From: Sphingomonas flavescens
GTDB taxonomy: Bacteria > Pseudomonadota > Alphaproteobacteria > Sphingomonadales > Sphingomonadaceae
DNA: 64,000 nucleotides
NCBI RefSeq assembly: GCF_030866745.1
Contig: NZ_CP133016.1
Coordinates: forward strand, 558,001-622,000
Reading direction: 5' to 3'
The notes beneath the pieces are model-generated. The model was not told the DNA's origin. It saw only the letters and a list, made by a program, of their open reading frames with translations, and did no database searches. The position numbers and the translations under genes are program-made. Below, in pieces: positions 1 to 64,000 of the stretch; the stretch's first letter is position 1; every line of letters begins with the position of its first letter.

Positions 1-34
1 AAGGAAGGAGCAACACCAGGAGGACTGTGCGGCC

Positions 35-457
35 ATGAGCATCTTCGGCAACATCATGAACAAGATTTTCCATCACTCGGCAGCCTCCGCGGCGCCCGCC
101 CCACAGGAGGCCGGCTCGGCAACGCCAAACCCCGCGCCCGGCGACGCAGGAGCAACCGCCGCCCAGGCGCCGTCGCAACAGCAGACGGCAGCCACCCAAA
201 ATGTCGACGTCGGCGCGGTGCTCAGTGAGATGGCCTCGATGAAGGGCGGTGGAGGCAACTACCAGACGTCGATCGTCGACCTGTTGAAACTGCTCGACCT
301 CGATTCAAGCCTGCAGGCCAGGAAGGAACTCGCCGACGAACTCAACGTCCACGTCGGGGCCGACGGGAGTGCGGAAGAGAACATCGCGCTGCATAAAGCC
401 GTGATGCAAAAGCTCGCCGAAAACGGCGGCGTCGTACCCGACAGCCTTCGCAACTAA
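35..457 (+). CDS. DUF3597 domain protein
   Basis: 140 residues. The start MSIFGNIMNKIF and the C-terminal domain (about residues 56-140, with an LDLDSS-type helix and an LNVHVGADGSAEEN stretch) match the DUF3597 family as I know it. Residues about 15-55 are a low-complexity Ala/Pro/Gln linker. No signal peptide or membrane segment is evident, so it is probably cytoplasmic. A good ribosome binding site (AGGAGG) lies about 10 bases before the ATG. The stop overlaps by 4 nt the stop of the convergent membrane-protein gene. Function is unknown; members are common, small and uncharacterised in Proteobacteria. Confidence 0.8.
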   Translation: MSIFGNIMNKIFHHSAASAAPAPQEAGSATPNPAPGDAGATAAQAPSQQQTAATQNVDVGAVLSEMASMKGGGGNYQTSIVDLLKLLDLDSSLQARKELADELNVHVGADGSAEENIALHKAVMQKLAENGGVVPDSLRN

Positions 458-990
458 CTGGATTCTGGCGTCGCATCCCCATCGGATCGCGGCGCCAGCC
501 AGGTCACGAGATCATATTCGTTCCGGATGCTGACGAGCAGCAGTGCTACTTGAGCAGCGGCCGCGCCGTGCAAGGACCAATCAGCCCCTCGCCAAGCGCC
601 AAGTGCGACCCCTGCTAACGCAAGGTACACTACCATTGGGATCACGCCGTAGAACCACACGTCGGTCCAGTGCACCTCCTCCCCCCCGATCGCCTTCAGG
701 CGGCCAATGCGGATCGTCGAATAAAGTCCGCGCGCAGTCCCCCAGACTGAGATGACCCCAACGAGCGCCGCGTAAAATGGAAAGGTCATTCGCGGTGTCA
801 GCGCCGCGGCGCTGAGCGTCAGCACGAAGCCCATGTGGAGAACAATCGGTCCCATATAGAGCCGCGAACCCGTGAGAACCGTTGATCTGGGTCGCCCGTG
901 CATCAGCGTCACAACGACGAAGATCAGTCCAATCAGGACCGCAGCCGCACCGCCGACGACCAAGTAGAACTCGTGCCATCCCTCAAACAT
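454..990 (-). CDS. Multi-pass membrane protein, unknown function
   Basis: 178 residues. Four to five hydrophobic segments are visible at about 9-29, 46-65, 71-91, 112-133 and possibly 141-155, so it is an inner-membrane protein. I do not recognise the family. It begins 10 nt after the stop of the upstream GNAT acetyltransferase on the same strand, suggesting a two-gene operon. It converges with the DUF3597 gene and overlaps it by 4 nt. The ATG at 990 fits the first hydrophobic segment well. Confidence 0.7.
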   Translation of the reverse strand: MFEGWHEFYLVVGGAAAVLIGLIFVVVTLMHGRPRSTVLTGSRLYMGPIVLHMGFVLTLSAAALTPRMTFPFYAALVGVISVWGTARGLYSTIRIGRLKAIGGEEVHWTDVWFYGVIPMVVYLALAGVALGAWRGADWSLHGAAAAQVALLLVSIRNEYDLVTWLAPRSDGDATPESS

Positions 991-1000
991 CGTCCGCCTC

Positions 1001-1513
1001 TCACTTCGCCGATGCGCCGCCTTCCGTCAGGTCGGCCTGCATGTAGACGCTGTCTAGCCAACGATCGAACTTGAAGCCGACGGCGCGGAGCCTTCCAACA
1101 GCCTGGAACCCGAACTTGGCGTGAAGTGCGACGGATGCCGGCTCGCCACCGCCGACAACGGCGATCACCGTTCGAAAACCGTTGCGGGCGCCGCGCGACA
1201 ACAGCGCTTTTAGCAGCGCGGTGCCGACCCCACGACCCATCGCGTCGGCCCGGACATAGATGCTGTCTTCCGCCGTAAACCGATAGCCTTCGCGATCGCG
1301 GAACTGCGTCAAGTAAGCGTAGCCCAGCAGTTGCCCATCCTCTTCCGCAACAAGGAAGGGCCATCCCGCTGTAGCGACCCGCCGAATTCTTGCGAGATGG
1401 AAGCCAGCCGGCGGAGGCTCATAGTCGAAGGAAGCAGTGCCGTTGATGACATGATGCGCGTAAATCGCGGCGATTTCCTCGGCATCACGCTCTTCGACTT
1501 CGCGAATGATCAT
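1001..1513 (-). CDS. GNAT N-acetyltransferase (phosphinothricin acetyltransferase-like)
   Basis: 170 residues, the usual length for single-domain GNAT enzymes of the Pat/phosphinothricin type. The acetyl-CoA pyrophosphate-binding loop appears as MGRGVGTALL (about residues 92-101). The N-terminal MIIREVEERDAEEIAAIY and the C-terminal GFKFDRWLDSVYMQ match the Pat-like subgroup, in which the latter is usually followed by a short tail. The expected reaction is transfer of acetyl from acetyl-CoA to a small amine; the substrate cannot be read from sequence. It is the first gene of a likely operon with the downstream membrane protein. Confidence 0.85.
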   Translation of the reverse strand: MIIREVEERDAEEIAAIYAHHVINGTASFDYEPPPAGFHLARIRRVATAGWPFLVAEEDGQLLGYAYLTQFRDREGYRFTAEDSIYVRADAMGRGVGTALLKALLSRGARNGFRTVIAVVGGGEPASVALHAKFGFQAVGRLRAVGFKFDRWLDSVYMQADLTEGGASAK

Positions 1514-1624
1514 CCGCCTGCCGTCGCACCCCTATGCGGCGAGCGGCAAGGTCAAGGTTTCACTCCCGGTTCACCTCAACGGAAGCTATCTGTCCGGCAC
1601 GCGACGCATTTTTTTCGGACCAGC

Positions 1625-2359
1625 TTGTCAACGTATCGCCTCGAACTGCCTTACGAGCGTCCGCCGCTGCAGCGACGGCTCACTGGGCTTGGGCTCGCGC
1701 TCGCAATCAATGTCGGGCTTATCTTTGTATTGCTGACACTCGGCATCCTGCCGCCGCAGGCCCAGCGCAGCCTGCGCGGCACCGTTATCGACCTGATGCC
1801 CATGTCCGACAGCAACTCCCCTACCCGATCGAAACAGCAACGGGTCGAAAAGCCAATCCAGCCCGATCGGCCCGTGCCGAAGCAGCCGCCGGTCGTATTG
1901 CCCGTCAAGCCGACGATCGCGCCGCCGCCCACCCAAACGACGCCAAGAACACAGTCGTGGATCGAGATGACCAGTGCAGACATGGCCGCCTCCGACATCG
2001 GGAAGATGCCGAAATCCGGGTCGGGAAGCGCGGGGGACAGCGAAATCGTGGGTCGCGGGCCGAACGGGGATGCGATGTATGCGGCGCAATGGGCTCGAGA
2101 ACCCTCCGATGCTGAGCTCGCGGGCTATTTGCCGCGCAGCGCACCTGAAGGTTACGGTCTGATCGCCTGCAAAACGATCCCTGGAAACCGGGTAGAAGAT
2201 TGCGTGGAGCTGGAGAGCCAGCCGCCAGGATCGCACCTTGCCAGCGCAGTTCGCCAGGCGGCGTGGCAATTTCGAGTTCGGCCGCCGCGCAAGGGCGGCA
2301 AACCGCTCATAGGATCCTGGGTGCGGATCCGGATCGAATATTCGCGTCCCGGCGCCTGA
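1625..2359 (+). CDS. TonB-like protein (energy transducer-like)
   Basis: About 244 residues. An N-terminal transmembrane helix (about 21-40) is followed by a basic and proline-rich stretch (about 60-110, with PVPKQPPVVLPVKP) and a C-terminal domain (about 165-244) with a TonB-C-like pattern ending in a beta strand. This is the architecture of an inner-membrane TonB protein spanning the periplasm to energise outer-membrane receptors. The open frame extends upstream to 1331 but would overlap the opposite-strand acetyltransferase, and no in-frame ATG follows it. I chose TTG 1625, which places the membrane helix normally; the start is uncertain. No ExbB or ExbD is adjacent. Its stop abuts that of the convergent protease. 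The C-terminal domain is divergent, so partner receptors are unknown. Confidence 0.6.
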   Translation: MSTYRLELPYERPPLQRRLTGLGLALAINVGLIFVLLTLGILPPQAQRSLRGTVIDLMPMSDSNSPTRSKQQRVEKPIQPDRPVPKQPPVVLPVKPTIAPPPTQTTPRTQSWIEMTSADMAASDIGKMPKSGSGSAGDSEIVGRGPNGDAMYAAQWAREPSDAELAGYLPRSAPEGYGLIACKTIPGNRVEDCVELESQPPGSHLASAVRQAAWQFRVRPPRKGGKPLIGSWVRIRIEYSRPGA

Positions 2360-3208
2360 TCAGCGCGGGGACTGACGTTCCGCTTCGGCCAAGACCTGTT
2401 TCACGACGTTGCTCGGGATAGCGAAACCAATTCCGACATTACCCGCGCTGCCCTGGTTGCTACTGGGGCTGAACAGCGCGGAATTGATCCCGATCAGCTC
2501 GCCCCTCAAGCTGATGAGGGCACCGCCGCTGTTGCCCGGATTGATCGGAGCGTCCGTCTGGATGAAACGCCGCTGGTCATCCTGGCCGAGGGGTCGATCG
2601 GTGGCGCTGACAATGCCGCTTGTGACCGTTTGGCCGAGTCCGAAGGGATTCCCGATCGCGACGACATAGTCGCCGACCTGCAGCTGCTTGCTGTCGCCCA
2701 GCGTCAACGTTGGCAGGTCTTTGGCGTTAACCTTTAGCACCGCGAGGTCCAGGCTCGGCGCAGCGCCGATGGGTTGCGCATCGAGCTTGCGGCCGTCCTT
2801 CAGGATGACCTGAATTGCCTGCGCATTCTGGACGACGTGGAAGTTCGTGATCACGAAACCACGGCCACCATCGACAATCACGCCCGATCCGGCTGCCATG
2901 GCTGGTTGAAGCGCTGCATCGGGGACCCCGAAATAGCGGCGGTAGAACGGGTCCTGGAGCAAGGGGTTCTGCTGCGCCGGAGAAGGCTGCAGAACGGCGA
3001 TGTTTACCACTGCCGGCGCCGTCTTCCGGACTAAAGGAGCAAGGCTTTCCTCCGCTGGTCCGGCAAGTACGCGGGGTGCCGCGGGCGCGGAATCAGCGCC
3101 TAACGGCAGCATCCGCGCGACAACGCCGCCGATCACGGCGGCGAGCGCCATGAATATGAAGATTAAAACGAAGGGGAACCGCGAAGGCCCGCGCGCCGGT
3201 TCAGCCAC
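2360..3208 (-). CDS. HtrA/DegP-like serine protease without PDZ domain (S1C)
   Basis: 282 residues. An N-terminal signal-anchor helix (about 11-32) leads to a trypsin-like HtrA fold with catalytic His124 (ITNFHVV), Asp154 (LDLAVLKV) and Ser227 (NPGNSGGAL). It should face the periplasm and cleave misfolded or damaged proteins. Canonical DegP/DegS proteins continue into one or two PDZ domains of about 90 residues each; this one stops about 25 residues after the last protease strand. The 8-nt overlap with the end of the upstream msrB gene implies translational coupling. Regulation by PDZ-peptide binding, as in DegS, should therefore not apply. Confidence 0.85.
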   Translation of the reverse strand: MAEPARGPSRFPFVLIFIFMALAAVIGGVVARMLPLGADSAPAAPRVLAGPAEESLAPLVRKTAPAVVNIAVLQPSPAQQNPLLQDPFYRRYFGVPDAALQPAMAAGSGVIVDGGRGFVITNFHVVQNAQAIQVILKDGRKLDAQPIGAAPSLDLAVLKVNAKDLPTLTLGDSKQLQVGDYVVAIGNPFGLGQTVTSGIVSATDRPLGQDDQRRFIQTDAPINPGNSGGALISLRGELIGINSALFSPSSNQGSAGNVGIGFAIPSNVVKQVLAEAERQSPR

Positions 3209-3689
3209 GCACGGCCTCCGGCTCTCCCTCGGGTGCGCCGCGATCGAGTTTGTCGGGCAGCGGCTCGCCGGCCGGCGTGAAGTCGAGGCTCACCGAGTTG
3301 ATGCAATAGCGCTCGCCGGTTGGGGGAGGCCCGTCGGGGAAAACGTGGCCCTGGTGAGATCCGCAGCGGCCGCAGACGATCTCCGTTCGGATCATCCCGT
3401 AGCTCGTGTCACGGATGGTCCGCAGATGGTTTTCCGCGAAGGGCTGGGTGAAGCTTGGCCAACCCGTACCGCTTTCGAATTTCGTTCCGCCATGAAAGAG
3501 CGGAAGACCGCACAAACGGCACGTGAACGTCCCCGGGCGCTTTTCATCAAGGAAGGTCCCACAAAATGGGGCCTCCGTACCGTGCTCGAGAAGCACGTGA
3601 CGCTCCTCGTCGGTGAGCTCCGACGCCAACTGCTGGAATTGCTCGTCGGTGGGCGGCGTCAGATCGAAGCCGGAAAGTGTGGTGGCCAT
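3201..3689 (-). CDS. msrB: Peptide-methionine (R)-S-oxide reductase MsrB
   Basis: 162 residues. It reduces the R-sulfoxide of methionine in oxidised proteins. The structural zinc site is formed by two CxxC pairs, C57/C60 (CRLC) and C106/C109 (CGRC). The catalytic cysteine is C129 in RYCINS, and the SGTGWPSF motif typical of the family is present. There is no signal peptide, so the enzyme should be cytoplasmic. It overlaps the HtrA-like protease by 8 nt. It diverges from a secreted trypsin-like protease with 47 bp between starts, which must hold both promoters. Confidence 0.95.
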   Translation of the reverse strand: MATTLSGFDLTPPTDEQFQQLASELTDEERHVLLEHGTEAPFCGTFLDEKRPGTFTCRLCGLPLFHGGTKFESGTGWPSFTQPFAENHLRTIRDTSYGMIRTEIVCGRCGSHQGHVFPDGPPPTGERYCINSVSLDFTPAGEPLPDKLDRGAPEGEPEAVRG

Positions 3690-3736
3690 GGGTCCTCCTT
3701 GCGGTTCGGCGCCAACATGGGGATGAGACGGTCCGG

Positions 3737-4933
3737 ATGCGATGGCTGTTCCTAGTCTTGCTGTTTTTTACCTCTGCTGGCGAGGCCCAGACACCGCTGA
3801 CGCGCGCGCAGGCGGTTGGCGAGGATGCGCTCCAATATGCAGCGAAATTTGACGTCTCAGTAGCGGAAGCGACTCGGCGCCTGCGCGTACAAGAGGCCAG
3901 TGTCTCAGCCACGGAATCGATCGCTCGCGAATTCGCCGCCCGCCTTGCCGGCATTTCGATCGAACATGTGCCGGAATACCGCATCATCGTGCTGTTGAGC
4001 GGAACCGAACCCGTTCTCCCCCGGATGTTCGATGGTGTTCCGATCGTTTTTCGCACTGGGGCAAAGGCGACCCACAGCGACGCGATCCTCGCGCTAAGAC
4101 GGCATCTGATCGATTTTCGGGCCGACCTGCCGAATGCCCGCGGGGCCGGGTACGATCAGCGCACCGGCGAAATCGTCCTGCTCGTAACCAGCGCGGACGC
4201 CCGGAAATTCGGATTGGACGCCATCAAGACGCGCGCAGAAGAAGTGGGTGGCATACCCGTCCGTGTTGTCATCAACGAGCTGCGCGAAGCGAACATGAGC
4301 GCCTTAGGCGGTGGGCGGGTCGAGGGCCTGAATGCCCTGTCCCGTCGAAGCCTGTGCACGACAGCCTTCGTAATCACGAACGGGGAAACCAACGCGGTGA
4401 CGACCGCAGCCCATTGTCCTGACCAACTGACCTATGTCGATCCCGATGGCACGACCATGGAGTTGCCGATGATCGGCTCGTGGGGCGCAGGCTATCAAGA
4501 CGTGCAGATCAACGGCAGCCCAAGTTCTCCGTCACCTCTCTTTTACAGCAATAGGGGAGCGGGCACCCTGCGCCGGCTTGTGAGCTGGCGGAACGTCGCA
4601 AGCACGCGCGCAGGTGACTTCGTCTGCCACTATGGCGAGAGCTCCGGCTACAGCTGCGCGCTTGTCGAGCTAACGGACTATGCGCCACCGGGCACGCTGT
4701 GCGGTGGCCCGTGTTCACCCACCTGGGTTACCGTGCGCGGACCCGGTTGCGCTGGCGGCGATAGCGGTGGGCCGGTGTTCATCGGCGATGTCGCCTTCGG
4801 CATCGCCAAAGGGGTCAACCGAACCACGGACGGCCGGTGCCTGTTCTATTATTATATGTCGACAGATTATCTGCCGGCGCCCTGGCGGTTGCTCACCACA
4901 GCACCTAGCGCGCGCCGACGAGATCGCCCCTGA
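3737..4933 (+). CDS. Secreted trypsin-like (S1) serine protease with long N-terminal region
   Basis: 398 residues from ATG 3737, chosen because it opens a clear signal peptide ([17 protein letters not shown]). An upstream in-frame ATG at 3677 would bury that signal inside the msrB start. The protease domain occupies roughly 200-385, with His226 in TTAAHC, a candidate Asp255 and Ser343 in GGDSGGPVF. Paired cysteines around the active site suggest disulfides and export. Residues about 20-195 have no family I recognise and may be a pro-region, as in alpha-lytic protease. The 3' end overlaps the convergent panD by 29 nt. The Asp assignment is inference. Confidence 0.75.
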
Positions 4934-5324
4934 CCTGGTCGCTGCCGGGGACGGGTTCGGCGGGATCGTTACCGATTTTAACGACTCGGTTAGTCTCATC
5001 GACATGGATCACCGTCGGCACGAGGGTCCGCGCGAAGGCATCATCGAACATCGCATAGCTCATGATGATGACGAGATCGTCAGGATGGACGAGGTGCGCC
5101 GCGGCGCCGTTGATACCAATCACGCCCGTTCCGCGGGGGCCTGGAATGACGTAAGTCTCAAGCCGCGCGCCGTTCGTGATGTCGACGATCGCAACCTGCT
5201 CACCCTCAAGCAGGTCAGCGGCGTCCATCAGGTCGGCATCCATCGTTACCGATCCAACATAGTGCAGGTCGGCCTGGGTCACCGTCGCGCGGTGGATCTT
5301 CGACTTCATCATGATCCGCATCAT
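4905..5324 (-). CDS. panD: Aspartate 1-decarboxylase PanD
   Basis: 139 residues. It converts L-aspartate to beta-alanine for pantothenate and CoA synthesis. The proenzyme self-cleaves at Gly24-Ser25 (HYVGSVTMD) to form the pyruvoyl cofactor. Starting at the ATG at 5324 makes this Gly-Ser fall at residue 24-25, as in the E. coli enzyme, and a GGGAG sits upstream; the longer open frame to 5387 adds a tail unlike the family. Lys9 and His11 near the N-terminus are also in place. No other pan genes are nearby. The 3' end overlaps the convergent protease gene. Confidence 0.93.
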
Positions 5325-5391
5325 GACCGTGACTCCCAACAGGGCTCCTAACGGCCCGGCGCTAGCAGATTGTCGCTGAACGCACACTGTT

Positions 5392-5425
5392 CAAGTGCTG
5401 CGCTGCAATATCGCACTTGCAGCAC
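5392..5425 (+). repeat. Overlapping inverted repeats, candidate activator site
   Basis: CAAGTGC (5392-5398) is mirrored by GCACTTG (5413-5419), and GTGCTGC (5396-5402) by GCAGCAC (5419-5425). Both pairs are exact. The element lies roughly 130-160 bp before the transcription start predicted from the sigma-54 site, the distance at which enhancer-binding proteins usually bind. Its role is inference. Confidence 0.5.
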
Positions 5426-5435
5426 GCGGTGCGTA

Positions 5436-5452
5436 TTCCCAACTGCTGGGAA
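5436..5452 (+). repeat. 17-bp palindrome TTCCCA-N5-TGGGAA
   Basis: Perfect 6-bp arms around a 5-base centre, between panD and the pspC-like gene, about 100-120 bp before the predicted start site. It has the size of a dimeric regulator operator. No T-run follows, so it is not a terminator. Confidence 0.45.
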
Positions 5453-5461
5453 GTAGGACCA

Positions 5462-5472
5462 GTGGAATCCAC
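5462..5472 (+). repeat. 11-bp palindrome GTGG-AAT-CCAC
   Basis: Third short palindrome upstream of the sigma-54 site, about 80-90 bp before the predicted start. It is short enough to occur by chance; its interest comes from the clustering with the other two. Confidence 0.3.
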
Positions 5473-5526
5473 CGACTATGGCGGAATGGCATCGTGCAAG
5501 GTGCTGAATTTTCGTCGTTTTCTTAT

Positions 5527-5543
5527 TTGGCACGTCTCTTGCT
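5527..5543 (+). promoter_or_regulatory. Sigma-54 (RpoN) promoter upstream of pspC-like gene
   Basis: TTGGCACG-TCTC-TTGCT matches the RpoN consensus YTGGCACG-N4-TTGCW throughout, with the diagnostic GG (5529-5530) and GC (5541-5542) separated by 10 bases. Transcription would start near 5554, giving a leader of about 26 nt before the ATG at 5580. The enteric psp operon is sigma-54 dependent, so a site placed before a PspC-domain gene makes biological sense. Confidence 0.75.
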
Positions 5544-5579
5544 CTGTCACTGACGACAATTTGCCAATGGAGTTTGAAA

Positions 5580-5870
5580 ATGGAAACGCAGACCAATCAC
5601 GTCGCACTTCCGCTGCGCTCACATACAATCTTGGGCGTCTGCGAAGCGATCGGCGAGGAATTCGGCTTCAACCCCGTATATCTGCGCATCCCGTTTGCCG
5701 CGTCTGTGATCTACAGTCCGATGATGGCGATCGCCGCCTATCTGCTGCTTGGATTGGGCGTCCTTGCTGCCCGGCTGCTGGTCAAGGACAAGCAGCAGGT
5801 GACGGAGTCCGTCGCGCGATATGCCGACGATGGGGCGAACAGCCAGGTCGAGCTAAAGAAGGCCGCCTGA
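5580..5870 (+). CDS. PspC-domain membrane protein
   Basis: 96 residues from ATG 5580, with GGAG about 8 bases upstream; a TTG two codons earlier is possible. Residues about 13-65 match the PspC domain: ILGVCEAIGEEFGFNP is the usual turn before VYLRIPFAASV, followed by a hydrophobic helix (about 46-67) and a charged cytoplasmic tail. In phage-shock systems PspC senses inner-membrane stress with PspB and binds PspA. No pspA, pspB or pspF is in the window, so this is an orphan or part of a split regulon. A consensus sigma-54 promoter and three palindromes precede it. It ends 1 nt before the stop of the convergent gene. Confidence 0.8.
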   Translation: METQTNHVALPLRSHTILGVCEAIGEEFGFNPVYLRIPFAASVIYSPMMAIAAYLLLGLGVLAARLLVKDKQQVTESVARYADDGANSQVELKKAA

Positions 5871-5871
5871 C

Positions 5872-6567
5872 CTAGTAGTCGCCGCGGGCTTCGGCGCGGG
5901 CTTCGAGGAGATCGAATAAAGCGCGGTGTTGCAGCAGCAGTTGCTCGCCCCCGAACGCTAGCGCCCGCGCGCGGGCAGGCGCTTCGGTGCCATCGCCGAT
6001 CACCGCCAAAATCGAATTGTCGTCGGGCAGCGACGGCGCAGGAGACTCAATACCCGCCCGGGTTGCCGCCCGATCAAGCAGGCGGCGAATCGGCAACCAG
6101 TCGCCGACGAGCGCGGTCGCGGCGCCAAGCGAGCAGCCCTCGCGTTCGGACATAGCCAGAGTCTCCAGGGCATGCCGCGCGGCGACGAGGCTAGTTTCCG
6201 TCTCCCCCGCCCCCGGCGTGCTGGGCAATGGCCCCACCGCCGAGGTGAGGCGGACGAGAAACAGGCGTTCGCGCTCGAACCCTTCGGAGGCTCTGCCTAG
6301 CCACGCTTGGACGGCCCCCTTGGGCGCGCGCTGGAGCGCAAGTTCGATGACCCCCGGATACCGCCCGTGAAGGCTGCAAAGAAGGTGGACCGCGTCCGCC
6401 AAATCGCGGCCCGAATGGCGACCGGCGGCCTCAAGCAGCGAGTTCAAATATGAATGGCGTGCACAACCTTCGCCCGCGACGCGCGCGAGTTGAGCCTCGG
6501 CAACGCTGACCGGCTGAACATTCGCCAGCGCGGCTTTCTGCTGAGCGGCGGGCCGGAAATTCGCCAT
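5872..6567 (-). CDS. Unrecognised soluble protein
   Basis: 231 residues, rich in Ala, Leu and Arg and probably all helical, with no signal peptide or membrane segment. I do not recognise the family. Visible blocks are RHSYLNSLLEAAGRHSG (about 37-53) and a C-terminal region with GGEQLLLQHRALFDLLEAR. A strong ribosome site (GAGGGGAG) precedes the ATG. It lies 124 bp downstream of the chemotaxis receptor on the same strand and may be co-transcribed with it, though a hairpin lies between them. Confidence 0.65.
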   Translation of the reverse strand: MANFRPAAQQKAALANVQPVSVAEAQLARVAGEGCARHSYLNSLLEAAGRHSGRDLADAVHLLCSLHGRYPGVIELALQRAPKGAVQAWLGRASEGFERERLFLVRLTSAVGPLPSTPGAGETETSLVAARHALETLAMSEREGCSLGAATALVGDWLPIRRLLDRAATRAGIESPAPSLPDDNSILAVIGDGTEAPARARALAFGGEQLLLQHRALFDLLEARAEARGDY

Positions 6568-6670
6568 TCTACTCCCCTCGTCCTGACATCAGGCGGAGCC
6601 TAGTCGAGTTCGTCCTAACCCAAGGGCGTAAAGACGAGGTTTATGGTCGCGTAAGCTTTCGAGAACCTTA

Positions 6671-6685
6671 GTCCCGCTGCGGGAC
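6671..6685 (-). repeat. Hairpin GTCCCG-CTG-CGGGAC after the MCP gene
   Basis: Exact 6-bp arms with a 3-base loop, starting 6 bases after the stop of the chemotaxis receptor gene. There is no T-run on the transcribed strand, so it is either a weak terminator or a 3'-end stabilising hairpin. Confidence 0.35.
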
Positions 6686-6691
6686 GGAGCA

Positions 6692-8089
6692 TCAATCATC
6701 GCGGTAGGCGAGTTCGAAATTGCCCCAGCGGCGACCCTTGATCCACAGGGGAACGAAGACGTTTTTCACCGGGATAAACTTGTCGCCCAGTTCCATGCGA
6801 TAGGTCGCGAGTGTCGCGGGCCGGTCGCTTGCCAGCGCCATGCGGGTGGTGTCGTCGATCAGGACGCGGCGATTGCGGCTGTGCTCGTCGTTCCACACGG
6901 GATCCGGACCCTGCGGATGGCTTCGCTCCGACAAGTGCGTTGGAAGATAGCCATTCATGTCGCCGATCGCGGAGCCGATGATGCGGTTGTCGCCAGCTTT
7001 CGTACGATCGAGGATCGGCCGGACGTAGCGATCGGCGCATTCGTTGAAACGCACATCATACTGCACCGGGTTGGTACCTTCGACCATGCGGTAATCGGCG
7101 TCGAACACGTCATCGACGGTGATTTCACCGTCATCGATCGCCTGTTCGATCGCGGCCTGGATGTGGCGGCAGGTCTCTTGCGCCTTCAAGATGAAGGGAG
7201 TGTCGTCGATCTCGGCGCCAGAGTTGGCGAGCGTATCGAGCATGGTGTTCGATAGCAGCTCAAGGTGCGCAAGGCGCTTTTCGGCCGTCAGCAATTCCTT
7301 GCCGTTGTCGCGAGCGTCGGCAGCGAAATCGGTCAGGCCGGCTTTCACGCGGTCGACGCTGGTCTGGATCATGCTGGTCGAATGCGCGATGCCCTCGGTT
7401 TGGCGATCGACCATACCGACGATCTCGCTGACTTCGCGAACGGTGTCGCTGATCATGCCGAAGCCGCTCTGGGCGGCGCGGCTCTGTTCCACGCCAGTCT
7501 TGATCTCGGCTGTGACGGCGCCAGCTTCTCGGGTAAGTTCGCCGATGGTCGATGCGATCTGGCTAGTTGCGGCGCGCGTGTCGTGCGCCAGCTTTTTCAC
7601 CTCGGCTGCAACCACCGCGAAGCTTCGGCCAGCGTCACCGGCGCGCGCGGCCTCGATCGTCGCATTTAGCGCGAGCATGTTGGTCTTGCGGGCGATCGTC
7701 TCGATCGTCGAGGAGACGGTCTGGACCTGGTTCATCGCCAGAGCGAAACCCGCCATGCGCTCACCAAGCTGGACGATCAGGCTGGTCAGCCCTTTGAAGC
7801 CCTCGATCGTGCCCTCAATCGCCTCGCGGCCGGCATCGAGTTTTGCCTTGGCCTGTTCCGAAAGCAGCCGGGCTTCATCGGTTGAGTCTGAAACGCGCGC
7901 CTGATCGCCCATTAGGCGCGTCGTGACTTCTTCGAGCTGGTCGAGCATCTTCATATGCTCGGCGATGCGGGTTGCGACGCCTTGCACGTAGCCAGCCACG
8001 TCGCTGCATTCCATCGACAGCGAACCGCAATCCCGCGCGACGGCGCGAATGGCATTTTCCGTAACTTGCTCGATACCCTGCGTGGCCAT
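6692..8089 (-). CDS. Soluble methyl-accepting chemotaxis protein
   Basis: 465 residues from ATG 8089 (a TTG at 8110 is the alternative). The MCP hairpin tip [20 protein letters not shown] lies near residues 134-153 and the following [12 protein letters not shown] is typical of receptors that contact CheA and CheW. There is no transmembrane helix, HAMP domain or periplasmic part, so it is a cytoplasmic receptor. Unusually, the signalling domain comes first and an unassigned domain of about 170 residues follows (about 295-465), containing WGNFELAY near the end; it is presumably the sensor. No other che genes are in the window. The likely signal is intracellular, perhaps redox or metabolic. Confidence 0.85.
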
Positions 8090-8178
8090 CGAAGACGCGC
8101 TCCCACCCAAAACCGTGAGAGCGTGTTAGGTGGAACGTCCTACTTCTTAGTTAACCAACCTTGATGCCGTCGGGACAG

Positions 8179-8733
8179 CTAGCGGCCGTTGGTCATTCCC
8201 TTGCGACCCTGCAATTCCTCCCACGGCTGACGCAACTCATCGGTTTGCCTGCCCCATTCGCGCTTCGTCATGCAGGTGCGTTCGACTCCCCCGATGGTGC
8301 CCGTCCGAATGGCTTTCTTACAGACAACGGTGTCGAGATCTGACGAGGCCATGACCTTCGGCGCCGTCAGCGCCGCCGTGCTTCCCGGAAGCTTCCACGC
8401 AATCACCCCCTCGCTCGTGCGCGCCTGAGAGGCCGACTGGCCCGGGAGCGGCTTGAATTCCGCATGCATCGTGATGAGGTTGCAGGTTTCGGCATCCAGC
8501 AACGGATGGCCACTGCTGTGCGTGACCTTGCATTCGGTCACATATCCTTTGCCGTCGACTGTAACCTTGAACCCGACCGCGCCTTCTTCTTTGGCCGCAA
8601 TTGCGCGAGCGGGGTACAGCTTCTGGAAGATTTCCCAGTTTTGCGCGTTCTGAGCGGCTCTATCAGGAGCCTGCGCAAACGATGCGGTCGACAGCGCAGC
8701 TACGATCGGTATCGCCAGCACAGATTTGATCAT
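8179..8733 (-). CDS. Secreted TonB-C-like protein (paralogue 1)
   Basis: 184 residues. A signal peptide (MIKSVLAIPIVAALSTASFA) is followed by a TonB C-terminal-like domain: EGAVGFKVTVDGKGYVTEC then SSGHPLLDAETC, the usual SxG-xxLD pattern. There is no inner-membrane anchor and no Pro-rich spacer, so it cannot work as a classical energy transducer. The C-terminal part has a conserved CKK, ERTCM and LQGRKG shared with the next gene upstream. I chose ATG 8733, with AAGGGG upstream, over the GTG one codon earlier. It is clearly a tandem duplicate of 8785-9423. Function is unknown; periplasmic location is inferred. Confidence 0.7.
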   Translation of the reverse strand: MIKSVLAIPIVAALSTASFAQAPDRAAQNAQNWEIFQKLYPARAIAAKEEGAVGFKVTVDGKGYVTECKVTHSSGHPLLDAETCNLITMHAEFKPLPGQSASQARTSEGVIAWKLPGSTAALTAPKVMASSDLDTVVCKKAIRTGTIGGVERTCMTKREWGRQTDELRQPWEELQGRKGMTNGR

Positions 8734-8784
8734 CACACACCCCTTCGTTTGATCGAGCCGCAGGATCTGACTGCGCCTACGTTC

Positions 8785-9423
8785 CTACTTCGGATTTTGA
8801 GTTGCAAGGGCCTTTAAATACTCCTGCTGAGCAATGGAGTCACAAGTGGGCCCTTGGCACATGCCTTCGCTTGTAAAGCCTCGGCGCCCCTGCAACTCTT
8901 GAAACGTCTGCCGGTACTCGTCTGACCGTTTGGCCCATTCGGAACTGGTCATGCACGTACGCTCCACCGCCGCGAGCGTGCCGACGCGAACGTTCTTCTT
9001 GCAGACGACCTTCTCCGGCTTCTGATCGCCTGTCAGCAGAATTGGTCTGATTGGTTCCGGGGTCCGGCCCGGGATGGTCCAGTTTACGACACCTTCCGCC
9101 GTCTGCTGCGTGAGATGGCCGCTCGCATCTCTCGCGGACTTGAATTCCGCATGCAGCATAATGAGCTGGCATGTCTCGATATCGAGCAGAGGATGGCCGC
9201 TTCCGTGGGTGACTTCGCACTCGGTCGCATGCGCATCCTTGTCCAATCGGACTACGAAGAACACGGCGCCCTGCTCACCCGCAGCAAGGGCGCGTGGCGG
9301 GTAATTTTGAAATACGATTTCGCGGATCTGGCGAGCGCCATTATCGGTGGCGCCGGAAGCCGTGGCGGAAGCACCCTGCAGCATTGAAACCGCAAGGGCG
9401 GCGCAACACAATGCCCTGTTCAT
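8785..9423 (-). CDS. Secreted TonB-C-like protein (paralogue 2)
   Basis: 212 residues from ATG 9423, selected for its AGGAGAA ribosome site and immediate signal peptide (MNRALCCAALAVSM); the open frame to 9462 adds an unlikely charged tail. The domain matches its neighbour: EQGAVFFVVRLDKD, SGHPLLDIETC, VVCKKNVRVGTL, ERTCM and LQGRRG. It has an extra C-terminal tail of about 25 residues with two more cysteines (CQGPTC). The 51-bp gap to the second copy suggests one transcript. Like its paralogue it has a TonB-C fold signature without a membrane anchor. Confidence 0.7.
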   Translation of the reverse strand: MNRALCCAALAVSMLQGASATASGATDNGARQIREIVFQNYPPRALAAGEQGAVFFVVRLDKDAHATECEVTHGSGHPLLDIETCQLIMLHAEFKSARDASGHLTQQTAEGVVNWTIPGRTPEPIRPILLTGDQKPEKVVCKKNVRVGTLAAVERTCMTSSEWAKRSDEYRQTFQELQGRRGFTSEGMCQGPTCDSIAQQEYLKALATQNPK

Positions 9424-9510
9424 GAGCTTCTCCTGTCTTGGACAAGAGACGCCTTTTACCACTTTCTCGGCGCGGGCGCGCTGATCATCTGCTGATCGAA
9501 ACCTGATCCC

Positions 9511-10710
9511 TTAGTAAAGTAGGAAGTCCTGCCGATGCGCCGCCCATTCGCATTCGTCCGGAATCGTCAGCTCGTCGAGGTCCGACGCCTGGGCGCCCTC
9601 ATCGTCGACCCACTCGCGCAGCAGCGGAGAGCCATTGATCACATCGATCGCCAGCTTCTCGAACTCATACTCGTAAGGGAAGTCGCGCCAAAGATCGTAA
9701 TCCGGATAGAGATTTCGGATGGCCTTGAATGCCAACGACTGCAGCCGCCATGGCCTGAAAGCCTGATGATCGTAGGCGGCGCCTTCTGCGTGGATGAAAA
9801 GGCCGCGGCACATCTCGCCCACGTGCTTGTGAAACGTGGGCTGGAACGTCGTGTCGCGAAGCGTGCAGCCCCGTAGCCATTCGGGCGCCAGGCGCTGCAT
9901 TTCGGCAAGAATGCGGTTCGGCTCCAGATCCGGTGCACCAAACAGCTCGAGCGCCCGCGTCGTGCCCCTGCCCTCGCTAAGCGTTGTGCCCTCAAGCATC
10001 ACCGTCCCGGCATAGGCGCGCGCCATGTTGACGTTGGCGGCATTGGGACTCGGGTTGATCCAGACGCGCTCGGGCGGCCAGCCGTATCCGGGTCCTGCTT
10101 CGGGTTCCCAACCCTGCATTTCGATCACGCGATAATCGACGTCGAGCTTGAAGTGCTCGATAAACCACTTCCCAAGCTCGCCGAGCGTTAGGCCGTGACG
10201 CATCGGGATCGGGCCGGCCCCAACGAAGCTCTCCCAACCGGGCCGCAAGGTCAGACCTTCGATCGGACGCCCAGCAGGATTCGGGCGATCCAACACCCAG
10301 ACAGACTTGCCATGTTCCGCCGCGGCTTCAAGCACGTACAGCAGCGTCGTGATAAAGGTGTAGATGCGGCAGCCAAGGTCCTGCAGGTCGATAAGGATAG
10401 TATCGAAAGTGCCCATCGACTGCCCGGTCGGACGGCGAACTTCGCCGTAAAGGCTGAACACCGGAATGTTGTGGACTGGATCAGTGAAGTCGTCGGACTC
10501 AACCATATTGTCCTGCTTGTCGCCGCGGAGCCCGTGCTGGGGACCGAAGGCTGCAGTCAGGTTCAGCCCGGCAGCCGCCAGCGCATCGACGCTATGCGTG
10601 AGGTCGCGCGTCACCGAAGCGGGGTGCGCGAGGATGGCAACTCGCTTGCCCTCCAGCGGCCGGCGAAGCTCGGGCTCGGCAATGAGCCGATCAATACCGA
10701 ATAGGGTCAT
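9511..10710 (-). CDS. DUF1343 protein, NamZ-like exo-beta-N-acetylmuramidase
   Basis: 399 residues, the full length of the family. DUF1343 proteins include NamZ, which removes MurNAc from the non-reducing end of peptidoglycan fragments. Seen here are FGPQHGLRGDKQDNM, FSLYGEVRRPT, LDRPNPAGR, ERVWINPSPN and GTTLSEGRGTTRALE, all family hallmarks. In the NamZ proteins I recall, the first motif reads PEHG; here Glu is replaced by Gln, so this may be a distinct subfamily. No signal peptide is present, so it is probably cytoplasmic. The MurNAc kinase AmgK and uridylyltransferase MurU elsewhere in the window could use its product. It lies 9 nt after the DOMON-like gene. Confidence 0.82.
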   Translation of the reverse strand: MTLFGIDRLIAEPELRRPLEGKRVAILAHPASVTRDLTHSVDALAAAGLNLTAAFGPQHGLRGDKQDNMVESDDFTDPVHNIPVFSLYGEVRRPTGQSMGTFDTILIDLQDLGCRIYTFITTLLYVLEAAAEHGKSVWVLDRPNPAGRPIEGLTLRPGWESFVGAGPIPMRHGLTLGELGKWFIEHFKLDVDYRVIEMQGWEPEAGPGYGWPPERVWINPSPNAANVNMARAYAGTVMLEGTTLSEGRGTTRALELFGAPDLEPNRILAEMQRLAPEWLRGCTLRDTTFQPTFHKHVGEMCRGLFIHAEGAAYDHQAFRPWRLQSLAFKAIRNLYPDYDLWRDFPYEYEFEKLAIDVINGSPLLREWVDDEGAQASDLDELTIPDECEWAAHRQDFLLY

Positions 10711-10719
10711 GACCGCTGC

Positions 10720-11256
10720 TTAAGGCAGGCGGGCGGTGAAGCAAGCGGGGTCATGGAAGTCCGGCTTATCGCCCTCGGGATGCGCCAGCGCCCAGTAGCT
10801 TTTCGTCCCGTCCCGTTCTTCAAGGATCGCAGAGAGACCGAGCTCCCACGATTGCGAGGCGACTGGGATCGTCGCGCCCAGCGCCCACCAGGTCATATTG
10901 TCTTCGAGCCGGACGTATGGAGCGGCCACATCCGCGTCGGTGCGTCCTGCGCGATGCGAAGTGAAATCGTAGGCAGCCCAATCTCCCGATGGCGCGAAGT
11001 TCCACTCACGGTATTCGCTCCGGCCGGGCGCGTGGAGCCATGCCTCGAGACAGGTTGTCTCCCAGAGATTCTCCGATCGCGACGGCTCGTCCGAAGTTGG
11101 CGGGAGCACGAACCGGCTCGCCGGTGCGCCGATTCCGAACCAGATGTTGGTCGAGCCGACCGCGCCGAGCGAAGCCGCATGGTCGATATTGACCCAGACC
11201 TTGAACGGCGGTCCTGATGAATGCGTGTCGGGGTGCGGCACGAGGTTCAGCTGCAT
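10720..11256 (-). CDS. DOMON-like domain protein
   Basis: 178 residues. The pattern LWETTCLEAWLHAPGRSEYREWNFAPSG in shortened form (ENLWETTCLEAWL, then YREWNFAPSG) and the beta-rich remainder resemble the DOMON-like or carbohydrate-binding family 9 type proteins seen in sphingomonads. Such domains bind sugars or haem; which applies here is not clear. No signal peptide is visible. It is the first gene of a two-gene unit with the NamZ-like protein, which supports a sugar-related role. It diverges from tyrS with only 45 bp between start codons. Confidence 0.65.
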   Translation of the reverse strand: MQLNLVPHPDTHSSGPPFKVWVNIDHAASLGAVGSTNIWFGIGAPASRFVLPPTSDEPSRSENLWETTCLEAWLHAPGRSEYREWNFAPSGDWAAYDFTSHRAGRTDADVAAPYVRLEDNMTWWALGATIPVASQSWELGLSAILEERDGTKSYWALAHPEGDKPDFHDPACFTARLP

Positions 11257-11301
11257 CGGCCCGGTGTAGCAGGGTCGCGCGAACGACGCTAAGCGCCGCG
11301 C

Positions 11302-12525
11302 ATGACGTCCTACAGTTCAACCTTGCTCAAGCTCCTCGACGAGCGAGGGTATATCCACCAGCTGACCGACGCGGCGGCATTCGATGCGCTTGCCGCCCGC
11401 GAGCCGGTCAGCGCCTACATCGGCTTCGATGCCACAGCATCGAGCCTGCACGTAGGCAGCTTGGTGCAGATCATGATGCTCCGGCGGCTGCAGCAATCCG
11501 GTCATCGCCCCATCGTGCTGATGGGCGGCGGGACGACTAAGGTCGGCGATCCGTCGGGCAAGGACGAGAGCCGCAAGCTGCTGACGGAGGAGCAGATCAA
11601 CGCGAACATTGCCGGCATCCGTCGGGTGTTCGAGCGGTTCCTGACGTTCGGCGACGGTCCGAACGACGCCATGATGGTCAATAATGCTGATTGGCTCGAC
11701 AGGCTGGAATACATTCCCTTTTTGCGCGACGTCGGGCGTCATTTCACGATCAACCGCATGCTGACCTTCGACAGCGTCCGCCTGCGGCTCGACCGTGAGC
11801 AGCCACTGACGTTCCTCGAATTCAATTACATGATTTTGCAAGCATACGATTTCCTGGAATTGTCCCGACGCGCAGGCTGCCGTGCCCAGATGGGCGGATC
11901 GGATCAGTGGGGAAATATCGTCAACGGCATCGAGCTCGGACGCCGGGTGGATGGCGCGGAGTTATTCGGCGTAACGACGCCGCTGATCACCACCGCCGAC
12001 GGCGCGAAAATGGGTAAAACCGCGCAGGGCGCGGTGTGGCTGGATGAGCAACTCCTGAGCCCATATGATTATTGGCAGTTCTGGCGGAACACGCAGGACG
12101 CCGATGTAGGGCGCTTCCTGCGGCTTTTCACGGATGTTCCAGTTGATGAGGTCGCGCGGCTTGAGGCTTTGCCCGGGGCCGAAATTAATCAGGCAAAGAT
12201 TGTGCTGGCGACAGAAGCGACAGCAATGCTGCACGGTCGCGACGCGGCGCAGAAGGCAGAGCAGGCCGCGGCGGAAACCTTCGCCGGGCGCGGTGCGAGT
12301 GCTGACTTGCCTACCCTCCGTACGGGCGGGTCGATTGCCGTTCTCTCGGCGCTGACAGGCTTGGGTTTCTGCGCTTCCAACGGCGAGGCCAAGCGCAAGA
12401 TCGCGGAGGGCGCGGTAAAGCTCGACGATCAGGCGGTCAGCGACCCCGCGCTGCAGATCTCAATTGGCGACGCGCCGGTGAAGCTGAGCCTCGGCAAGAA
12501 GAAACACGGTCTGCTCGTTCGCTAG
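11302..12525 (+). CDS. tyrS: Tyrosyl-tRNA synthetase
   Basis: 407 residues. It charges tRNA-Tyr. Class I signature sequences are present as LHVGS (about 49-53, the HIGH motif) and KMGKT (236-240, the KMSKS motif). The tyrosine-binding [13 protein letters not shown] and the GGSDQWGNI motif are typical of bacterial TyrRS. The C-terminal S4-like RNA-binding domain (about 340-407) is present. The stop overlaps the convergent DMT exporter by 4 nt. Confidence 0.97.
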
Positions 12526-12971
12526 CTGCGTCGCACCAAGACTACGCCAGCTACCACCAAAGCAGCGCCGAGAAGGCGGCCCAAGCTAACCGGTTCGCGC
12601 GGCAGGCCGAGCGCACCGATGTGGTCGAGCCACAGTGCCATGGCGATCTGTCCGGCAATGCCGATGGTGATCAGCGAGGCGAGCCCGATCTTCGGCGCCG
12701 CATAGGCTGCAACCGCGACATAGGTGGCACCGTACAGCCCGCCCATCCACGCATACCAGGGCAAGCCAGCAAAGGACGCCGCCGGCGGCTTGTTTCCGCC
12801 GGCAAGCCAAGCCGCAAAGAGAGCGATCGTCCCGACCGCAAAGGAGACCAGTGCCGCCAGTACCGGCGACCCGCCGGCCTTCGCGAGCATTGCGTTCGTC
12901 GGGGCTTGAACAGCGATCATGCCCCCCGCGAAGATAACGAGCAAAACCGGTAATATGGCGACGGGATTCAT
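12522..12971 (-). CDS. DMT-family (YdcZ/DUF606) membrane transporter
   Basis: 149 residues with about five hydrophobic helices (near 1-23, 32-60, 70-93, 98-115 and 130-146). [20 protein letters not shown] and the tail [19 protein letters not shown] resemble the half-size DMT exporters of the YdcZ/DUF606 family. Such half-transporters likely dimerise; the substrate is unknown. It follows recG by 9 nt on the same strand, so it is probably co-transcribed. Confidence 0.8.
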
Positions 12972-12980
12972 TGAAGCTCC

Positions 12981-15041
12981 TCAACCGGAGCGGATCAGGT
13001 CGACCGCCTGATCGCGCTCAAATAGATAAAGGCAAACGCGCGCGGCTTGGCCGCGTGGGCCCTTGAGACCGCCATCGCGGTCGAGCAGGAGTTGCGCGTC
13101 GCTCTGCGCGATTGGGGCAAGCGCCTGCACATCTTCCGCTGTGGCGATACGAAAGGCCTCCTCGCCAGACTGGCGGGTGCCGAGGATCTCGCCCGGCCCG
13201 CGCAGGCGCAGATCTTCTTCGGCAATGCGGAAGCCGTCGTTCGTTTCACGCATGAGCGCCAGGCGGGCGCGGCCGACCTCCGTGAGGTTCTGGCCCCGGA
13301 CCAGCAGACAAACACTCTTTCCGCTGCCTCGACCGACCCGACCCCGAAGCTGGTGCAACTGAGCCAGGCCAAACCGCTCGGCGCCTTCAATCACGATGAG
13401 CGTCGAATTGGGGACGTCGACACCGACTTCGATAACGGTCGTTGCGACCAAAAGCGCCAGTTCGCCGCCGGCGAAGCGGGCCATCACTGCATCCTTGTCG
13501 GGGCCTTTCATGCGGCCGTGCACGAGACCGACGCGATCCTCACCGAAACGAAGTTTCAGAATACGCGCCCGCTCCTCGGCAGCCGCGGCATCGGTCTTTT
13601 CGCTTTCTTCGACCAGCGGGCACACCCAATAGGCCTGGCCGCCGGCTTCGATGTGTCGACCAAGCCCCTCGATCACCTCGCCCAGCCGCTCCTCGCTGAT
13701 CACTCGCGTTTCAATCGGCGTCCGGCCCGGCGGCATCTCGTCGATCCGGCTGACGTCCATCTCGCCATATTGGGTGAGCGTCAGCGTGCGCGGGATCGGC
13801 GTAGCGGTCATGACCAGCAGATGCGGCGGCCGCTCGGCTTTTGCCGAAAGCAACAGGCGCTGGGAGACGCCGAACCGATGCTGTTCATCAATCACCGCGA
13901 GGCCGAGGCGCCTGTAGGTGACCTTCTCCTGGAAAATGGCGTGGGTGCCGACGAGGATATCGATCGAGCCGTCGGCCAGCCCCATCAGCACGCTGTCGCG
14001 CGACCGGCCTTTCTCACGACCCGTCAGGATCGCGACGCGGACGCCGATGCTGTCGAGTTGCTTGAGCAAGGTCGCATGATGTTGGCGCGCAAGGATTTCG
14101 GTCGGCGTGAGCAATGCGGCTTGCGCGCCGCTCTCGACAGCGGTGAGCATCGCTAGCAAGGCCACCAGCGTCTTACCCGAACCCACATCGCCTTGGAGGA
14201 GGCGCAGCATCGGCGCCTGCTGCGCCATGTCGCCACGGATCTCTTCGGAGACACGGCGCTGCGCGCCCGTGAGTTCGTACGGCAGGCTCAGCTTGCCGAT
14301 CAGGGCGCCCGTGCCTGCCAGCGGCGTCGTTCGATGGCGCCGCTGCGATTGACGCAGCAAAAGCAAGGCCAGCTGATTGGCGAAGACCTCGTCGTAAGCC
14401 AGCCGGCGCCGAGCGGTTTCCTCGCCCGGCTCTCGATGCGCCTGCGTAAGCGAGGCCCGCCAATCCGCCCAACTTTCGCGGCTGGCCAGGCCGGGCTCAA
14501 TCCACTCCGGCAGTTCCGGCGCGCGTTCCAGGGCGTCGCGGGCAAGTTCGCCGAGGCGGCGATTGGTCAGCCCTTCGGTCAGCGGATAGACGGGCTCACG
14601 CAACGCGGGCTGCACCCCCTGTCCCGGCTCGCTGACTTCGGGATGGATGATCTGCCACTCGTCGCCATAGGCTTCGAGCTTACCGGAAACCGTTCGCAGA
14701 TGACCGATTGGCAGGCTCCGTTTCGCCCAGCCTGGATTGTTGAAGTAGATGAGGCTGATCGTGTTGCCGTCGCCATCGGTAGCGAACACGCGTGTCGGCC
14801 CGCGCCCGGATCGATTTTCGCGCGTCTCGACCGGCGTCATGTCGAGGATCACGTTTCGCCCGAGCAGAACGGGAGATGCATGATCGGCGCGGATGCGTTC
14901 GATTGCGCCGGTCGGCAGGTGATAAAGCAGGTCGACGACGCGCGTCAGGCCCAGCTTTTTCAGCATCTTGGCAACCTGCGGCCCGACGCCTTTCAGCGTT
15001 TCCACCTCGGCGAAGAGCGGATTCAGAATTTCGGGCCGCAT
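12981..15041 (-). CDS. recG: ATP-dependent DNA helicase RecG
   Basis: 686 residues, normal for RecG. It remodels stalled replication forks and Holliday junctions. The N-terminal wedge domain opens with LKGVGPQVAKMLKKLG. Walker A is GDVGSGKT, Walker B is VIDEQHRFGV, and the C-terminal helicase motifs include IEGAERFGLAQLHQLRGRVG and the GEILGTRQSG block. It diverges from sdhE with a short gap and is followed by a DMT exporter gene. Confidence 0.97.
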   Translation of the reverse strand: MRPEILNPLFAEVETLKGVGPQVAKMLKKLGLTRVVDLLYHLPTGAIERIRADHASPVLLGRNVILDMTPVETRENRSGRGPTRVFATDGDGNTISLIYFNNPGWAKRSLPIGHLRTVSGKLEAYGDEWQIIHPEVSEPGQGVQPALREPVYPLTEGLTNRRLGELARDALERAPELPEWIEPGLASRESWADWRASLTQAHREPGEETARRRLAYDEVFANQLALLLLRQSQRRHRTTPLAGTGALIGKLSLPYELTGAQRRVSEEIRGDMAQQAPMLRLLQGDVGSGKTLVALLAMLTAVESGAQAALLTPTEILARQHHATLLKQLDSIGVRVAILTGREKGRSRDSVLMGLADGSIDILVGTHAIFQEKVTYRRLGLAVIDEQHRFGVSQRLLLSAKAERPPHLLVMTATPIPRTLTLTQYGEMDVSRIDEMPPGRTPIETRVISEERLGEVIEGLGRHIEAGGQAYWVCPLVEESEKTDAAAAEERARILKLRFGEDRVGLVHGRMKGPDKDAVMARFAGGELALLVATTVIEVGVDVPNSTLIVIEGAERFGLAQLHQLRGRVGRGSGKSVCLLVRGQNLTEVGRARLALMRETNDGFRIAEEDLRLRGPGEILGTRQSGEEAFRIATAEDVQALAPIAQSDAQLLLDRDGGLKGPRGQAARVCLYLFERDQAVDLIRSG

Positions 15042-15095
15042 GATTGACTGTTAGCGGCTCCGTCGACGCTCGCAATGAGGTCGGTTTCACCCTAC

Positions 15096-15371
15096 ATGCG
15101 CCCTATGCCCAACGACCTGGATTTGAAGCGCCTGGCATGGCGCGCGCATCATCGCGGCACGAAGGAAGCGGATCTGATGATCGGTGGCTTCTTCGACGCG
15201 CATCACGCCGCTTGGACGACGGATGACTGCGCGCTGTTCTCCGAGATGCTCCATGAGCAGGATGTCGACATCATGTCCTGGGCGCTGGGAACCGCGACGC
15301 CGCCCGAGCGCTTCGCAGGTCCCATGATCGACGCATTGCAGAAGCTCGACTACATCCGGATTGCCAAGTGA
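15096..15371 (+). CDS. sdhE: FAD assembly factor SdhE
   Basis: About 91 residues from ATG 15096 (ATG 15075 and 15105 are alternatives). SdhE promotes covalent attachment of FAD to the succinate dehydrogenase flavoprotein. The signature RGTKEADLMIGGF corresponds to the RGxxExD-type motif needed for flavinylation, and the size is typical. It ends in a GTGA overlap with the start of mfd, so the two are translationally coupled. No sdh genes are nearby; linkage to recG and mfd is what I would expect in this order. Confidence 0.88.
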   Translation: MRPMPNDLDLKRLAWRAHHRGTKEADLMIGGFFDAHHAAWTTDDCALFSEMLHEQDVDIMSWALGTATPPERFAGPMIDALQKLDYIRIAK

Positions 15372-18300
15372 CTGAGCCCCTGCAGCGCGTAATCCTTGCC
15401 GACCGGCCCCTGACCCTGGCGGGTGTCCCGACCGGGTTCCTGCCGTGGCTGTCGGCCGATCTCGCGCGAGCCGCCGGCGGAACCGGTAAGGGCGGACGCG
15501 CCGTTGCCATTGTGGCCGACGAAGCCGCGATGCGTGCATTGGCCGAAACAGTTCCCCTGTTCGCGCCGGAAGTCGAAGTGCTGACTCTGCCGGGGTGGGA
15601 CTGCCTGCCATACGACCGAGCTTCCCCCGCCCTTCGGGTTATGGCCGAGCGCCTGGCGACGCTCAGCGCGCTACAAGCGAAGCGCGAGAAGCCGCAGTTG
15701 CTGATCACCACCGGAAGTGCCGCTTCGCAGCGATTGCTGACGGCATTCCGCGTCCGTCAGTTGACCCGCCGCATTGCAGAAGGCGAGCGCGTTGCGCGCG
15801 AGGCGTTGATCGAACAGCTCAATGCGCTTGGATACGAGCGCGCCGATACCGTCGCAGAACATGGCGAATATGCCGTCCGCGGCTCGCTGATCGACGTGTT
15901 TCCCGCGGGCGCGGAGTTTGCGCTGCGGCTCGACTTCTTCGGCGACGAGATCGACAGTCTGCGCAGGTTCGATCCCGCCGATCAGCGCTCGACCGACAGG
16001 GCCGACGCGTTTGTGCTGATGCCGGCTTCCGAGGCCCTGCTGGATGTCGATAGCATCAAGCGTTTCCGCTCGCGCTACCGCGAGGAGTTCGGCGCCACCG
16101 CCACCCAGGATCCACTGTATCAGGCCCTATCGGAAGGCCGCCGGATGGCGGGCATGGAGCATTGGCTACCGCTGCTGGAAGAGCGGCTAGAGACATTGTT
16201 CGATCATCTTGGCGATCATGACATTGTCTTCCGCGATACGGCCGCAGACCAGGCGCTGCAGAGCCGGCGCGAAGCCATCGAGGATTATTACCAGAACCGC
16301 GTTCGCGCGATGGAGGGCGAGCCGGGCAGCTACCGGCCGCTCGAGCCTGGAAAGCTTTATCTCACCGAACAGGAATGGACGCAGATCGTCGGTGACCGCC
16401 CTGTTCACCTTGCGTCGCCGTTTCCCGAGCCCGAGTCAGCCCGCATCATCGATTTCGGCGTGCAGCCCGCGCGCGACTTCGCGCCCGAGCGGGCTCAACA
16501 GGAGAACGTCTACGAAGCGGTCGCCAAGCATGTCGGCGAATTGCGGAAGAGCGGCCATAAGGTCGTCCTTGCAAGCTATACCCGAGGTGCGCGTGAACGC
16601 CTCGCAGGTCTGCTGGAAGACCACGGCCTCAAGTCGCAGAAGATGGCCGACAGCTGGCAGGAAGCGCTCGGCGTCAAGAATCAGCCCGCGCTGCTTGTGC
16701 TGCCTCTCGATCACGGTTTCACGACGCCAGAAGTTTCGGTGCTCACCGAGCAGGACATGCTCGGAGACCGCCTGGTCAGGCGGCGCAAGAAGCGCAAGGA
16801 CGCCTCGGCATTTCTCGAGGAGTTGGCGACGCTTTCGCCGGGCGATCTCGTCGTCCATGCCGACCATGGCATCGGTCGGTACGAGGGCCTGACGCAGATC
16901 AAGGTCGGCAACAGTCCGCATGATTGCGTCGCCCTTGAATATGCGCGCGGCAACAAGCTGTACGTCCCGGTCGAGAATATCGAGTTGCTGAGCCGCTACG
17001 GCAGCGAGAACGAGGGCGTAACGCTCGACAGCCTCGGCGGTGAGGCGTGGCAGCGGCGCAAGTCGCGGATGAAGGAGCGGATTCGCGAAATGGCGGGCGA
17101 GCTTATCAAGGTCGCCGCACTGCGCGCGACGCGGCCGGGCGTCATTGCAGAGCCGGACTCCAGCTATCCCGCCTTCGTCGATCGCTTCCCGTACGAGGAG
17201 ACGGACGACCAGGAGCGCGCGATCGCCGACGTCATCGAGGACCTAGGCGCGGGCAAACCGATGGACCGGCTCGTCTGCGGCGACGTGGGCTTCGGCAAAA
17301 CGGAGGTCGCGCTGCGAGCGGCGTTCGTGATGGCGATGACCGGAAAACAGGTAGCCTTGATCGGGCCGACCACCCTCCTCGCCCGCCAGCATTTCAAGAA
17401 CTTCGAGGAGCGGCTGCACGGTTTCCCGCTCAAGATTGGCCGCCTGTCGCGGCTGGTCCCCGCCGCCGAGGCCAAGAAAACAAAGGAGGGGCTGGCCGAC
17501 GGTACGGTCGATATCGTCATCGGCACGCACGCAATCCTGGCCAAGGGCATCGAATTCAAGCGGCTCGGCCTGGTGATCGTCGACGAGGAGCAGCATTTCG
17601 GGGTCACGCACAAAGAGCGGCTGAAGGCGCTGCGCGCCGACGTTCACGTGCTCACGCTAACTGCGACGCCGATTCCACGCACGCTGCAGATGGCGATGAG
17701 CGGGCTGCGCGAGCTATCCGTGATTCAGACACCGCCGGTCGATCGTCTTGCTGTCCGCACTTACGTTACGCCGTGGGACGGCGTGGTGCTGCGCGAGGCC
17801 CTGCTGCGCGAACATTATCGCGGCGGGCAGAGCTTCTTCGTCGCGCCGCGGATCGCCGATCTTCCTGACCTTGAAGAGTGGTTGCGGGAACAAGTGCCGG
17901 AAGTGAAATTCATCACCGCGCACGGCCAGATGAGCCCAACCGAGGTCGAGGAGCGAATGAGCGCTTTCTACGACCGCAAGTACGACGTACTTCTGTCGAC
18001 GACGATTGTCGAAAGCGGGCTTGATATTCCAACAGCGAATACGCTGATCGTGCACCGGTCGGACCGGTTCGGCCTAGCCCAGCTCTACCAACTTCGCGGT
18101 CGCGTTGGGCGTTCCAAGACCCGCGCCTACGCCTATCTGACCATGCCGGCGACGCGGTCGATTACCGAGGCGGCGCAGAAGCGGCTGCAGGTGTTGGCCG
18201 ACCTCGACAGTCTGGGCGCCGGCTTCCAGCTCGCCAGCCACGACCTCGACATTCGCGGTGCGGGCAATCTGCTTGGCGACGAGCAGTCCGGCCATATCAA

Positions 18301-18871
18301 GGAAGTCGGCTTCGAGCTGTACCAGTCGATGCTCGAGGACGCGATCGTCGAGATGAAGGCCGGCGGCGTCCCGGCTCGCGAGGACTTCACGCCGCTGATC
18401 AGCGTGGACGCGCCGATCATGATCCCGGAGACTTATGTCCCCGACCTCGACCTTCGCATGGGTCTATATCGTCGCCTCGGCGACCTCGACGACCGCCAGG
18501 CTATCGACGCCTTCGCGGCCGAGTTGATCGACCGCTTTGGTACGCTGCCGGAGGAAACGGCGAACCTGATGAAGATCGTCGAGGTGAAGCTGAACCTTCG
18601 CCAGGCAATGGTCGCGAAGCTCGACATGGGTCCGAAGGGCGCCGTGGTCACATTCGCGGACAGTGGCTTCCCCGATCTCCAAGGACTGCTCGGCTACATC
18701 GACCGCCTCAAAGGTACTGCCAAGCTGCGCCCCGACAGCAAGATGACGGTGTCGCGCGATTGGCCGACGCCCGAAGCAAGGCTCAACGGCGCGGTGCAGC
18801 TCGCGCGCGGCCTGGCCCGGGTCGCGGCCGCGGGCGAAGCCGCCGCCAAGAAAGAATTGGAGCCGGCCTAA
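15368..18871 (+). CDS. mfd: Transcription-repair coupling factor Mfd
   Basis: 1167 residues, full length. Mfd displaces RNA polymerase stalled at lesions and recruits UvrA. The UvrB-like N-terminal region (about 1-350), the RNA-polymerase interaction domain with LVVHADHGIGRYEG (about 490-510), the translocase domain with Walker A GDVGFGKT and DEEQHFGV, RecG-type LYQLRGRVGRSK and a C-terminal TRCF domain are all visible. The start is GTG, overlapping the sdhE stop. The 3' end overlaps the convergent EAL gene by 4 nt. Confidence 0.97.
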   Translation: MTEPLQRVILADRPLTLAGVPTGFLPWLSADLARAAGGTGKGGRAVAIVADEAAMRALAETVPLFAPEVEVLTLPGWDCLPYDRASPALRVMAERLATLSALQAKREKPQLLITTGSAASQRLLTAFRVRQLTRRIAEGERVAREALIEQLNALGYERADTVAEHGEYAVRGSLIDVFPAGAEFALRLDFFGDEIDSLRRFDPADQRSTDRADAFVLMPASEALLDVDSIKRFRSRYREEFGATATQDPLYQALSEGRRMAGMEHWLPLLEERLETLFDHLGDHDIVFRDTAADQALQSRREAIEDYYQNRVRAMEGEPGSYRPLEPGKLYLTEQEWTQIVGDRPVHLASPFPEPESARIIDFGVQPARDFAPERAQQENVYEAVAKHVGELRKSGHKVVLASYTRGARERLAGLLEDHGLKSQKMADSWQEALGVKNQPALLVLPLDHGFTTPEVSVLTEQDMLGDRLVRRRKKRKDASAFLEELATLSPGDLVVHADHGIGRYEGLTQIKVGNSPHDCVALEYARGNKLYVPVENIELLSRYGSENEGVTLDSLGGEAWQRRKSRMKERIREMAGELIKVAALRATRPGVIAEPDSSYPAFVDRFPYEETDDQERAIADVIEDLGAGKPMDRLVCGDVGFGKTEVALRAAFVMAMTGKQVALIGPTTLLARQHFKNFEERLHGFPLKIGRLSRLVPAAEAKKTKEGLADGTVDIVIGTHAILAKGIEFKRLGLVIVDEEQHFGVTHKERLKALRADVHVLTLTATPIPRTLQMAMSGLRELSVIQTPPVDRLAVRTYVTPWDGVVLREALLREHYRGGQSFFVAPRIADLPDLEEWLREQVPEVKFITAHGQMSPTEVEERMSAFYDRKYDVLLSTTIVESGLDIPTANTLIVHRSDRFGLAQLYQLRGRVGRSKTRAYAYLTMPATRSITEAAQKRLQVLADLDSLGAGFQLASHDLDIRGAGNLLGDEQSGHIKEVGFELYQSMLEDAIVEMKAGGVPAREDFTPLISVDAPIMIPETYVPDLDLRMGLYRRLGDLDDRQAIDAFAAELIDRFGTLPEETANLMKIVEVKLNLRQAMVAKLDMGPKGAVVTFADSGFPDLQGLLGYIDRLKGTAKLRPDSKMTVSRDWPTPEARLNGAVQLARGLARVAAAGEAAAKKELEPA

Positions 18872-19683
18872 GCCGCTTCGGCGTTGGCTGCGGCGACGAA
18901 GCGCGCTAGCTCGTCCTGTGTCAGCGCACCGGCGCCGAGGAACCCCTGGTAAAGGTCGCAGCCCCATTCGGCGAGCAGGTCGAGCTGGCCAGTGGTTTCC
19001 ACGCCTTCGACCACGACCCGCAGATCGAGCTCGCGCGCCAGGTGGATCATCGCGCGGACGACAATACGGTCGCGCTCCCCGCCAACGATGTCGGCAATGA
19101 GCCCACGGTCGATCTTGATCGAATCCAGCGGCAGCGAAATCAGATAGGCAAGGCTCGCGTAGCCCGTGCCGAAGTCATCGACAGCGATCTTCATGCCCGC
19201 TTCGCGCAAGCGCGTCAGCCGCTCCGCGACGGCTTCCTGGTCCGTCAAAAGCGCGCTCTCGGTGATCTCGGCTGTCACCCGGCGCGGGTCCATTCCTGCC
19301 GAAAGGACCTCGTCGAGCAACCATAGCTCGTAATTCGGTCGCGCAAGATCCGCTGGCAACACGTTGATCGACAGGCCCAACCCCTTGAGCGGGCCTTCCC
19401 AGGCCGCCGCCGTCCGCAGCGCCTTGCGCTGTACAAGCCTCGAGAGGCGCTCGGCTAGACCCCCTGCGGCGGCGCGGTTGAAGAGCAATTGCGCGTCGTT
19501 CGCGACGGCTGACCGGGCCAAGGCCTCCGCACCCATGATGATGCCCGTCGCCGGATCGATCAGTGGCTGGAAAAGAACGTCGACCTGCTCATGAGCGATC
19601 GCGGCCTCGAGCAGCGGATCCCGCCGCGGGGCAGCCAGGGCAGTCGCCCCATGGTCAGAAGCTCGCCGGCCCCACTTGCTCAT
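18868..19683 (-). CDS. EAL-domain cyclic-di-GMP phosphodiesterase
   Basis: 271 residues from ATG 19683 (TTG 19698 is the alternative). The protein is a single EAL domain with a short N-terminal extension. Catalytic signatures are intact: AEALAR (the EAL motif), LSINVLP, EITESALL, DDFGTGYASL, IKIDRGLI, VEGVET and YQGF. It should hydrolyse c-di-GMP to pGpG, promoting motility over biofilm. There is no GGDEF, PAS or membrane segment, so any input must come from a partner or expression level. It converges with mfd and diverges from nadK. Confidence 0.9.
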   Translation of the reverse strand: MSKWGRRASDHGATALAAPRRDPLLEAAIAHEQVDVLFQPLIDPATGIIMGAEALARSAVANDAQLLFNRAAAGGLAERLSRLVQRKALRTAAAWEGPLKGLGLSINVLPADLARPNYELWLLDEVLSAGMDPRRVTAEITESALLTDQEAVAERLTRLREAGMKIAVDDFGTGYASLAYLISLPLDSIKIDRGLIADIVGGERDRIVVRAMIHLARELDLRVVVEGVETTGQLDLLAEWGCDLYQGFLGAGALTQDELARFVAAANAEAA

Positions 19684-19872
19684 ATCGTTCCAGGTCAAAG
19701 CCTCTTTCCCCCGCTACTCAACTCACCTTGCCCCTGGTCTCCACGAGCGCTGACTAACCGGTGCCGCCGGGGTCGGATATGGGCTGCCAAGGTTGCGCAT
19801 CGAAACGGGACAGTGACCTCGCGCGTTCGGATGCCTATCTTCACCCTTGCCACTGCTTGAGGAGTTGCGGCT

Positions 19873-20685
19873 TTGAATGCGGACATGGGCACCTCAGCAG
19901 TGATGGCCGATCTTTCGACCCAAGGAATCGGATTGCTATCTTCGCACACCGATGTCGCCCGGGCGGCAGAGGCCATGCTTCGCAAGCGCTTCACATTCGC
20001 GCCGATTGAATCCGCCAGCACGCTGGTCGCGCTCGGCGGCGATGGCTTCATGCTGCAGACCCTGCACAGGATGCTCGAGGAGGACAGGTCCATCCCCGTG
20101 TTCGGCATGAACCGGGGCACCGTCGGCTTCCTGATGAACGAATGGCGCATCGACCGGCTTGCAGAACGGATTGCCGCGGCGAAGGCGATCCGGGTTGCGC
20201 CACTGCAGATGAAGGCGACGACCGTTTCCGGCCAGGTCTTTACCTACGCCGCGATCAACGAGGTCTCGCTGCTGAGGGAAACGCGGCAGACCGCGAAGAT
20301 TGAGATTTCCGTCAACGGACGGGTCGCGCTGCCGGAGCTTGCTTGCGACGGCGTCCTGGTGGCGACGCCGGCCGGGTCGACCGCATACAATCTTTCCGCG
20401 CACGGCCCGATCCTGCCGCTGGCAGCCAAGATGCTGGCGCTGACGCCCATCAGCCCGTTCCGCCCGCGACGCTGGTCTGGTGCCATCCTTCCGGACGACA
20501 CGGCGGTATGTTTTTCCATTCTTGAGGCCGAAAACCGGCCTGTTTCGGCGGTCGCCGATCAGATCGAAGTTCGCGACGTCGCGCGCGTCGAAGTGCGGCT
20601 TGATCGCGAACGCTCGCTCACCTTGCTATTCGACCCCGAGCATGCGCTGGACGAGCGGATCGCGATGGAACAGTTCGCCACCTGA
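19873..20685 (+). CDS. nadK: NAD kinase
   Basis: 270 residues. It phosphorylates NAD+ to NADP+. The GGDG motif (ALGGDGFML), FGMNRGTVGFL, the NEVSLLRE motif and DGVLVATPAGSTAYN are all family landmarks. The start is probably TTG 19873, because GGAG sits 8 bases before it, whereas the first in-frame ATG (19885) is 20 bases away; the true N-terminus is therefore uncertain by four residues. It is followed by tRNA-Asn. Confidence 0.94.
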   Translation: MNADMGTSAVMADLSTQGIGLLSSHTDVARAAEAMLRKRFTFAPIESASTLVALGGDGFMLQTLHRMLEEDRSIPVFGMNRGTVGFLMNEWRIDRLAERIAAAKAIRVAPLQMKATTVSGQVFTYAAINEVSLLRETRQTAKIEISVNGRVALPELACDGVLVATPAGSTAYNLSAHGPILPLAAKMLALTPISPFRPRRWSGAILPDDTAVCFSILEAENRPVSAVADQIEVRDVARVEVRLDRERSLTLLFDPEHALDERIAMEQFAT

Positions 20686-20712
20686 ATTTTCGGCTAATCC
20701 AGCCGTGGTGAC

Positions 20713-20740
20713 TTGCCTTTAAGGAAGGCCGCGCTATTGA
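20713..20740 (+). promoter_or_regulatory. Possible promoter of tRNA-Asn
   Basis: TTGCCT (20713-20718) and TATTGA (20735-20740) with a 16-base spacer lie 25 bases before the tRNA. The match to the sigma-70 consensus is only partial. Confidence 0.3.
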
Positions 20741-20765
20741 GCGCCCGCGCCCTCTTGAGGGCTGC

Positions 20766-20840
20766 TCCCCGGTAGCTCAGCGGTAGAGCATCCGACTGTT
20801 AATCGGACGGCCGCCTGTTCGAATCAGGCCCGGGGAGCCA
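20766..20840 (+). tRNA. tRNA-Asn (anticodon GTT)
   Basis: A 75-nt cloverleaf with encoded CCA. The acceptor stem is TCCCCGG pairing with CCGGGGA. The anticodon loop CTGTTAA places GTT at 20798-20800, reading AAC/AAU. The T-loop is TTCGAAT. A T-rich stretch follows the gene. Confidence 0.97.
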
Positions 20841-20864
20841 TTTTCTTCCAGCGCGAAAGAACGA

Positions 20865-20894
20865 AGCGGCCGAGCTTTGGGCGTCCCGGCCGCT
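20865..20894 (+). repeat. Inverted repeat downstream of tRNA-Asn
   Basis: AGCGGCCG (20865-20872) and CGGCCGCT (20887-20894) are exact 8-bp arms with a 14-base loop. No T-run follows. It could help end the tRNA transcript. The remaining bases up to putA hold only a doubtful 32-codon ORF. Confidence 0.35.
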
Positions 20895-21005
20895 CCGACG
20901 AGACGTGTTCATGTCCGCTAAGAGGACCGCCCCGCACTGCCACCAACCCATTTTTTCGAGGCTCGCTCCAGCGAGAAGTCTGGCGCGTGTCAGGATGGGA
21001 CGGCG

Positions 21006-24000
21006 TTAGCCGTCGATCGACGCCATCAGCGACGCATTGCCGCCCGCCGCAGTAGTGTCGATGCAGGTTACCCGTTCCGTCGCGAACCGAGCAACATAGT
21101 GCGGTCCGCCCGCCTTGGGGCCCGTTCCGCTGAGGCCCTCGCCCCCGAAAGGCTGGCTCTCTACGACCGCGCCGATCTGGTTGCGATTGACGTAGAAATT
21201 GCCGACCCGCGCATGCTCCTCGACATAGTCGCGGACGGTGTCGATCCGGCTTTGCAGCCCTAGCGTCAGGCCATAGCCCGTCGCGTTGATTTGCTCGACG
21301 ACGTCCGCCAGCTTTTCGCCGTTGAAGCGAATAACATGGAGGATTGGGCCGAAGTTTTCCTTGTTGAGCTCGCTCAAAGATCGGATTTCGTAGATCGCGG
21401 GCGCGACGAAGCTGCCCTTTGCTGCCTCGACCGGTAGATCCAATCGTCCGACGCGCTTCGCGTGCTGATCGAGCCAGGTAAGGTGTTCGTCGAGAAGCTT
21501 CTTCGCCTCTTCGTCAATGACCGGACCAACGTCCGTTGCCAGGTCTGAAGGGTCGCCGACCGTCAGCGCGCTCATGGCGCCAGCGATCATGGCCACTATG
21601 CCGTCCGCCACGTCGTCCTGGACGAAGATGACGCGGCACGCGGAGCAGCGCTGGCCCGCACTCTGGAATGCGGACGAAATGACGTCGCGCGTGACCTGCT
21701 CGGGGAGCGCCGAGCTGTCGACGATCATCGCATTCTGCCCGCCGGTCTCGGCGATGAAGGGAATGATCGGTCCGTCGCGCTCTGCGAGGGTTCGGTTGAT
21801 CAACCGCGCAGTATCAGTCGAACCGGTGAAGGCGACGCCGGCGAGTAGCGGATGCTGCGTAAGCGCGGCGCCGACGCGGCCGTCGCCGGGTGCAAGCTGA
21901 ACGATATCCTTCGGCACGCCAGCCTGGTGGAAGAGATCGATGGCCAAGGCGCCAATGAGCGGAGTCTGTTCCGCCGCCTTCGCGATCGCCGCATTGCCGG
22001 CGGCCAGCGCCGCGGCAACGGGCCCGGTGAAGATCGCCAGCGGAAAATTCCACGGGCTGATGCAGGCAAACACGCCGCGGCCATGCAGCCGCAGCTCGTT
22101 ATGCTCCCCGGTTGGCCCTGGCAGCGGCATTGGCCGGACGAACTGCCGCCGCGCCTCGGATGCGTAGAATCGAAGGAAATCGACCGCTTCGCGGACTTCG
22201 AGGATCGCGTCTGGAAGCGTTTTCCCGGCTTCACGGATGCACAGCGAGTAGAATTGCTCGCGATGCTCCTCGAACAAATCGGCGGTGTGATCTAGCAGCC
22301 GCGCGCGGGCCTCGCCGCCTACCGCATCCCAACGCTGCTGCGCAGCATGACCCGCGCGCACCATTTGGTCGACGTCGTCCGCGCTCGCTTCGAAAACGGT
22401 CCCGACCTCGCTGCCGCGATCGTGCGGTGAGGTCACAGGCCGCGGCGTTCCCGATCCAATCGTGGGCTTCGCGATCCAGCGCTTGCTTTCGAGGGCCTGT
22501 AGGCGCGCCAGCACCGGCTCCCGCTCCAGCGCGTCGGAAAGATCGAGACCGGCGCTGTTGTGCCGGTCGGGGCCGAAGACGTTGCGTGGAAGCAGGATCT
22601 TGGGATTCCGCCGCGGCTTCAACGCGTCGAGCTCCGCAACCGGATCGCCGATCAGCTCATCAATCGACACCTGCTCGTCGGCGATGCGGTTGACGAAGCT
22701 GGAATTGGCGCCGTTTTCGAGGAGGCGGCGAACCAGATAGGCCAGCAGTTCCTTGTGACTGCCGACTGGCGCGTAGATGCGCACCGGTGTGCGGCGGTCC
22801 CCGATCGCGCCTTCCAGCCGGGCGAGCTCTTCATAAAGCTCCTCGCCCATGCCGTGGAGCCGCTGGAACTCGAATTCATTGCCGCCCGCGAGTGCCTTGA
22901 TCTGGCCGATGGTGTTGGCGTTGTGCGTGGCAAACGCCGGGTAGATGGCGTCCGTGGCAGCCAGCAGCTTGCGCGCGCATGCGAGGTAGGAGACGTCGGT
23001 CGCGACCTTGCGCGTGAAGACCGGATAATCGGGCAGTCCACCGACCTGCGCGGCCTTGATCTCCGTATCCCAATAGGCGCCCTTGACCAGACGAACCATC
23101 AGCTTGCGCCCGTAGGTTCGCGCCGCGTTGATGACCCAGTCGCATAACGGTGCCGCGCGCTTCTGGTATGCCTGAAGCGCCAGTCCGAACCCGCCCCAGC
23201 CCTTGGCGAACAGAGCATCGTCGGCGAGCAGCGCCTCGAATACGTCCATCTGCAGCTCGAGCCGGTCGGCCTCCTCGGCGTCGATGGTGAAGTGAACGTC
23301 GGCTTGTGACGCCAGCATCGCCAGTTCGCGAACGACCGGGACCACCGCGGCAAGTGCCTCTTCGCGATGCGTGTATTCGAAACGCGGGTGAAGCGCCGTC
23401 AGCTTGACCGAAATGCCGGGATCCTTGCGGAAGCCACCTTTGGACTCTTTCGCGATCCGCTGGAGCGCAGCACGGTAAGATTGCGCGTAGCGATCGGCGT
23501 CGGCGAACGTCTTGGCCGCCTCACCCAGCATGTCGAAGCTGTGGCTAAGGCCCTGCTTCTGCTCCGGCGCCGCGCGCTTCAACGCCTCATCGATGGTGCG
23601 GCCGAAGACGAAATTCTTGCCGAGGATCTTCATCGCCTCGCGGACAGCCGTTCGGACGACCGGCTCGCCAAGGCGACCGACCGCGCGACCGAGGGCGGCC
23701 TTCCAGTTGGACGAACGATCCTGTGCGCCTTCAAGCACCTTGCCGGTCAGCAGCAGCGAGAAGGTCGCGGCATTCACGAACGCGGAGTCGGACCGTCCGA
23801 CCTGATCCGACCAATCGGGACCCGACAATTTGTCGGCGATCAGCTCATCGGCGGTGTGGGCATCGGGAATGCGCAGCAGGGCTTCCGCTAGGCACATCAT
23901 TGCAATGCCCTCGTCCGAGCCCAGGTCGTAGGCGTGGAGGAACGCGTCCACCCCCGACGGCCTGTGCGCGCGAACGCCTTTGACCAATGCACGGGCCGTC

Positions 24001-24128
24001 GCGGTCGCTTCGCCGAGTTCGGCGGCGCTCAGCCGAGCCTGGGCGATCCGCTCGTCGACGACCTTATTTTCGTCCGGACGATAGGCACCGCGAACGGCGG
24101 TACGATCGATCGGCATGGCGGCGGCCAT
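21006..24128 (-). CDS. putA: Bifunctional proline dehydrogenase / glutamate semialdehyde dehydrogenase PutA
   Basis: 1040 residues from ATG 24128, just after the secA stop (the longer frame to 24194 would overlap secA). It oxidises proline to glutamate via P5C, feeding electrons to the quinone pool. The FAD-dependent proline dehydrogenase half includes KGAYWDTEIK and the YAPVGSHKELLAYLVRRLLE block. The aldehyde dehydrogenase half has FIAETGGQN and the nucleophilic cysteine in SAGQRCSACR. No N-terminal ribbon-helix-helix DNA-binding segment is visible, so it should not repress its own gene as E. coli PutA does. The operon with secA may be incidental. Confidence 0.95.
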   Translation of the reverse strand: MAAAMPIDRTAVRGAYRPDENKVVDERIAQARLSAAELGEATATARALVKGVRAHRPSGVDAFLHAYDLGSDEGIAMMCLAEALLRIPDAHTADELIADKLSGPDWSDQVGRSDSAFVNAATFSLLLTGKVLEGAQDRSSNWKAALGRAVGRLGEPVVRTAVREAMKILGKNFVFGRTIDEALKRAAPEQKQGLSHSFDMLGEAAKTFADADRYAQSYRAALQRIAKESKGGFRKDPGISVKLTALHPRFEYTHREEALAAVVPVVRELAMLASQADVHFTIDAEEADRLELQMDVFEALLADDALFAKGWGGFGLALQAYQKRAAPLCDWVINAARTYGRKLMVRLVKGAYWDTEIKAAQVGGLPDYPVFTRKVATDVSYLACARKLLAATDAIYPAFATHNANTIGQIKALAGGNEFEFQRLHGMGEELYEELARLEGAIGDRRTPVRIYAPVGSHKELLAYLVRRLLENGANSSFVNRIADEQVSIDELIGDPVAELDALKPRRNPKILLPRNVFGPDRHNSAGLDLSDALEREPVLARLQALESKRWIAKPTIGSGTPRPVTSPHDRGSEVGTVFEASADDVDQMVRAGHAAQQRWDAVGGEARARLLDHTADLFEEHREQFYSLCIREAGKTLPDAILEVREAVDFLRFYASEARRQFVRPMPLPGPTGEHNELRLHGRGVFACISPWNFPLAIFTGPVAAALAAGNAAIAKAAEQTPLIGALAIDLFHQAGVPKDIVQLAPGDGRVGAALTQHPLLAGVAFTGSTDTARLINRTLAERDGPIIPFIAETGGQNAMIVDSSALPEQVTRDVISSAFQSAGQRCSACRVIFVQDDVADGIVAMIAGAMSALTVGDPSDLATDVGPVIDEEAKKLLDEHLTWLDQHAKRVGRLDLPVEAAKGSFVAPAIYEIRSLSELNKENFGPILHVIRFNGEKLADVVEQINATGYGLTLGLQSRIDTVRDYVEEHARVGNFYVNRNQIGAVVESQPFGGEGLSGTGPKAGGPHYVARFATERVTCIDTTAAGGNASLMASIDG

Positions 24129-24139
24129 TGGCTCTGCGA

Positions 24140-26875
<2,736 letters not shown>

Positions 26876-26950
26876 GGAAATCCCTTAAAAACCCGCGCGA
26901 TTCAGGTGCGACGAAGTGCACCCGCCGAAGCAGGGGAAAATGTCTCCGGC

Positions 26951-26979
26951 GATTTAGGGAGCGCCCCCCTTATAGTCAA
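26951..26979 (-). promoter_or_regulatory. Probable sigma-70 promoter of secA
   Basis: On the minus strand TTGACT (26979-26974) and TAAATC (26956-26951) are separated by 17 bases. The -35 element lies within the loop of an inverted repeat, AGCGCCCCC (26960-26968) with GGGGGCGCT (26986-26994), so folding or a bound protein could affect initiation. Confidence 0.5.
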
Positions 26980-26994
26980 TTAATCGGGGGCGCT
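26960..26994 (-). repeat. 9-bp inverted repeat over the secA promoter
   Basis: Exact arms AGCGCCCCC and GGGGGCGCT enclose 17 bases that carry the putative -35 box. No T-run follows on either strand, so a simple terminator for trxA is unlikely. Confidence 0.5.
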
Positions 26995-27007
26995 GCCGAA
27001 CGAAGGC

Positions 27008-27337
27008 TCAGGCCGCGTCGAGGCTGCTTTCGAGCCACTGCTGAATCTGGCTGCGGGGCGCGGCGCCGACCTTCTGCGCCACCGGCTGGCCGCCCTTGAA
27101 AAGCAGCATCGTCGGAATGCCGCGGACGCCATAACGGCCCGGCGTGTCCGGGTTCTCGTCGATGTTCAGCTTTGCGATCGTGACCTTGTCGCCGAGTTCA
27201 CCCGCAATCTCCTCGAGCGCCGGGGCAATCATTCGGCACGGTCCGCACCACTCTGCCCAGAAGTCCACGAGCACGGGGGTTTCAGAGCCCAGAACGTCGG
27301 ACGCAAAGCTCTGGTCGGTGACAGACTTGGTGGCCAT
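27008..27337 (-). CDS. trxA: Thioredoxin
   Basis: 109 residues. The redox-active WCGPC motif sits in FWAEWCGPCRMIAP, and the cis-proline loop is GIPTMLLFKGG. It is a cytoplasmic disulfide reductase. AGGAGA precedes the ATG. It lies 54 bp after addA on the same strand, the usual alphaproteobacterial order addB-addA-trxA. Confidence 0.96.
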   Translation of the reverse strand: MATKSVTDQSFASDVLGSETPVLVDFWAEWCGPCRMIAPALEEIAGELGDKVTIAKLNIDENPDTPGRYGVRGIPTMLLFKGGQPVAQKVGAAPRSQIQQWLESSLDAA

Positions 27338-27391
27338 GACAAAAGATCTCCTGCGAATTGATGGCTGATATGGGCGCTTGGGGCACCACCC

Positions 27392-30300
27392 TCAAGGCGT
27401 CAGTTCGATCAACTTGGGACCGGCTGTGTACAAAAGGGAGGCGCTGACATGCCGACCAGGGAAGATGATCTCCAACGCCTGGGTGTAGGCCTTCATCTGC
27501 GCCAGGTGGCTGGCCGGAACGTCGTCATCGGCTACGGGCACCCGCCCGGTCTTGAAGTCGATCACCGCCACCCGGTCATCGGTGACCATAAGGCGATCGA
27601 CCGTTCCGGCGATGACGCGGCCGTCGTGCAGTGTTGCTGCAAGTGGCGCTTCGCCCAGTGAGCCAGGCCCGAAGAGATCGGAAAAGCGTGGATCCGACAG
27701 GATATCGCAAACGAGGGCAACGACCTCGTCACGGACCGAGATCTCCACAACATTGGCGGATTTTTCGAGCCAGCGGTCGGCGGCGGCCGATCGCGCGCCC
27801 GGTGGCACCGCGGGCAGAAGCTCGAGCAGATGGTGGATCCAGGTTCCACGAAGTGCCGCCCGGCGCATCGCCTCGCTCGGTGGTGGCGCGCTTTCATCAT
27901 CCACGGCGATTGCTGACGGCGCGAGCGGACGCGGCGGCCGCGCCTCGGGTGGCGCCGGCTGCATCGCCCACGCCGGAACAATCGTGGTCGGCAGTTCGAC
28001 TTTCGATCGGACGCGCCTAGGCGAAATCGGCGCGCCAGCGGCGTAGCGCAGTGCAACGTGACCCTCGCCCGCCTCCGAGATGGGCAACATGGCCTGCTCG
28101 ACGGTCCGATGCCAGCAGCCCGCCGGCCGCGGATCGGCGCCATCCTTGCGCTCCTTCGGCCGTACGCCGCTAATAATCAGTCGGTCCGCAGCGCGCGTCA
28201 GCGCTACATACAACAGGCGCAGATGCTCCTCTGCATCGCGGCGCTCGCGTTCGGCCATTGCTTCCTCGAAGGGCGGGCCACGCTCTTCCTTGCGGGGCCG
28301 CAGCAGCGGCGCATCACCGACACCTGGCACCGGGATGTCCATTGAAATCGGCATTCGGCCCAACCGCGCCGGGTCAGCGGTCGCGTCGGCGAGGATGACC
28401 ACCGGCGCTTCGAGTCCCTTGGCGCCGTGAACGGTCATCACCCGCACCTCGTTGGCCGGAGCCCCGGGATCGCGCTGGACGTCCACTGTGCCGCGCGAAA
28501 ACCACGAGAGGAAGCGGTCGAGGGACGCGGTTTCCGTGCGCTCGAATTCCAGCGCGCTGTTCATCAACTCATCGATGGCATCCCGCGCCGCCATGCCGAG
28601 GCGTGAGTAGATCTTACGGCGACCCTGCATCGGACCGGTCAAGATGGTCTCCAGGAACCGCGAAGGCGTCGTGAAATCGGCAATCCGTAGCAGCTCAGAC
28701 AGTGCCGAATGGGCAGCGGCGAACGCGTCATTCTCCCCTGCCCGCTCGCGCAATGCGCGCCACAGACGGCCCTCCCGCCCATAAGCAAGCAGCCTAAGCT
28801 GGTTTTGGTCCCAGCCGATCAGTGGCGACACGAGGAGACACGCGAGGCTGAGGTCGTCGCTGGGCTGGACCGCAAACTTCACCGCCGCGAGCAGATCCTG
28901 CACCGCCAGCGGTTCGTGCAGATGCAAGCGGTCGACACCAGCCACGGGCACGCCGGCCGAAAACAGGCGGGCCACGATGAGCGAAGCCAGTTCGCCGCGG
29001 CTGCGGACCAGGATCAGAATGTCCCCCGGCGTCAGGGGGCGCTCGGTCGAGGCCAGCACTGGCCCTTCCTCGAGCATCGCCCGAATGCGGTCGGCGATTT
29101 CCTCCGCATATTTGCGGTCGCGCAGGCTAATCCAGCGTTCTTCGCCTTCGTCGCTGTCATCCTCGGGGTCGGGAATCGCGAATGGCTGCCAAAGCTCGAC
29201 CTGGCCAGGCCGGGTGGAATGATGCGCGCGATGGGCTGGCGGCGCCTCGGCCAGCCCGATCGCTTCGGCGCCGACCGCGTCGATCACGGCATCGACCACA
29301 TCGAGCACCGGTTGAGCCGAACGGAAGCTGGCAGCGATAGACAGGTCGCGAAATTCTTGCGCCCTCGCCTGATAGCTGAAGAGGTCGTCGGCGCCCGGAT
29401 CGAGCGCCGCCGCGCGCGCCTTGAAATGCTCACGGGCCTCGTTGAATCGGGCGGGGTCGGTTCCCTGAAAGCCGTATATCGCCTGCTTGAAGTCACCCAC
29501 CATGAACAGCGTGCGTACACGTTGCTCGGCCTCGCTCGACCCGCTGAAAAACTCATCGACCAGCCGGTCGATGATGTCCCATTGGGCGGCGTTGGTGTCC
29601 TGCGCCTCGTCGACCAGCACGTGGTCGACCTGCCGGTCGAGCTTGTAGCGCACCCAATCGCCCATGCCCGGCTCGTTCAACAGGCGCCGAGTCCAGTCGA
29701 TGAGGTCGTTGAAGTCCGCGACTCCGGCAGCGCGTTTCGCTCGCGTATAAGCGAGCGCAAAAGCCTGTCCGGCGCGTAGGCCGGCAGCAATGTCGGCAGC
29801 AAACTCCGCGCCGCGCTGGATACGGAGGAGGTCGCCGATGAGATTGGCCAGCCGACCCGCGTGTTCTTCGTAGTTTGGCTCCGCTTTCTTTTGGCCCGCG
29901 GAAACTCTCGGTGTACCCTTCTCGGTCTGAACGACCTTTCGCAGATTATTAAGCTTCGCGGCACGTTCGATTGGTGTCAGGGCCAACCATTCATCGATCT
30001 CCGCCGCGTGACCCAGACCGGAACTTGCTCCCCAGGCCCGATTAGCGTCGGCAACCGCGCGAAGCAGATCGCAATCGAACCGATCGTCGCCGCAGTGGTG
30101 CGCGATGTAATCTTCGACCGAATCGTCGTGCGTATCCACCGGAAGCTGAAGCAGATTACGAATGCGCGGTTCGATGGTCTCAGGAAGACCAAACGCGTCC
30201 ATGGCATCGGGTCGCCGCGCGCAGATTTGAAGATATTCAATGGCGCCCGCTTCACCGAGCCGGTGGCTGAGCCGCTGCACATCCGCGATTAGGCCTTGGG

Positions 30301-30823
30301 CACCACTACTCTCGGCATCGGCAAGCACCTCGGCCAAGGTCCGTCGCACCAATTCCTGCTCGGCACGCCCTTCCAGGGGCTGGAAACCAGGCACGATCCC
30401 GGCCTCGGCTGGAAACGCGGCCAGCAGCGACTGCGAAAAGGCATGAATGGTCTGGATCTTCAGCCCGCCAGGACAATCTAGGACGCGGGCGAACAGCTGT
30501 CGTGCGCGCTCGCGCATGCGGGGATCGTTGCGCTCGCCAAGGTGCAGCAGATCCTGGCCAAGGTCGGTATCCTTGAGCCGCACCCATGCGGCGAGCCGCG
30601 AGCCGATGCGATTGGCCATCTCGGCAGCCGCAGCCTTGGTAAAGGTTAGACACAGGATCGATTCCGGTCGCGCGCCCTGCAACAGCAGGCGGAGCACGCG
30701 CGCCGTCAGCACCTGCGTTTTGCCTGTGCCCGCAGAGGCCGACAGCGCAGCATGGACACGCGGGTCCGACGCCTGCGACTGCTCGCCCTTGAGCTCCGGC
30801 AAAGTCTTCAGGCGCCCGCTCAT
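27392..30823 (-). CDS. addA: Double-strand break repair helicase AddA
   Basis: 1143 residues from ATG 30823 (a TTG at 30835 is less likely). AddA is the UvrD-like helicase and nuclease subunit of AddAB, which resects double-strand ends for RecA. Walker A is SAGTGKT near the N-terminus, HVLVDEAQDTN is the Walker B/helicase motif, VMTVHGAKGLEAPVV is motif V, and the C-terminal PD-(D/E)XK nuclease shows VIDFKTGRVP. It is separated from addB by 187 bp that contain an oppositely oriented small ORF. Confidence 0.95.
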   Translation of the reverse strand: MSGRLKTLPELKGEQSQASDPRVHAALSASAGTGKTQVLTARVLRLLLQGARPESILCLTFTKAAAAEMANRIGSRLAAWVRLKDTDLGQDLLHLGERNDPRMRERARQLFARVLDCPGGLKIQTIHAFSQSLLAAFPAEAGIVPGFQPLEGRAEQELVRRTLAEVLADAESSGAQGLIADVQRLSHRLGEAGAIEYLQICARRPDAMDAFGLPETIEPRIRNLLQLPVDTHDDSVEDYIAHHCGDDRFDCDLLRAVADANRAWGASSGLGHAAEIDEWLALTPIERAAKLNNLRKVVQTEKGTPRVSAGQKKAEPNYEEHAGRLANLIGDLLRIQRGAEFAADIAAGLRAGQAFALAYTRAKRAAGVADFNDLIDWTRRLLNEPGMGDWVRYKLDRQVDHVLVDEAQDTNAAQWDIIDRLVDEFFSGSSEAEQRVRTLFMVGDFKQAIYGFQGTDPARFNEAREHFKARAAALDPGADDLFSYQARAQEFRDLSIAASFRSAQPVLDVVDAVIDAVGAEAIGLAEAPPAHRAHHSTRPGQVELWQPFAIPDPEDDSDEGEERWISLRDRKYAEEIADRIRAMLEEGPVLASTERPLTPGDILILVRSRGELASLIVARLFSAGVPVAGVDRLHLHEPLAVQDLLAAVKFAVQPSDDLSLACLLVSPLIGWDQNQLRLLAYGREGRLWRALRERAGENDAFAAAHSALSELLRIADFTTPSRFLETILTGPMQGRRKIYSRLGMAARDAIDELMNSALEFERTETASLDRFLSWFSRGTVDVQRDPGAPANEVRVMTVHGAKGLEAPVVILADATADPARLGRMPISMDIPVPGVGDAPLLRPRKEERGPPFEEAMAERERRDAEEHLRLLYVALTRAADRLIISGVRPKERKDGADPRPAGCWHRTVEQAMLPISEAGEGHVALRYAAGAPISPRRVRSKVELPTTIVPAWAMQPAPPEARPPRPLAPSAIAVDDESAPPPSEAMRRAALRGTWIHHLLELLPAVPPGARSAAADRWLEKSANVVEISVRDEVVALVCDILSDPRFSDLFGPGSLGEAPLAATLHDGRVIAGTVDRLMVTDDRVAVIDFKTGRVPVADDDVPASHLAQMKAYTQALEIIFPGRHVSASLLYTAGPKLIELTP

Positions 30824-30864
30824 GCGGCTTCCCAACTTTGACTCGACCGCATAGAGACCGAGGC

Positions 30865-31008
30865 ATGAGCGAAGACGACAACGACCGCGCCGACGAGCAA
30901 CGGCGCTCCAAGCTGGTCAAAGCCGGCGTCACCGTAGGGATCGGCTCCGCGGCCTTGGTTGCCGCCCTGCTCTACGCCTCCAAGGTGAAGAAAAAGCCGC
31001 GCAATTAG
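30865..31008 (+). CDS. Small single-pass membrane protein between addB and addA (opposite strand)
   Basis: 47 residues. The acidic N-terminus MSEDDNDRADEQRR is followed by one hydrophobic helix (about 20-39) and a basic tail KVKKKPRN, a plausible small membrane protein with positive-inside topology. Codons have the same high third-position GC as neighbouring genes. The stop lies 2 nt from the stop of addB. No strong ribosome site is visible (a GAGG is very close to the ATG). It is antisense to any addB-addA readthrough transcript. I do not recognise a family. Confidence 0.5.
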   Translation: MSEDDNDRADEQRRSKLVKAGVTVGIGSAALVAALLYASKVKKKPRN

Positions 31009-31010
31009 GG

Positions 31011-33881
31011 TCATTTGCGGCCGTACCATTCTTCCAGCCGCATAAGCTGGTCGTAGTCCCCATATGGCGCGTAGGCGGGGTTTAGCTTGGCGGTGAACGG
31101 CGCGGTGCCCGTCAGCCATTTCTGCGCTGCCTGCGCGAAGTTCCGGTAGGCGTGATCGAGGAATTCGCCGGACTGCAAGCCCTTGTCCGGCTCCATCTTG
31201 CGGCCGAACTTGCCGCGATACCGCGCCAGTGACCAATATTCGAACTTCACCGGATCGCCTGACACGCCCTCGAAGCCGCCGTTCCGCCCGATGAGACCAA
31301 GCAAGCCCAACTGCAACGCAAAGCCCTCAGTTACCGTTTTCTGGGAGGGCGGCTGGCCGGTCTTATAGTCGATGATCGCGAGATTGCCGTTGGCTAGCTG
31401 GTCGATGCGATCGACCCGCCCGTGCACGATGACCCCCGCGAGCGGCGTCTTTCCAGTCACTTCAGCGCGTAGCGGCCGCCGTCCCTCGGCCTGGTTTTCG
31501 CGCTCCTGGTTCGCAATCCAGTCGATTGCTTCCAGCAGGCGCGGAGCCCACAAGGCCCGCAGCATCGGGTGGATCGCGCCGTCCTGCAGCAGCCGCTCCG
31601 CGCGCGCTCGCAGCCGGTCGGGATCGCACTCGTCGTGGAGGAGCCATTCCTCCAGCGCCTTATGAACCGCGTCGCCCTTCCACCGCGCGTCCTGCTCCGC
31701 GTCGACCGGATCCAATTGGCGAAGGTTCAGAATGGCGCTCGCGTAAAACGCAAAGGGATCGGCGTTGAGGCGATCGACTGCTGTGACGGATATACGGTCG
31801 GGCCGCTGCTCCGCTGGAGGCGATGGCGCCGGGCGATCGACAGGTTTTGCCGGGCCGGGATCGTCAAGCAGACGCGTTAGCCGTTCGAGCCGCGTATCGC
31901 GCGGGAGCCCGCCGCTGATCGCCTCCAGCCGAAGCAGGAAGCGCGACGCAACGGTCGGCGACTTGGCGTCGCGGCGCGATCGGGTGATCAGCACTTCAGG
32001 CGCACCGAGCGCGCTCGCGAAATCGTGCGCAGCAAGGCCGATGCGCGTTTCGAGCGTCGGCATCCCAAGCGTTGCGCGGACCTTGGGCGGAAGCCATGGG
32101 TCGGGCGCCGGGAGAGATGGCCACACTCCCTCGTTAAGGCCGCCCAGCACCACGAGATCGGCACGTTGGAGGCGCGCTTCAAGCAGGCCCCAGATGAATA
32201 TACGCGGGTGACCGCCATAAGGTGGGCGGACGGCGCGGGCGTCGAGCAGTTGGCGGAGGATCGGGACAGCGTCGGGCGCGGTGATTGACAGGGTTTGCGC
32301 GGCGTCGGAGCTTTGGAGTTCGGAAAGCAACTCGGCGGCGGCTCGCCCAGCGGGTCCTCGCCAGCCCCGGTCACCGGCAAGAGCTTCCGCGGCAATCGAT
32401 AAGGCTGTCGCGAAGGCGGCGACCGCAATTGGCTTGGCCAGCAAATTGTCGAGCGGGACAAGGCACGGACGGATCTTCTGCCACGCAGCGACGTCCACGA
32501 AGTGCGCGTCAAGGCCAGCCAGCCCGGCGGGGGGACGCGGGCCGCGCAGCTTCAGGTCGAGTTGGCGGACCCGTTCAAGCCAGGCGAGGCGTTCGTCGCC
32601 CTCCCCGCCAACCAAAGGGTGTTTGAGCAGGGCCAGCAAGGCGACGGGGGCCAATTCTTCAGCAGCCGCGCCCGCAATGCTCAGGAGAAGCGTTCCGGCA
32701 GGCGCGGCGCCTAGCGGCGTGCCGGCGCTGTCGTCGGCGGCGATATCCCATCGGGCGAGCAGTGCCGACACACGGCCAGCCAGCTGGCGATCGGGCGTGA
32801 TCAGCGCGGCCGTTCGCTCAGGCGTTTCCAGCGCCTCGCGCAGCGCGAGCGCGATCGCCTGTGCCTCGGCGGCGGGATCGCGGAGCTCGGCGACCCGAAT
32901 TCCGCTGAGGCGGCGTTCGGCTGGGCTCAAGCGCTGCCACTTATGCGAAAAGTCCGATGCGGCCATCGCATTGGCGATTGCCCGCCCACGTGCCGGCGAC
33001 GAGGTCGCGGCTCCGGCCCAGCGCCACTGCTGCACCTCGCCACGCGCTACGCCGATCCGGTCGAGCAAGGTTTTCAGATGCAGTTGCGGATGCGTGGCTT
33101 CGCTGCGCCCCTGATCATCGGGGCCGAGCCCATCCCATTCAGCGTCAGGGAATATGTTGGGCAGCCACAAGCCGGGCAGCACGACCAGCCCATCCGGCAT
33201 TCGTGCCACGCGCGCCAGAACGTCCGCAACTGCCGGGGCGGCCGTCGTAATGCCAGCCGCCACTGTAAAGCCCTGAGGCGGGCGATCGCGCCATCGCTCC
33301 GCCAACCCGTGCAGCAGGCGGTTGCGGCGTTCGGCCAGGTCGATCGCACCCGACTCCGCTAGAAGGTGTGGCCATACCTCGTAGATCAGTTGCAGCTTCT
33401 CGAGCGATTTCTCCCAATGCGCCGCCAGACTGTCGGTCTGCGACACCGCCTCGCGAAGTCGAAGCGGCGGCACTTCTTCGATGAGCAATGCATCTAGCGT
33501 CCGCGTCAAATCGGCGGCCAGGCGCAAGCTTTCTGCGGTGCCCTCGCCACGCAGGGTGGCGGCAAGGCGCAACAGGCGCTCCAGCGGATCGATCGCGGGT
33601 GGAACAGGATCATCAATTTGATCGAGCGCGCCGCCCACACGTTCGCCAAGGTCAGGGTCGCCGATCGGAATCAGTCGAGGCAAAAGCAAGCCGCTGCCAC
33701 TGGCGCGGACAAACGCCTCGGTGACGGCACGGACTGCGCGGTTGTTCGGTAGAAGGATGCGGCCCGCGGCCAATCCCAAGGGATCCCTGCCGAAGCGCGC
33801 AATCAATCCCGCAGCGAGCGCATCGGCGAAAGAGCGGTGCGACGGGATGCTGTAGACGGCGACCCGTTGCGGGTCAGACAT
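31011..33881 (-). CDS. addB: Double-strand break repair protein AddB
   Basis: 956 residues. AddB is the second subunit of the AddAB helicase-nuclease. The start SIPSHRSFADALAAGLIARF and ILLPNNRAVRAV are typical of the alphaproteobacterial form, which lacks a clear Walker A. The C-terminal nuclease motif is AIIDYKTGQPPSQK. Its start overlaps the end of murU by 8 nt, so the tsaE-amgK-murU-addB genes form one operon. Confidence 0.93.
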   Translation of the reverse strand: MSDPQRVAVYSIPSHRSFADALAAGLIARFGRDPLGLAAGRILLPNNRAVRAVTEAFVRASGSGLLLPRLIPIGDPDLGERVGGALDQIDDPVPPAIDPLERLLRLAATLRGEGTAESLRLAADLTRTLDALLIEEVPPLRLREAVSQTDSLAAHWEKSLEKLQLIYEVWPHLLAESGAIDLAERRNRLLHGLAERWRDRPPQGFTVAAGITTAAPAVADVLARVARMPDGLVVLPGLWLPNIFPDAEWDGLGPDDQGRSEATHPQLHLKTLLDRIGVARGEVQQWRWAGAATSSPARGRAIANAMAASDFSHKWQRLSPAERRLSGIRVAELRDPAAEAQAIALALREALETPERTAALITPDRQLAGRVSALLARWDIAADDSAGTPLGAAPAGTLLLSIAGAAAEELAPVALLALLKHPLVGGEGDERLAWLERVRQLDLKLRGPRPPAGLAGLDAHFVDVAAWQKIRPCLVPLDNLLAKPIAVAAFATALSIAAEALAGDRGWRGPAGRAAAELLSELQSSDAAQTLSITAPDAVPILRQLLDARAVRPPYGGHPRIFIWGLLEARLQRADLVVLGGLNEGVWPSLPAPDPWLPPKVRATLGMPTLETRIGLAAHDFASALGAPEVLITRSRRDAKSPTVASRFLLRLEAISGGLPRDTRLERLTRLLDDPGPAKPVDRPAPSPPAEQRPDRISVTAVDRLNADPFAFYASAILNLRQLDPVDAEQDARWKGDAVHKALEEWLLHDECDPDRLRARAERLLQDGAIHPMLRALWAPRLLEAIDWIANQERENQAEGRRPLRAEVTGKTPLAGVIVHGRVDRIDQLANGNLAIIDYKTGQPPSQKTVTEGFALQLGLLGLIGRNGGFEGVSGDPVKFEYWSLARYRGKFGRKMEPDKGLQSGEFLDHAYRNFAQAAQKWLTGTAPFTAKLNPAYAPYGDYDQLMRLEEWYGRK

Positions 33882-34635
33882 TCTGCAGCACCGCTTCCGT
33901 CACAGGGATCGACTGAGGGGTGCCGACGTCGAACCACAAACCCTGATGAACGGCCCCGTAAAGCCGTCCCTCTTCCATCGCGCGGTCCCACAGGATGTTG
34001 GTCGAGAACGGACCGCTCGGAGCGTCGCGGAGCAGGCGCTTCGACGCGATTTGGATGCCGGTGAAAACGAACGGCGCCACATGGCTGCGTTCACGGCGAC
34101 GGATGCGGCCCACCCGGTCCATGTGAAAGTCGCCCTGCCCCTTGTGGCCGACCGCGCGTGCCTGCGGGACAAGCAGCAGCAACGCGTCCATCTTTTCCCC
34201 ATCCCATTGCGAGGCAAGCAGCTTCAAAGTGTCGGCGGGGCCATCGATCCACAGATTGTCGCTGTTAAGCGCGAGAAACGGATCGCAATCGATCAGCGGT
34301 TCGGCCTTGATCAGGCCGCCGCCGGTTTCGAGCAGCAGATCCCTTTCATCCGAGATCTTGACGTTGAGCTCTCTTGCGCGCGTCGCAAGATGAGCCTCAA
34401 GCGCGTCGGCAAGGTAGTGAACGTTGACGACAACGTTCTGCACGCCCGCGGTGCGCAATCGGTCGAGCACATGATCGAGCAGCGCCTTTCCGCCGACCTC
34501 GACCAACGGCTTCGGACGCGTCGCCGTCAACGGGCGCATACGCTTGCCAAGGCCGGCCGCCATGATCATCGCGGTCTTTGGCACCTCGGCCGGCACTTCG
34601 GCGCGGAGACGGAGGGCCTGACGCGCCTGGCTCAC
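33874..34635 (-). CDS. murU: MurNAc-1-phosphate uridylyltransferase MurU-like
   Basis: 253 residues. A sugar-phosphate nucleotidyltransferase with the signature MAAGLGKRMRPLTATRPKPL (about 23-42). With the adjacent kinase it would convert MurNAc 1-phosphate and UTP to UDP-MurNAc, bypassing de novo synthesis and the fosfomycin target MurA. It starts with GTG inside the amgK stop (GTGA), which implies tight coupling. Without the amgK neighbour it could equally be called a generic NTP-transferase. Confidence 0.88.
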   Translation of the reverse strand: MSQARQALRLRAEVPAEVPKTAMIMAAGLGKRMRPLTATRPKPLVEVGGKALLDHVLDRLRTAGVQNVVVNVHYLADALEAHLATRARELNVKISDERDLLLETGGGLIKAEPLIDCDPFLALNSDNLWIDGPADTLKLLASQWDGEKMDALLLLVPQARAVGHKGQGDFHMDRVGRIRRRERSHVAPFVFTGIQIASKRLLRDAPSGPFSTNILWDRAMEEGRLYGAVHQGLWFDVGTPQSIPVTEAVLQNV

Positions 34636-35618
34636 GCCGCGTCCTGCCAGGGTTCGTTGCGGTGCACGGGCAGGACATTGGCATCGAACCAGTCACGAAC
34701 GGGAGCGAGATGCGGCTGGGCAAGGTCGCGCTCGAGCAGCCCCCACATTCGCGGCTGGAACCGGCGGTAACCAGGCTTCCCATCCCGCTTCCACAAGCGG
34801 GTGAAAACCCCAAGGATGCGCGTGTTTCGCTGTGCAGCCAGCGCCCAGTAAGCGCGCTTGAAGACCTCGCCGCCCCCGGTCGCTGCGACGTAGCGTTCGA
34901 TCATCGCGCGTTCCGTGTCCGGCGACACATCACGACGTGCGTCCTCCAGTACGGACGCGAGGTCGTAGGCCGGGTGACCAGCGAGTGCGTCCTGAAAATC
35001 CAGCAGGCCGAAATGCGCAACGCCGGCGCGGCCCTGAACGAGCATGATATTTTCAGCATGATAGTCGCGCAGAACGGTGACTGGTCCCAATCCGTCTTCA
35101 GCGACGGGCGCAAGCACTTGCCTCCAGGCATTTTGGAAGCCGTCGGTATCCACGTCCAGGCCGACCGCCGGGCAATACCAGTCTGTAAACAGCGCTACTT
35201 CATCAAGCCATTCTTCAAGCCCGTGTGGCTTGAGGCCAGTCATCGGCGCGTGGCCATGGAGTTCAACCAGCAGGTCTGTCGCAAGCGCATAAAGCTCATG
35301 TTCGCGCGCTGGGTCTGCGTCGAGCGTTTCCCGCAGTCGCGCATCGCCGAAATCGCCCAGTAGCAACAGCCCGTTGTCGAGATCCCGGGCGAGGATATCC
35401 GGGGCACTGAGCCCACGGTCGACGAGCCATTCGGCCACGGCAATGAACGGTCGCGGATCCTCATGCGGTGGCGGCGCATCCATCAGGACGGCACTGCGGT
35501 CCTGATGCATCACCCGGAAATACCTCCGGAACGAAGCATCGCCCGCCAATGGCAGGATTTCCGCCCCTGCCCATCCAGCCGCGGACAGGAATTCGGGCGC
35601 ATGCGGCGGCGGGGTCAT
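34632..35618 (-). CDS. amgK: Anomeric MurNAc/GlcNAc kinase AmgK-like
   Basis: 328 residues from ATG 35618, which overlaps the tsaE stop as ATGA; longer frames run antisense into unsupported sequence. It is an aminoglycoside-phosphotransferase fold kinase: RDYHAENIML is the catalytic loop and LLDFQDALAG the metal-binding segment. AmgK phosphorylates MurNAc at C1 for MurU. Coupling to both tsaE and murU is the alphaproteobacterial arrangement. Confidence 0.87.
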   Translation of the reverse strand: MTPPPHAPEFLSAAGWAGAEILPLAGDASFRRYFRVMHQDRSAVLMDAPPPHEDPRPFIAVAEWLVDRGLSAPDILARDLDNGLLLLGDFGDARLRETLDADPAREHELYALATDLLVELHGHAPMTGLKPHGLEEWLDEVALFTDWYCPAVGLDVDTDGFQNAWRQVLAPVAEDGLGPVTVLRDYHAENIMLVQGRAGVAHFGLLDFQDALAGHPAYDLASVLEDARRDVSPDTERAMIERYVAATGGGEVFKRAYWALAAQRNTRILGVFTRLWKRDGKPGYRRFQPRMWGLLERDLAQPHLAPVRDWFDANVLPVHRNEPWQDAA

Positions 35619-36049
35619 TGGGGAGGCCATCGGCCCTCCCATGACGGGGGCACCGAGGCTGTCAAGATTCTGTCGCCGGTCGGAGCGATGTCGAGCGACA
35701 GGCGGAGCGCGTCCGGCCATGCGTGCTTCCCTGCCCGTTCAGGCCATTCCACCAGAAGCACTGCATCCGCAGCAGCATCGAGCCCAAGTTCGTCCATCTC
35801 GGACGCCTCCTCGATACGATAGAGGTCCACGTGCCAGACCGGCGGCTCAATCTCCTCGTAAGGCTGGACGATAGCGAAGCTGGGACTGGGCACATCGCCC
35901 TCGTGGCCAAGCGCCGCGATGAAACCACGCGCCAGTGCCGTCTTGCCTGCGCCCAGCGACCCGGAAAGCGTGACGACGTCTCCCCGCCGGGCGGCACGGG
36001 CCAGCGAAGCGCCAAATGCAGCCGTTTCGGCCTCGCTTGCCAGCTTCAT
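35615..36049 (-). CDS. tsaE: tRNA threonylcarbamoyladenosine ATPase TsaE
   Basis: 144 residues. TsaE helps TsaB and TsaD make t6A37 in ANN-decoding tRNAs. Walker A is GSLGAGKTALARGF (about 36-49) and VWHVDLYRIEE is the other landmark of the family. The ATG overlaps the stop of the DivL-like kinase (ATGA), and the stop overlaps the amgK start. Confidence 0.94.
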   Translation of the reverse strand: MKLASEAETAAFGASLARAARRGDVVTLSGSLGAGKTALARGFIAALGHEGDVPSPSFAIVQPYEEIEPPVWHVDLYRIEEASEMDELGLDAAADAVLLVEWPERAGKHAWPDALRLSLDIAPTGDRILTASVPPSWEGRWPPQ

Positions 36050-38400
36050 CGCGATCCGCGGGGGATAGAAAGAGACACGGTGGTACCCTTGCCTCGCTCG
36101 GAATCAATGGCGACCGATCCGCCGTGGGCTTCGACGAATTGTCGTGTCAGCGGCAAGCCAAGACCCAGCGCCGCTTCTCCACGCACCCCTGCTTCCGCGA
36201 CGCGATCGAAGCGGTCGAATACCCGAGGCAGATCCTCCTCGGAGATACCCGGTCCGTTGTCGGCGATCCTTATCAGCGCCTGCTTCTTGTCTCCAGCTGC
36301 TGTCAGCGAGACGCGCCCTTTCGAGTCCGTATAGGCAATGGCGTTCTGCAGGACGTGCTCGATCGACTCCCGGAGACGACGAGCATCGCCAAAAACATGG
36401 CCTACCCCGGCACTAATCTCGACATCGAGCTTCTGGCTCTTTTCGGCGGCACGCGGCCGGACAGTCTCGACAGCCGCACGGCAGAGGCCGGCAAGATCGA
36501 CGCGCTCTTTTTCGAGAACGACGCCGCGCGCGTCACCCGTCGTCAAATCCAGCACGTCGTTGATGAGCTTGGACAGTCGCTCAACCGACTCCAAAATTGC
36601 ATCGACATAATCGGAGGCTTTTGGACTGAGTTCGCCCGCGTAGCCGCCGCCCAGCAACTCTGCGAACCCGCCGATCGAGGTCAGTGGCGTCCGCAATTCG
36701 TAGCTCATGTTGGCGACGAAGTCGGTCTTAACGCGGTCTGCTTCCTCAAGCGCAGTCGCGCGCTCGCGCAGTGCTGCCTCGATGCGGGTCGAGTCCGTGA
36801 CGTCGACCATGGTGAACAGCGCGTTTCCATCAGGCAGCGGAACTGCAGCGAACTGGAAGTGCCTGCCATCGGTCATCGAAATGCGACCGCTGGAAGATTG
36901 CCGTTCGTTCGTCGTCTGACGAACCATCTCGCGGATTTGCGCGGCCGCAGTCGGATTGACCAGTTTGCGGGCCATTGCCGGAACCAATTCATCGACTCGT
37001 GGGTGCGTCGTCAGCCACTCCTCGTCGAGCTCCCAATCTTCGAGGAAGCGGCTGTTCCAGGTATAAAGTCGGCCATCGCTGGCAAAGACGCTGATCGCCT
37101 CGAACAGGTTGTCGAACGTGGCGGCGCGGACGCGCAGCAGCGTATCGCGCGCCGAGGCCAGGCGCAGCTGCTCGGTGCGGTCCTCAAGGAACAGGCGCAG
37201 GCCGCCATCCGGCAGCGGCTGGGCAACCACGCGGATATGGTCGCCCGCCGGCAGCATCCATTCCTCTTCGACGACCTCCTCGGCACTCGTGAACCAGGCG
37301 CGGCGCTCCTCCTTCCACGTCGGAAAGTCGCGTACTTCGGGCAGCCGATGACCTTCGCGCATCTTCTCGATGACCCGGTCGAATTCCGGCTTTTCCGCGA
37401 GCCAGTCGGGATCCAGGCCGGTCATCATCGCGAATGGTCGGTTGAAGAAGCTAATTGTGCGATCGGAATCGAACTGGGCGGTTCCGGCCGTCATGCGGTC
37501 GGCAAGCTCACGCTGTGACTCAATATATCGTTCAAGCTCGGAGCGTGCGTCTTCGAGATCCTGCACATCGATCGCGAAACCGGCCACTCCGCCGGACGGC
37601 AATGGGACGTCCACCAGCCGAAGCATTCGCCGCTCGCCGCGTATGATTGCGGCCTGCATGCGCGATACGACCTTGCCGCTCTCCTGCGCCTTTCGCGCGG
37701 TCGCGTACGGAGCCTCGTCACCACCGGCGTCGATTAATTCGGCACCGCGCTTGATAACGTCGGCGGCGTCCTGACCTTCGACCGCGCCGACGAAGGCGCT
37801 ATTGACCAGCCCCAGACGCAAGTCCGGACCTCGAAACCACATCGGGAACGGCGCCGCCTCGATCAGCTGCGTGAGGGACTCAAAGGCGCCCTCCATCTGG
37901 CGTAGCCGCAAGCCGAGTTTGGCGCGTTCTTCCTCCACGGCGCTGATGTCGATGAACCAGAGGAGCAGCGTGCGGGGCTGTTCTCCGGGCGCCGGCACTC
38001 CCCGCACCTCGAAGATGCGGGACGAACCTTCTGCGCTGACCGTTCGGCTGAACTTCGTTGCCTGTGCCTGGGCGATCTGTATGTCTGAATGAAGCGCGGT
38101 CACATCGTGACTGCGCAACCCTGCTGCTTCCTGCGCCAGCGCCTCGATCCGGCTAATATCTGCCGGCAGTCCGAGGTCGCGGAGCAACGCTTGATCGATT
38201 TCGATTGAGCCGTCCGCCCGCACGAGCAAGGGGCGGCAAGGCATGATATCAAGCAGACGGGCGTTGCCTTGGGCAGCACCAATGACCTGCTGGGCAAGAC
38301 GAAACCGGCGCGCGCCAAGGACGGACAAGACGACGCCGATCGCCATCCACAGGACCGCGATGGCCGCGATAACAATGTCCGTTGTCCCTGTAGCGCTCAC
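36046..38400 (-). CDS. divL: DivL-like PAS kinase with Tyr in place of the phosphoacceptor His
   Basis: 784 residues from GTG 38400; an open frame continues to a TTG at 38490, so the start is uncertain. One N-terminal membrane helix (about 7-30) is followed by several PAS-type sensor regions and a kinase core. The H-box reads NMSYELRTPL: Tyr (about residue 567) occupies the position of the conserved His. The ATP-binding domain is intact, with NAIAYT (N), DNGPGI (G1), FDRF (F) and GLGLPLT (G2). Caulobacter DivL has this Tyr, one membrane helix and a similar length, and acts as a pseudokinase that links DivK to CckA and CtrA. Its stop overlaps tsaE by 4 nt. Confidence 0.82.
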   Translation of the reverse strand: MSATGTTDIVIAAIAVLWMAIGVVLSVLGARRFRLAQQVIGAAQGNARLLDIMPCRPLLVRADGSIEIDQALLRDLGLPADISRIEALAQEAAGLRSHDVTALHSDIQIAQAQATKFSRTVSAEGSSRIFEVRGVPAPGEQPRTLLLWFIDISAVEEERAKLGLRLRQMEGAFESLTQLIEAAPFPMWFRGPDLRLGLVNSAFVGAVEGQDAADVIKRGAELIDAGGDEAPYATARKAQESGKVVSRMQAAIIRGERRMLRLVDVPLPSGGVAGFAIDVQDLEDARSELERYIESQRELADRMTAGTAQFDSDRTISFFNRPFAMMTGLDPDWLAEKPEFDRVIEKMREGHRLPEVRDFPTWKEERRAWFTSAEEVVEEEWMLPAGDHIRVVAQPLPDGGLRLFLEDRTEQLRLASARDTLLRVRAATFDNLFEAISVFASDGRLYTWNSRFLEDWELDEEWLTTHPRVDELVPAMARKLVNPTAAAQIREMVRQTTNERQSSSGRISMTDGRHFQFAAVPLPDGNALFTMVDVTDSTRIEAALRERATALEEADRVKTDFVANMSYELRTPLTSIGGFAELLGGGYAGELSPKASDYVDAILESVERLSKLINDVLDLTTGDARGVVLEKERVDLAGLCRAAVETVRPRAAEKSQKLDVEISAGVGHVFGDARRLRESIEHVLQNAIAYTDSKGRVSLTAAGDKKQALIRIADNGPGISEEDLPRVFDRFDRVAEAGVRGEAALGLGLPLTRQFVEAHGGSVAIDSERGKGTTVSLSIPRGSR

Positions 38401-38586
38401 TGCCTGCGCACCGCTCCCTTGGCCCAAGTCATAAAGCGCGACCTCGCAAAGGAAAGAGCACGGCCATTCAGTGCGGGAGGAAGCATGCAAGAGTCTGATT
38501 CAAGACAGAAAGACGAAATTACCGTGACATTAAAGTTACATGAATGAGAAAACGGGCACCCTAGTCTTTCGATGATGTTGCGGACG

Positions 38587-38601
38587 TCCCGCAAATCGGG
38601 A
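38587..38601 (+). repeat. Short inverted repeat upstream of receptor 1
   Basis: TCCCG and CGGGA arms with a 5-base spacer, about 45 bp before the GTG of receptor 1. It is short, so an operator role is only a possibility. Confidence 0.25.
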
Positions 38602-38644
38602 ACGCCCTCGACCTCTAATCCGACAAGCTGGGGAATGGGTCACA

Positions 38645-41600
38645 GTGACTAACCGTAATTTGCTCGCCGCTACGGCGCTTCAGACAGGCGCCTTCATCTT
38701 CTTCGCTTCGGCGACGCCAAGCTTTGCTCAAACCACCACGACGACCTGCCCGCTGCCTGGCAGCACTGCGCCGTCGACCACCGTCGATCCGAATTGCGTT
38801 CCGGCGGACACGAGCCCCGCGGCAGTCGCTGCCAACACGGACACGCAGATCGTCGTGACTGGTTCGCGCATCCGCCGTCCGAATCTCGATTCGTCGGTTC
38901 CGATCACCAGCGTCGCAGTGCAGGACCTGACCAGCCGCGGCGAAGTCTCGCTCGGTGACGCGCTCAATGACCTGCCTTCGCTCCGCTCGACATTCAGCCA
39001 GGCCAACTCAACCGGCTCGATCGGCACCGCCGGTCTCAGCATCCTCGACCTTCGCGGCCTTGGCACGAACCGGACGCTCGTGCTGGTCAACGGCCGCCGC
39101 ACGGTCTCCGCGCAGCCGGGCAACTTCAACGTCGACGTGAACACGATCCCCGTCGACCTGCTCGACCGCGTTGACGTGGTCACCGGCGGCAACTCGGCCG
39201 TCTACGGCTCGGACGCCGTCGCCGGCGTCGTCAACTTCATCCTCAAGCGCGACTACGAAGGCGTGAAGGTTCGCGGCCAGATCGGCACGAGCACCTACAA
39301 CGATCGCGACAACAAGTTCGCCAGCATTGTTGCGGGCCACAATTTCCTCGACGGCAAGCTCAACCTGACCGGCGCATTCGAATATGCGAAATCGGACGCC
39401 GTCTATTATTCCGATCGGCCCTACCTCGGCGCATATACCGGTGTCCCCGGGTTCTACACCAGCCAGATCACGACCGCGCCGAACCGCAACTTCGACGGTA
39501 TCCCGAACACATCGTTCTGGAGCGTGAACGGCGGAAACACGCCGGGCATCACCTTCGGCAACATCTCGACCGGCGGCTATGTGCTCAACACCTGTCCGAC
39601 CTCGGCAAGCGCCGCAGTTCGCGCGCTGGTCTGCACGGGTGCGCAGTCGCCTACCGGCGGCAACATCGTTTCCAACTACGCGTTCAACCCGGACGGGACG
39701 CTGTCGCGTGACGTGCCCTACTTCGACAACCGTCCGATTGGCGGCGGCGTGTTCGGCGGCCTCAGCGCAACCGGCGTTGAAGACGCGATGCTGCTTCCAG
39801 GCCTGGAGCGCTTTGTCGGCAACGTCTTCCTCAACGGAAATATCTCGCCGGCATTCAAGCCGTTCGTCGAGGCCAGCTATGTACGCGTCAATGCGACGCA
39901 GCAGAGCACGCAGCCGACCTTCGTCGCGTCGAACCTCAGCCCGGTATTCAGTCTCAACAACCCGTTCCTGTCCTCACAGGCTCGGGCGCTGATCAGCCAG
40001 TTCCCGGCCACCGTTTCGGCCGCCAGCTGCCAAGCGCGCACCGGTACCAGCCAGTGCTTCACCATGCAGCGTTTTAACAACGACCTCGGCACCCGCGCCG
40101 AAGACCACAAGCGAACGACGTATCGCGTCGTGGTCGGCGCCCGCGGCGAATTGTCGAGCAGCGGAAACCTCAACTACGAAGCGTCGCTGAACTACGGCCA
40201 CACGCGGACCTATTATGAGACGGGCGGCAACGTTCTGATCGCCAACTTCAACCGCGCCTCGGACGCGCGTTTGAACTCGGCTGGCCAGATCGTCTGCGGC
40301 GTCAATGCCGACGCCAGCACGACGAACGATGACCCGTCCTGCGTTCCGCTGAACCTGTTCGGCTATGGCGCGTCGTCGCAGGCAGCTCGCGATTACGTCC
40401 TTTACACCTCGTCGCGCGTGCAAAAGGCCACGCAGCTTGACGGCGTCGCGTTCATCTCTGGTGACTCGTCGGGCTTCTTCCGCCTTCCGGGCGGACCGAT
40501 CGGCTTCTCGCTGGGCTATGAGCACCGCGAGGAGAAGGCGAGCTCGGTGTATGACGACGTTACCGCGAGCGGCGCGACGTTCCTCAACGCGTTCCAGCCG
40601 TTCCTACCCCCCAAGCTGGTCACCAACGAAGGTTTCGGCGAAGTTCGCCTGCCCATCCTGGCGGACCTGCCGGGGATCAAGGAGCTGACTGTCGAGGGTG
40701 CGGCGCGTTATTCCAAGTATCGCGGCATCAAGGGCGTTTGGGCTTATAATGCTGGTGCGACCTACTCGCCGTTCAGTGGCCTGAAACTCCGCGCTGGCTA
40801 TGCTCGTTCGGTCCGGACGCCGACTCTCTCGGACGCATATGCGGCTGAAACGCAGACGTTCGCCAACGGCCTGACGGATCCTTGCGATCAGCCCGGCGGC
40901 ACCAACGCGAGCAACAACATCAGCTCGAACCCGAACCGCGCCGCGAACTGCGCCGCGGCAGGTGTCCCGACCACTGTCACGTACGTCAACAACAGCGGTG
41001 CAACGGTCACGGTGCCCTTCACCAACGTTCCTGGATCGGGCGTGTTGGGCATCAACCGGGGTAATCCTGACCTGGTGCCGGAAAAGGGCGACAGCCTGAC
41101 GATTGGCGGCGTCGTGCAGCCTAGCTTCATGCCTGGGTTCGCGCTGACCGTTGACTATTACCGCATCAAGGTGCGGAACGTGATCTCCGGCCTTAGCGGC
41201 CAGCAGATCATCAACCGTTGCTATGATGATCCGACGGGCATCAATAACGAATTCTGCGCCGCGATCGCTCGTCAGACCAGCACCAACCCGCTGATCAACG
41301 GCACCTTTGCCGGCCAGACGACGCGCGACCTGCCGAACCTCAACCGCTTCTCGTTCCCGTCCACCGGCAATGCGTTCATCAACCAGCCGTATAACTTCGC
41401 GGCGCTGATCCGTCGGGGTGTCGACTTCGACGCCAGCTATTCGCGTCGCCTGTGGGGCAATGTTCGCTTCTCGGGACGCGCAATCGTCAGCGTGCTGCTG
41501 CAGAGCGAGAACTTCAGCTACCTCACGCAGCCTGACCGTTCGGACAAGATCGACCAGACGTTCGGCGATCCGCGGTGGGGCGCTTCTTGGAACGCGAACC

Positions 41601-41920
41601 TGGACTTCGGCAACGTCGACTTCACGTACAGTGGCAACTACGTTGGCCGTCAGTCGATCCTGAGCTGGGAAACCCAGTTCAGCCACCAGGGACGTGGCCC
41701 GACGAACCCCGACGCACGGCCGATCAAATGGTATCCGTCGCAGATCACGCACAGCGCGCGCGTGAATTGGGACGTGCTGACCAAGCTGCGGCTGTATGCG
41801 GGCGTCGACAACATCGCCAACAAGCGGCCGCCGTACGACCTGACCGGCGTCGAAGGCGGCAGCCCGTTCAATCCCACGGGTCGCTTCTTCTACGGCGGTG
41901 CGGAGTTGAAATTCCGCTAA
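38645..41920 (+). CDS. TonB-dependent outer-membrane receptor 1
   Basis: 1091 residues from GTG 38645, with GGGGAA upstream. A signal peptide (ALQTGAFIFFASATPSFA) precedes a Thr/Pro-rich linker and the TonB box-like QIVVTGSRI (about 75-83). The plug domain (about 90-230) includes LRGLGTNRTLVLVNGRR and GSDAVAGVVNFIL. The beta-barrel ends in a C-terminal FFYGGAELKFR with terminal aromatic and basic residues suited to BAM insertion. It imports a siderophore, sugar, peptide or other large ligand that I cannot identify. The 244 bp upstream, shared with the DivL-like gene, contain a short inverted repeat (38587-38601). A strong terminator follows. Confidence 0.95.
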   Translation: MTNRNLLAATALQTGAFIFFASATPSFAQTTTTTCPLPGSTAPSTTVDPNCVPADTSPAAVAANTDTQIVVTGSRIRRPNLDSSVPITSVAVQDLTSRGEVSLGDALNDLPSLRSTFSQANSTGSIGTAGLSILDLRGLGTNRTLVLVNGRRTVSAQPGNFNVDVNTIPVDLLDRVDVVTGGNSAVYGSDAVAGVVNFILKRDYEGVKVRGQIGTSTYNDRDNKFASIVAGHNFLDGKLNLTGAFEYAKSDAVYYSDRPYLGAYTGVPGFYTSQITTAPNRNFDGIPNTSFWSVNGGNTPGITFGNISTGGYVLNTCPTSASAAVRALVCTGAQSPTGGNIVSNYAFNPDGTLSRDVPYFDNRPIGGGVFGGLSATGVEDAMLLPGLERFVGNVFLNGNISPAFKPFVEASYVRVNATQQSTQPTFVASNLSPVFSLNNPFLSSQARALISQFPATVSAASCQARTGTSQCFTMQRFNNDLGTRAEDHKRTTYRVVVGARGELSSSGNLNYEASLNYGHTRTYYETGGNVLIANFNRASDARLNSAGQIVCGVNADASTTNDDPSCVPLNLFGYGASSQAARDYVLYTSSRVQKATQLDGVAFISGDSSGFFRLPGGPIGFSLGYEHREEKASSVYDDVTASGATFLNAFQPFLPPKLVTNEGFGEVRLPILADLPGIKELTVEGAARYSKYRGIKGVWAYNAGATYSPFSGLKLRAGYARSVRTPTLSDAYAAETQTFANGLTDPCDQPGGTNASNNISSNPNRAANCAAAGVPTTVTYVNNSGATVTVPFTNVPGSGVLGINRGNPDLVPEKGDSLTIGGVVQPSFMPGFALTVDYYRIKVRNVISGLSGQQIINRCYDDPTGINNEFCAAIARQTSTNPLINGTFAGQTTRDLPNLNRFSFPSTGNAFINQPYNFAALIRRGVDFDASYSRRLWGNVRFSGRAIVSVLLQSENFSYLTQPDRSDKIDQTFGDPRWGASWNANLDFGNVDFTYSGNYVGRQSILSWETQFSHQGRGPTNPDARPIKWYPSQITHSARVNWDVLTKLRLYAGVDNIANKRPPYDLTGVEGGSPFNPTGRFFYGGAELKFR

Positions 41921-41943
41921 ATCCAGGCATGCACGAGGAAACG

Positions 41944-41976
41944 GGGGTCGTCCTAACGGGCGGCCCCTTTTTCTTT
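41944..41976 (+). terminator. Rho-independent terminator after receptor 1
   Basis: A 10-bp stem (GGGGTCGTCC with GGGCGGCCCC, two G-U pairs) encloses loop TAAC and is followed by TTTTTCTTT, 23 bases after the receptor stop. Confidence 0.9.
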
Positions 41977-42152
41977 GAGCGCTGCGTAGCGGGCTGTGTC
42001 TCGACAGCCACACCTGCTTAACTTTCGGTATAGTTTCCGCTCTCCGATCATCAGCTGAAGCCACCGGCAATTGACAGCCGCTAACTGCGCGGAAAAGCTG
42101 ACGTCGGGTCGCTCGTGGCGTCACGCTCGAGCAGAAAACAGGGGAAACAACC

Positions 42153-45100
42153 ATGCGAGCCACTCGTGCCTCCGCATTTCTGCGTGCGAATCTTCTCGTC
42201 GGCGCCTCGCTCGGCGCGCTGCTGATTGCCGCTCCGGCTTCGGCAAAGACTGCCGATCAGCCGGCGACGCCGCCGACCGATACCGCCGGCACGCCGGCCG
42301 CGCAGGTGCAGGCACAAACCACGGCCGCGACCAACGATCAAAAGGAAGCGCAGCAGACGCCGACCGGTGACGTCTCGGCGGGTTCAAGCGGCGGCGATAC
42401 GGCCGTCAATCCCAATCAAAGCCAGATCGTCGTGACGGGCACTCGCATCAAGCAGCCGGAATTCACCAGCTCGGATCCCGTGTCGCGCATTGATCCTGAG
42501 ATTGCGCAGCGCGAAGGGAAGCTGAGCACTGCCGATACGCTGCAGTCGTCGCCGATCGCCGCCGGTTCGACCCAGATTACCTCGGCGCTGTCTTCGAACT
42601 TCGTCACCAACGGCGGCCCGGGCGCGCAGACCATCGATCTTCGCGGTCTCGGCGCCAATCGCACGCTCGTCCTGCTCAACGGTCGGCGCGCCGGCCCGGC
42701 AGGTACGCGCGGCGGCGTGTCGTCCTTCGACCTCAACGTCCTGCCGCAGTCCATCGTGAAGCAGGTCGACATCCTGAAGACCGGCGCTTCGTCGATCTAC
42801 GGTTCCGACGCCGTCGCCGGCGTGGTCAACCTGATCACCAAGACCGATTTCAACGGCGTCCAGCTGGACGGCTTCGCCAGCATGCCGGTGCGAACCGCGG
42901 GCGAACAGTACAGCGTCAGCGCGCTGCTCGGTAAGACGTTCAATCGGGGCCATATCATGGTCGCGCTGGATTACTTCCGTCAGAACGAGCTGAAGCGTGG
43001 CGATCGACGCTATCTCGATTGTCCGGAAGCGTACGTCTTCAAGAACGGATCGAACCAGCGCGCGGACGTTATCGACCCGCGCACCGGCAAGTATCACTGC
43101 GAAGATCTGCCCGTCGGGCAGGTTTGGACTTACGACTACGAGTACAACTATCTCGGGGGTCGCGGGAACCTCCACATCAATGACGGTCGCTACGTCGGCC
43201 CCGTCAACCTCATGCAGTATTTCCCCAACGGCTCCTACGGTCTGTCGCCGATCACGGGCTGTGGAGACTTTTCCTGCTTCCGCGCTCCGGCGGGCTGGTA
43301 TCCTACCGGATACGACCCCCTCTCTCACGGTTTACAGGACGATTATAATCCGTTCGCCAGCGAGCAGACGATCATTCCGAAGACGACGCGTTACACGATC
43401 TACGCCGACGCTTCGTATGAGCTGACCGACAATATCGAGGCTTATGCCGAGTTCCTCGCGAACCGCCGCAAGACTTACCAGAACGGCTGGCGTCAGTTCT
43501 GGACGTTCGGCTTTACCAGCGACATCTATAATGACGGTGGGTCCTACGGCACCTACTGGGCGCCGGGTTGGGAAGGCCTGAACTTCCTCAGCCCGACCGC
43601 CGTCACGAACCGTGGTTCGGACGCCAGCCAGAAGGTGGACTATTGGCGCGGTGTCGGCGGCATTCGCGGCGAGTTCGGCAATTTGCTCAAGGGCTGGTCG
43701 TACGACGCGTACGTCCAATACAGCCACAATAAGGGCATCTACCGCAGCGAGCAGATCCTGCAGGACGTTATCGACCTGACGAGCTTCCAGACCTCGTCAT
43801 GCGTCGGCACCCTGACCCCGTTTTCAAAAAAGCAGTGTGTTGATTTGCCGTGGGTCGATCCTAATTTCCTGCGCGGTCAGTTCACACCCGCACAGGCGGC
43901 ATACCTGTTCGATTGGGAGACAGGTAAGACGATCTATAAGCAGCTGTCCGGAGAAGCTTCGGTCAGCGGCCATCTCATTGATCTCCCTGCCGGACCCGTA
44001 GGCCTGGCGCTGGGCATTTCCGCGCGGCGCGACAGCATCAACGATACTCCTGGCGCGATCACGCTCGCACAGCCGAACCCATATTACGATGCGTCGATCG
44101 TGCCCGGGTCTCGTGCCTGCAACACTATCTACTATCCGTGCCAAGCTTTCCACGGCAACTCGTGGGGCTCGTCAAGCGGCGGAATCACCGCGGGTCATTC
44201 GGTCACCAAGGAAGCTTTTGGCGAAATCTCGATCCCACTGCTGAAGGAACGTCCGCTCTTCAAAGATCTGTCGTTCTCCGGTGCAGCCCGGATCACCAAC
44301 GTCGAGAACGTGCGCGCAAGCGACGGGCTCACGGATAAAGATAAAGGCAATTGGACCTACAAGCTCGGCGGCAATTGGGCAGTCAACAATTGGCTGCGCT
44401 TCCGCGGCACTTATGGGACCTCGTTCCGCGCGCCAGCATTGTTCGAACAGTTCAAAGCGGACGAAACTAGCTTTCCAAGCGCCCGTACGATCGATCCGTG
44501 CGTCCAGTATGCTTTTAACCTAGCGCAAGGAAACATCAGCCAGCGCATCGCCGATAACTGCAGGTCGCAAGGGATTCCCGGGAATTACGGCGGTGGCAGC
44601 ATCACCGCCACCGCGCACTCGCAAGGCGGCATCGGCGTCCTCGATCCAGAGACATCTACGGCGCTGACCGCAAGCATCATCCTTACCCCACGCTTCTCCT
44701 TCTTGCCGAAGACGCGCATAAGCCTCGCGGTCGACTACTTCGACATCAAGGTGAAGAATGAAGTCTCACAGTTGGGAGCGTCGAACATCGTCTTTGGCTG
44801 CTACGATTCCGATGCTTTCCCGACAGACCCCTTGTGCAGCCTGTTCACGCGTGGTGCTCAGAACGTCACCGACCCGTACGCCATCACCAATGTGTACGAT
44901 AATTACATCAACATCTCGAGCCAGCGTAATCGAGGCCTCGATTTCACGGCGCTGATTACGCACAACATGGGCAAGCTAGGCACGCTGACCTTGCTCGGTA
45001 ACGCAACGTATCAGCTGAAGGACAAGATCGCGGTCTTCCGCGACGTGGTCGTCAATAACAACGGCACGATTGGTGATCCGAAGTTCGTGGGTGACGTCAA

Positions 45101-45479
45101 CCTGACCTGGAAGACCCGCGACAAATGGTCGTTCTTCTGGGGCAGCGAAATCTACGGTAAGGCGTCGAACGAGCGGCTGTACAAGGATCGCCACGGCGGT
45201 TCGCTCTGCCACGAGAGCAATCCCTCTGTGATCTGGGGCGACTATTGCGTTCGGCTGAAGGTGCCGACCGTTTGGTATCACTCGGCCTCGGTCACCAAGG
45301 AATTCGGCTTCGGCCTCGAAGCCACGCTTGGCATGCGCAATATCCTGAATACCCGCCCGCCTCGGGTGAGCACCATCGGTGGCGGCGGCCTGCCCTCGCT
45401 GATCGGTCCGGTGGTCGGGACATCGCAATACGACTTCCTGGGCCGCCGGGTCTTCTTGAACCTCTCGAAGAAGTTCTAA
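42153..45479 (+). CDS. TonB-dependent outer-membrane receptor 2
   Basis: 1108 residues from ATG 42153, with AGGGGAAAC upstream. The signal peptide (LLVGASLGALLIAAPASA) is followed by a long Thr/Ala/Gln linker and the TonB box-like QIVVTGTRI (about 90-98). The plug contains IDLRGLGANRTLVLLNGRR and YGSDAVAGVVNLI; the barrel ends with VFLNLSKKF. It is a second receptor of the same superfamily but shares little beyond plug motifs with receptor 1, so the two probably have different ligands. A strong terminator follows, and two sulfotransferase genes lie just beyond it. Confidence 0.95.
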   Translation: MRATRASAFLRANLLVGASLGALLIAAPASAKTADQPATPPTDTAGTPAAQVQAQTTAATNDQKEAQQTPTGDVSAGSSGGDTAVNPNQSQIVVTGTRIKQPEFTSSDPVSRIDPEIAQREGKLSTADTLQSSPIAAGSTQITSALSSNFVTNGGPGAQTIDLRGLGANRTLVLLNGRRAGPAGTRGGVSSFDLNVLPQSIVKQVDILKTGASSIYGSDAVAGVVNLITKTDFNGVQLDGFASMPVRTAGEQYSVSALLGKTFNRGHIMVALDYFRQNELKRGDRRYLDCPEAYVFKNGSNQRADVIDPRTGKYHCEDLPVGQVWTYDYEYNYLGGRGNLHINDGRYVGPVNLMQYFPNGSYGLSPITGCGDFSCFRAPAGWYPTGYDPLSHGLQDDYNPFASEQTIIPKTTRYTIYADASYELTDNIEAYAEFLANRRKTYQNGWRQFWTFGFTSDIYNDGGSYGTYWAPGWEGLNFLSPTAVTNRGSDASQKVDYWRGVGGIRGEFGNLLKGWSYDAYVQYSHNKGIYRSEQILQDVIDLTSFQTSSCVGTLTPFSKKQCVDLPWVDPNFLRGQFTPAQAAYLFDWETGKTIYKQLSGEASVSGHLIDLPAGPVGLALGISARRDSINDTPGAITLAQPNPYYDASIVPGSRACNTIYYPCQAFHGNSWGSSSGGITAGHSVTKEAFGEISIPLLKERPLFKDLSFSGAARITNVENVRASDGLTDKDKGNWTYKLGGNWAVNNWLRFRGTYGTSFRAPALFEQFKADETSFPSARTIDPCVQYAFNLAQGNISQRIADNCRSQGIPGNYGGGSITATAHSQGGIGVLDPETSTALTASIILTPRFSFLPKTRISLAVDYFDIKVKNEVSQLGASNIVFGCYDSDAFPTDPLCSLFTRGAQNVTDPYAITNVYDNYINISSQRNRGLDFTALITHNMGKLGTLTLLGNATYQLKDKIAVFRDVVVNNNGTIGDPKFVGDVNLTWKTRDKWSFFWGSEIYGKASNERLYKDRHGGSLCHESNPSVIWGDYCVRLKVPTVWYHSASVTKEFGFGLEATLGMRNILNTRPPRVSTIGGGGLPSLIGPVVGTSQYDFLGRRVFLNLSKKF

Positions 45480-45497
45480 GCAGGGCGAGCGTTCGAA

Positions 45498-45525
45498 GGG
45501 GCGGCAGGAAACTGCCGCCCCTTTT
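45498..45525 (+). terminator. Rho-independent terminator after receptor 2
   Basis: A perfect 10-bp stem, GGGGCGGCAG with CTGCCGCCCC, loop GAAA, then TTTT, 18 bases after the receptor 2 stop. Confidence 0.92.
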
Positions 45526-45558
45526 CTTGTGCGAGGTCGGCAACTAACCCGGACTGCA

Positions 45559-46347
45559 ATGGCTCACATCAAGCTCAAGCCTGACAATCTGGACGCGGAG
45601 GTCGCGCGGTTCGCCCCTGCCCGCCTGACATCGCCGATCTTCGTCAACAGCATCCCCAAGAGCGGGACGCACCTGATCAAGAACATCCTGCGAATGTTCG
45701 TGCCGCTGGATCAGCACTACCGGACGCAATTCATCCAGTGGGGCAACCTGCAGGAGCATCTGGTCGCCTTCGACCGCAGCCGGAATCTCTTCAGCTACGG
45801 GCATCTGTTCTTTTCCGACGCCTCGGCCATCGAACTCGCGGGTGTGCGCAAGATCCTGCTTTATCGCGATCCCTACGACTGGGTGTTAGCGCGGGCTCGG
45901 TTCTTCCTGTCGGACGAATTCGACGGAAACATGGATTTCATCAAGGATGGCACGCTGTCGGTCGATGACCTGCTGTCGCTGATGATCTTCGGCATTCATG
46001 GCAAAGCCCCGAAGCTGTCGGACATGTATGACCTCAATGTCGCCGCCTGGCTCGGATCGTCTTTCGTTCATCCCGTACGCTATGAAGATCTCGTCCGGCA
46101 CGTGCGCGAACTCGACGGTGAGGAAGCGGAGAAATTCTTCAATGCTCTTTTCGGCGCCGCGGGCATCCTGGTTCCGGATGACTGGCGGGAGCGGGTTCGC
46201 GTGGGCGCCGACCGCAAGCACAGTGGCACGGCGCGCGAGAACCTGACCGGCATTTCGGTCGAGTTGCCAAACAGCCTGCCGGAACGACATCGGCGGTTGG
46301 TGGACTATGCGGCGCCTGGGCTCCGCCAGCTGCTTGGATACGCCTGA
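45559..46347 (+). CDS. Sulfotransferase-family protein
   Basis: 262 residues from ATG 45559. The 5'-phosphosulfate binding loop appears as NSIPKSGTHLIKNIL (about 30-44), and the 3'-phosphate region as LLYRDPYDWVLARARFF (about 100-116). These define PAPS-dependent sulfotransferases, which transfer sulfate to a hydroxyl or amine. No signal peptide is seen, so acceptor modification should be cytoplasmic. It starts 33 bases after the receptor 2 terminator and ends 6 bases before a TPR-sulfotransferase. The acceptor is unknown. Confidence 0.85.
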   Translation: MAHIKLKPDNLDAEVARFAPARLTSPIFVNSIPKSGTHLIKNILRMFVPLDQHYRTQFIQWGNLQEHLVAFDRSRNLFSYGHLFFSDASAIELAGVRKILLYRDPYDWVLARARFFLSDEFDGNMDFIKDGTLSVDDLLSLMIFGIHGKAPKLSDMYDLNVAAWLGSSFVHPVRYEDLVRHVRELDGEEAEKFFNALFGAAGILVPDDWRERVRVGADRKHSGTARENLTGISVELPNSLPERHRRLVDYAAPGLRQLLGYA

Positions 46348-46353
46348 CGCACG

Positions 46354-47931
46354 ATGGCTGACGATGCTGACATCCGCGGCTTCCCCCGGCTGATGGAAGC
46401 AGAGGAGCTGTTTCGCGAAGGCCGCAAGGACCAGGCATCGCTTAAGGTCATCGAACATCTTCGCCAGCATCGTGATGAGCCGCGCGGCCTCGCACTGCTT
46501 GGCGAAATGGCGATGGAAAACGGCGCGCTTGTCCAGGCGGAACAATTCCTCCGCCGTGCCGCGCGACAAAGCGCATCCATGGAGGTGAAGCGCAATCTTG
46601 CTGCCGTGCTGCTGCAGCAAGATCGGCTCGACGCCGCGCTGGAAGCTTACACCTACCTCGAGCGGGAGGATGAAGGCCTTGCGGCGAGTGCAGCGCGCGC
46701 AATCATCCTCGACCGGCTCGGTCATTCTGATGAAGCGATCGCCATCTACGAACGCGTCGTTGCCGACCCGCGGGCCGATGCCAAGCATTGGATCGCCTAC
46801 GGCCACAGCCTTCGATTTGCCGGAAGAACTGCCGACGCAATCGCTGCTTATCGCCACGTAACAGACGCCGACCCGGAGCGCGGTGAGGCCTGGTGGGGCC
46901 TTGCCGACATCAAATCGCAGGTGCTGACCGACGATGATGTGCAGCGCATGGAAGAGGCCCTCGGCATTGCCGTGGATGCGCTGAATATCGTGCCCTTGCA
47001 CATGGCGCTGGCCCGCGCATGGCACGACCGCGGCGATCACGAGCGCGCCTTCGGCCATTATCGCGAAGGAAATCGCATCCGCGCCGAAGTCATCCGCTAC
47101 GATCCTGCGGAACTCAGCCGGGAGGTCGACGAGTTCGTCCGCATGCCGGTCCCAGGTGACGGACAAGACGCAAGCAGTGCTGCTGGGCCAATCCCGATTT
47201 TCCTGATCAGCCTGCCGCGTTCTGGCTCGACCTTGCTCGAACAGATCCTCGGCCGGCATCCAGACGTGCAGGCGTTAGGCGAGCTGCCGTACGTTCGCGC
47301 CGTGATGCGAGCGTCCCTGGAAGTTCACATGCAGCGGGGCGCACTGACCGTTCCCCAATATATCGGTCGGCTGACGGTGAATGAGAAGCGGGCGCTTGGC
47401 GCCGAGTATCTTCGCCGGGCGGCAATGCATCGCAGGGTCGATACGCCTTACTTCATCGACAAGATGCCGTCGAACTGGAGCGATATCCTGTTCATTCGCG
47501 CGATCCTGCCTCAGGCGCGGTTCGTGGAGATCAGGCGCAACGCGATGGACTGCGCCTTTTCCAACTACACACACCATTTCAGCTCGGCGCACGCGGCGTC
47601 GTTCGACCTCGTGAACCAGGCCCAGGCCACCATCGATTACACGCGGCTGATGGATCATGTCGCCAGCGCGGCACCAGGCATGATCTGCCAGGTGCGATAT
47701 GAGAAATTGCTCGACCATCCGGAACGCGAACTCCGCCGCGTTCTGGATTACCTCGGTCTGGAATGGTCCGACGACCTGCTCAGCTTCCACGAGTCCGATC
47801 GCACCGTGCGGACACCGAGCGCGGAGCAGGTGCGCCGCCCGCTCAACCGCAGCGGCGTCGATCGCTGGAAACCCTATGCGCAGTGGCTGCGGCCCCTGCG
47901 CGATGCGCTGGGGCCGCTTGCCGACGCCTGA
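46354..47931 (+). CDS. TPR-containing sulfotransferase
   Basis: 525 residues. The N-terminal half (about 15-255) is a series of tetratricopeptide-like helices, for example HWIAYGHSLRFAGRTADAIA, which usually bind protein partners. The C-terminal half is a sulfotransferase domain: LPRSGSTLLEQILGRHPDV (PRSGSTL at 289-295) is the 5' loop and RFVEIRRNAMDCAFSNY (about 390) the 3'-phosphate site. Fusion to TPRs suggests a protein or peptide acceptor, or recruitment to a complex. It forms an operon with the upstream sulfotransferase and converges with ahcY, 3 bases apart. Confidence 0.88.
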   Translation: MADDADIRGFPRLMEAEELFREGRKDQASLKVIEHLRQHRDEPRGLALLGEMAMENGALVQAEQFLRRAARQSASMEVKRNLAAVLLQQDRLDAALEAYTYLEREDEGLAASAARAIILDRLGHSDEAIAIYERVVADPRADAKHWIAYGHSLRFAGRTADAIAAYRHVTDADPERGEAWWGLADIKSQVLTDDDVQRMEEALGIAVDALNIVPLHMALARAWHDRGDHERAFGHYREGNRIRAEVIRYDPAELSREVDEFVRMPVPGDGQDASSAAGPIPIFLISLPRSGSTLLEQILGRHPDVQALGELPYVRAVMRASLEVHMQRGALTVPQYIGRLTVNEKRALGAEYLRRAAMHRRVDTPYFIDKMPSNWSDILFIRAILPQARFVEIRRNAMDCAFSNYTHHFSSAHAASFDLVNQAQATIDYTRLMDHVASAAPGMICQVRYEKLLDHPERELRRVLDYLGLEWSDDLLSFHESDRTVRTPSAEQVRRPLNRSGVDRWKPYAQWLRPLRDALGPLADA

Positions 47932-47934
47932 ATC

Positions 47935-49347
<1,413 letters not shown>

Positions 49348-49363
49348 GTGATGTTCTCCGAGT

Positions 49364-49392
49364 GAAAAAGAAAAAGCGCCGTCAGTCGGCGC
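49364..49392 (-). terminator. Terminator-like hairpin in the ahcY leader
   Basis: On the minus strand GCGCCG (49392-49387) pairs with CGGCGC (49381-49376) around a 5-base loop, followed by TTTTTCTTTTT (49375-49365), ending about 17 bases before the ahcY start codon. A second GC-rich hairpin precedes it (about 49397-49418). It may simply end the yqgE transcript, or act as an attenuator of ahcY. Confidence 0.7.
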
Positions 49393-49459
49393 GATGGCCG
49401 CAGCCGTTAGCGGCGGCGGACCGGAAAGGCAAATATAAAGAATTCTTTATATGTCGGTT

Positions 49460-50035
49460 TCAAGCGGCGCCCGTCTCGCTGGCGAGAAGGCGCGGATCAA
49501 CCCCTTCGGACTTGAAGGCCGCGCCCCAGCGCTCGTCGGCCGGCGTGTCGAACAGGATTTTCAGGTCGGTTCGAGCAGTGAACCAGCCGTGGCGGGTCAT
49601 CTCCTCGTCGAGCTGCCCCTCGCCCCAACCTGCATAGCCCAGCGCGACCAGCCATTGGCTCGGTCCGCGGCCTTCGGCGATGGCGCGAAGGACGTCAATC
49701 GTGCCGGTCATCGCGAACAGCTCGCCGGTCTCGTCATTCACCTGAAGCGTGTCCTGCCCGCCCCAGTCGGTCGAGTGGAGGACGAAACCCCTGCCCGGCT
49801 CGACCGGACCACCGTGATGAACGGCGACATCGGGCGCCTCGCCTGGATCGATGTCGAGCTGTCGCAGCAAGCCGCGGAAGCTGATCCCCGCCCTCTTATG
49901 CCCGATCCCGACACCCACAGCGCCGTCCTCATCGTGCGCGCACACGGCGATCACCGCGCGTTCGAAGCGCGGATCAGCCATGCCCGGCATCGCCAGCAGC
50001 AGTTTACCAGACAGGAACGCGGGCTCTTTGATCAT
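49460..50035 (-). CDS. YqgE/AlgH family protein
   Basis: 191 residues from ATG 50035, where FLSGKLLLAMPGMADPRFERAV marks the usual N-terminus (shown here as FLSGKLLLAMPGM). Family hallmarks are HDEDGAVGVGI, HHGGPVEPGRGFVLH and the LVALGYAGWGEGQLDEE block. Its biochemical role is unresolved; the AlgH name comes from alginate regulation in Pseudomonas. It diverges from the peroxiredoxin gene and precedes ahcY on the same strand. Confidence 0.92.
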   Translation of the reverse strand: MIKEPAFLSGKLLLAMPGMADPRFERAVIAVCAHDEDGAVGVGIGHKRAGISFRGLLRQLDIDPGEAPDVAVHHGGPVEPGRGFVLHSTDWGGQDTLQVNDETGELFAMTGTIDVLRAIAEGRGPSQWLVALGYAGWGEGQLDEEMTRHGWFTARTDLKILFDTPADERWGAAFKSEGVDPRLLASETGAA

Positions 50036-50136
50036 CGCCTCTCCAATGGTCCCCGTCCGCGTGACGGGCAAGACTTGAGACAGCAACACGCCGGGCCTAA
50101 GTCGCGCTTCATCCCCACCCCAGAAGGAAATACGAC

Positions 50137-50625
50137 ATGACCATCCAGATCGGCGACCGCCTTCCTGACGTTCCCCTAGCCATTGCGACCAACGACGGCC
50201 CGCAGCCGACGACCAGCGGCGATTTCTTCAAGGGCAAGCGCGTTGCGCTCTTCGCCGTCCCGGGCGCGTTCACGCCGACCTGCTCGGCCCGCCACCTGCC
50301 TTCCTATGTCGAAAAGGCCAGTGAGCTGAAGGGCAAGGGCGTCGACGAGATCGCTTGCATCTCGGTCAACGATCCGTTCGTCATGGGCGCGTGGAACAAG
50401 GCCGACGGTTCGGAGGACATCACCATGCTGGCCGACGGCAACGGCGATTTTGCCAAGGCGACCGGCCTTGAGATGGACGGCAGCAAGTACGGCATGGGCC
50501 AGCGCAGCCAGCGTTACTCGATGGTCGTCAATGACGGCGTCGTCGAGCAGCTGAACGTCGAAGCGCCGGGCGAGTATCGGGCGTCGAGCGCCGAATACAT
50601 GCTGGATCAGCTCGCTACCGCCTGA
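50137..50625 (+). CDS. Peroxiredoxin (Prx5-type)
   Basis: 162 residues. A thiol peroxidase that reduces hydrogen peroxide and organic hydroperoxides. The peroxidatic cysteine C49 is in FAVPGAFTPTCSARHLPSY, exactly the Prx5 motif. The later blocks RSQRYSMVVNDGVVEQLNVE and the length also fit Prx5. AAGGAAA precedes the ATG. The next gene downstream has a stress-type promoter. Confidence 0.95.
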   Translation: MTIQIGDRLPDVPLAIATNDGPQPTTSGDFFKGKRVALFAVPGAFTPTCSARHLPSYVEKASELKGKGVDEIACISVNDPFVMGAWNKADGSEDITMLADGNGDFAKATGLEMDGSKYGMGQRSQRYSMVVNDGVVEQLNVEAPGEYRASSAEYMLDQLATA

Positions 50626-50652
50626 CGGCTCACCGCCGCCTCACCACTCCTC

Positions 50653-50685
50653 GCCGCTGTTCGAAAATTTCATGCGAACAGCGGC
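50653..50685 (+). repeat. 11-bp perfect inverted repeat downstream of the peroxiredoxin gene
   Basis: GCCGCTGTTCG (50653-50663) and CGAACAGCGGC (50675-50685) are exact arms around 11 bases. No T-run follows. The right arm carries the -35-like GAAC of the promoter described next. Confidence 0.6.
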
Positions 50686-50699
50686 GGCGCTCGCGCGTT
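50675..50699 (+). promoter_or_regulatory. Possible EcfG-type (general stress) promoter
   Basis: CGAAC (50675-50679), 16 bases, CGTT (50696-50699). The alphaproteobacterial general-stress consensus is GGAAC-N16/17-CGTT, so one base of the -35 differs. The spacing and position, about 40 bp before the ATG at 50741, are right. Confidence 0.5.
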
Positions 50700-50740
50700 T
50701 GACCAACCGACAAGCGTAACAACCATGAGGAGAGTGAACC

Positions 50741-51154
50741 ATGGCAACGAACAACAATCGCGGCGGTCGTGGCGGCAACAATCGCAACCGGAACAATAAT
50801 CCCACCGGCCGTAACCAGTACAGCAGCGGCGGCGTGCTCGACCTCGCCCGTGAGCGGCCGCTGGCCGCTGCCGCCACGGCGGTGGGCGCTGCGGCGGCAG
50901 GTCTCTTCCTGTGGTCGAAGCGTAGCCAGATCAGTGATCAGCTGACGAACCTCAGCGACCAGATCAGCGAGTGGTCGGAAAATGCGCGCGGTGAGGAAGG
51001 CTTCATCGGCCGCAACTTTAAAGGAAGTGATGAGCAGGACCAGTCCGACATCGCGGAAGAAGCGATGACGCTGAAGGCCACGGGCAAGAAAACCAGACGG
51101 CCGCTGGACCCGACCATCGAGAACCAGACGAAAGCCGGCGCCGTCGCTTATTAA
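50741..51154 (+). CDS. Small Asn/Gly-rich membrane-associated protein, probable stress protein
   Basis: 137 residues. The N-terminus is an Asn/Arg/Gly-rich low-complexity stretch (about 3-33), then LAAAATAVGAAAAGLFLW (about 45-62) as a possible membrane helix, then an amphipathic segment with SDQLTNLSDQISEWSE and a charged tail. Its layout resembles stress-induced proteins of sphingomonads, but I do not recognise a named family. A strong ribosome site (GAGGAGA) precedes the ATG. An EcfG-like promoter lies upstream and a terminator follows. Confidence 0.65.
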   Translation: MATNNNRGGRGGNNRNRNNNPTGRNQYSSGGVLDLARERPLAAAATAVGAAAAGLFLWSKRSQISDQLTNLSDQISEWSENARGEEGFIGRNFKGSDEQDQSDIAEEAMTLKATGKKTRRPLDPTIENQTKAGAVAY

Positions 51155-51176
51155 GCTGAATGCAGCCGACGAAGGA

Positions 51177-51202
51177 GGGGCGCTTTCGGGCGCCCCTTTT
51201 TC
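51177..51202 (+). terminator. Rho-independent terminator after the small stress gene
   Basis: GGGGCGC (51177-51183) and GCGCCCC (51190-51196) with a 6-base loop, followed by TTTTT. It also lies just before the stop of the convergent hydrolase. Confidence 0.88.
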
Positions 51203-51958
51203 TTATTGCGTCAGGAAATCGACGATCGCCTGGCCAAGTTCGGGCTTGGTCACCGAGCTCATGTGCGTGCCGGGAATTTCGCGGAACACGGCGTTGGGCA
51301 TCGCTGCGGCCAACTCGGCGGCCGAGCCATTGTCGTCATCTTCCGATCCGCAGACTACCAACGTCGGCATGGTAAAGGCCTGCAGCCAATCCATGAACGT
51401 GTCGGCAAAGCTTTCGAGCAGCAGTCCAGCCGCCACGCGGTCGACCTTCTGGCTCTTCATGAACTGAATCGACAGCCAGTGCGGATCCCCGCGCTGAACT
51501 TGGTCAAACAGTTGGATTGCTTCGATGAAGAAGGTCTTGCGGCGCTGCCAGTGGCGAAGTCCCTCGAGGCCAGCCCCGCCGAGAATCGCACGCCGCGGCT
51601 TCAGCCCCTCGCCCACACCTTCGACGGTGGTCCGTGCTCCCAGGGAAAAGCCGCCCAAATCAAAGTCCGCCAGTTGCAAGCGCGCGATCAGTTCCGTCAG
51701 GTCCCGGGCCAGAATGCCGACAGGATAATGTTCGGCACCGTGTGGCCGACCGCTCAAGCCGTGCGCGCGCAGGTCTGGCATGATGACGCGAAAGCCTGCT
51801 TCGGCAATCCGCGCCGCATGGCCGAACTTAATCCAGTTCATGTTCGCGTCGGAGAACAGGCCGTGCAGCAGCACGACCGGACGCCCTTCCCCAAGCTCAT
51901 GATAGGCCAGCTCAACGCCGTCGGAGGCCGTCCAGCGCGTGACGATCGGCTCGCTCAC
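51203..51958 (-). CDS. Alpha/beta hydrolase
   Basis: 251 residues from GTG 51958, which overlaps the stop of the upstream GFA-family gene as GTGA; the frame to 51988 would run into that gene. The oxyanion motif VVLLHGLFSD, DLRAHGLS and the nucleophile elbow GGFSLGA are visible; the acid and base are likely D in CGSEDDD and H in GTHMSS. It is a soluble esterase or lyase-like enzyme with unknown substrate. Confidence 0.83.
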   Translation of the reverse strand: MSEPIVTRWTASDGVELAYHELGEGRPVVLLHGLFSDANMNWIKFGHAARIAEAGFRVIMPDLRAHGLSGRPHGAEHYPVGILARDLTELIARLQLADFDLGGFSLGARTTVEGVGEGLKPRRAILGGAGLEGLRHWQRRKTFFIEAIQLFDQVQRGDPHWLSIQFMKSQKVDRVAAGLLLESFADTFMDWLQAFTMPTLVVCGSEDDDNGSAAELAAAMPNAVFREIPGTHMSSVTKPELGQAIVDFLTQ

Positions 51959-52401
51959 CCCGGAAACGCCCCGGTGGCGTCGACCCATTTGTCGATCAGC
52001 TTCTGATACTCGTCCGTCCGCATTTCCTGGAGCCCCGCGGTGTTGAGCCAGGCGCGATGCATGCTCTCGGCGCCGAAATGGTGCTTGGGCACGAATGGTG
52101 ACGGATCATCGAACGACGCGACGGTCAGGTCCATATTCTCGCTGCCGTCCTTGAACTTGAAGCCGAGCGAGGTCCCGCATTCCCGGCAGTAAGGTCGCAC
52201 GGCAATCGGTGAGCTATCGAACCAGTCGGGCTCGTGATCCCAGTCGACGTTCGCCTGCTTCACGTTGGTGAAGGCGATCGACACCGATCCCGTTGAACGC
52301 TGACACATTCGGCAATGGCAGAGGTAAGCCTCATGATTGTCGACGTTCGCGGTGTAGCGGATGCGTCCGCAGGCACAGCTGCCGGGCATCGGATCGGGCA
52401 T
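51955..52401 (-). CDS. GFA-family (CENP-V type) zinc-binding protein
   Basis: 148 residues from ATG 52401, with AAGGAGG 6 bases upstream. The zinc ligand pattern SCACGRIRY then CHCRMCQRSTGS and later YCRECGTSLGF is diagnostic of the GFA fold. Members include glutathione-dependent formaldehyde-activating enzymes, but the activity is not proven for most. It is coupled to the hydrolase downstream. Confidence 0.88.
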   Translation of the reverse strand: MPDPMPGSCACGRIRYTANVDNHEAYLCHCRMCQRSTGSVSIAFTNVKQANVDWDHEPDWFDSSPIAVRPYCRECGTSLGFKFKDGSENMDLTVASFDDPSPFVPKHHFGAESMHRAWLNTAGLQEMRTDEYQKLIDKWVDATGAFPG

Positions 52402-52447
52402 CAAATCCTCCTTGAGTCCCGCGTGCCATGCCGGTCTAAGTGGCGTG

Positions 52448-53464
52448 ATGTCCAGCGCGCCGCTTATCCCGTTCGAAGAGATCTCGCGCGATGCAACATG
52501 GCTGGCGCAGGCGCTTGATCCCGCGAGCGGGCAAGTCCGGCTGATCGCGATGAACCGCGCGAGCTATCGCGCCGCGAGCTTCCTCGACGACCGCATGCTG
52601 CAGCAGCCCGTCAACGCGCAAGTGGCGCCATGGCCCGACGTTGAGGAGGCTGTAACTGGAGACCTTCGCAGCGACGCGCGGTGGATTTTTCATATCGGGC
52701 ACGTTGGCTCGACGCTGATTTCCCGTCTGCTGGGGGAGTTGCCGAGCGTGTTGGCCCTTCGTGAGCCGCGGCTGCTCCGCGACCTCGCCCTGAGCCCGGC
52801 AGAAGTGCGCCGGCAATATGTCGATGCGGTCCCGAGGCTCATGTCGCGCACCTTCGCCGCGGATGAGGTGGCCTGTGTGAAGGTGACGAGCTTCGCGAGC
52901 GAGATTGCGCCGGCGCTTGTTCCGCCAAGCGAGCGCGCGCTCTTCCTGTTCGCGCGGCCGGATCATTACATTCCAAGCATTCTCGCCGGGGAGAATAGCG
53001 TCAAGGAATTGCACGCACTTGCCTCGACGCGGGCAGCTCGCATGAAGACCCGTGGCGTTGAGCTGCCCCCCTCGCGGAACGATGCGGAGCTCGCCGCCGG
53101 TGCCTGGGCGAGCGAGATGTGTGCCTTGGAAGCCGCCGCTCTGGCGATGACGGACCGGTCCATCGACTGGTGGGACTTTGACGCTTCGCTGAGGGACATG
53201 CCGGGCGCGCTGGCGCGGATCGCCGATTTCTTCAGCTTTGATGCCGATCAGGAAGCAATCACCGCGATCGCCACCGGACCACTGATGAAGCGCTACTCCA
53301 AGGCGCTGGAGTATGATTACAGCCCGACCCTCCGCAGTGACCTGATCGCCGAGGCATCGCAGCGCCATGCCGACGATATGCGTGGTGCGCTTGCCATGCT
53401 CGCCGCGGCAGCCGACAAGTCGCCGTTGTTGGCGTCAGCGCTGCAACGCGCGGGGGAAGGCTGA
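52448..53464 (+). CDS. Sulfotransferase-like P-loop protein
   Basis: 338 residues from ATG 52448. Residues about 79-100 (WIFHIGHVGSTLISRLLGEL) resemble the phosphosulfate loop of sulfotransferases (GHVGSTL in place of PRSGSTL), and a later RALFLFARPDHYIPSIL resembles the 3'-phosphate region. The rest is divergent, so activity is uncertain. Its stop codon is immediately followed by the ATG of a PKHD dioxygenase, so the two are co-translated. The acceptor is unknown. The divergent GFA gene starts 46 bp away. Confidence 0.7.
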   Translation: MSSAPLIPFEEISRDATWLAQALDPASGQVRLIAMNRASYRAASFLDDRMLQQPVNAQVAPWPDVEEAVTGDLRSDARWIFHIGHVGSTLISRLLGELPSVLALREPRLLRDLALSPAEVRRQYVDAVPRLMSRTFAADEVACVKVTSFASEIAPALVPPSERALFLFARPDHYIPSILAGENSVKELHALASTRAARMKTRGVELPPSRNDAELAAGAWASEMCALEAAALAMTDRSIDWWDFDASLRDMPGALARIADFFSFDADQEAITAIATGPLMKRYSKALEYDYSPTLRSDLIAEASQRHADDMRGALAMLAAAADKSPLLASALQRAGEG

Positions 53465-54127
53465 ATGTACAAGGTCCTGCAGGTTCTGACCGACGACGAG
53501 GTCGCGGAGTGCCGCCGCATCGCCGCCAGCGCGCAATTCGTGCACGGCCGCGTCAGCAACCCGCACAACCAGGCCAAAAACAACGAGCAGCTGCACGAAC
53601 CCGCGACCTACAAGCAGACGGCGCAGTTGCTGCACGCCGCGCTGATGCGCAGCGAAGACTTCGTGAACTTCGCCTTCCCGGTCTCGATGGCTCCGCCGCT
53701 GATCACCCGGTACCAACCGAGCATGCATTACGGCGCCCACACGGACACCGCCTATCTGAAGCTGCCGGGGGGAACGCTGCGCAGCGACCTCAGCTGCACG
53801 ATTTTCCTCAACGATCCCGAGACGTATGAGGGCGGCGCGCTGCGCATCGCGCTCGGCGATGCCGAACTCTCATTCAAGCTCCCTCCGGGCGTTGCCGTTG
53901 TCTATCCCTCGGACACGCTTCATGGCGTAGAGCCGGTGGCGGCGGGCGAGCGCCTCGTGGCAATCACCTTCATCCAAAGCCGCGTCCCCGACCCCTTCAA
54001 GCGCAACCTGCTCTACAACCTCAACGAGGTCGCCGCGCTGGAAGGCCTGCAGATGCAGCCGCAGAACTTTACCCGTCTCCAGCTCGTTCAGAACCAGCTG
54101 CTGCGCTACTGGGGCGAAAAGCCCTGA
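53465..54127 (+). CDS. PKHD-type Fe(II)/2-oxoglutarate dioxygenase (PiuC/YbiX-like)
   Basis: 220 residues. The iron ligands are H92 and D94 (YGAHTD) and H153 (TLHGVEPV), with R163 in position to bind 2-oxoglutarate. It belongs with PKHD-type hydroxylases, whose relatives PiuC and YbiX sit near iron-uptake TonB receptors. The start follows the previous gene without any gap. Cytoplasmic; substrate unknown, possibly the same as that of the sulfotransferase-like partner. Confidence 0.88.
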   Translation: MYKVLQVLTDDEVAECRRIAASAQFVHGRVSNPHNQAKNNEQLHEPATYKQTAQLLHAALMRSEDFVNFAFPVSMAPPLITRYQPSMHYGAHTDTAYLKLPGGTLRSDLSCTIFLNDPETYEGGALRIALGDAELSFKLPPGVAVVYPSDTLHGVEPVAAGERLVAITFIQSRVPDPFKRNLLYNLNEVAALEGLQMQPQNFTRLQLVQNQLLRYWGEKP

Positions 54128-54131
54128 CCGA

Positions 54132-54665
54132 TCATTTGACCTTGTGCCTCGAACAGCTGACCAAGTCGAAAAACTGACGCGCGGTGTAATCGCGCTGGTC
54201 GCCAGACGTTCGGTACCACAGCGCTTCCCGCAGATCGGGAATAAGAAAGTGCGCGGGAGCTGGTCCGTGAAGTTTCGGAACGCTTTTCCACAATTTGTAG
54301 CCAGCATCCGTGGCTATGAAATCCACCTCACCTAGAGGGCGAGGTTGGCCGCTAGAGTTTCGCGATTCCCAGCCGGGGGCCGAGCCAGTCGGCGTCGATG
54401 CCAAATATTGTTGAAGGTTGGATCCACCATCGATCGGGATCCACCAATAAGTTCGTCCAGTTTCTCCAATGTGCATTCGCATTACGAGATTTCCCGGAGG
54501 CGGTCTGGACCTTTCGACCTCATAAAAGTCGGCGGTGACGGAGGACTGCGTGCGAAGCGCGTAGTGCGCGTGCTCGATGCTGCACCTCTGCAGCCCCGCC
54601 GCTGCGAACGTCAAAAAACTGGCGATCACGGTATAATCCGCCGACTGAAACCCGAGCAAAATCAT
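54132..54665 (-). CDS. Unrecognised protein downstream of asd
   Basis: 177 residues from ATG 54665; a TTG overlapping the asd stop at 54692 would add nine residues. A short hydrophobic stretch (about 10-25) may be a signal or anchor. It contains RTYWWIPIDGG and LPDLREALWY-like blocks (seen as IPDLREALWYRTSG) that I cannot assign to a family. It is probably co-transcribed with asd. It converges with the PKHD gene, 4 bases apart. Confidence 0.55.
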   Translation of the reverse strand: MILLGFQSADYTVIASFLTFAAAGLQRCSIEHAHYALRTQSSVTADFYEVERSRPPPGNLVMRMHIGETGRTYWWIPIDGGSNLQQYLASTPTGSAPGWESRNSSGQPRPLGEVDFIATDAGYKLWKSVPKLHGPAPAHFLIPDLREALWYRTSGDQRDYTARQFFDLVSCSRHKVK

Positions 54666-54688
54666 GCTCGACCCGATTTGTGCTGGGA

Positions 54689-55717
54689 TCAAGCCGCCTT
54701 CTGCAAATGCTTGCGGCCCAATAGCTCGGCGATCTGCACCGCGTTCAGCGCGGCGCCCTTGCGCAAGTTGTCACTAACCACCCAAAGGCTCAGCCCGTTG
54801 TCGACGGTCGGATCCTCGCGAATGCGGCTGACGTAGGTAGCATATTCGCCGACAGCCTCGACCGGCGTCACGTAGCCGCCGTTCTCGCGCTTATCGACGA
54901 CCATGATACCCGGCGCCTCGCGGAGAATGCTCCACGCTTCGTCGGCGGAGATTTCGTTCTCGAACTCGATGTTCACCGCTTCCGAATGGCCGACGAACAC
55001 CGGCACGCGCACACAGGTCGCGGTCAGCTTGATCTTCGGGTCGAGGATCTTCTTGGTCTCGACAACCATCTTCCACTCTTCCTTGGTCGAGCCGTCGTCG
55101 AGGAAGCTGTCGATGTGCGGAATGACGTTGAAGGCGATCTGCTTCGTAAAATGCTCGGGTTCGTTACTGTCGCCGACGAAGATGTTGCGCGATTGCTCGA
55201 ACAGCTCGTCCATCCCGCGCTTGCCGGCGCCGGAGACCGATTGATAGGTCGCCACGACGACGCGCTTGATCTTCGCCGCGTCGTGCAGCGGCTTTAGCGC
55301 CACCACCAGTTGCGCTGTCGAGCAGTTCGGATTGGCGATGATATTCTTCTTCGCAAAGCCGGCGATCGCTTCCGGGTTCACTTCCGGCACGATCAGCGGG
55401 ACGTCGGGGTCCATGCGGTAGAGCGAGCTGTTGTCGATCACCGTGCAGCCGGCCGCCGCGGCGACTGGCGCGTAGACTTTGGAAACTTCCGAGCCAGCGG
55501 CGAACAAGGCGATGTCCCAGCCGGTGAAATCGAAATGCTCGAGGTTCTTGACCTTAAGCTCTTCTCCGCTGTCGCCGAAATCGATGACGTCGCCGGTCGA
55601 ACTGGACGACGCGATGGCCGCGACCTCGTCGAGCGGGAATTGACGCTCGGCAAGGATGTTGAGGATCTCGCGACCGACATTGCCCGTCGCCCCGACGACC
55701 GCGACCCGGTAGCCCAT
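54689..55717 (-). CDS. asd: Aspartate-semialdehyde dehydrogenase
   Basis: 342 residues. It reduces aspartyl phosphate to the semialdehyde for lysine, diaminopimelate, threonine and methionine. The N-terminal VAVVGATGNVGREIL binds NADP and the catalytic cysteine is in NPNCSTAQL. SVSGAGKRGMDEL and the C-terminal LRKGAALNAVQIAELL are family signatures. It diverges from the M28 peptidase gene. Confidence 0.97.
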   Translation of the reverse strand: MGYRVAVVGATGNVGREILNILAERQFPLDEVAAIASSSSTGDVIDFGDSGEELKVKNLEHFDFTGWDIALFAAGSEVSKVYAPVAAAAGCTVIDNSSLYRMDPDVPLIVPEVNPEAIAGFAKKNIIANPNCSTAQLVVALKPLHDAAKIKRVVVATYQSVSGAGKRGMDELFEQSRNIFVGDSNEPEHFTKQIAFNVIPHIDSFLDDGSTKEEWKMVVETKKILDPKIKLTATCVRVPVFVGHSEAVNIEFENEISADEAWSILREAPGIMVVDKRENGGYVTPVEAVGEYATYVSRIREDPTVDNGLSLWVVSDNLRKGAALNAVQIAELLGRKHLQKAA

Positions 55718-55807
55718 GTTCTTCTCCGATTAGCTTGCGAGGCCGCCTATCGCATCGGCCCGGTGAAAGCGATATGGCGTTGCGATCCGCGCGGGCAAGG
55801 GGGGAAG

Positions 55808-58018
55808 ATGCGCCGACCGGTTCTGTTGCTCGCCCTGGTCTTGATCGCCTTGCTCGCGGCGTTGGCGGCGACCCCACTGCTGGAAAAGCCGCCTGACCTG
55901 CGCATCCACACTGCGGCCGGCACGTTCGATGCGACCCGAGCCAAGGAACGGCTGGCCATCATCCTCGGAGACGAGAACCCGCACCCGTCGGATTCCGCGG
56001 CATCGGACGTGGTCCGCGCCCGGCTGATTGCCCAGATTGAACAGCTCGGACTGCAACCGATCATCCGCGACCAGTTCGCCTGCAACACTTTGTACAAGCA
56101 GCGCGGCGTTTCCTGCGCGCGTGTTCGCAACATCATCGTGCGGTTGGGACCGCAAACCGGCAAGGCGCTCCTCCTCAACGCGCACTATGACAGCACCCCC
56201 GTCGGCCCTGCCGCCGCAGACGATGGTATCGGTGTCGCGACGTTGCTTGAGGTCGGTTCGATCCTAAAGCAGCGGCCAATCCGGCGCCCGGTGATCCTGC
56301 TGTTTAACGAAGGTGAGGAACTTGGCCTGATCGGCGCCCGCGCCTTCATGGCCGATCCTCTCAGCCGCGACGTCGATGCGCTGATCAATCTCGAAGCGCG
56401 CGGCGTGACGGGTCCCGTCAACATGTTCGAGACCAGCCGGCCGAACGCGGCGCCGATCGCTGCCTTCGCGAATGCGGTCGACCGCCCGATTGCGAACTCT
56501 CTGTCGACGGACGTCTACCGGCTCATGCCAAACTATACCGACGTCAACAGTTTCGCCGAGCGCGGTTGGTTGACGCTGAACCTGGCGCCGATCGGCAACG
56601 AGACCCGCTATCACAGCCCTGGCGACACCGCAGCGGCGCTGGACCCTGCGACGCTGCAGCACATGGGTGACCAGACATTGGCCTTGGCCGAAAAACTGGC
56701 GCTCGGCACGCCGCGGGCAGAGAGCGGCGACCGGATCTTCATGGACGTTGCGAGCCGCGTGCTCGTCTCAATGCCGCTGTTCGTCGGCGCGATCCTCCTT
56801 GCCATCCTCCTGCTGGCTTTCGCTGTCCTCGCTCTTGTGCGGGGGGGCCTAGCGCGCGGCACCATCTTGGTCGTCGGAACGATGTTCGCGGGAAGCGTGG
56901 CTGCCTGGATCTTGCTCGAACTGATCGGTCTGCTCCGCCCAGGCATGTTCTGGCGCGCATCTCCGAGCTGGACGCTTCTCATGGTTTATGCGGTCATGAT
57001 TGCCTGCGGCGTTGGCCTGATGACCACCATCGGGCGCACCCTGGACCGAACGGAGCTCCGCCCGGTCTTCTGGTTCATCTTCCTCATCCTGGGTGGCGCC
57101 GTCGGCCTCTTCGCCCCCGGCGGAATCGTCTACTTCCTGTTCCCACCGCTCATTGTTCTGGCAGGGATGATAGCGAAGCAAAGGTGGCAACCAGCAGAGC
57201 GCGTCGCGTCGATCGTCGCCGTCGCCGTGCTCTATCTTACCTGGGGTGCGATGCTGGGGCTCCTTCAGGAGTTGCTCAACGTCGGCCCGATGTGGATCTT
57301 CGCCCTGCTCGGCAGCTTCCTCATCCTGCCCGTCATCATCGAGGCGCGCTCGCTGATTGCGAATGCCGGAAGCGGCTTTGCGATCGCCCTGCCCGCGCTG
57401 CTGACAGCGACAGGCGTCGTCGCCGTGCTGGCAGCCCCCGCTTACTCTGCAGACCGGCAGCAGCGGTTCGTGATCCAGCGGGCCACCGAAATGCCGAGCG
57501 GCAAGAGTTGGTGGTCAATCCTGAACGACGGTGCGCCACTCCCCAGAGCCATGCCGGGAAGTTGGTCGCGCGGAACGCTTCCAATCAGCGAACGCCAACG
57601 GTGGCTTGCGCCTGCCCCGCAAGACCAGCTGAGCCATGCTCCCGCTTTGCAAGTCGTGTCCCAGGAGAGTCTCGGAAAAGGCCGCGCGCTCACCTTCCGG
57701 CTGGCAGCCAATGGAAACGAGCGGATCGAGCTTAGCGTCCCGGAGGGGACCCGGATCCTGTCGGCGGGCGTGGATGGTTTCATCATGCCAATCGATCAGA
57801 AGGCGTCCGGCAAGACCAGCATCAGCTGCGGGGGGCGCAGTTGCGATGGGGCGGTCGTTCAACTCACGACTGCGCAGCCAGGCCCGGTCCGATTGAATAT
57901 CTTGGGTACCCGTCCGCTGCCGGCAAACGCGACGCCCCTTCTGAATGCGCGACCGCAACTGGCTCGGCCGCAATACAACCGCGACGAGGCCATAACCTAC
58001 ACGCGGCAGACGCTTTAG
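55808..58018 (+). CDS. M28-family metallopeptidase with C-terminal membrane domain
   Basis: 736 residues from ATG 55808 (GGGGAAG directly upstream); the open frame back to 55310 is antisense to asd and is not supported. A signal anchor (about 5-23) precedes the peptidase domain. Zinc ligands are H126 (NAHYDS), D139 (AAADDG), E170/E171 (EGEELGL), E196 (NLEARG) and H269 (RYHSPGD). About eight membrane helices follow (about 315-545), then a C-terminal beta-rich region. The layout resembles ER aminopeptidase-type M28 proteins; it should cleave peptides in the periplasm. Confidence 0.88.
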   Translation: MRRPVLLLALVLIALLAALAATPLLEKPPDLRIHTAAGTFDATRAKERLAIILGDENPHPSDSAASDVVRARLIAQIEQLGLQPIIRDQFACNTLYKQRGVSCARVRNIIVRLGPQTGKALLLNAHYDSTPVGPAAADDGIGVATLLEVGSILKQRPIRRPVILLFNEGEELGLIGARAFMADPLSRDVDALINLEARGVTGPVNMFETSRPNAAPIAAFANAVDRPIANSLSTDVYRLMPNYTDVNSFAERGWLTLNLAPIGNETRYHSPGDTAAALDPATLQHMGDQTLALAEKLALGTPRAESGDRIFMDVASRVLVSMPLFVGAILLAILLLAFAVLALVRGGLARGTILVVGTMFAGSVAAWILLELIGLLRPGMFWRASPSWTLLMVYAVMIACGVGLMTTIGRTLDRTELRPVFWFIFLILGGAVGLFAPGGIVYFLFPPLIVLAGMIAKQRWQPAERVASIVAVAVLYLTWGAMLGLLQELLNVGPMWIFALLGSFLILPVIIEARSLIANAGSGFAIALPALLTATGVVAVLAAPAYSADRQQRFVIQRATEMPSGKSWWSILNDGAPLPRAMPGSWSRGTLPISERQRWLAPAPQDQLSHAPALQVVSQESLGKGRALTFRLAANGNERIELSVPEGTRILSAGVDGFIMPIDQKASGKTSISCGGRSCDGAVVQLTTAQPGPVRLNILGTRPLPANATPLLNARPQLARPQYNRDEAITYTRQTL

Positions 58019-59211
58019 GCCGGCAACTCGATCATCACATGCCCGAGCTTCCAAAGGTGCTCGAAATAACGGCGGCCGAAAGTGTCGCGCTCATCCGTCG
58101 GAAGACCGTCTAATGCCGGCACCTCGATGATGTCGGCGATCGTCCTCCTTCCATCGGCGCCATCGAGGACGAACTGCTCCATTTCCGAGCAGCGCAGAGA
58201 ATAGGGCCCCCGCTGGAACAGCCCCGGGCCTTTTCGCGCTAGTCCAGGCGCAGGGTGCGGCACGAACCGCCGCCAATCCCCCCCGTCGAAATCAACCTGA
58301 GCGATGTTTTCGTCGGCGTGCCGTAGCGTGCACATGTGCATGCCGGCACTCAAGCGCAGCATCTCGACCGCGGCCCAGTGCTCGCGCGGGACTAGCGGAT
58401 CGACTGCTTGCGCGACGGCAGTGTCGGGACCCCATTCGGCGTTCCTCCAATAGGGGTAGTTGTCGGCCCAGTTCTGAAATTGCAGCCCTGAGCCTTCGAT
58501 CAGCTCGAACAGCTGCGGCACGGTGTAGGCACGGTCTTGCGGATGCAGGAACGTGTCGACCAGTGCCGCGTCATGCTTGAGTTCGTCGGCGGCATTTATG
58601 TAGTCACGGGCGTAGTGACGTTCGGGCAGCTCGCGAAGAATTGCACGAACCTGCGCGACCCCGGCGTCCGATTGGGAAACGCCGATACGCCGCAGCGCAT
58701 CCTGTACCATGTAGATCCCGGTGCGGACCGTCTGCCCGTACACCATCAGCGAGATGACCCCATATGGAGCGAGCGCCTCGCGCAGCGCGGACAGGCCGGC
58801 ACCCGGATCTTCCATGTGGTGGATGACGCCGGTGCACAAAATCAGGTCGAAACGCTTACCGATCGAGCTGACTTCCCGCAGGTCACCCTTGAACAACTGC
58901 AGGTTTTTGAGCCCGTGGTGTTCCTGCAGGAACCGCTCGTGCGCCAGCGACGCCTCGGAGAGATCGATGCCGATAACCTCGTCCGCCCGGTTCATCAGCG
59001 CGGTGTAGGCGGCCTGTACCGTGCCGCAGCCTGCGACGAGGATCTTGAGCGGTCCGGACGGCCGTCCACGCGGCCAGATGACGGGTCCGTAAAGCGATGG
59101 CTCGCCGATCTGGCTATAGCCGCCGCGGATTGCCTCTTCGAGATCAGCCAGCGGCTCGGGATAGGCGAAGGCCTCATACTGCTGCGCGACCAGGGTCGAG
59201 ACGTCTTTCAT
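58015..59211 (-). CDS. Class I SAM-dependent methyltransferase with C-terminal extra domain
   Basis: 398 residues from ATG 59211; the longer frame to 59376 extends past a divergent promoter region. The SAM-binding loop is ILVAGCGTVQAAY and the acidic IGIDLSEASL follows; ILCTGVIHHMEDP is motif III. About 150 residues beyond the Rossmann core (about 250-398) are not explained by the minimal fold and resemble the regulatory half of protein-lysine-type methyltransferases, but only loosely. The substrate is unknown. It overlaps the M28 stop by 4 nt and diverges from DUF2189 with 93 bp between. Confidence 0.75.
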   Translation of the reverse strand: MKDVSTLVAQQYEAFAYPEPLADLEEAIRGGYSQIGEPSLYGPVIWPRGRPSGPLKILVAGCGTVQAAYTALMNRADEVIGIDLSEASLAHERFLQEHHGLKNLQLFKGDLREVSSIGKRFDLILCTGVIHHMEDPGAGLSALREALAPYGVISLMVYGQTVRTGIYMVQDALRRIGVSQSDAGVAQVRAILRELPERHYARDYINAADELKHDAALVDTFLHPQDRAYTVPQLFELIEGSGLQFQNWADNYPYWRNAEWGPDTAVAQAVDPLVPREHWAAVEMLRLSAGMHMCTLRHADENIAQVDFDGGDWRRFVPHPAPGLARKGPGLFQRGPYSLRCSEMEQFVLDGADGRRTIADIIEVPALDGLPTDERDTFGRRYFEHLWKLGHVMIELPA

Positions 59212-59304
59212 TGCGCGATGCTTAGCCGACTCGACGGGATGTGCTAAGGCACTCGCAGGCGCCCGGCGCCCATTGCGCCGGACGGCACCGATCGAGGAGG
59301 TGTC

Positions 59305-60114
59305 ATGGCGACTCAAACGATGACGCGGCGGAACGCAACCAAGGCCGCGAAAGTCCCAATCCGTCACATCACGCATGATGATCTCAGCATCTCGCTACGG
59401 CAGGGGCTGGATGATTTCCTGACATTTCGCGGCGACATCGTGTTCGCCGGCGTCATCTATACGTTGATCGGGCTCGCCGCCGTGGTGATGACCGCCAGCG
59501 CGCCATTGATGCCCTTTTTCTTCCCCGTCGTTGCCGGCGTCGGATTGCTCGGACCCGTGGCGGCGGCCGGTTTCTACGAACTTGCTCGGCGACGGGAAGC
59601 CGGGGAGCCGGATATCCACTGGTACAAATTCATCGACGTGCTGAAGCGGCCGACCGCCGACGACATGGGGATCGTCGCAGGATTGCTCCTCCTGATCTTC
59701 TTCGGCTGGCTTGTCGCCGCTGGCGCTCTCTACGCCGCCCTGTTCGATTGGGCGACGCCGGAGTCCGTCCCGCAATTCCTGTCGATGGTCTTCCTGACTC
59801 CGCAAGGTTGGGCCTTGATTATCGGCGGCGCGCTGATCGGCGCGATCTTGGGCTGGGTCGTCCTGGCGCTCAGCGTCGTCTCGATGCCGATGCTGGTCGA
59901 CCGCGACGTTACCGCGGCGCAGGCCGTCTCGGCTTCATGGCGCGCGGCGCATGCCAATAAGGGCGAGCTGATCCGCTGGGGCCTGATCGTGCTCGGCCTG
60001 CTGATCGTCGGGTCGATCCCCCTGTTCGTCGGGCTCGCCTTCGTCCTGCCATGGCTCGGCTATTCGACCTGGCACCTCTACACCCGGCTGATCGACCGCA
60101 GCGCGCTTCGCTAG
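59305..60114 (+). CDS. DUF2189 multi-pass membrane protein
   Basis: 269 residues. The N-terminal IRHITHDDLSISLRQGLDDF and about six membrane helices (near 50-65, 68-88, 115-145, 160-195, 225-255) match DUF2189 inner-membrane proteins of unknown function. A GAGGAGG ribosome site precedes the ATG. It overlaps the convergent DPP IV-type peptidase by 4 nt. Confidence 0.85.
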   Translation: MATQTMTRRNATKAAKVPIRHITHDDLSISLRQGLDDFLTFRGDIVFAGVIYTLIGLAAVVMTASAPLMPFFFPVVAGVGLLGPVAAAGFYELARRREAGEPDIHWYKFIDVLKRPTADDMGIVAGLLLLIFFGWLVAAGALYAALFDWATPESVPQFLSMVFLTPQGWALIIGGALIGAILGWVVLALSVVSMPMLVDRDVTAAQAVSASWRAAHANKGELIRWGLIVLGLLIVGSIPLFVGLAFVLPWLGYSTWHLYTRLIDRSALR

Positions 60115-62312
60115 CGCTTGTTTAGCACCTGCGCGTCGAGGAAGCGGGTGATCGTGGTCCACACATGGGTTTGCGGCCCCTCACCCGCAATCGCGTGCGT
60201 CGCGCCGGGATAGGTCATCATCTCGAACGGCACCTTGTTCTGCTGCAGCCGCGCGTAGAGCTCGGTCGAGTTCTGGAACACGACGTTGTCGTCCGACATG
60301 CCGTGCACCAGCAGCAGGGGGTCCTTGATCTTGACCGCATCCTCCAGCGCGCCGGACGTCTGGTAGGGCTTCGGGTCGACCGACGGATTGCCGAGATACC
60401 GCTCGGTGTAAGCCGTGTCGTACAACTCCCACTTGGTCACCGGCGCAACCGCCGCGCCCGCCGCGAAGACGCCCGGCGCCTTTTCCAACAGCTTTAGCGT
60501 CATGTAGCCGCCGTAAGACCAGCCCATCACCGCCACCTTGCCGGGATCGACGAACGGCTGGCGCTTTAGCCACTCGACGCCGGCCAGCTGATCGGCCAAC
60601 TCGGCATCGCCCATCTTGCGATAGATCGCGCCCTCGAACTTGGTGCCGCGACGGTTCGTGCCGCGATTGTCGATGGTGAAAACGATCCAGCCCTTGTCGA
60701 CGAGCGCCTCATGCAACGGCAGCGCCTTGTACCATTCGTCGGTCACCTGCTGCCCGTGCGGCCCGCCATAAACGTAAAAGAAAACCGGGTAGCGCTTCCC
60801 GGCGACCAGCCTGGGCGTCAGCATCCGGTAGTGGAGTGGCGTTCCGTCCGGCCCCGTGACGGTACCGAAGGTCGGCTTCACGTGGCTGTCGACATAGGGC
60901 GCGTAGGGATGCGCGGCGTTCAGCGCATTTTCTTCAATCCACGCGAGCCGCTTGCCCGCCGCGTCGGCCAGATACGTTTGCGACGGCTGGCTTGGGTTGG
61001 AGCGGGTCACGAGCGCGTGGGTCGCGCCCTTGTCCATCACCGCCTTGTTGTACCAGCCCTGCTCCGTAACCCGCTGCGGCGCCCCGGGCGATTTGTAGCT
61101 GACCCAATATAGCTGCTGCTCGATCGGCGTCTCGGCGGTACCCGTGAAATACACCCGCCCGGCCTGCTCATCGACGCCAGCGACATCCTCAACGGCCCAA
61201 TTGCCGCGCGTGAGCTGCGTCCACTTGCCCGCCTGCCAGCGATACAAATGCGGATAGCCGCTGCGCTCCGACGACCAGATCAGGCTTCCGTCCTTCAACG
61301 GCTTGAAATTGTCGTTGAGATTGACCCAGGTCGGGGAGGTCTCCGAAAACAGCATCGACGACTTGCCGGTTGCGGGATCGACGCGCAGCACGTCGAGGCG
61401 CTTCTGGTCTCGGCTGAGCCGCTGGACATACAGGCTGCTGCCGTCGCGAGCCCAGTCGACGCGGGCGAGGTAATAATCCGGGTTCGCGCCTAGGTCGGCT
61501 TTTACCCGCGACTTCCCGTCCGGTGTCATCAGGTACAGATCGACGATCGCGTTCTTGGTACCGGCGGAAGGATATCGCTGTTCAATCAGCGAGGTACCGG
61601 AAGCGCCGATCGCTGCGCGCCGGACAATCTGGACCGGACTCTCGTCAACGCGCGCGACGGCCAAGTAGCGGTCACCAGGCGACCACCAGTATCCGGTGTC
61701 GCGGGCAAGCTCTTCCTGCGCCACGAATTCGGCCGCGCCCCAGCTGAGCGTCTTGCCGCCGTCGCTTGTCAGCGCTCGCTCCTGTCCGCTCGACGCGTCC
61801 ATCACGTACAGATTCTGGTCGCGCAGGAACGACAGATAGCGGCCCGTTTCCGAAACCTTCGCGTTGATCTCTGTTGCGGCGGTGCTGGTCAGGCGACGGA
61901 CCTTGCCGTCAAGCATCGCCTGATAGAGATCGCCATCGATCGGAACGAGGATCGATTTGGAATCCGGCGCCCACCCATATTCGGTGATCCCCTTGGTGCC
62001 CGCGATCCGCGCCCGCTCGCGCCGCATCTTCTCCTCTTCGGAGATGGCGCCGCCGCTACCAATCTTCTGCGAATCCACCAGCATGCGTTGCTGGCCCGTC
62101 GCCGTGTCGATCGCCCAGAGATCGTAGCGGTCCTTGTCGTCCGCACGGTTCTTCAACAGCGTGACGAAGCGTCCGTCCGGCGACAGTTTCGCCTCGCGCG
62201 GCGTCGGGCCAGCCAGCGACGGGCTGGAGAACACGCGTTCAAGGGGAAGATCCCGGGCGATGGCGGGGGCGGACGCGAGAAGCAGCGCAACGGCTGCGGA
62301 CCTGAAAATCAT
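60111..62312 (-). CDS. S9 family peptidase (dipeptidyl peptidase IV-type)
   Basis: 733 residues with a signal peptide (AAVALLLASAPAIA). A beta-propeller (about 30-470) contains the glutamate motif EFVAQEELARDTGYWWSPG that fixes the substrate amino terminus in DPP IV. The hydrolase domain has Ser599 in GWSYGGYM, Asp near 674 (SDDN) and His706 (GATHAI). It should cut X-Pro or X-Ala dipeptides from periplasmic peptides. It may share a transcript with the TPR-oxygenase gene 38 bp upstream. Confidence 0.92.
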   Translation of the reverse strand: MIFRSAAVALLLASAPAIARDLPLERVFSSPSLAGPTPREAKLSPDGRFVTLLKNRADDKDRYDLWAIDTATGQQRMLVDSQKIGSGGAISEEEKMRRERARIAGTKGITEYGWAPDSKSILVPIDGDLYQAMLDGKVRRLTSTAATEINAKVSETGRYLSFLRDQNLYVMDASSGQERALTSDGGKTLSWGAAEFVAQEELARDTGYWWSPGDRYLAVARVDESPVQIVRRAAIGASGTSLIEQRYPSAGTKNAIVDLYLMTPDGKSRVKADLGANPDYYLARVDWARDGSSLYVQRLSRDQKRLDVLRVDPATGKSSMLFSETSPTWVNLNDNFKPLKDGSLIWSSERSGYPHLYRWQAGKWTQLTRGNWAVEDVAGVDEQAGRVYFTGTAETPIEQQLYWVSYKSPGAPQRVTEQGWYNKAVMDKGATHALVTRSNPSQPSQTYLADAAGKRLAWIEENALNAAHPYAPYVDSHVKPTFGTVTGPDGTPLHYRMLTPRLVAGKRYPVFFYVYGGPHGQQVTDEWYKALPLHEALVDKGWIVFTIDNRGTNRRGTKFEGAIYRKMGDAELADQLAGVEWLKRQPFVDPGKVAVMGWSYGGYMTLKLLEKAPGVFAAGAAVAPVTKWELYDTAYTERYLGNPSVDPKPYQTSGALEDAVKIKDPLLLVHGMSDDNVVFQNSTELYARLQQNKVPFEMMTYPGATHAIAGEGPQTHVWTTITRFLDAQVLNKR

Positions 62313-62350
62313 GCATACTTGGTAGCGTCGCGCGAGGCGCGCGCAAGCGG

Positions 62351-64000
62351 TCAGGCGGGCACCGCGTCAAATGCGACGGTCAACCGATAGTCGCGGCTCT
62401 TGAACGGGATCGTCCCGTGCCAGAAATAGGACGGGAACAGCACCAGTTCCCCCGGCCGCGGGATCTCAACGCGCCGCGGCGGCAAGTCCAGGCCGAGGCC
62501 GGCCTCCGGAATGCCAAAGGCCAGGGAACCGGGCGGTGCGGCGACTTCCGACGGCGTACCGACTTCGGGTGGCAAGGCGATGTGCATTGCCGAGCTTAGC
62601 CAGCCTTGCTGATGGATGTGGCTGACGTGAAAACCGCCGCTTCGCAGCCGCACTGACCAGCTGCCGAGGAAACGCGTGCTGCCCGTCGTCCGGGACAGAA
62701 ACGGATGCGTGGGATCACGGGGAAGGCCTGCAATGCCCGCCTCGACTGCCTGCCGAATCGACGTGGCAAGCTGACGGACGCGCGGGCTGCGCTTGTCGAA
62801 CAGATTGCCCCTCGTCTGCGTGCCCTGGCGAAGCGACTGATCGGCCGGATGGTCCTGGCTGTGATGAAGCGCGGTCAGCTCTTCAGCGACAGCAGACATG
62901 AAGTCTTCGCGGCTGCTGAATTCCGTCGGAGGCTCGAGCGGCACGCGCATCACGAGGCGCTCGTAATCGGCAAGCCAGCGCTCGCGCTCGTCTTCCAGCA
63001 AGCGCCAGATGATGGTCAGATACGACCATGCCGCCTGATCAACGGCGTTTGCCTCGGTCGCCGCCAGAGCGTGGCGTTCGGCCGCCTGCAAGTCCCCGGA
63101 TTTCAGACGGTAATAAGCCGACGGCGATAGCGCCGGAGCGTAACCGGCGGCGCCAAGGGGTTCGATGATTGATAGCGCTTCAGCCGTGTCGCCGGCCAGG
63201 CCGTAAGCCATGCCAAGCATCATCCGCATCTCGGGCGAGTCGCCAAACTGTTGCAACGCGATCTTGGACCAGCGCTCGAGCGGGGCGGGCTGCTTCAGGT
63301 CCCAGGCCGCCTGAACGGCGGAGCGATAGAGTTCGATGCTCGGTTGACGCCTCAGGGCGTCCTCGTATGCCTGGAGCGCCTGATCCGCTTGCCCAATTTG
63401 CGGGAGCAAGCGTGCCAGAAGTTCATGCGCCTCGATGGACGATGGATTCTCGGTCACGATGGCGCGATAGCTTTCCGCCGCTTCCTGCAATCGCCCGACG
63501 TCCGCGATCAGATGCGACCTCAGAAGCCGGCTCTCCGGAGCATTAAGGCCGCGCGAAATCGCGCCTTCAAGCAGATCCAGCGCCTCAGCCGAACGATCGA
63601 GCAGCCGCAGCGTCACGGCGCGATTATGCGCTGCACTGAGTATCTCTTGGTCAATCTCCAGGGCGCGCTGAAGGCTTGCGTCCGATGCTTCGAGGTCACC
63701 CGCCTGCTGTTGCGCCGCGCCGAGCGCTGCCCATGCGGCAGCATTGCCGGCGTTTCTGTCGATCACCTTCGACAGCGCTTCGACGGCAGACGCGGCTTGG
63801 CCGGTCGAAAGAAGAGCGATGCCAAGATTGTACCAGCTACTTTCGCTCGTCGGCGCCAGCGCAACGGCGCGTTCGAGCGCGGGCACCGCTTCTGCTGCCC
63901 TGCCCGCGTCGATCAGCAGCCGACCGAAATGCGCCCATAGATCGGCCCGCTCGTCATCCTGCTGAATCGCAAGCTGGACGGCCCCGACTGCCTCGGTGGA
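62351..64000 (-). CDS. TPR protein with C-terminal 2OG-Fe(II) oxygenase domain (partial)
   Basis: About 550 codons are visible. The frame stays open to the window edge, so the 5' end lies beyond it; a GTG at 63886 is an internal codon of a TPR. The N-terminal part is a series of TPRs (WAHFGRLLIDAGRAAEAV, SWYNLGIALLSTGQAASAVE and others). The last 200 residues are a putative 2OG-Fe(II) oxygenase with VSHIHQQGWLSSAMHIALP and LVLFPSYFWHGTIPF, followed by YRLTVAFDA. It may hydroxylate a protein partner gathered by the TPRs. Confidence 0.82.
   Translation of the reverse strand, partial: STEAVGAVQLAIQQDDERADLWAHFGRLLIDAGRAAEAVPALERAVALAPTSESSWYNLGIALLSTGQAASAVEALSKVIDRNAGNAAAWAALGAAQQQAGDLEASDASLQRALEIDQEILSAAHNRAVTLRLLDRSAEALDLLEGAISRGLNAPESRLLRSHLIADVGRLQEAAESYRAIVTENPSSIEAHELLARLLPQIGQADQALQAYEDALRRQPSIELYRSAVQAAWDLKQPAPLERWSKIALQQFGDSPEMRMMLGMAYGLAGDTAEALSIIEPLGAAGYAPALSPSAYYRLKSGDLQAAERHALAATEANAVDQAAWSYLTIIWRLLEDERERWLADYERLVMRVPLEPPTEFSSREDFMSAVAEELTALHHSQDHPADQSLRQGTQTRGNLFDKRSPRVRQLATSIRQAVEAGIAGLPRDPTHPFLSRTTGSTRFLGSWSVRLRSGGFHVSHIHQQGWLSSAMHIALPPEVGTPSEVAAPPGSLAFGIPEAGLGLDLPPRRVEIPRPGELVLFPSYFWHGTIPFKSRDYRLTVAFDAVPA

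Follow-up and report, generated by a model that had tools for sequence, protein, structure and literature searches.

A lone pspC gene of Sphingomonas flavescens is a probable satellite of a complete, expanded PspF/sigma-54 phage-shock regulon

Results

A stand-alone pspC gene between panD and a DUF6975 gene

The window analyzed here is a 64,000-nucleotide stretch (C1:558001-622000) of the genome of Sphingomonas flavescens, which comprises 2,656,862 bases in a single contig and is 99.95% complete. The gene under study has panD and a DUF6975 gene as its immediate neighbors, with no pspB among them (Table 1). Its product is a PspC-domain protein of 96 residues, as the preliminary description had it, that exceeds the Pfam gathering score; it fails the PspC equivalog model TIGR02978 (21.8 bits vs a cut-off of 104), of which it covers only positions 11-58 of 121, while the PspC of the psp operon in the same genome reaches 116.5 bits with this model. 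An AlphaFold2 model of the protein (mean pLDDT 68.6) places helices at residues 17-28, 33-45, 47-82 and 90-95, with low confidence past residue 70 and block means of 50-55 over residues 71-96. A search of solved structures against the family profile of the window protein returns no match at E ≤ 1. Among the 29 genus loci L109-L137, a DUF6975 gene is detected beside the window type of pspC in 20; it is also found next to pspC outside the genus (L050, L054, L066 and L067), and this neighbor may be cut off because the loci span only ~3 kb.

Table 1 Features in and around the pspC control region (window coordinates)
Feature	Position	Strand	Basis
panD (aspartate decarboxylase) ORF, divergent neighbor	4905..5387	-	PF02261, 165 bits
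Inverted repeat GCTGCAATATCGCACTTGCAGC, outside the pspC control region, goes with panD	5402..5423	.	Locus comparison, genome scan
Predicted PspF-type upstream activating site TTCCCAACTGCTGGGAA	5436..5452	.	Rank 1 in window with operon-trained matrix
GTGGAATCCAC, possible second activator site, weak	5462..5472	.	Inverted repeat, 10/11
Predicted sigma-54 promoter TTGGCACGTCTCTTGCT; -24 GG 5529-5530, -12 GC 5541-5542	5527..5543	+	Sequence, genome scan, conservation in related loci
GGAG ribosome-binding site	5569..5572	+	Read from sequence
pspC gene (probable satellite), 96 aa, ATG at 5580	5580..5870	+	PF04024, 30.6 bits vs cut-off 25
PspC domain, residues 15-58	5622..5753	+	Pfam match
Codons of conserved C-terminal motif A-N-S-Q-V-E-L-K-K-A-A, residues 86-96	5835..5867	+	Low entropy over most positions from -11 to -1
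DUF6975 gene, convergent neighbor, often adjoins the window pspC type	5872..6567	-	PF22391, 256.8 bits; synteny

The genome encodes a full psp operon and the sigma-54 machinery

We find that RpoN is encoded in one copy (PF00309, 65.1 bits, at C1:1699893), and that the sigma-54 activator domain gives four strong and two weak matches in the genome. One of the strong matches, at C1:635155-636150, is a PspF equivalog (TIGR02974, 492 bits vs a cut-off of 443.55), another passes the NtrX model and a third a PEP-CTERM-type response regulator model, and the fourth, which is NtrC-like, passes no cut-off among the 25 families shown. At 635.1-637.8 kb, pspF is divergent from pspA-pspB-pspC and shares a control region with them, and the PspA, PspB and PspC of this operon all pass their equivalog models. 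Besides the operon and the window gene, the genome has pspC genes at two more loci, one shared with a second pspA and one where pspC is again alone; similar promoters precede the operon and both of these loci.

The preliminary description had correctly found pspF and pspA absent from the window, since the PspA and activator matches all fall outside positions 558001-622000; a genome-wide search for a PspF-type activator and PspA recovers both, plus pspB and pspC. Its further proposal of a minimal, dispersed phage-shock response fails because a full pspF//pspABC operon exists ~73 kb from the window gene, and a minimal Psp system is ruled out.

A conserved sigma-54 promoter upstream of pspC

The sigma-54 consensus is GG-N10-GC with TTGGCACG-N4-TTGCW, and the window promoter agrees with it, as TTGGCACG-N4-TTGCT at 5527-5543 leaves a GG-to-GC gap of exactly N10. 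Transcription is predicted to start near 5554, giving a predicted leader of 26 nt; the promoter and leader of the earlier description are thus confirmed from the sequence, with the start as a prediction. Within the window, TGGCACNNNNNTTGCW has one exact match, the pspC promoter itself, and two matches at one mismatch, as many as are given by 51 of 100 shuffles. Genome-wide, TTGGCACGNNNNNTGMW has seven exact matches, four of which each precede one of the PspC loci (those of the window gene, the psp operon, the second pspA-pspC locus and the second lone pspC), a proportion that arises partly by construction because the pattern was drafted after inspection of these four promoters, all of which have the form TTGGCACG-N5-TG. 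At one mismatch, the same pattern finds 40 sites in the whole genome vs 35 for its backward control, i.e., about equal numbers, and the chance of a sigma-54 site within 300 bp upstream is, as a rough guide only, ~4e-4 per gene.

We consider conservation and an independently trained box, discussed below, to be the stronger evidence for the predicted promoter, rather than pattern counts. Of 58 related loci (29 from the family-sample search with our own locus left out, and 29 genus matches), 52 reach a promoter score of 19 or more in the 300 bp ahead of pspC, as do 26 of 2042 control stretches and, after shuffling, 1 of 1160 upstream regions; the score and threshold were chosen after seeing the loci, and the controls were run with identical settings. 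The expected conservation of the motif in related genomes is therefore found for the promoter. Six loci lack such a score (L068, L070, L071, L075, L076 and L077); L076 and L077 carry a second-type pspC, and their promoter lies ~1 kb upstream, ahead of the preceding genes.

Several observations concern other sigma-54 sites. At nine hand-picked PspC loci of other types, all nine show an ORF of 31-46 residues with a ribosome site after the sigma-54 promoter and before pspC or pspA (L024:1574-1681 and L025:1573-1710, from C1:1822806 and C1:2274176 on, and L069, L072, L073, L074, L076, L077 and L078). By eye, its product is a single-helix membrane or signal-peptide-like protein, and it occurs in several genera; the window locus has no room for such an ORF. 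An exact sigma-54 site at L022:1501-1517 (C1:1007826-1007842) is followed by no clear ORF; what can be made out by eye is an inverted repeat GAAGGGGCGG...CCGCCCCTTC with TTCATTTC after it, possibly a sigma-54-driven small RNA, or merely the terminator of a convergent ORF ending at L022:1616. Two further exact sites, at L019:1501 (C1:526111) and L023:1501 (C1:1709847), have a common GCGGTTTC just upstream, precede small ORFs of 86 and 73 aa, and are without a PspF box; they may answer to another activator.

An upstream box in common with the psp operon

The predicted upstream activating site is self-complementary at 14 of 17 positions, and the distance from the start of its CCCAAC half-site down to the TTGG in the -24 box is 89 bp. 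Four palindromic matrices, of widths 15-18, were trained on the psp-operon upstream regions of 27 other genus genomes, with no sequence of the S. flavescens genome included (27 of 30 operon loci were used, leaving out our own L001, the truncated L084 and the mis-anchored L080). The width-17 matrix (WTSCCAMMWKKTGGSAW) places 5436-5452 first among 63,984 window positions at 21.0 bits, with the next position at 10.3, and the width-15 matrix also places it first (18.0 bits, next 12.0); with widths 16 and 18 the site region ranks 63 and 5, in other registers of the composite operon site. Matrices derived from the 52 related pspC loci converge on a different register, TTGG-N9-CCAA, and at width 17 place 5426-5442 first in the window, a stretch that shares only the left half of the palindrome; width 18 places it second, and widths 15 and 16 place nearby registers fifth. 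Both trainings point at the 5436-5452 stretch, but in different registers, so that the palindrome is a candidate for the exact unit read by PspF.

We then find that the width-17 operon matrix, applied to 30 of the genome's 40 sigma-54-like sites, gives 23.7 bits at the psp operon, 21.0 at the window gene and 16.4 at the other lone pspC, and at most 0.7 bits at all remaining scored sites. The second pspA-pspC locus scores 0.3 bits, and the TTCCCAAC and GTTGGGAA half-sites are present there in another arrangement, further apart. A pattern composed after viewing the sites of the S. flavescens genome, TTCCCAACTGTTGGGAA, occurs at ≤2 mismatches in three places in the genome, two of which are PspC promoters, vs none for the backward control at ≤3 mismatches; the other genome copies of the box, at 2199171 (2 mismatches) and at 15384 and 1466487 (3 mismatches), each overlap an ORF of at least 94 aa. 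Judged by the operon matrices of widths 15 and 17, 5436-5452 is the same upstream box as that of the psp operon.

Among related loci, a [CG]CCAA[CT] half-site is present in 29 of the 30 loci L108-L137, in 25 of them at either of two positions ~10 bp (one helical turn) apart, with L108 and L109 being the same record (L109, from genome G184, is contained letter for letter in L108, whose protein is 65% identical to the window protein). The full palindrome exceeds 5 bits at 26 of the 52 promoter-bearing loci vs 42 of 2042 controls and 26 of 1160 shuffled regions, at a threshold set after seeing the loci and applied equally to the controls; TT[CG]CCAA or its complement is found at 27 of the 52, vs 62 of 2042 controls and 29 of 1160 shuffled regions. 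Conservation of the predicted promoter and the half-site extends from the genus to further genera of the family.

Three palindromes had been proposed as enhancer sites, of which 5436-5452 alone fits the role; this box recurs at PspC promoters and in relatives. The stretch 5392-5425 is not palindromic as delimited (10 of 34 positions self-complementary) and is rejected as an enhancer. Its inner repeat, GCTGCAA-N8-TTGCAGC, is found at 13 of 13 panD-detected loci, two of which (L108 and L109) are one record, vs 1 of 46 others (L116, a shorter locus) among the 59 loci checked; with a single genomic occurrence at ≤3 mismatches, it therefore probably serves panD. The third repeat, at 5462-5472, is real, but is rejected as a conserved activator site, as only 2 of 30 related upstream regions contain it when 2 mismatches are allowed.

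Distribution of the window gene in genus and family

A match to the window protein at E ≤ 0.001 is found in 60 of 61 genus genomes and at E ≤ 2.2e-8 in 56 of 61, our own included in both counts; other types of PspC may account for the weaker matches. The family sample (149 genomes) yields 26 with a match, again with our own. Exactly four PspC genes are present in 50 of the 61 genus genomes. The family-sample genomes (n = 149) most often carry two PspC genes (88 genomes), followed by one (34), three (14), none (10) and four (3), and the only three with four are genus members. PspF is detected in 138 of the 149 (E ≤ 1e-120), including all 26 that match the window protein, a co-occurrence that carries little weight because PspF is so common in the family. 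In genomes G000, G149, G201 and G203, a lone pspC lies ~64-74 kb from the pspC of the psp operon; G185 clearly differs.

A conserved C-terminal motif behind a hypervariable linker

The protein ends in a short motif whose terminal Ala-Ala is found in 118 of the best 120 of 1075 database homologues, these 120 being close relatives of one another; the two exceptions have unrelated ends. In the 118, the final 11 positions follow A-N-[ES]-Q-x-E-L-[AK]-K-A-A, with an entropy of 0 to 1.4 bits (2.3 at x), and the linker before the motif (-13 to -27, aligned from the end without gaps) is hypervariable at 2.75 to 3.64 bits. Conservation of a terminal Ala-Ala behind a variable linker, as seen here, is one feature of an SsrA-like C-terminal degron. 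Ala-Ala also ends 47 of 51 window-class proteins, including 14 of 18 rows from other genera, in a count over 51 of the 52 window-class loci that includes our own gene and leaves out L075, which gave no usable read-out; L108 and L109, one and the same record, are both among the loci. The same ending is found in 0 of 19 operon-class PspC proteins, 0 of 5 second-class PspC proteins and 8 of 255 ORFs with a length of 200 aa or more. Of the four window-class loci without it, L068 and L071 have operon-like (LR) tails and the other two end in HA and TA.

Across the sampled genome loci (n = 49, leaving out L068 and L071 from the entropy and residue tally), only -AA is near-invariant, with E, L/hydrophobic and A/P as the commonest residues before it. 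The third-last residue is most often L among these genome loci (15 of 49), and is K in 105 of the 118 best-listed homologues ending in AA; the window protein itself ends in KAA, without a terminal Leu-Ala-Ala. No tmRNA gene is present in the window or in the 47 loci read, 42 of which are from the S. flavescens genome.

Discussion

The promoter and the upstream box are present, conserved, and common to the psp operon of the same and of related genomes. We conclude, at a probability of roughly 0.83, that the window gene belongs as a satellite to a PspF/sigma-54 phage-shock regulon that is both complete and expanded; PspF binding, PspF/RpoN dependence, the inducing stress and the task of the protein are what we infer from this arrangement. 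The gene is very probably under sigma-54 control by a distant enhancer-binding protein, PspF, and regulation from a distance, as put forward in the preliminary description, is supported in that both rpoN and PspF are encoded and the psp-operon box recognizes the window site. PspA holds PspF until stress, according to the accessible part of one account (PMC9239133). Inner-membrane stress would then free PspF from PspA, and PspF, produced from the psp operon ~73 kb off, would bind 5436-5452 and drive sigma-54 RNA polymerase at 5527-5543, such that a short extra PspC-domain membrane protein would be produced together with the main psp operon. This protein may act at the membrane as a short-lived auxiliary PspC, with the conserved SsrA-like tail allowing proteases (FtsH, ClpXP or Prc) to remove it.

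A sigma-54 promoter alone does not name its activator, and three further strong activators, the NtrX-type, the PEP-CTERM-type and the unclassified NtrC-like protein, are encoded in the genome, any of which could drive the gene in place of PspF. We regard this as improbable, as the psp-operon box, which lies beside pspF itself, picks out the window site by a 10.7-bit margin, and the 26 non-PspC sigma-54-like sites scored are without the box. Still less credible is a promoter that is a chance match, with the gene transcribed from elsewhere: the near-equal numbers of one-mismatch sites in the genome and its backward control (40 vs 35), and a genome pattern drafted after seeing the sites, speak for such a match, but conservation at 52 of 58 loci, with the controls at 26 of 2042 stretches and the shuffled upstream regions at 1 of 1160, argues against it.

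The conserved tail looks like an SsrA-type degron, by resemblance of sequence: as in the SsrA tag, which in E. coli is AANDENYALAA (PMC9382460, as far as the text is available), a variable, low-confidence linker leads to a short tail with an Asn/acidic lead-in that ends in Ala-Ala. Unlike the SsrA tag, the tail here is genome-encoded on one protein family and usually ends in -KAA in the best-listed homologues. The gene may instead be an ordinary PspF satellite whose conserved C terminus serves to bind PspA, PspB or a membrane partner, a reading that we place somewhat short of even odds. The motif exceeds a bare -LAA, genus members have charged residues (KKAA, AKAA) where SsrA has L, and the window protein lacks an -LAA end, all of which fit a binding motif; on the other hand, the terminal -AA is the sole near-invariant part across the sampled loci (47 of 51, and 14 of 18 from other genera). 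SsrA tags commonly end in LAA, from which they are degraded, mainly by ClpXP, while FtsH, Prc and further proteases act on them at low affinity, in the portion of PMC9382460 consulted. In the accessible text on Yersinia, production of PspC is toxic without PspB, and PspC is then degraded by FtsH (PMC3467454); PspC is likewise named as an FtsH substrate in the available part of PMC12048511.

Taken together, the predicted control by PspF, the lack of an adjoining pspB and the SsrA-like tail suggest a burst of PspC that is cleared after stress. We advance, tentatively and at rather less than even odds, that sphingomonads may possess a PspF-induced stand-alone PspC class with its own genome-encoded SsrA-like destruction tag, in which a PspB-less and potentially harmful PspC would be made in a stress burst and cleared by FtsH, ClpXP or Prc once stress ends; whatever in this mechanism goes beyond the promoter and the box common to the psp operon, we infer.

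E. coli pspG is not known as a PspC paralogue. Like the window gene, it is a single Psp gene that lies away from pspF//pspABC, and it is an orphan target of PspF there (PMC9239133, in the part available), a role that is predicted here. Unlike pspG, the satellite genes in S. flavescens, at three loci other than the operon, encode proteins with a PspC domain and a second PspA. The genome resembles other proteobacterial pspF//pspABC systems in that PspF, PspA, PspB and PspC equivalogs are all encoded, with pspF divergent and a shared control region; it differs in that the window gene stands outside the operon, has no adjoining pspB and fails the PspC equivalog model. PspC genes are regularly found outside operons, often in multiple copies (accessible text of PMC9239133), and standalone pspC genes are mentioned in one kind of neighborhood in the available part of PMC11237479. 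Unlike the window gene, these are tied to no PspF box in the portions of the two papers seen, and no C-terminal motif is described there; the string "sphingo" has 0 occurrences in the available text of PMC11237479, as does "sphingomon" in that of PMC9239133.

Zymomonas is another genus of Sphingomonadales. A review of this organism includes PspA, PspB, PspC and PspF as reported under stress (PMC11186258, accessible part), and a comparison of Novosphingobium tabulates a PspC gene under phage integration, with PspF and sigma-54 unmentioned in the portion available (PMC5443232). We found no description of a satellite pspC in a PspF regulon, nor of the tail, in the open-licence PMC literature, where the matches listed for PspC and a degron contain only unrelated papers. 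The conserved C-terminal motif behind a hypervariable linker in the window PspC type is new here.

Much experimental work on PspC, as far as the sources seen extend, is enterobacterial, with PspC acting together with PspB. A stand-alone PspC with an apparent degradation signal of its own would offer a route to why unpartnered PspC is toxic, and to how the stress response ends. If the satellite reading is true, PspF would not just switch one operon (and pspG in E. coli) but would head a regulon of several loci with PspC paralogues, across a large environmental family, and the box described here could be used for charting that regulon.
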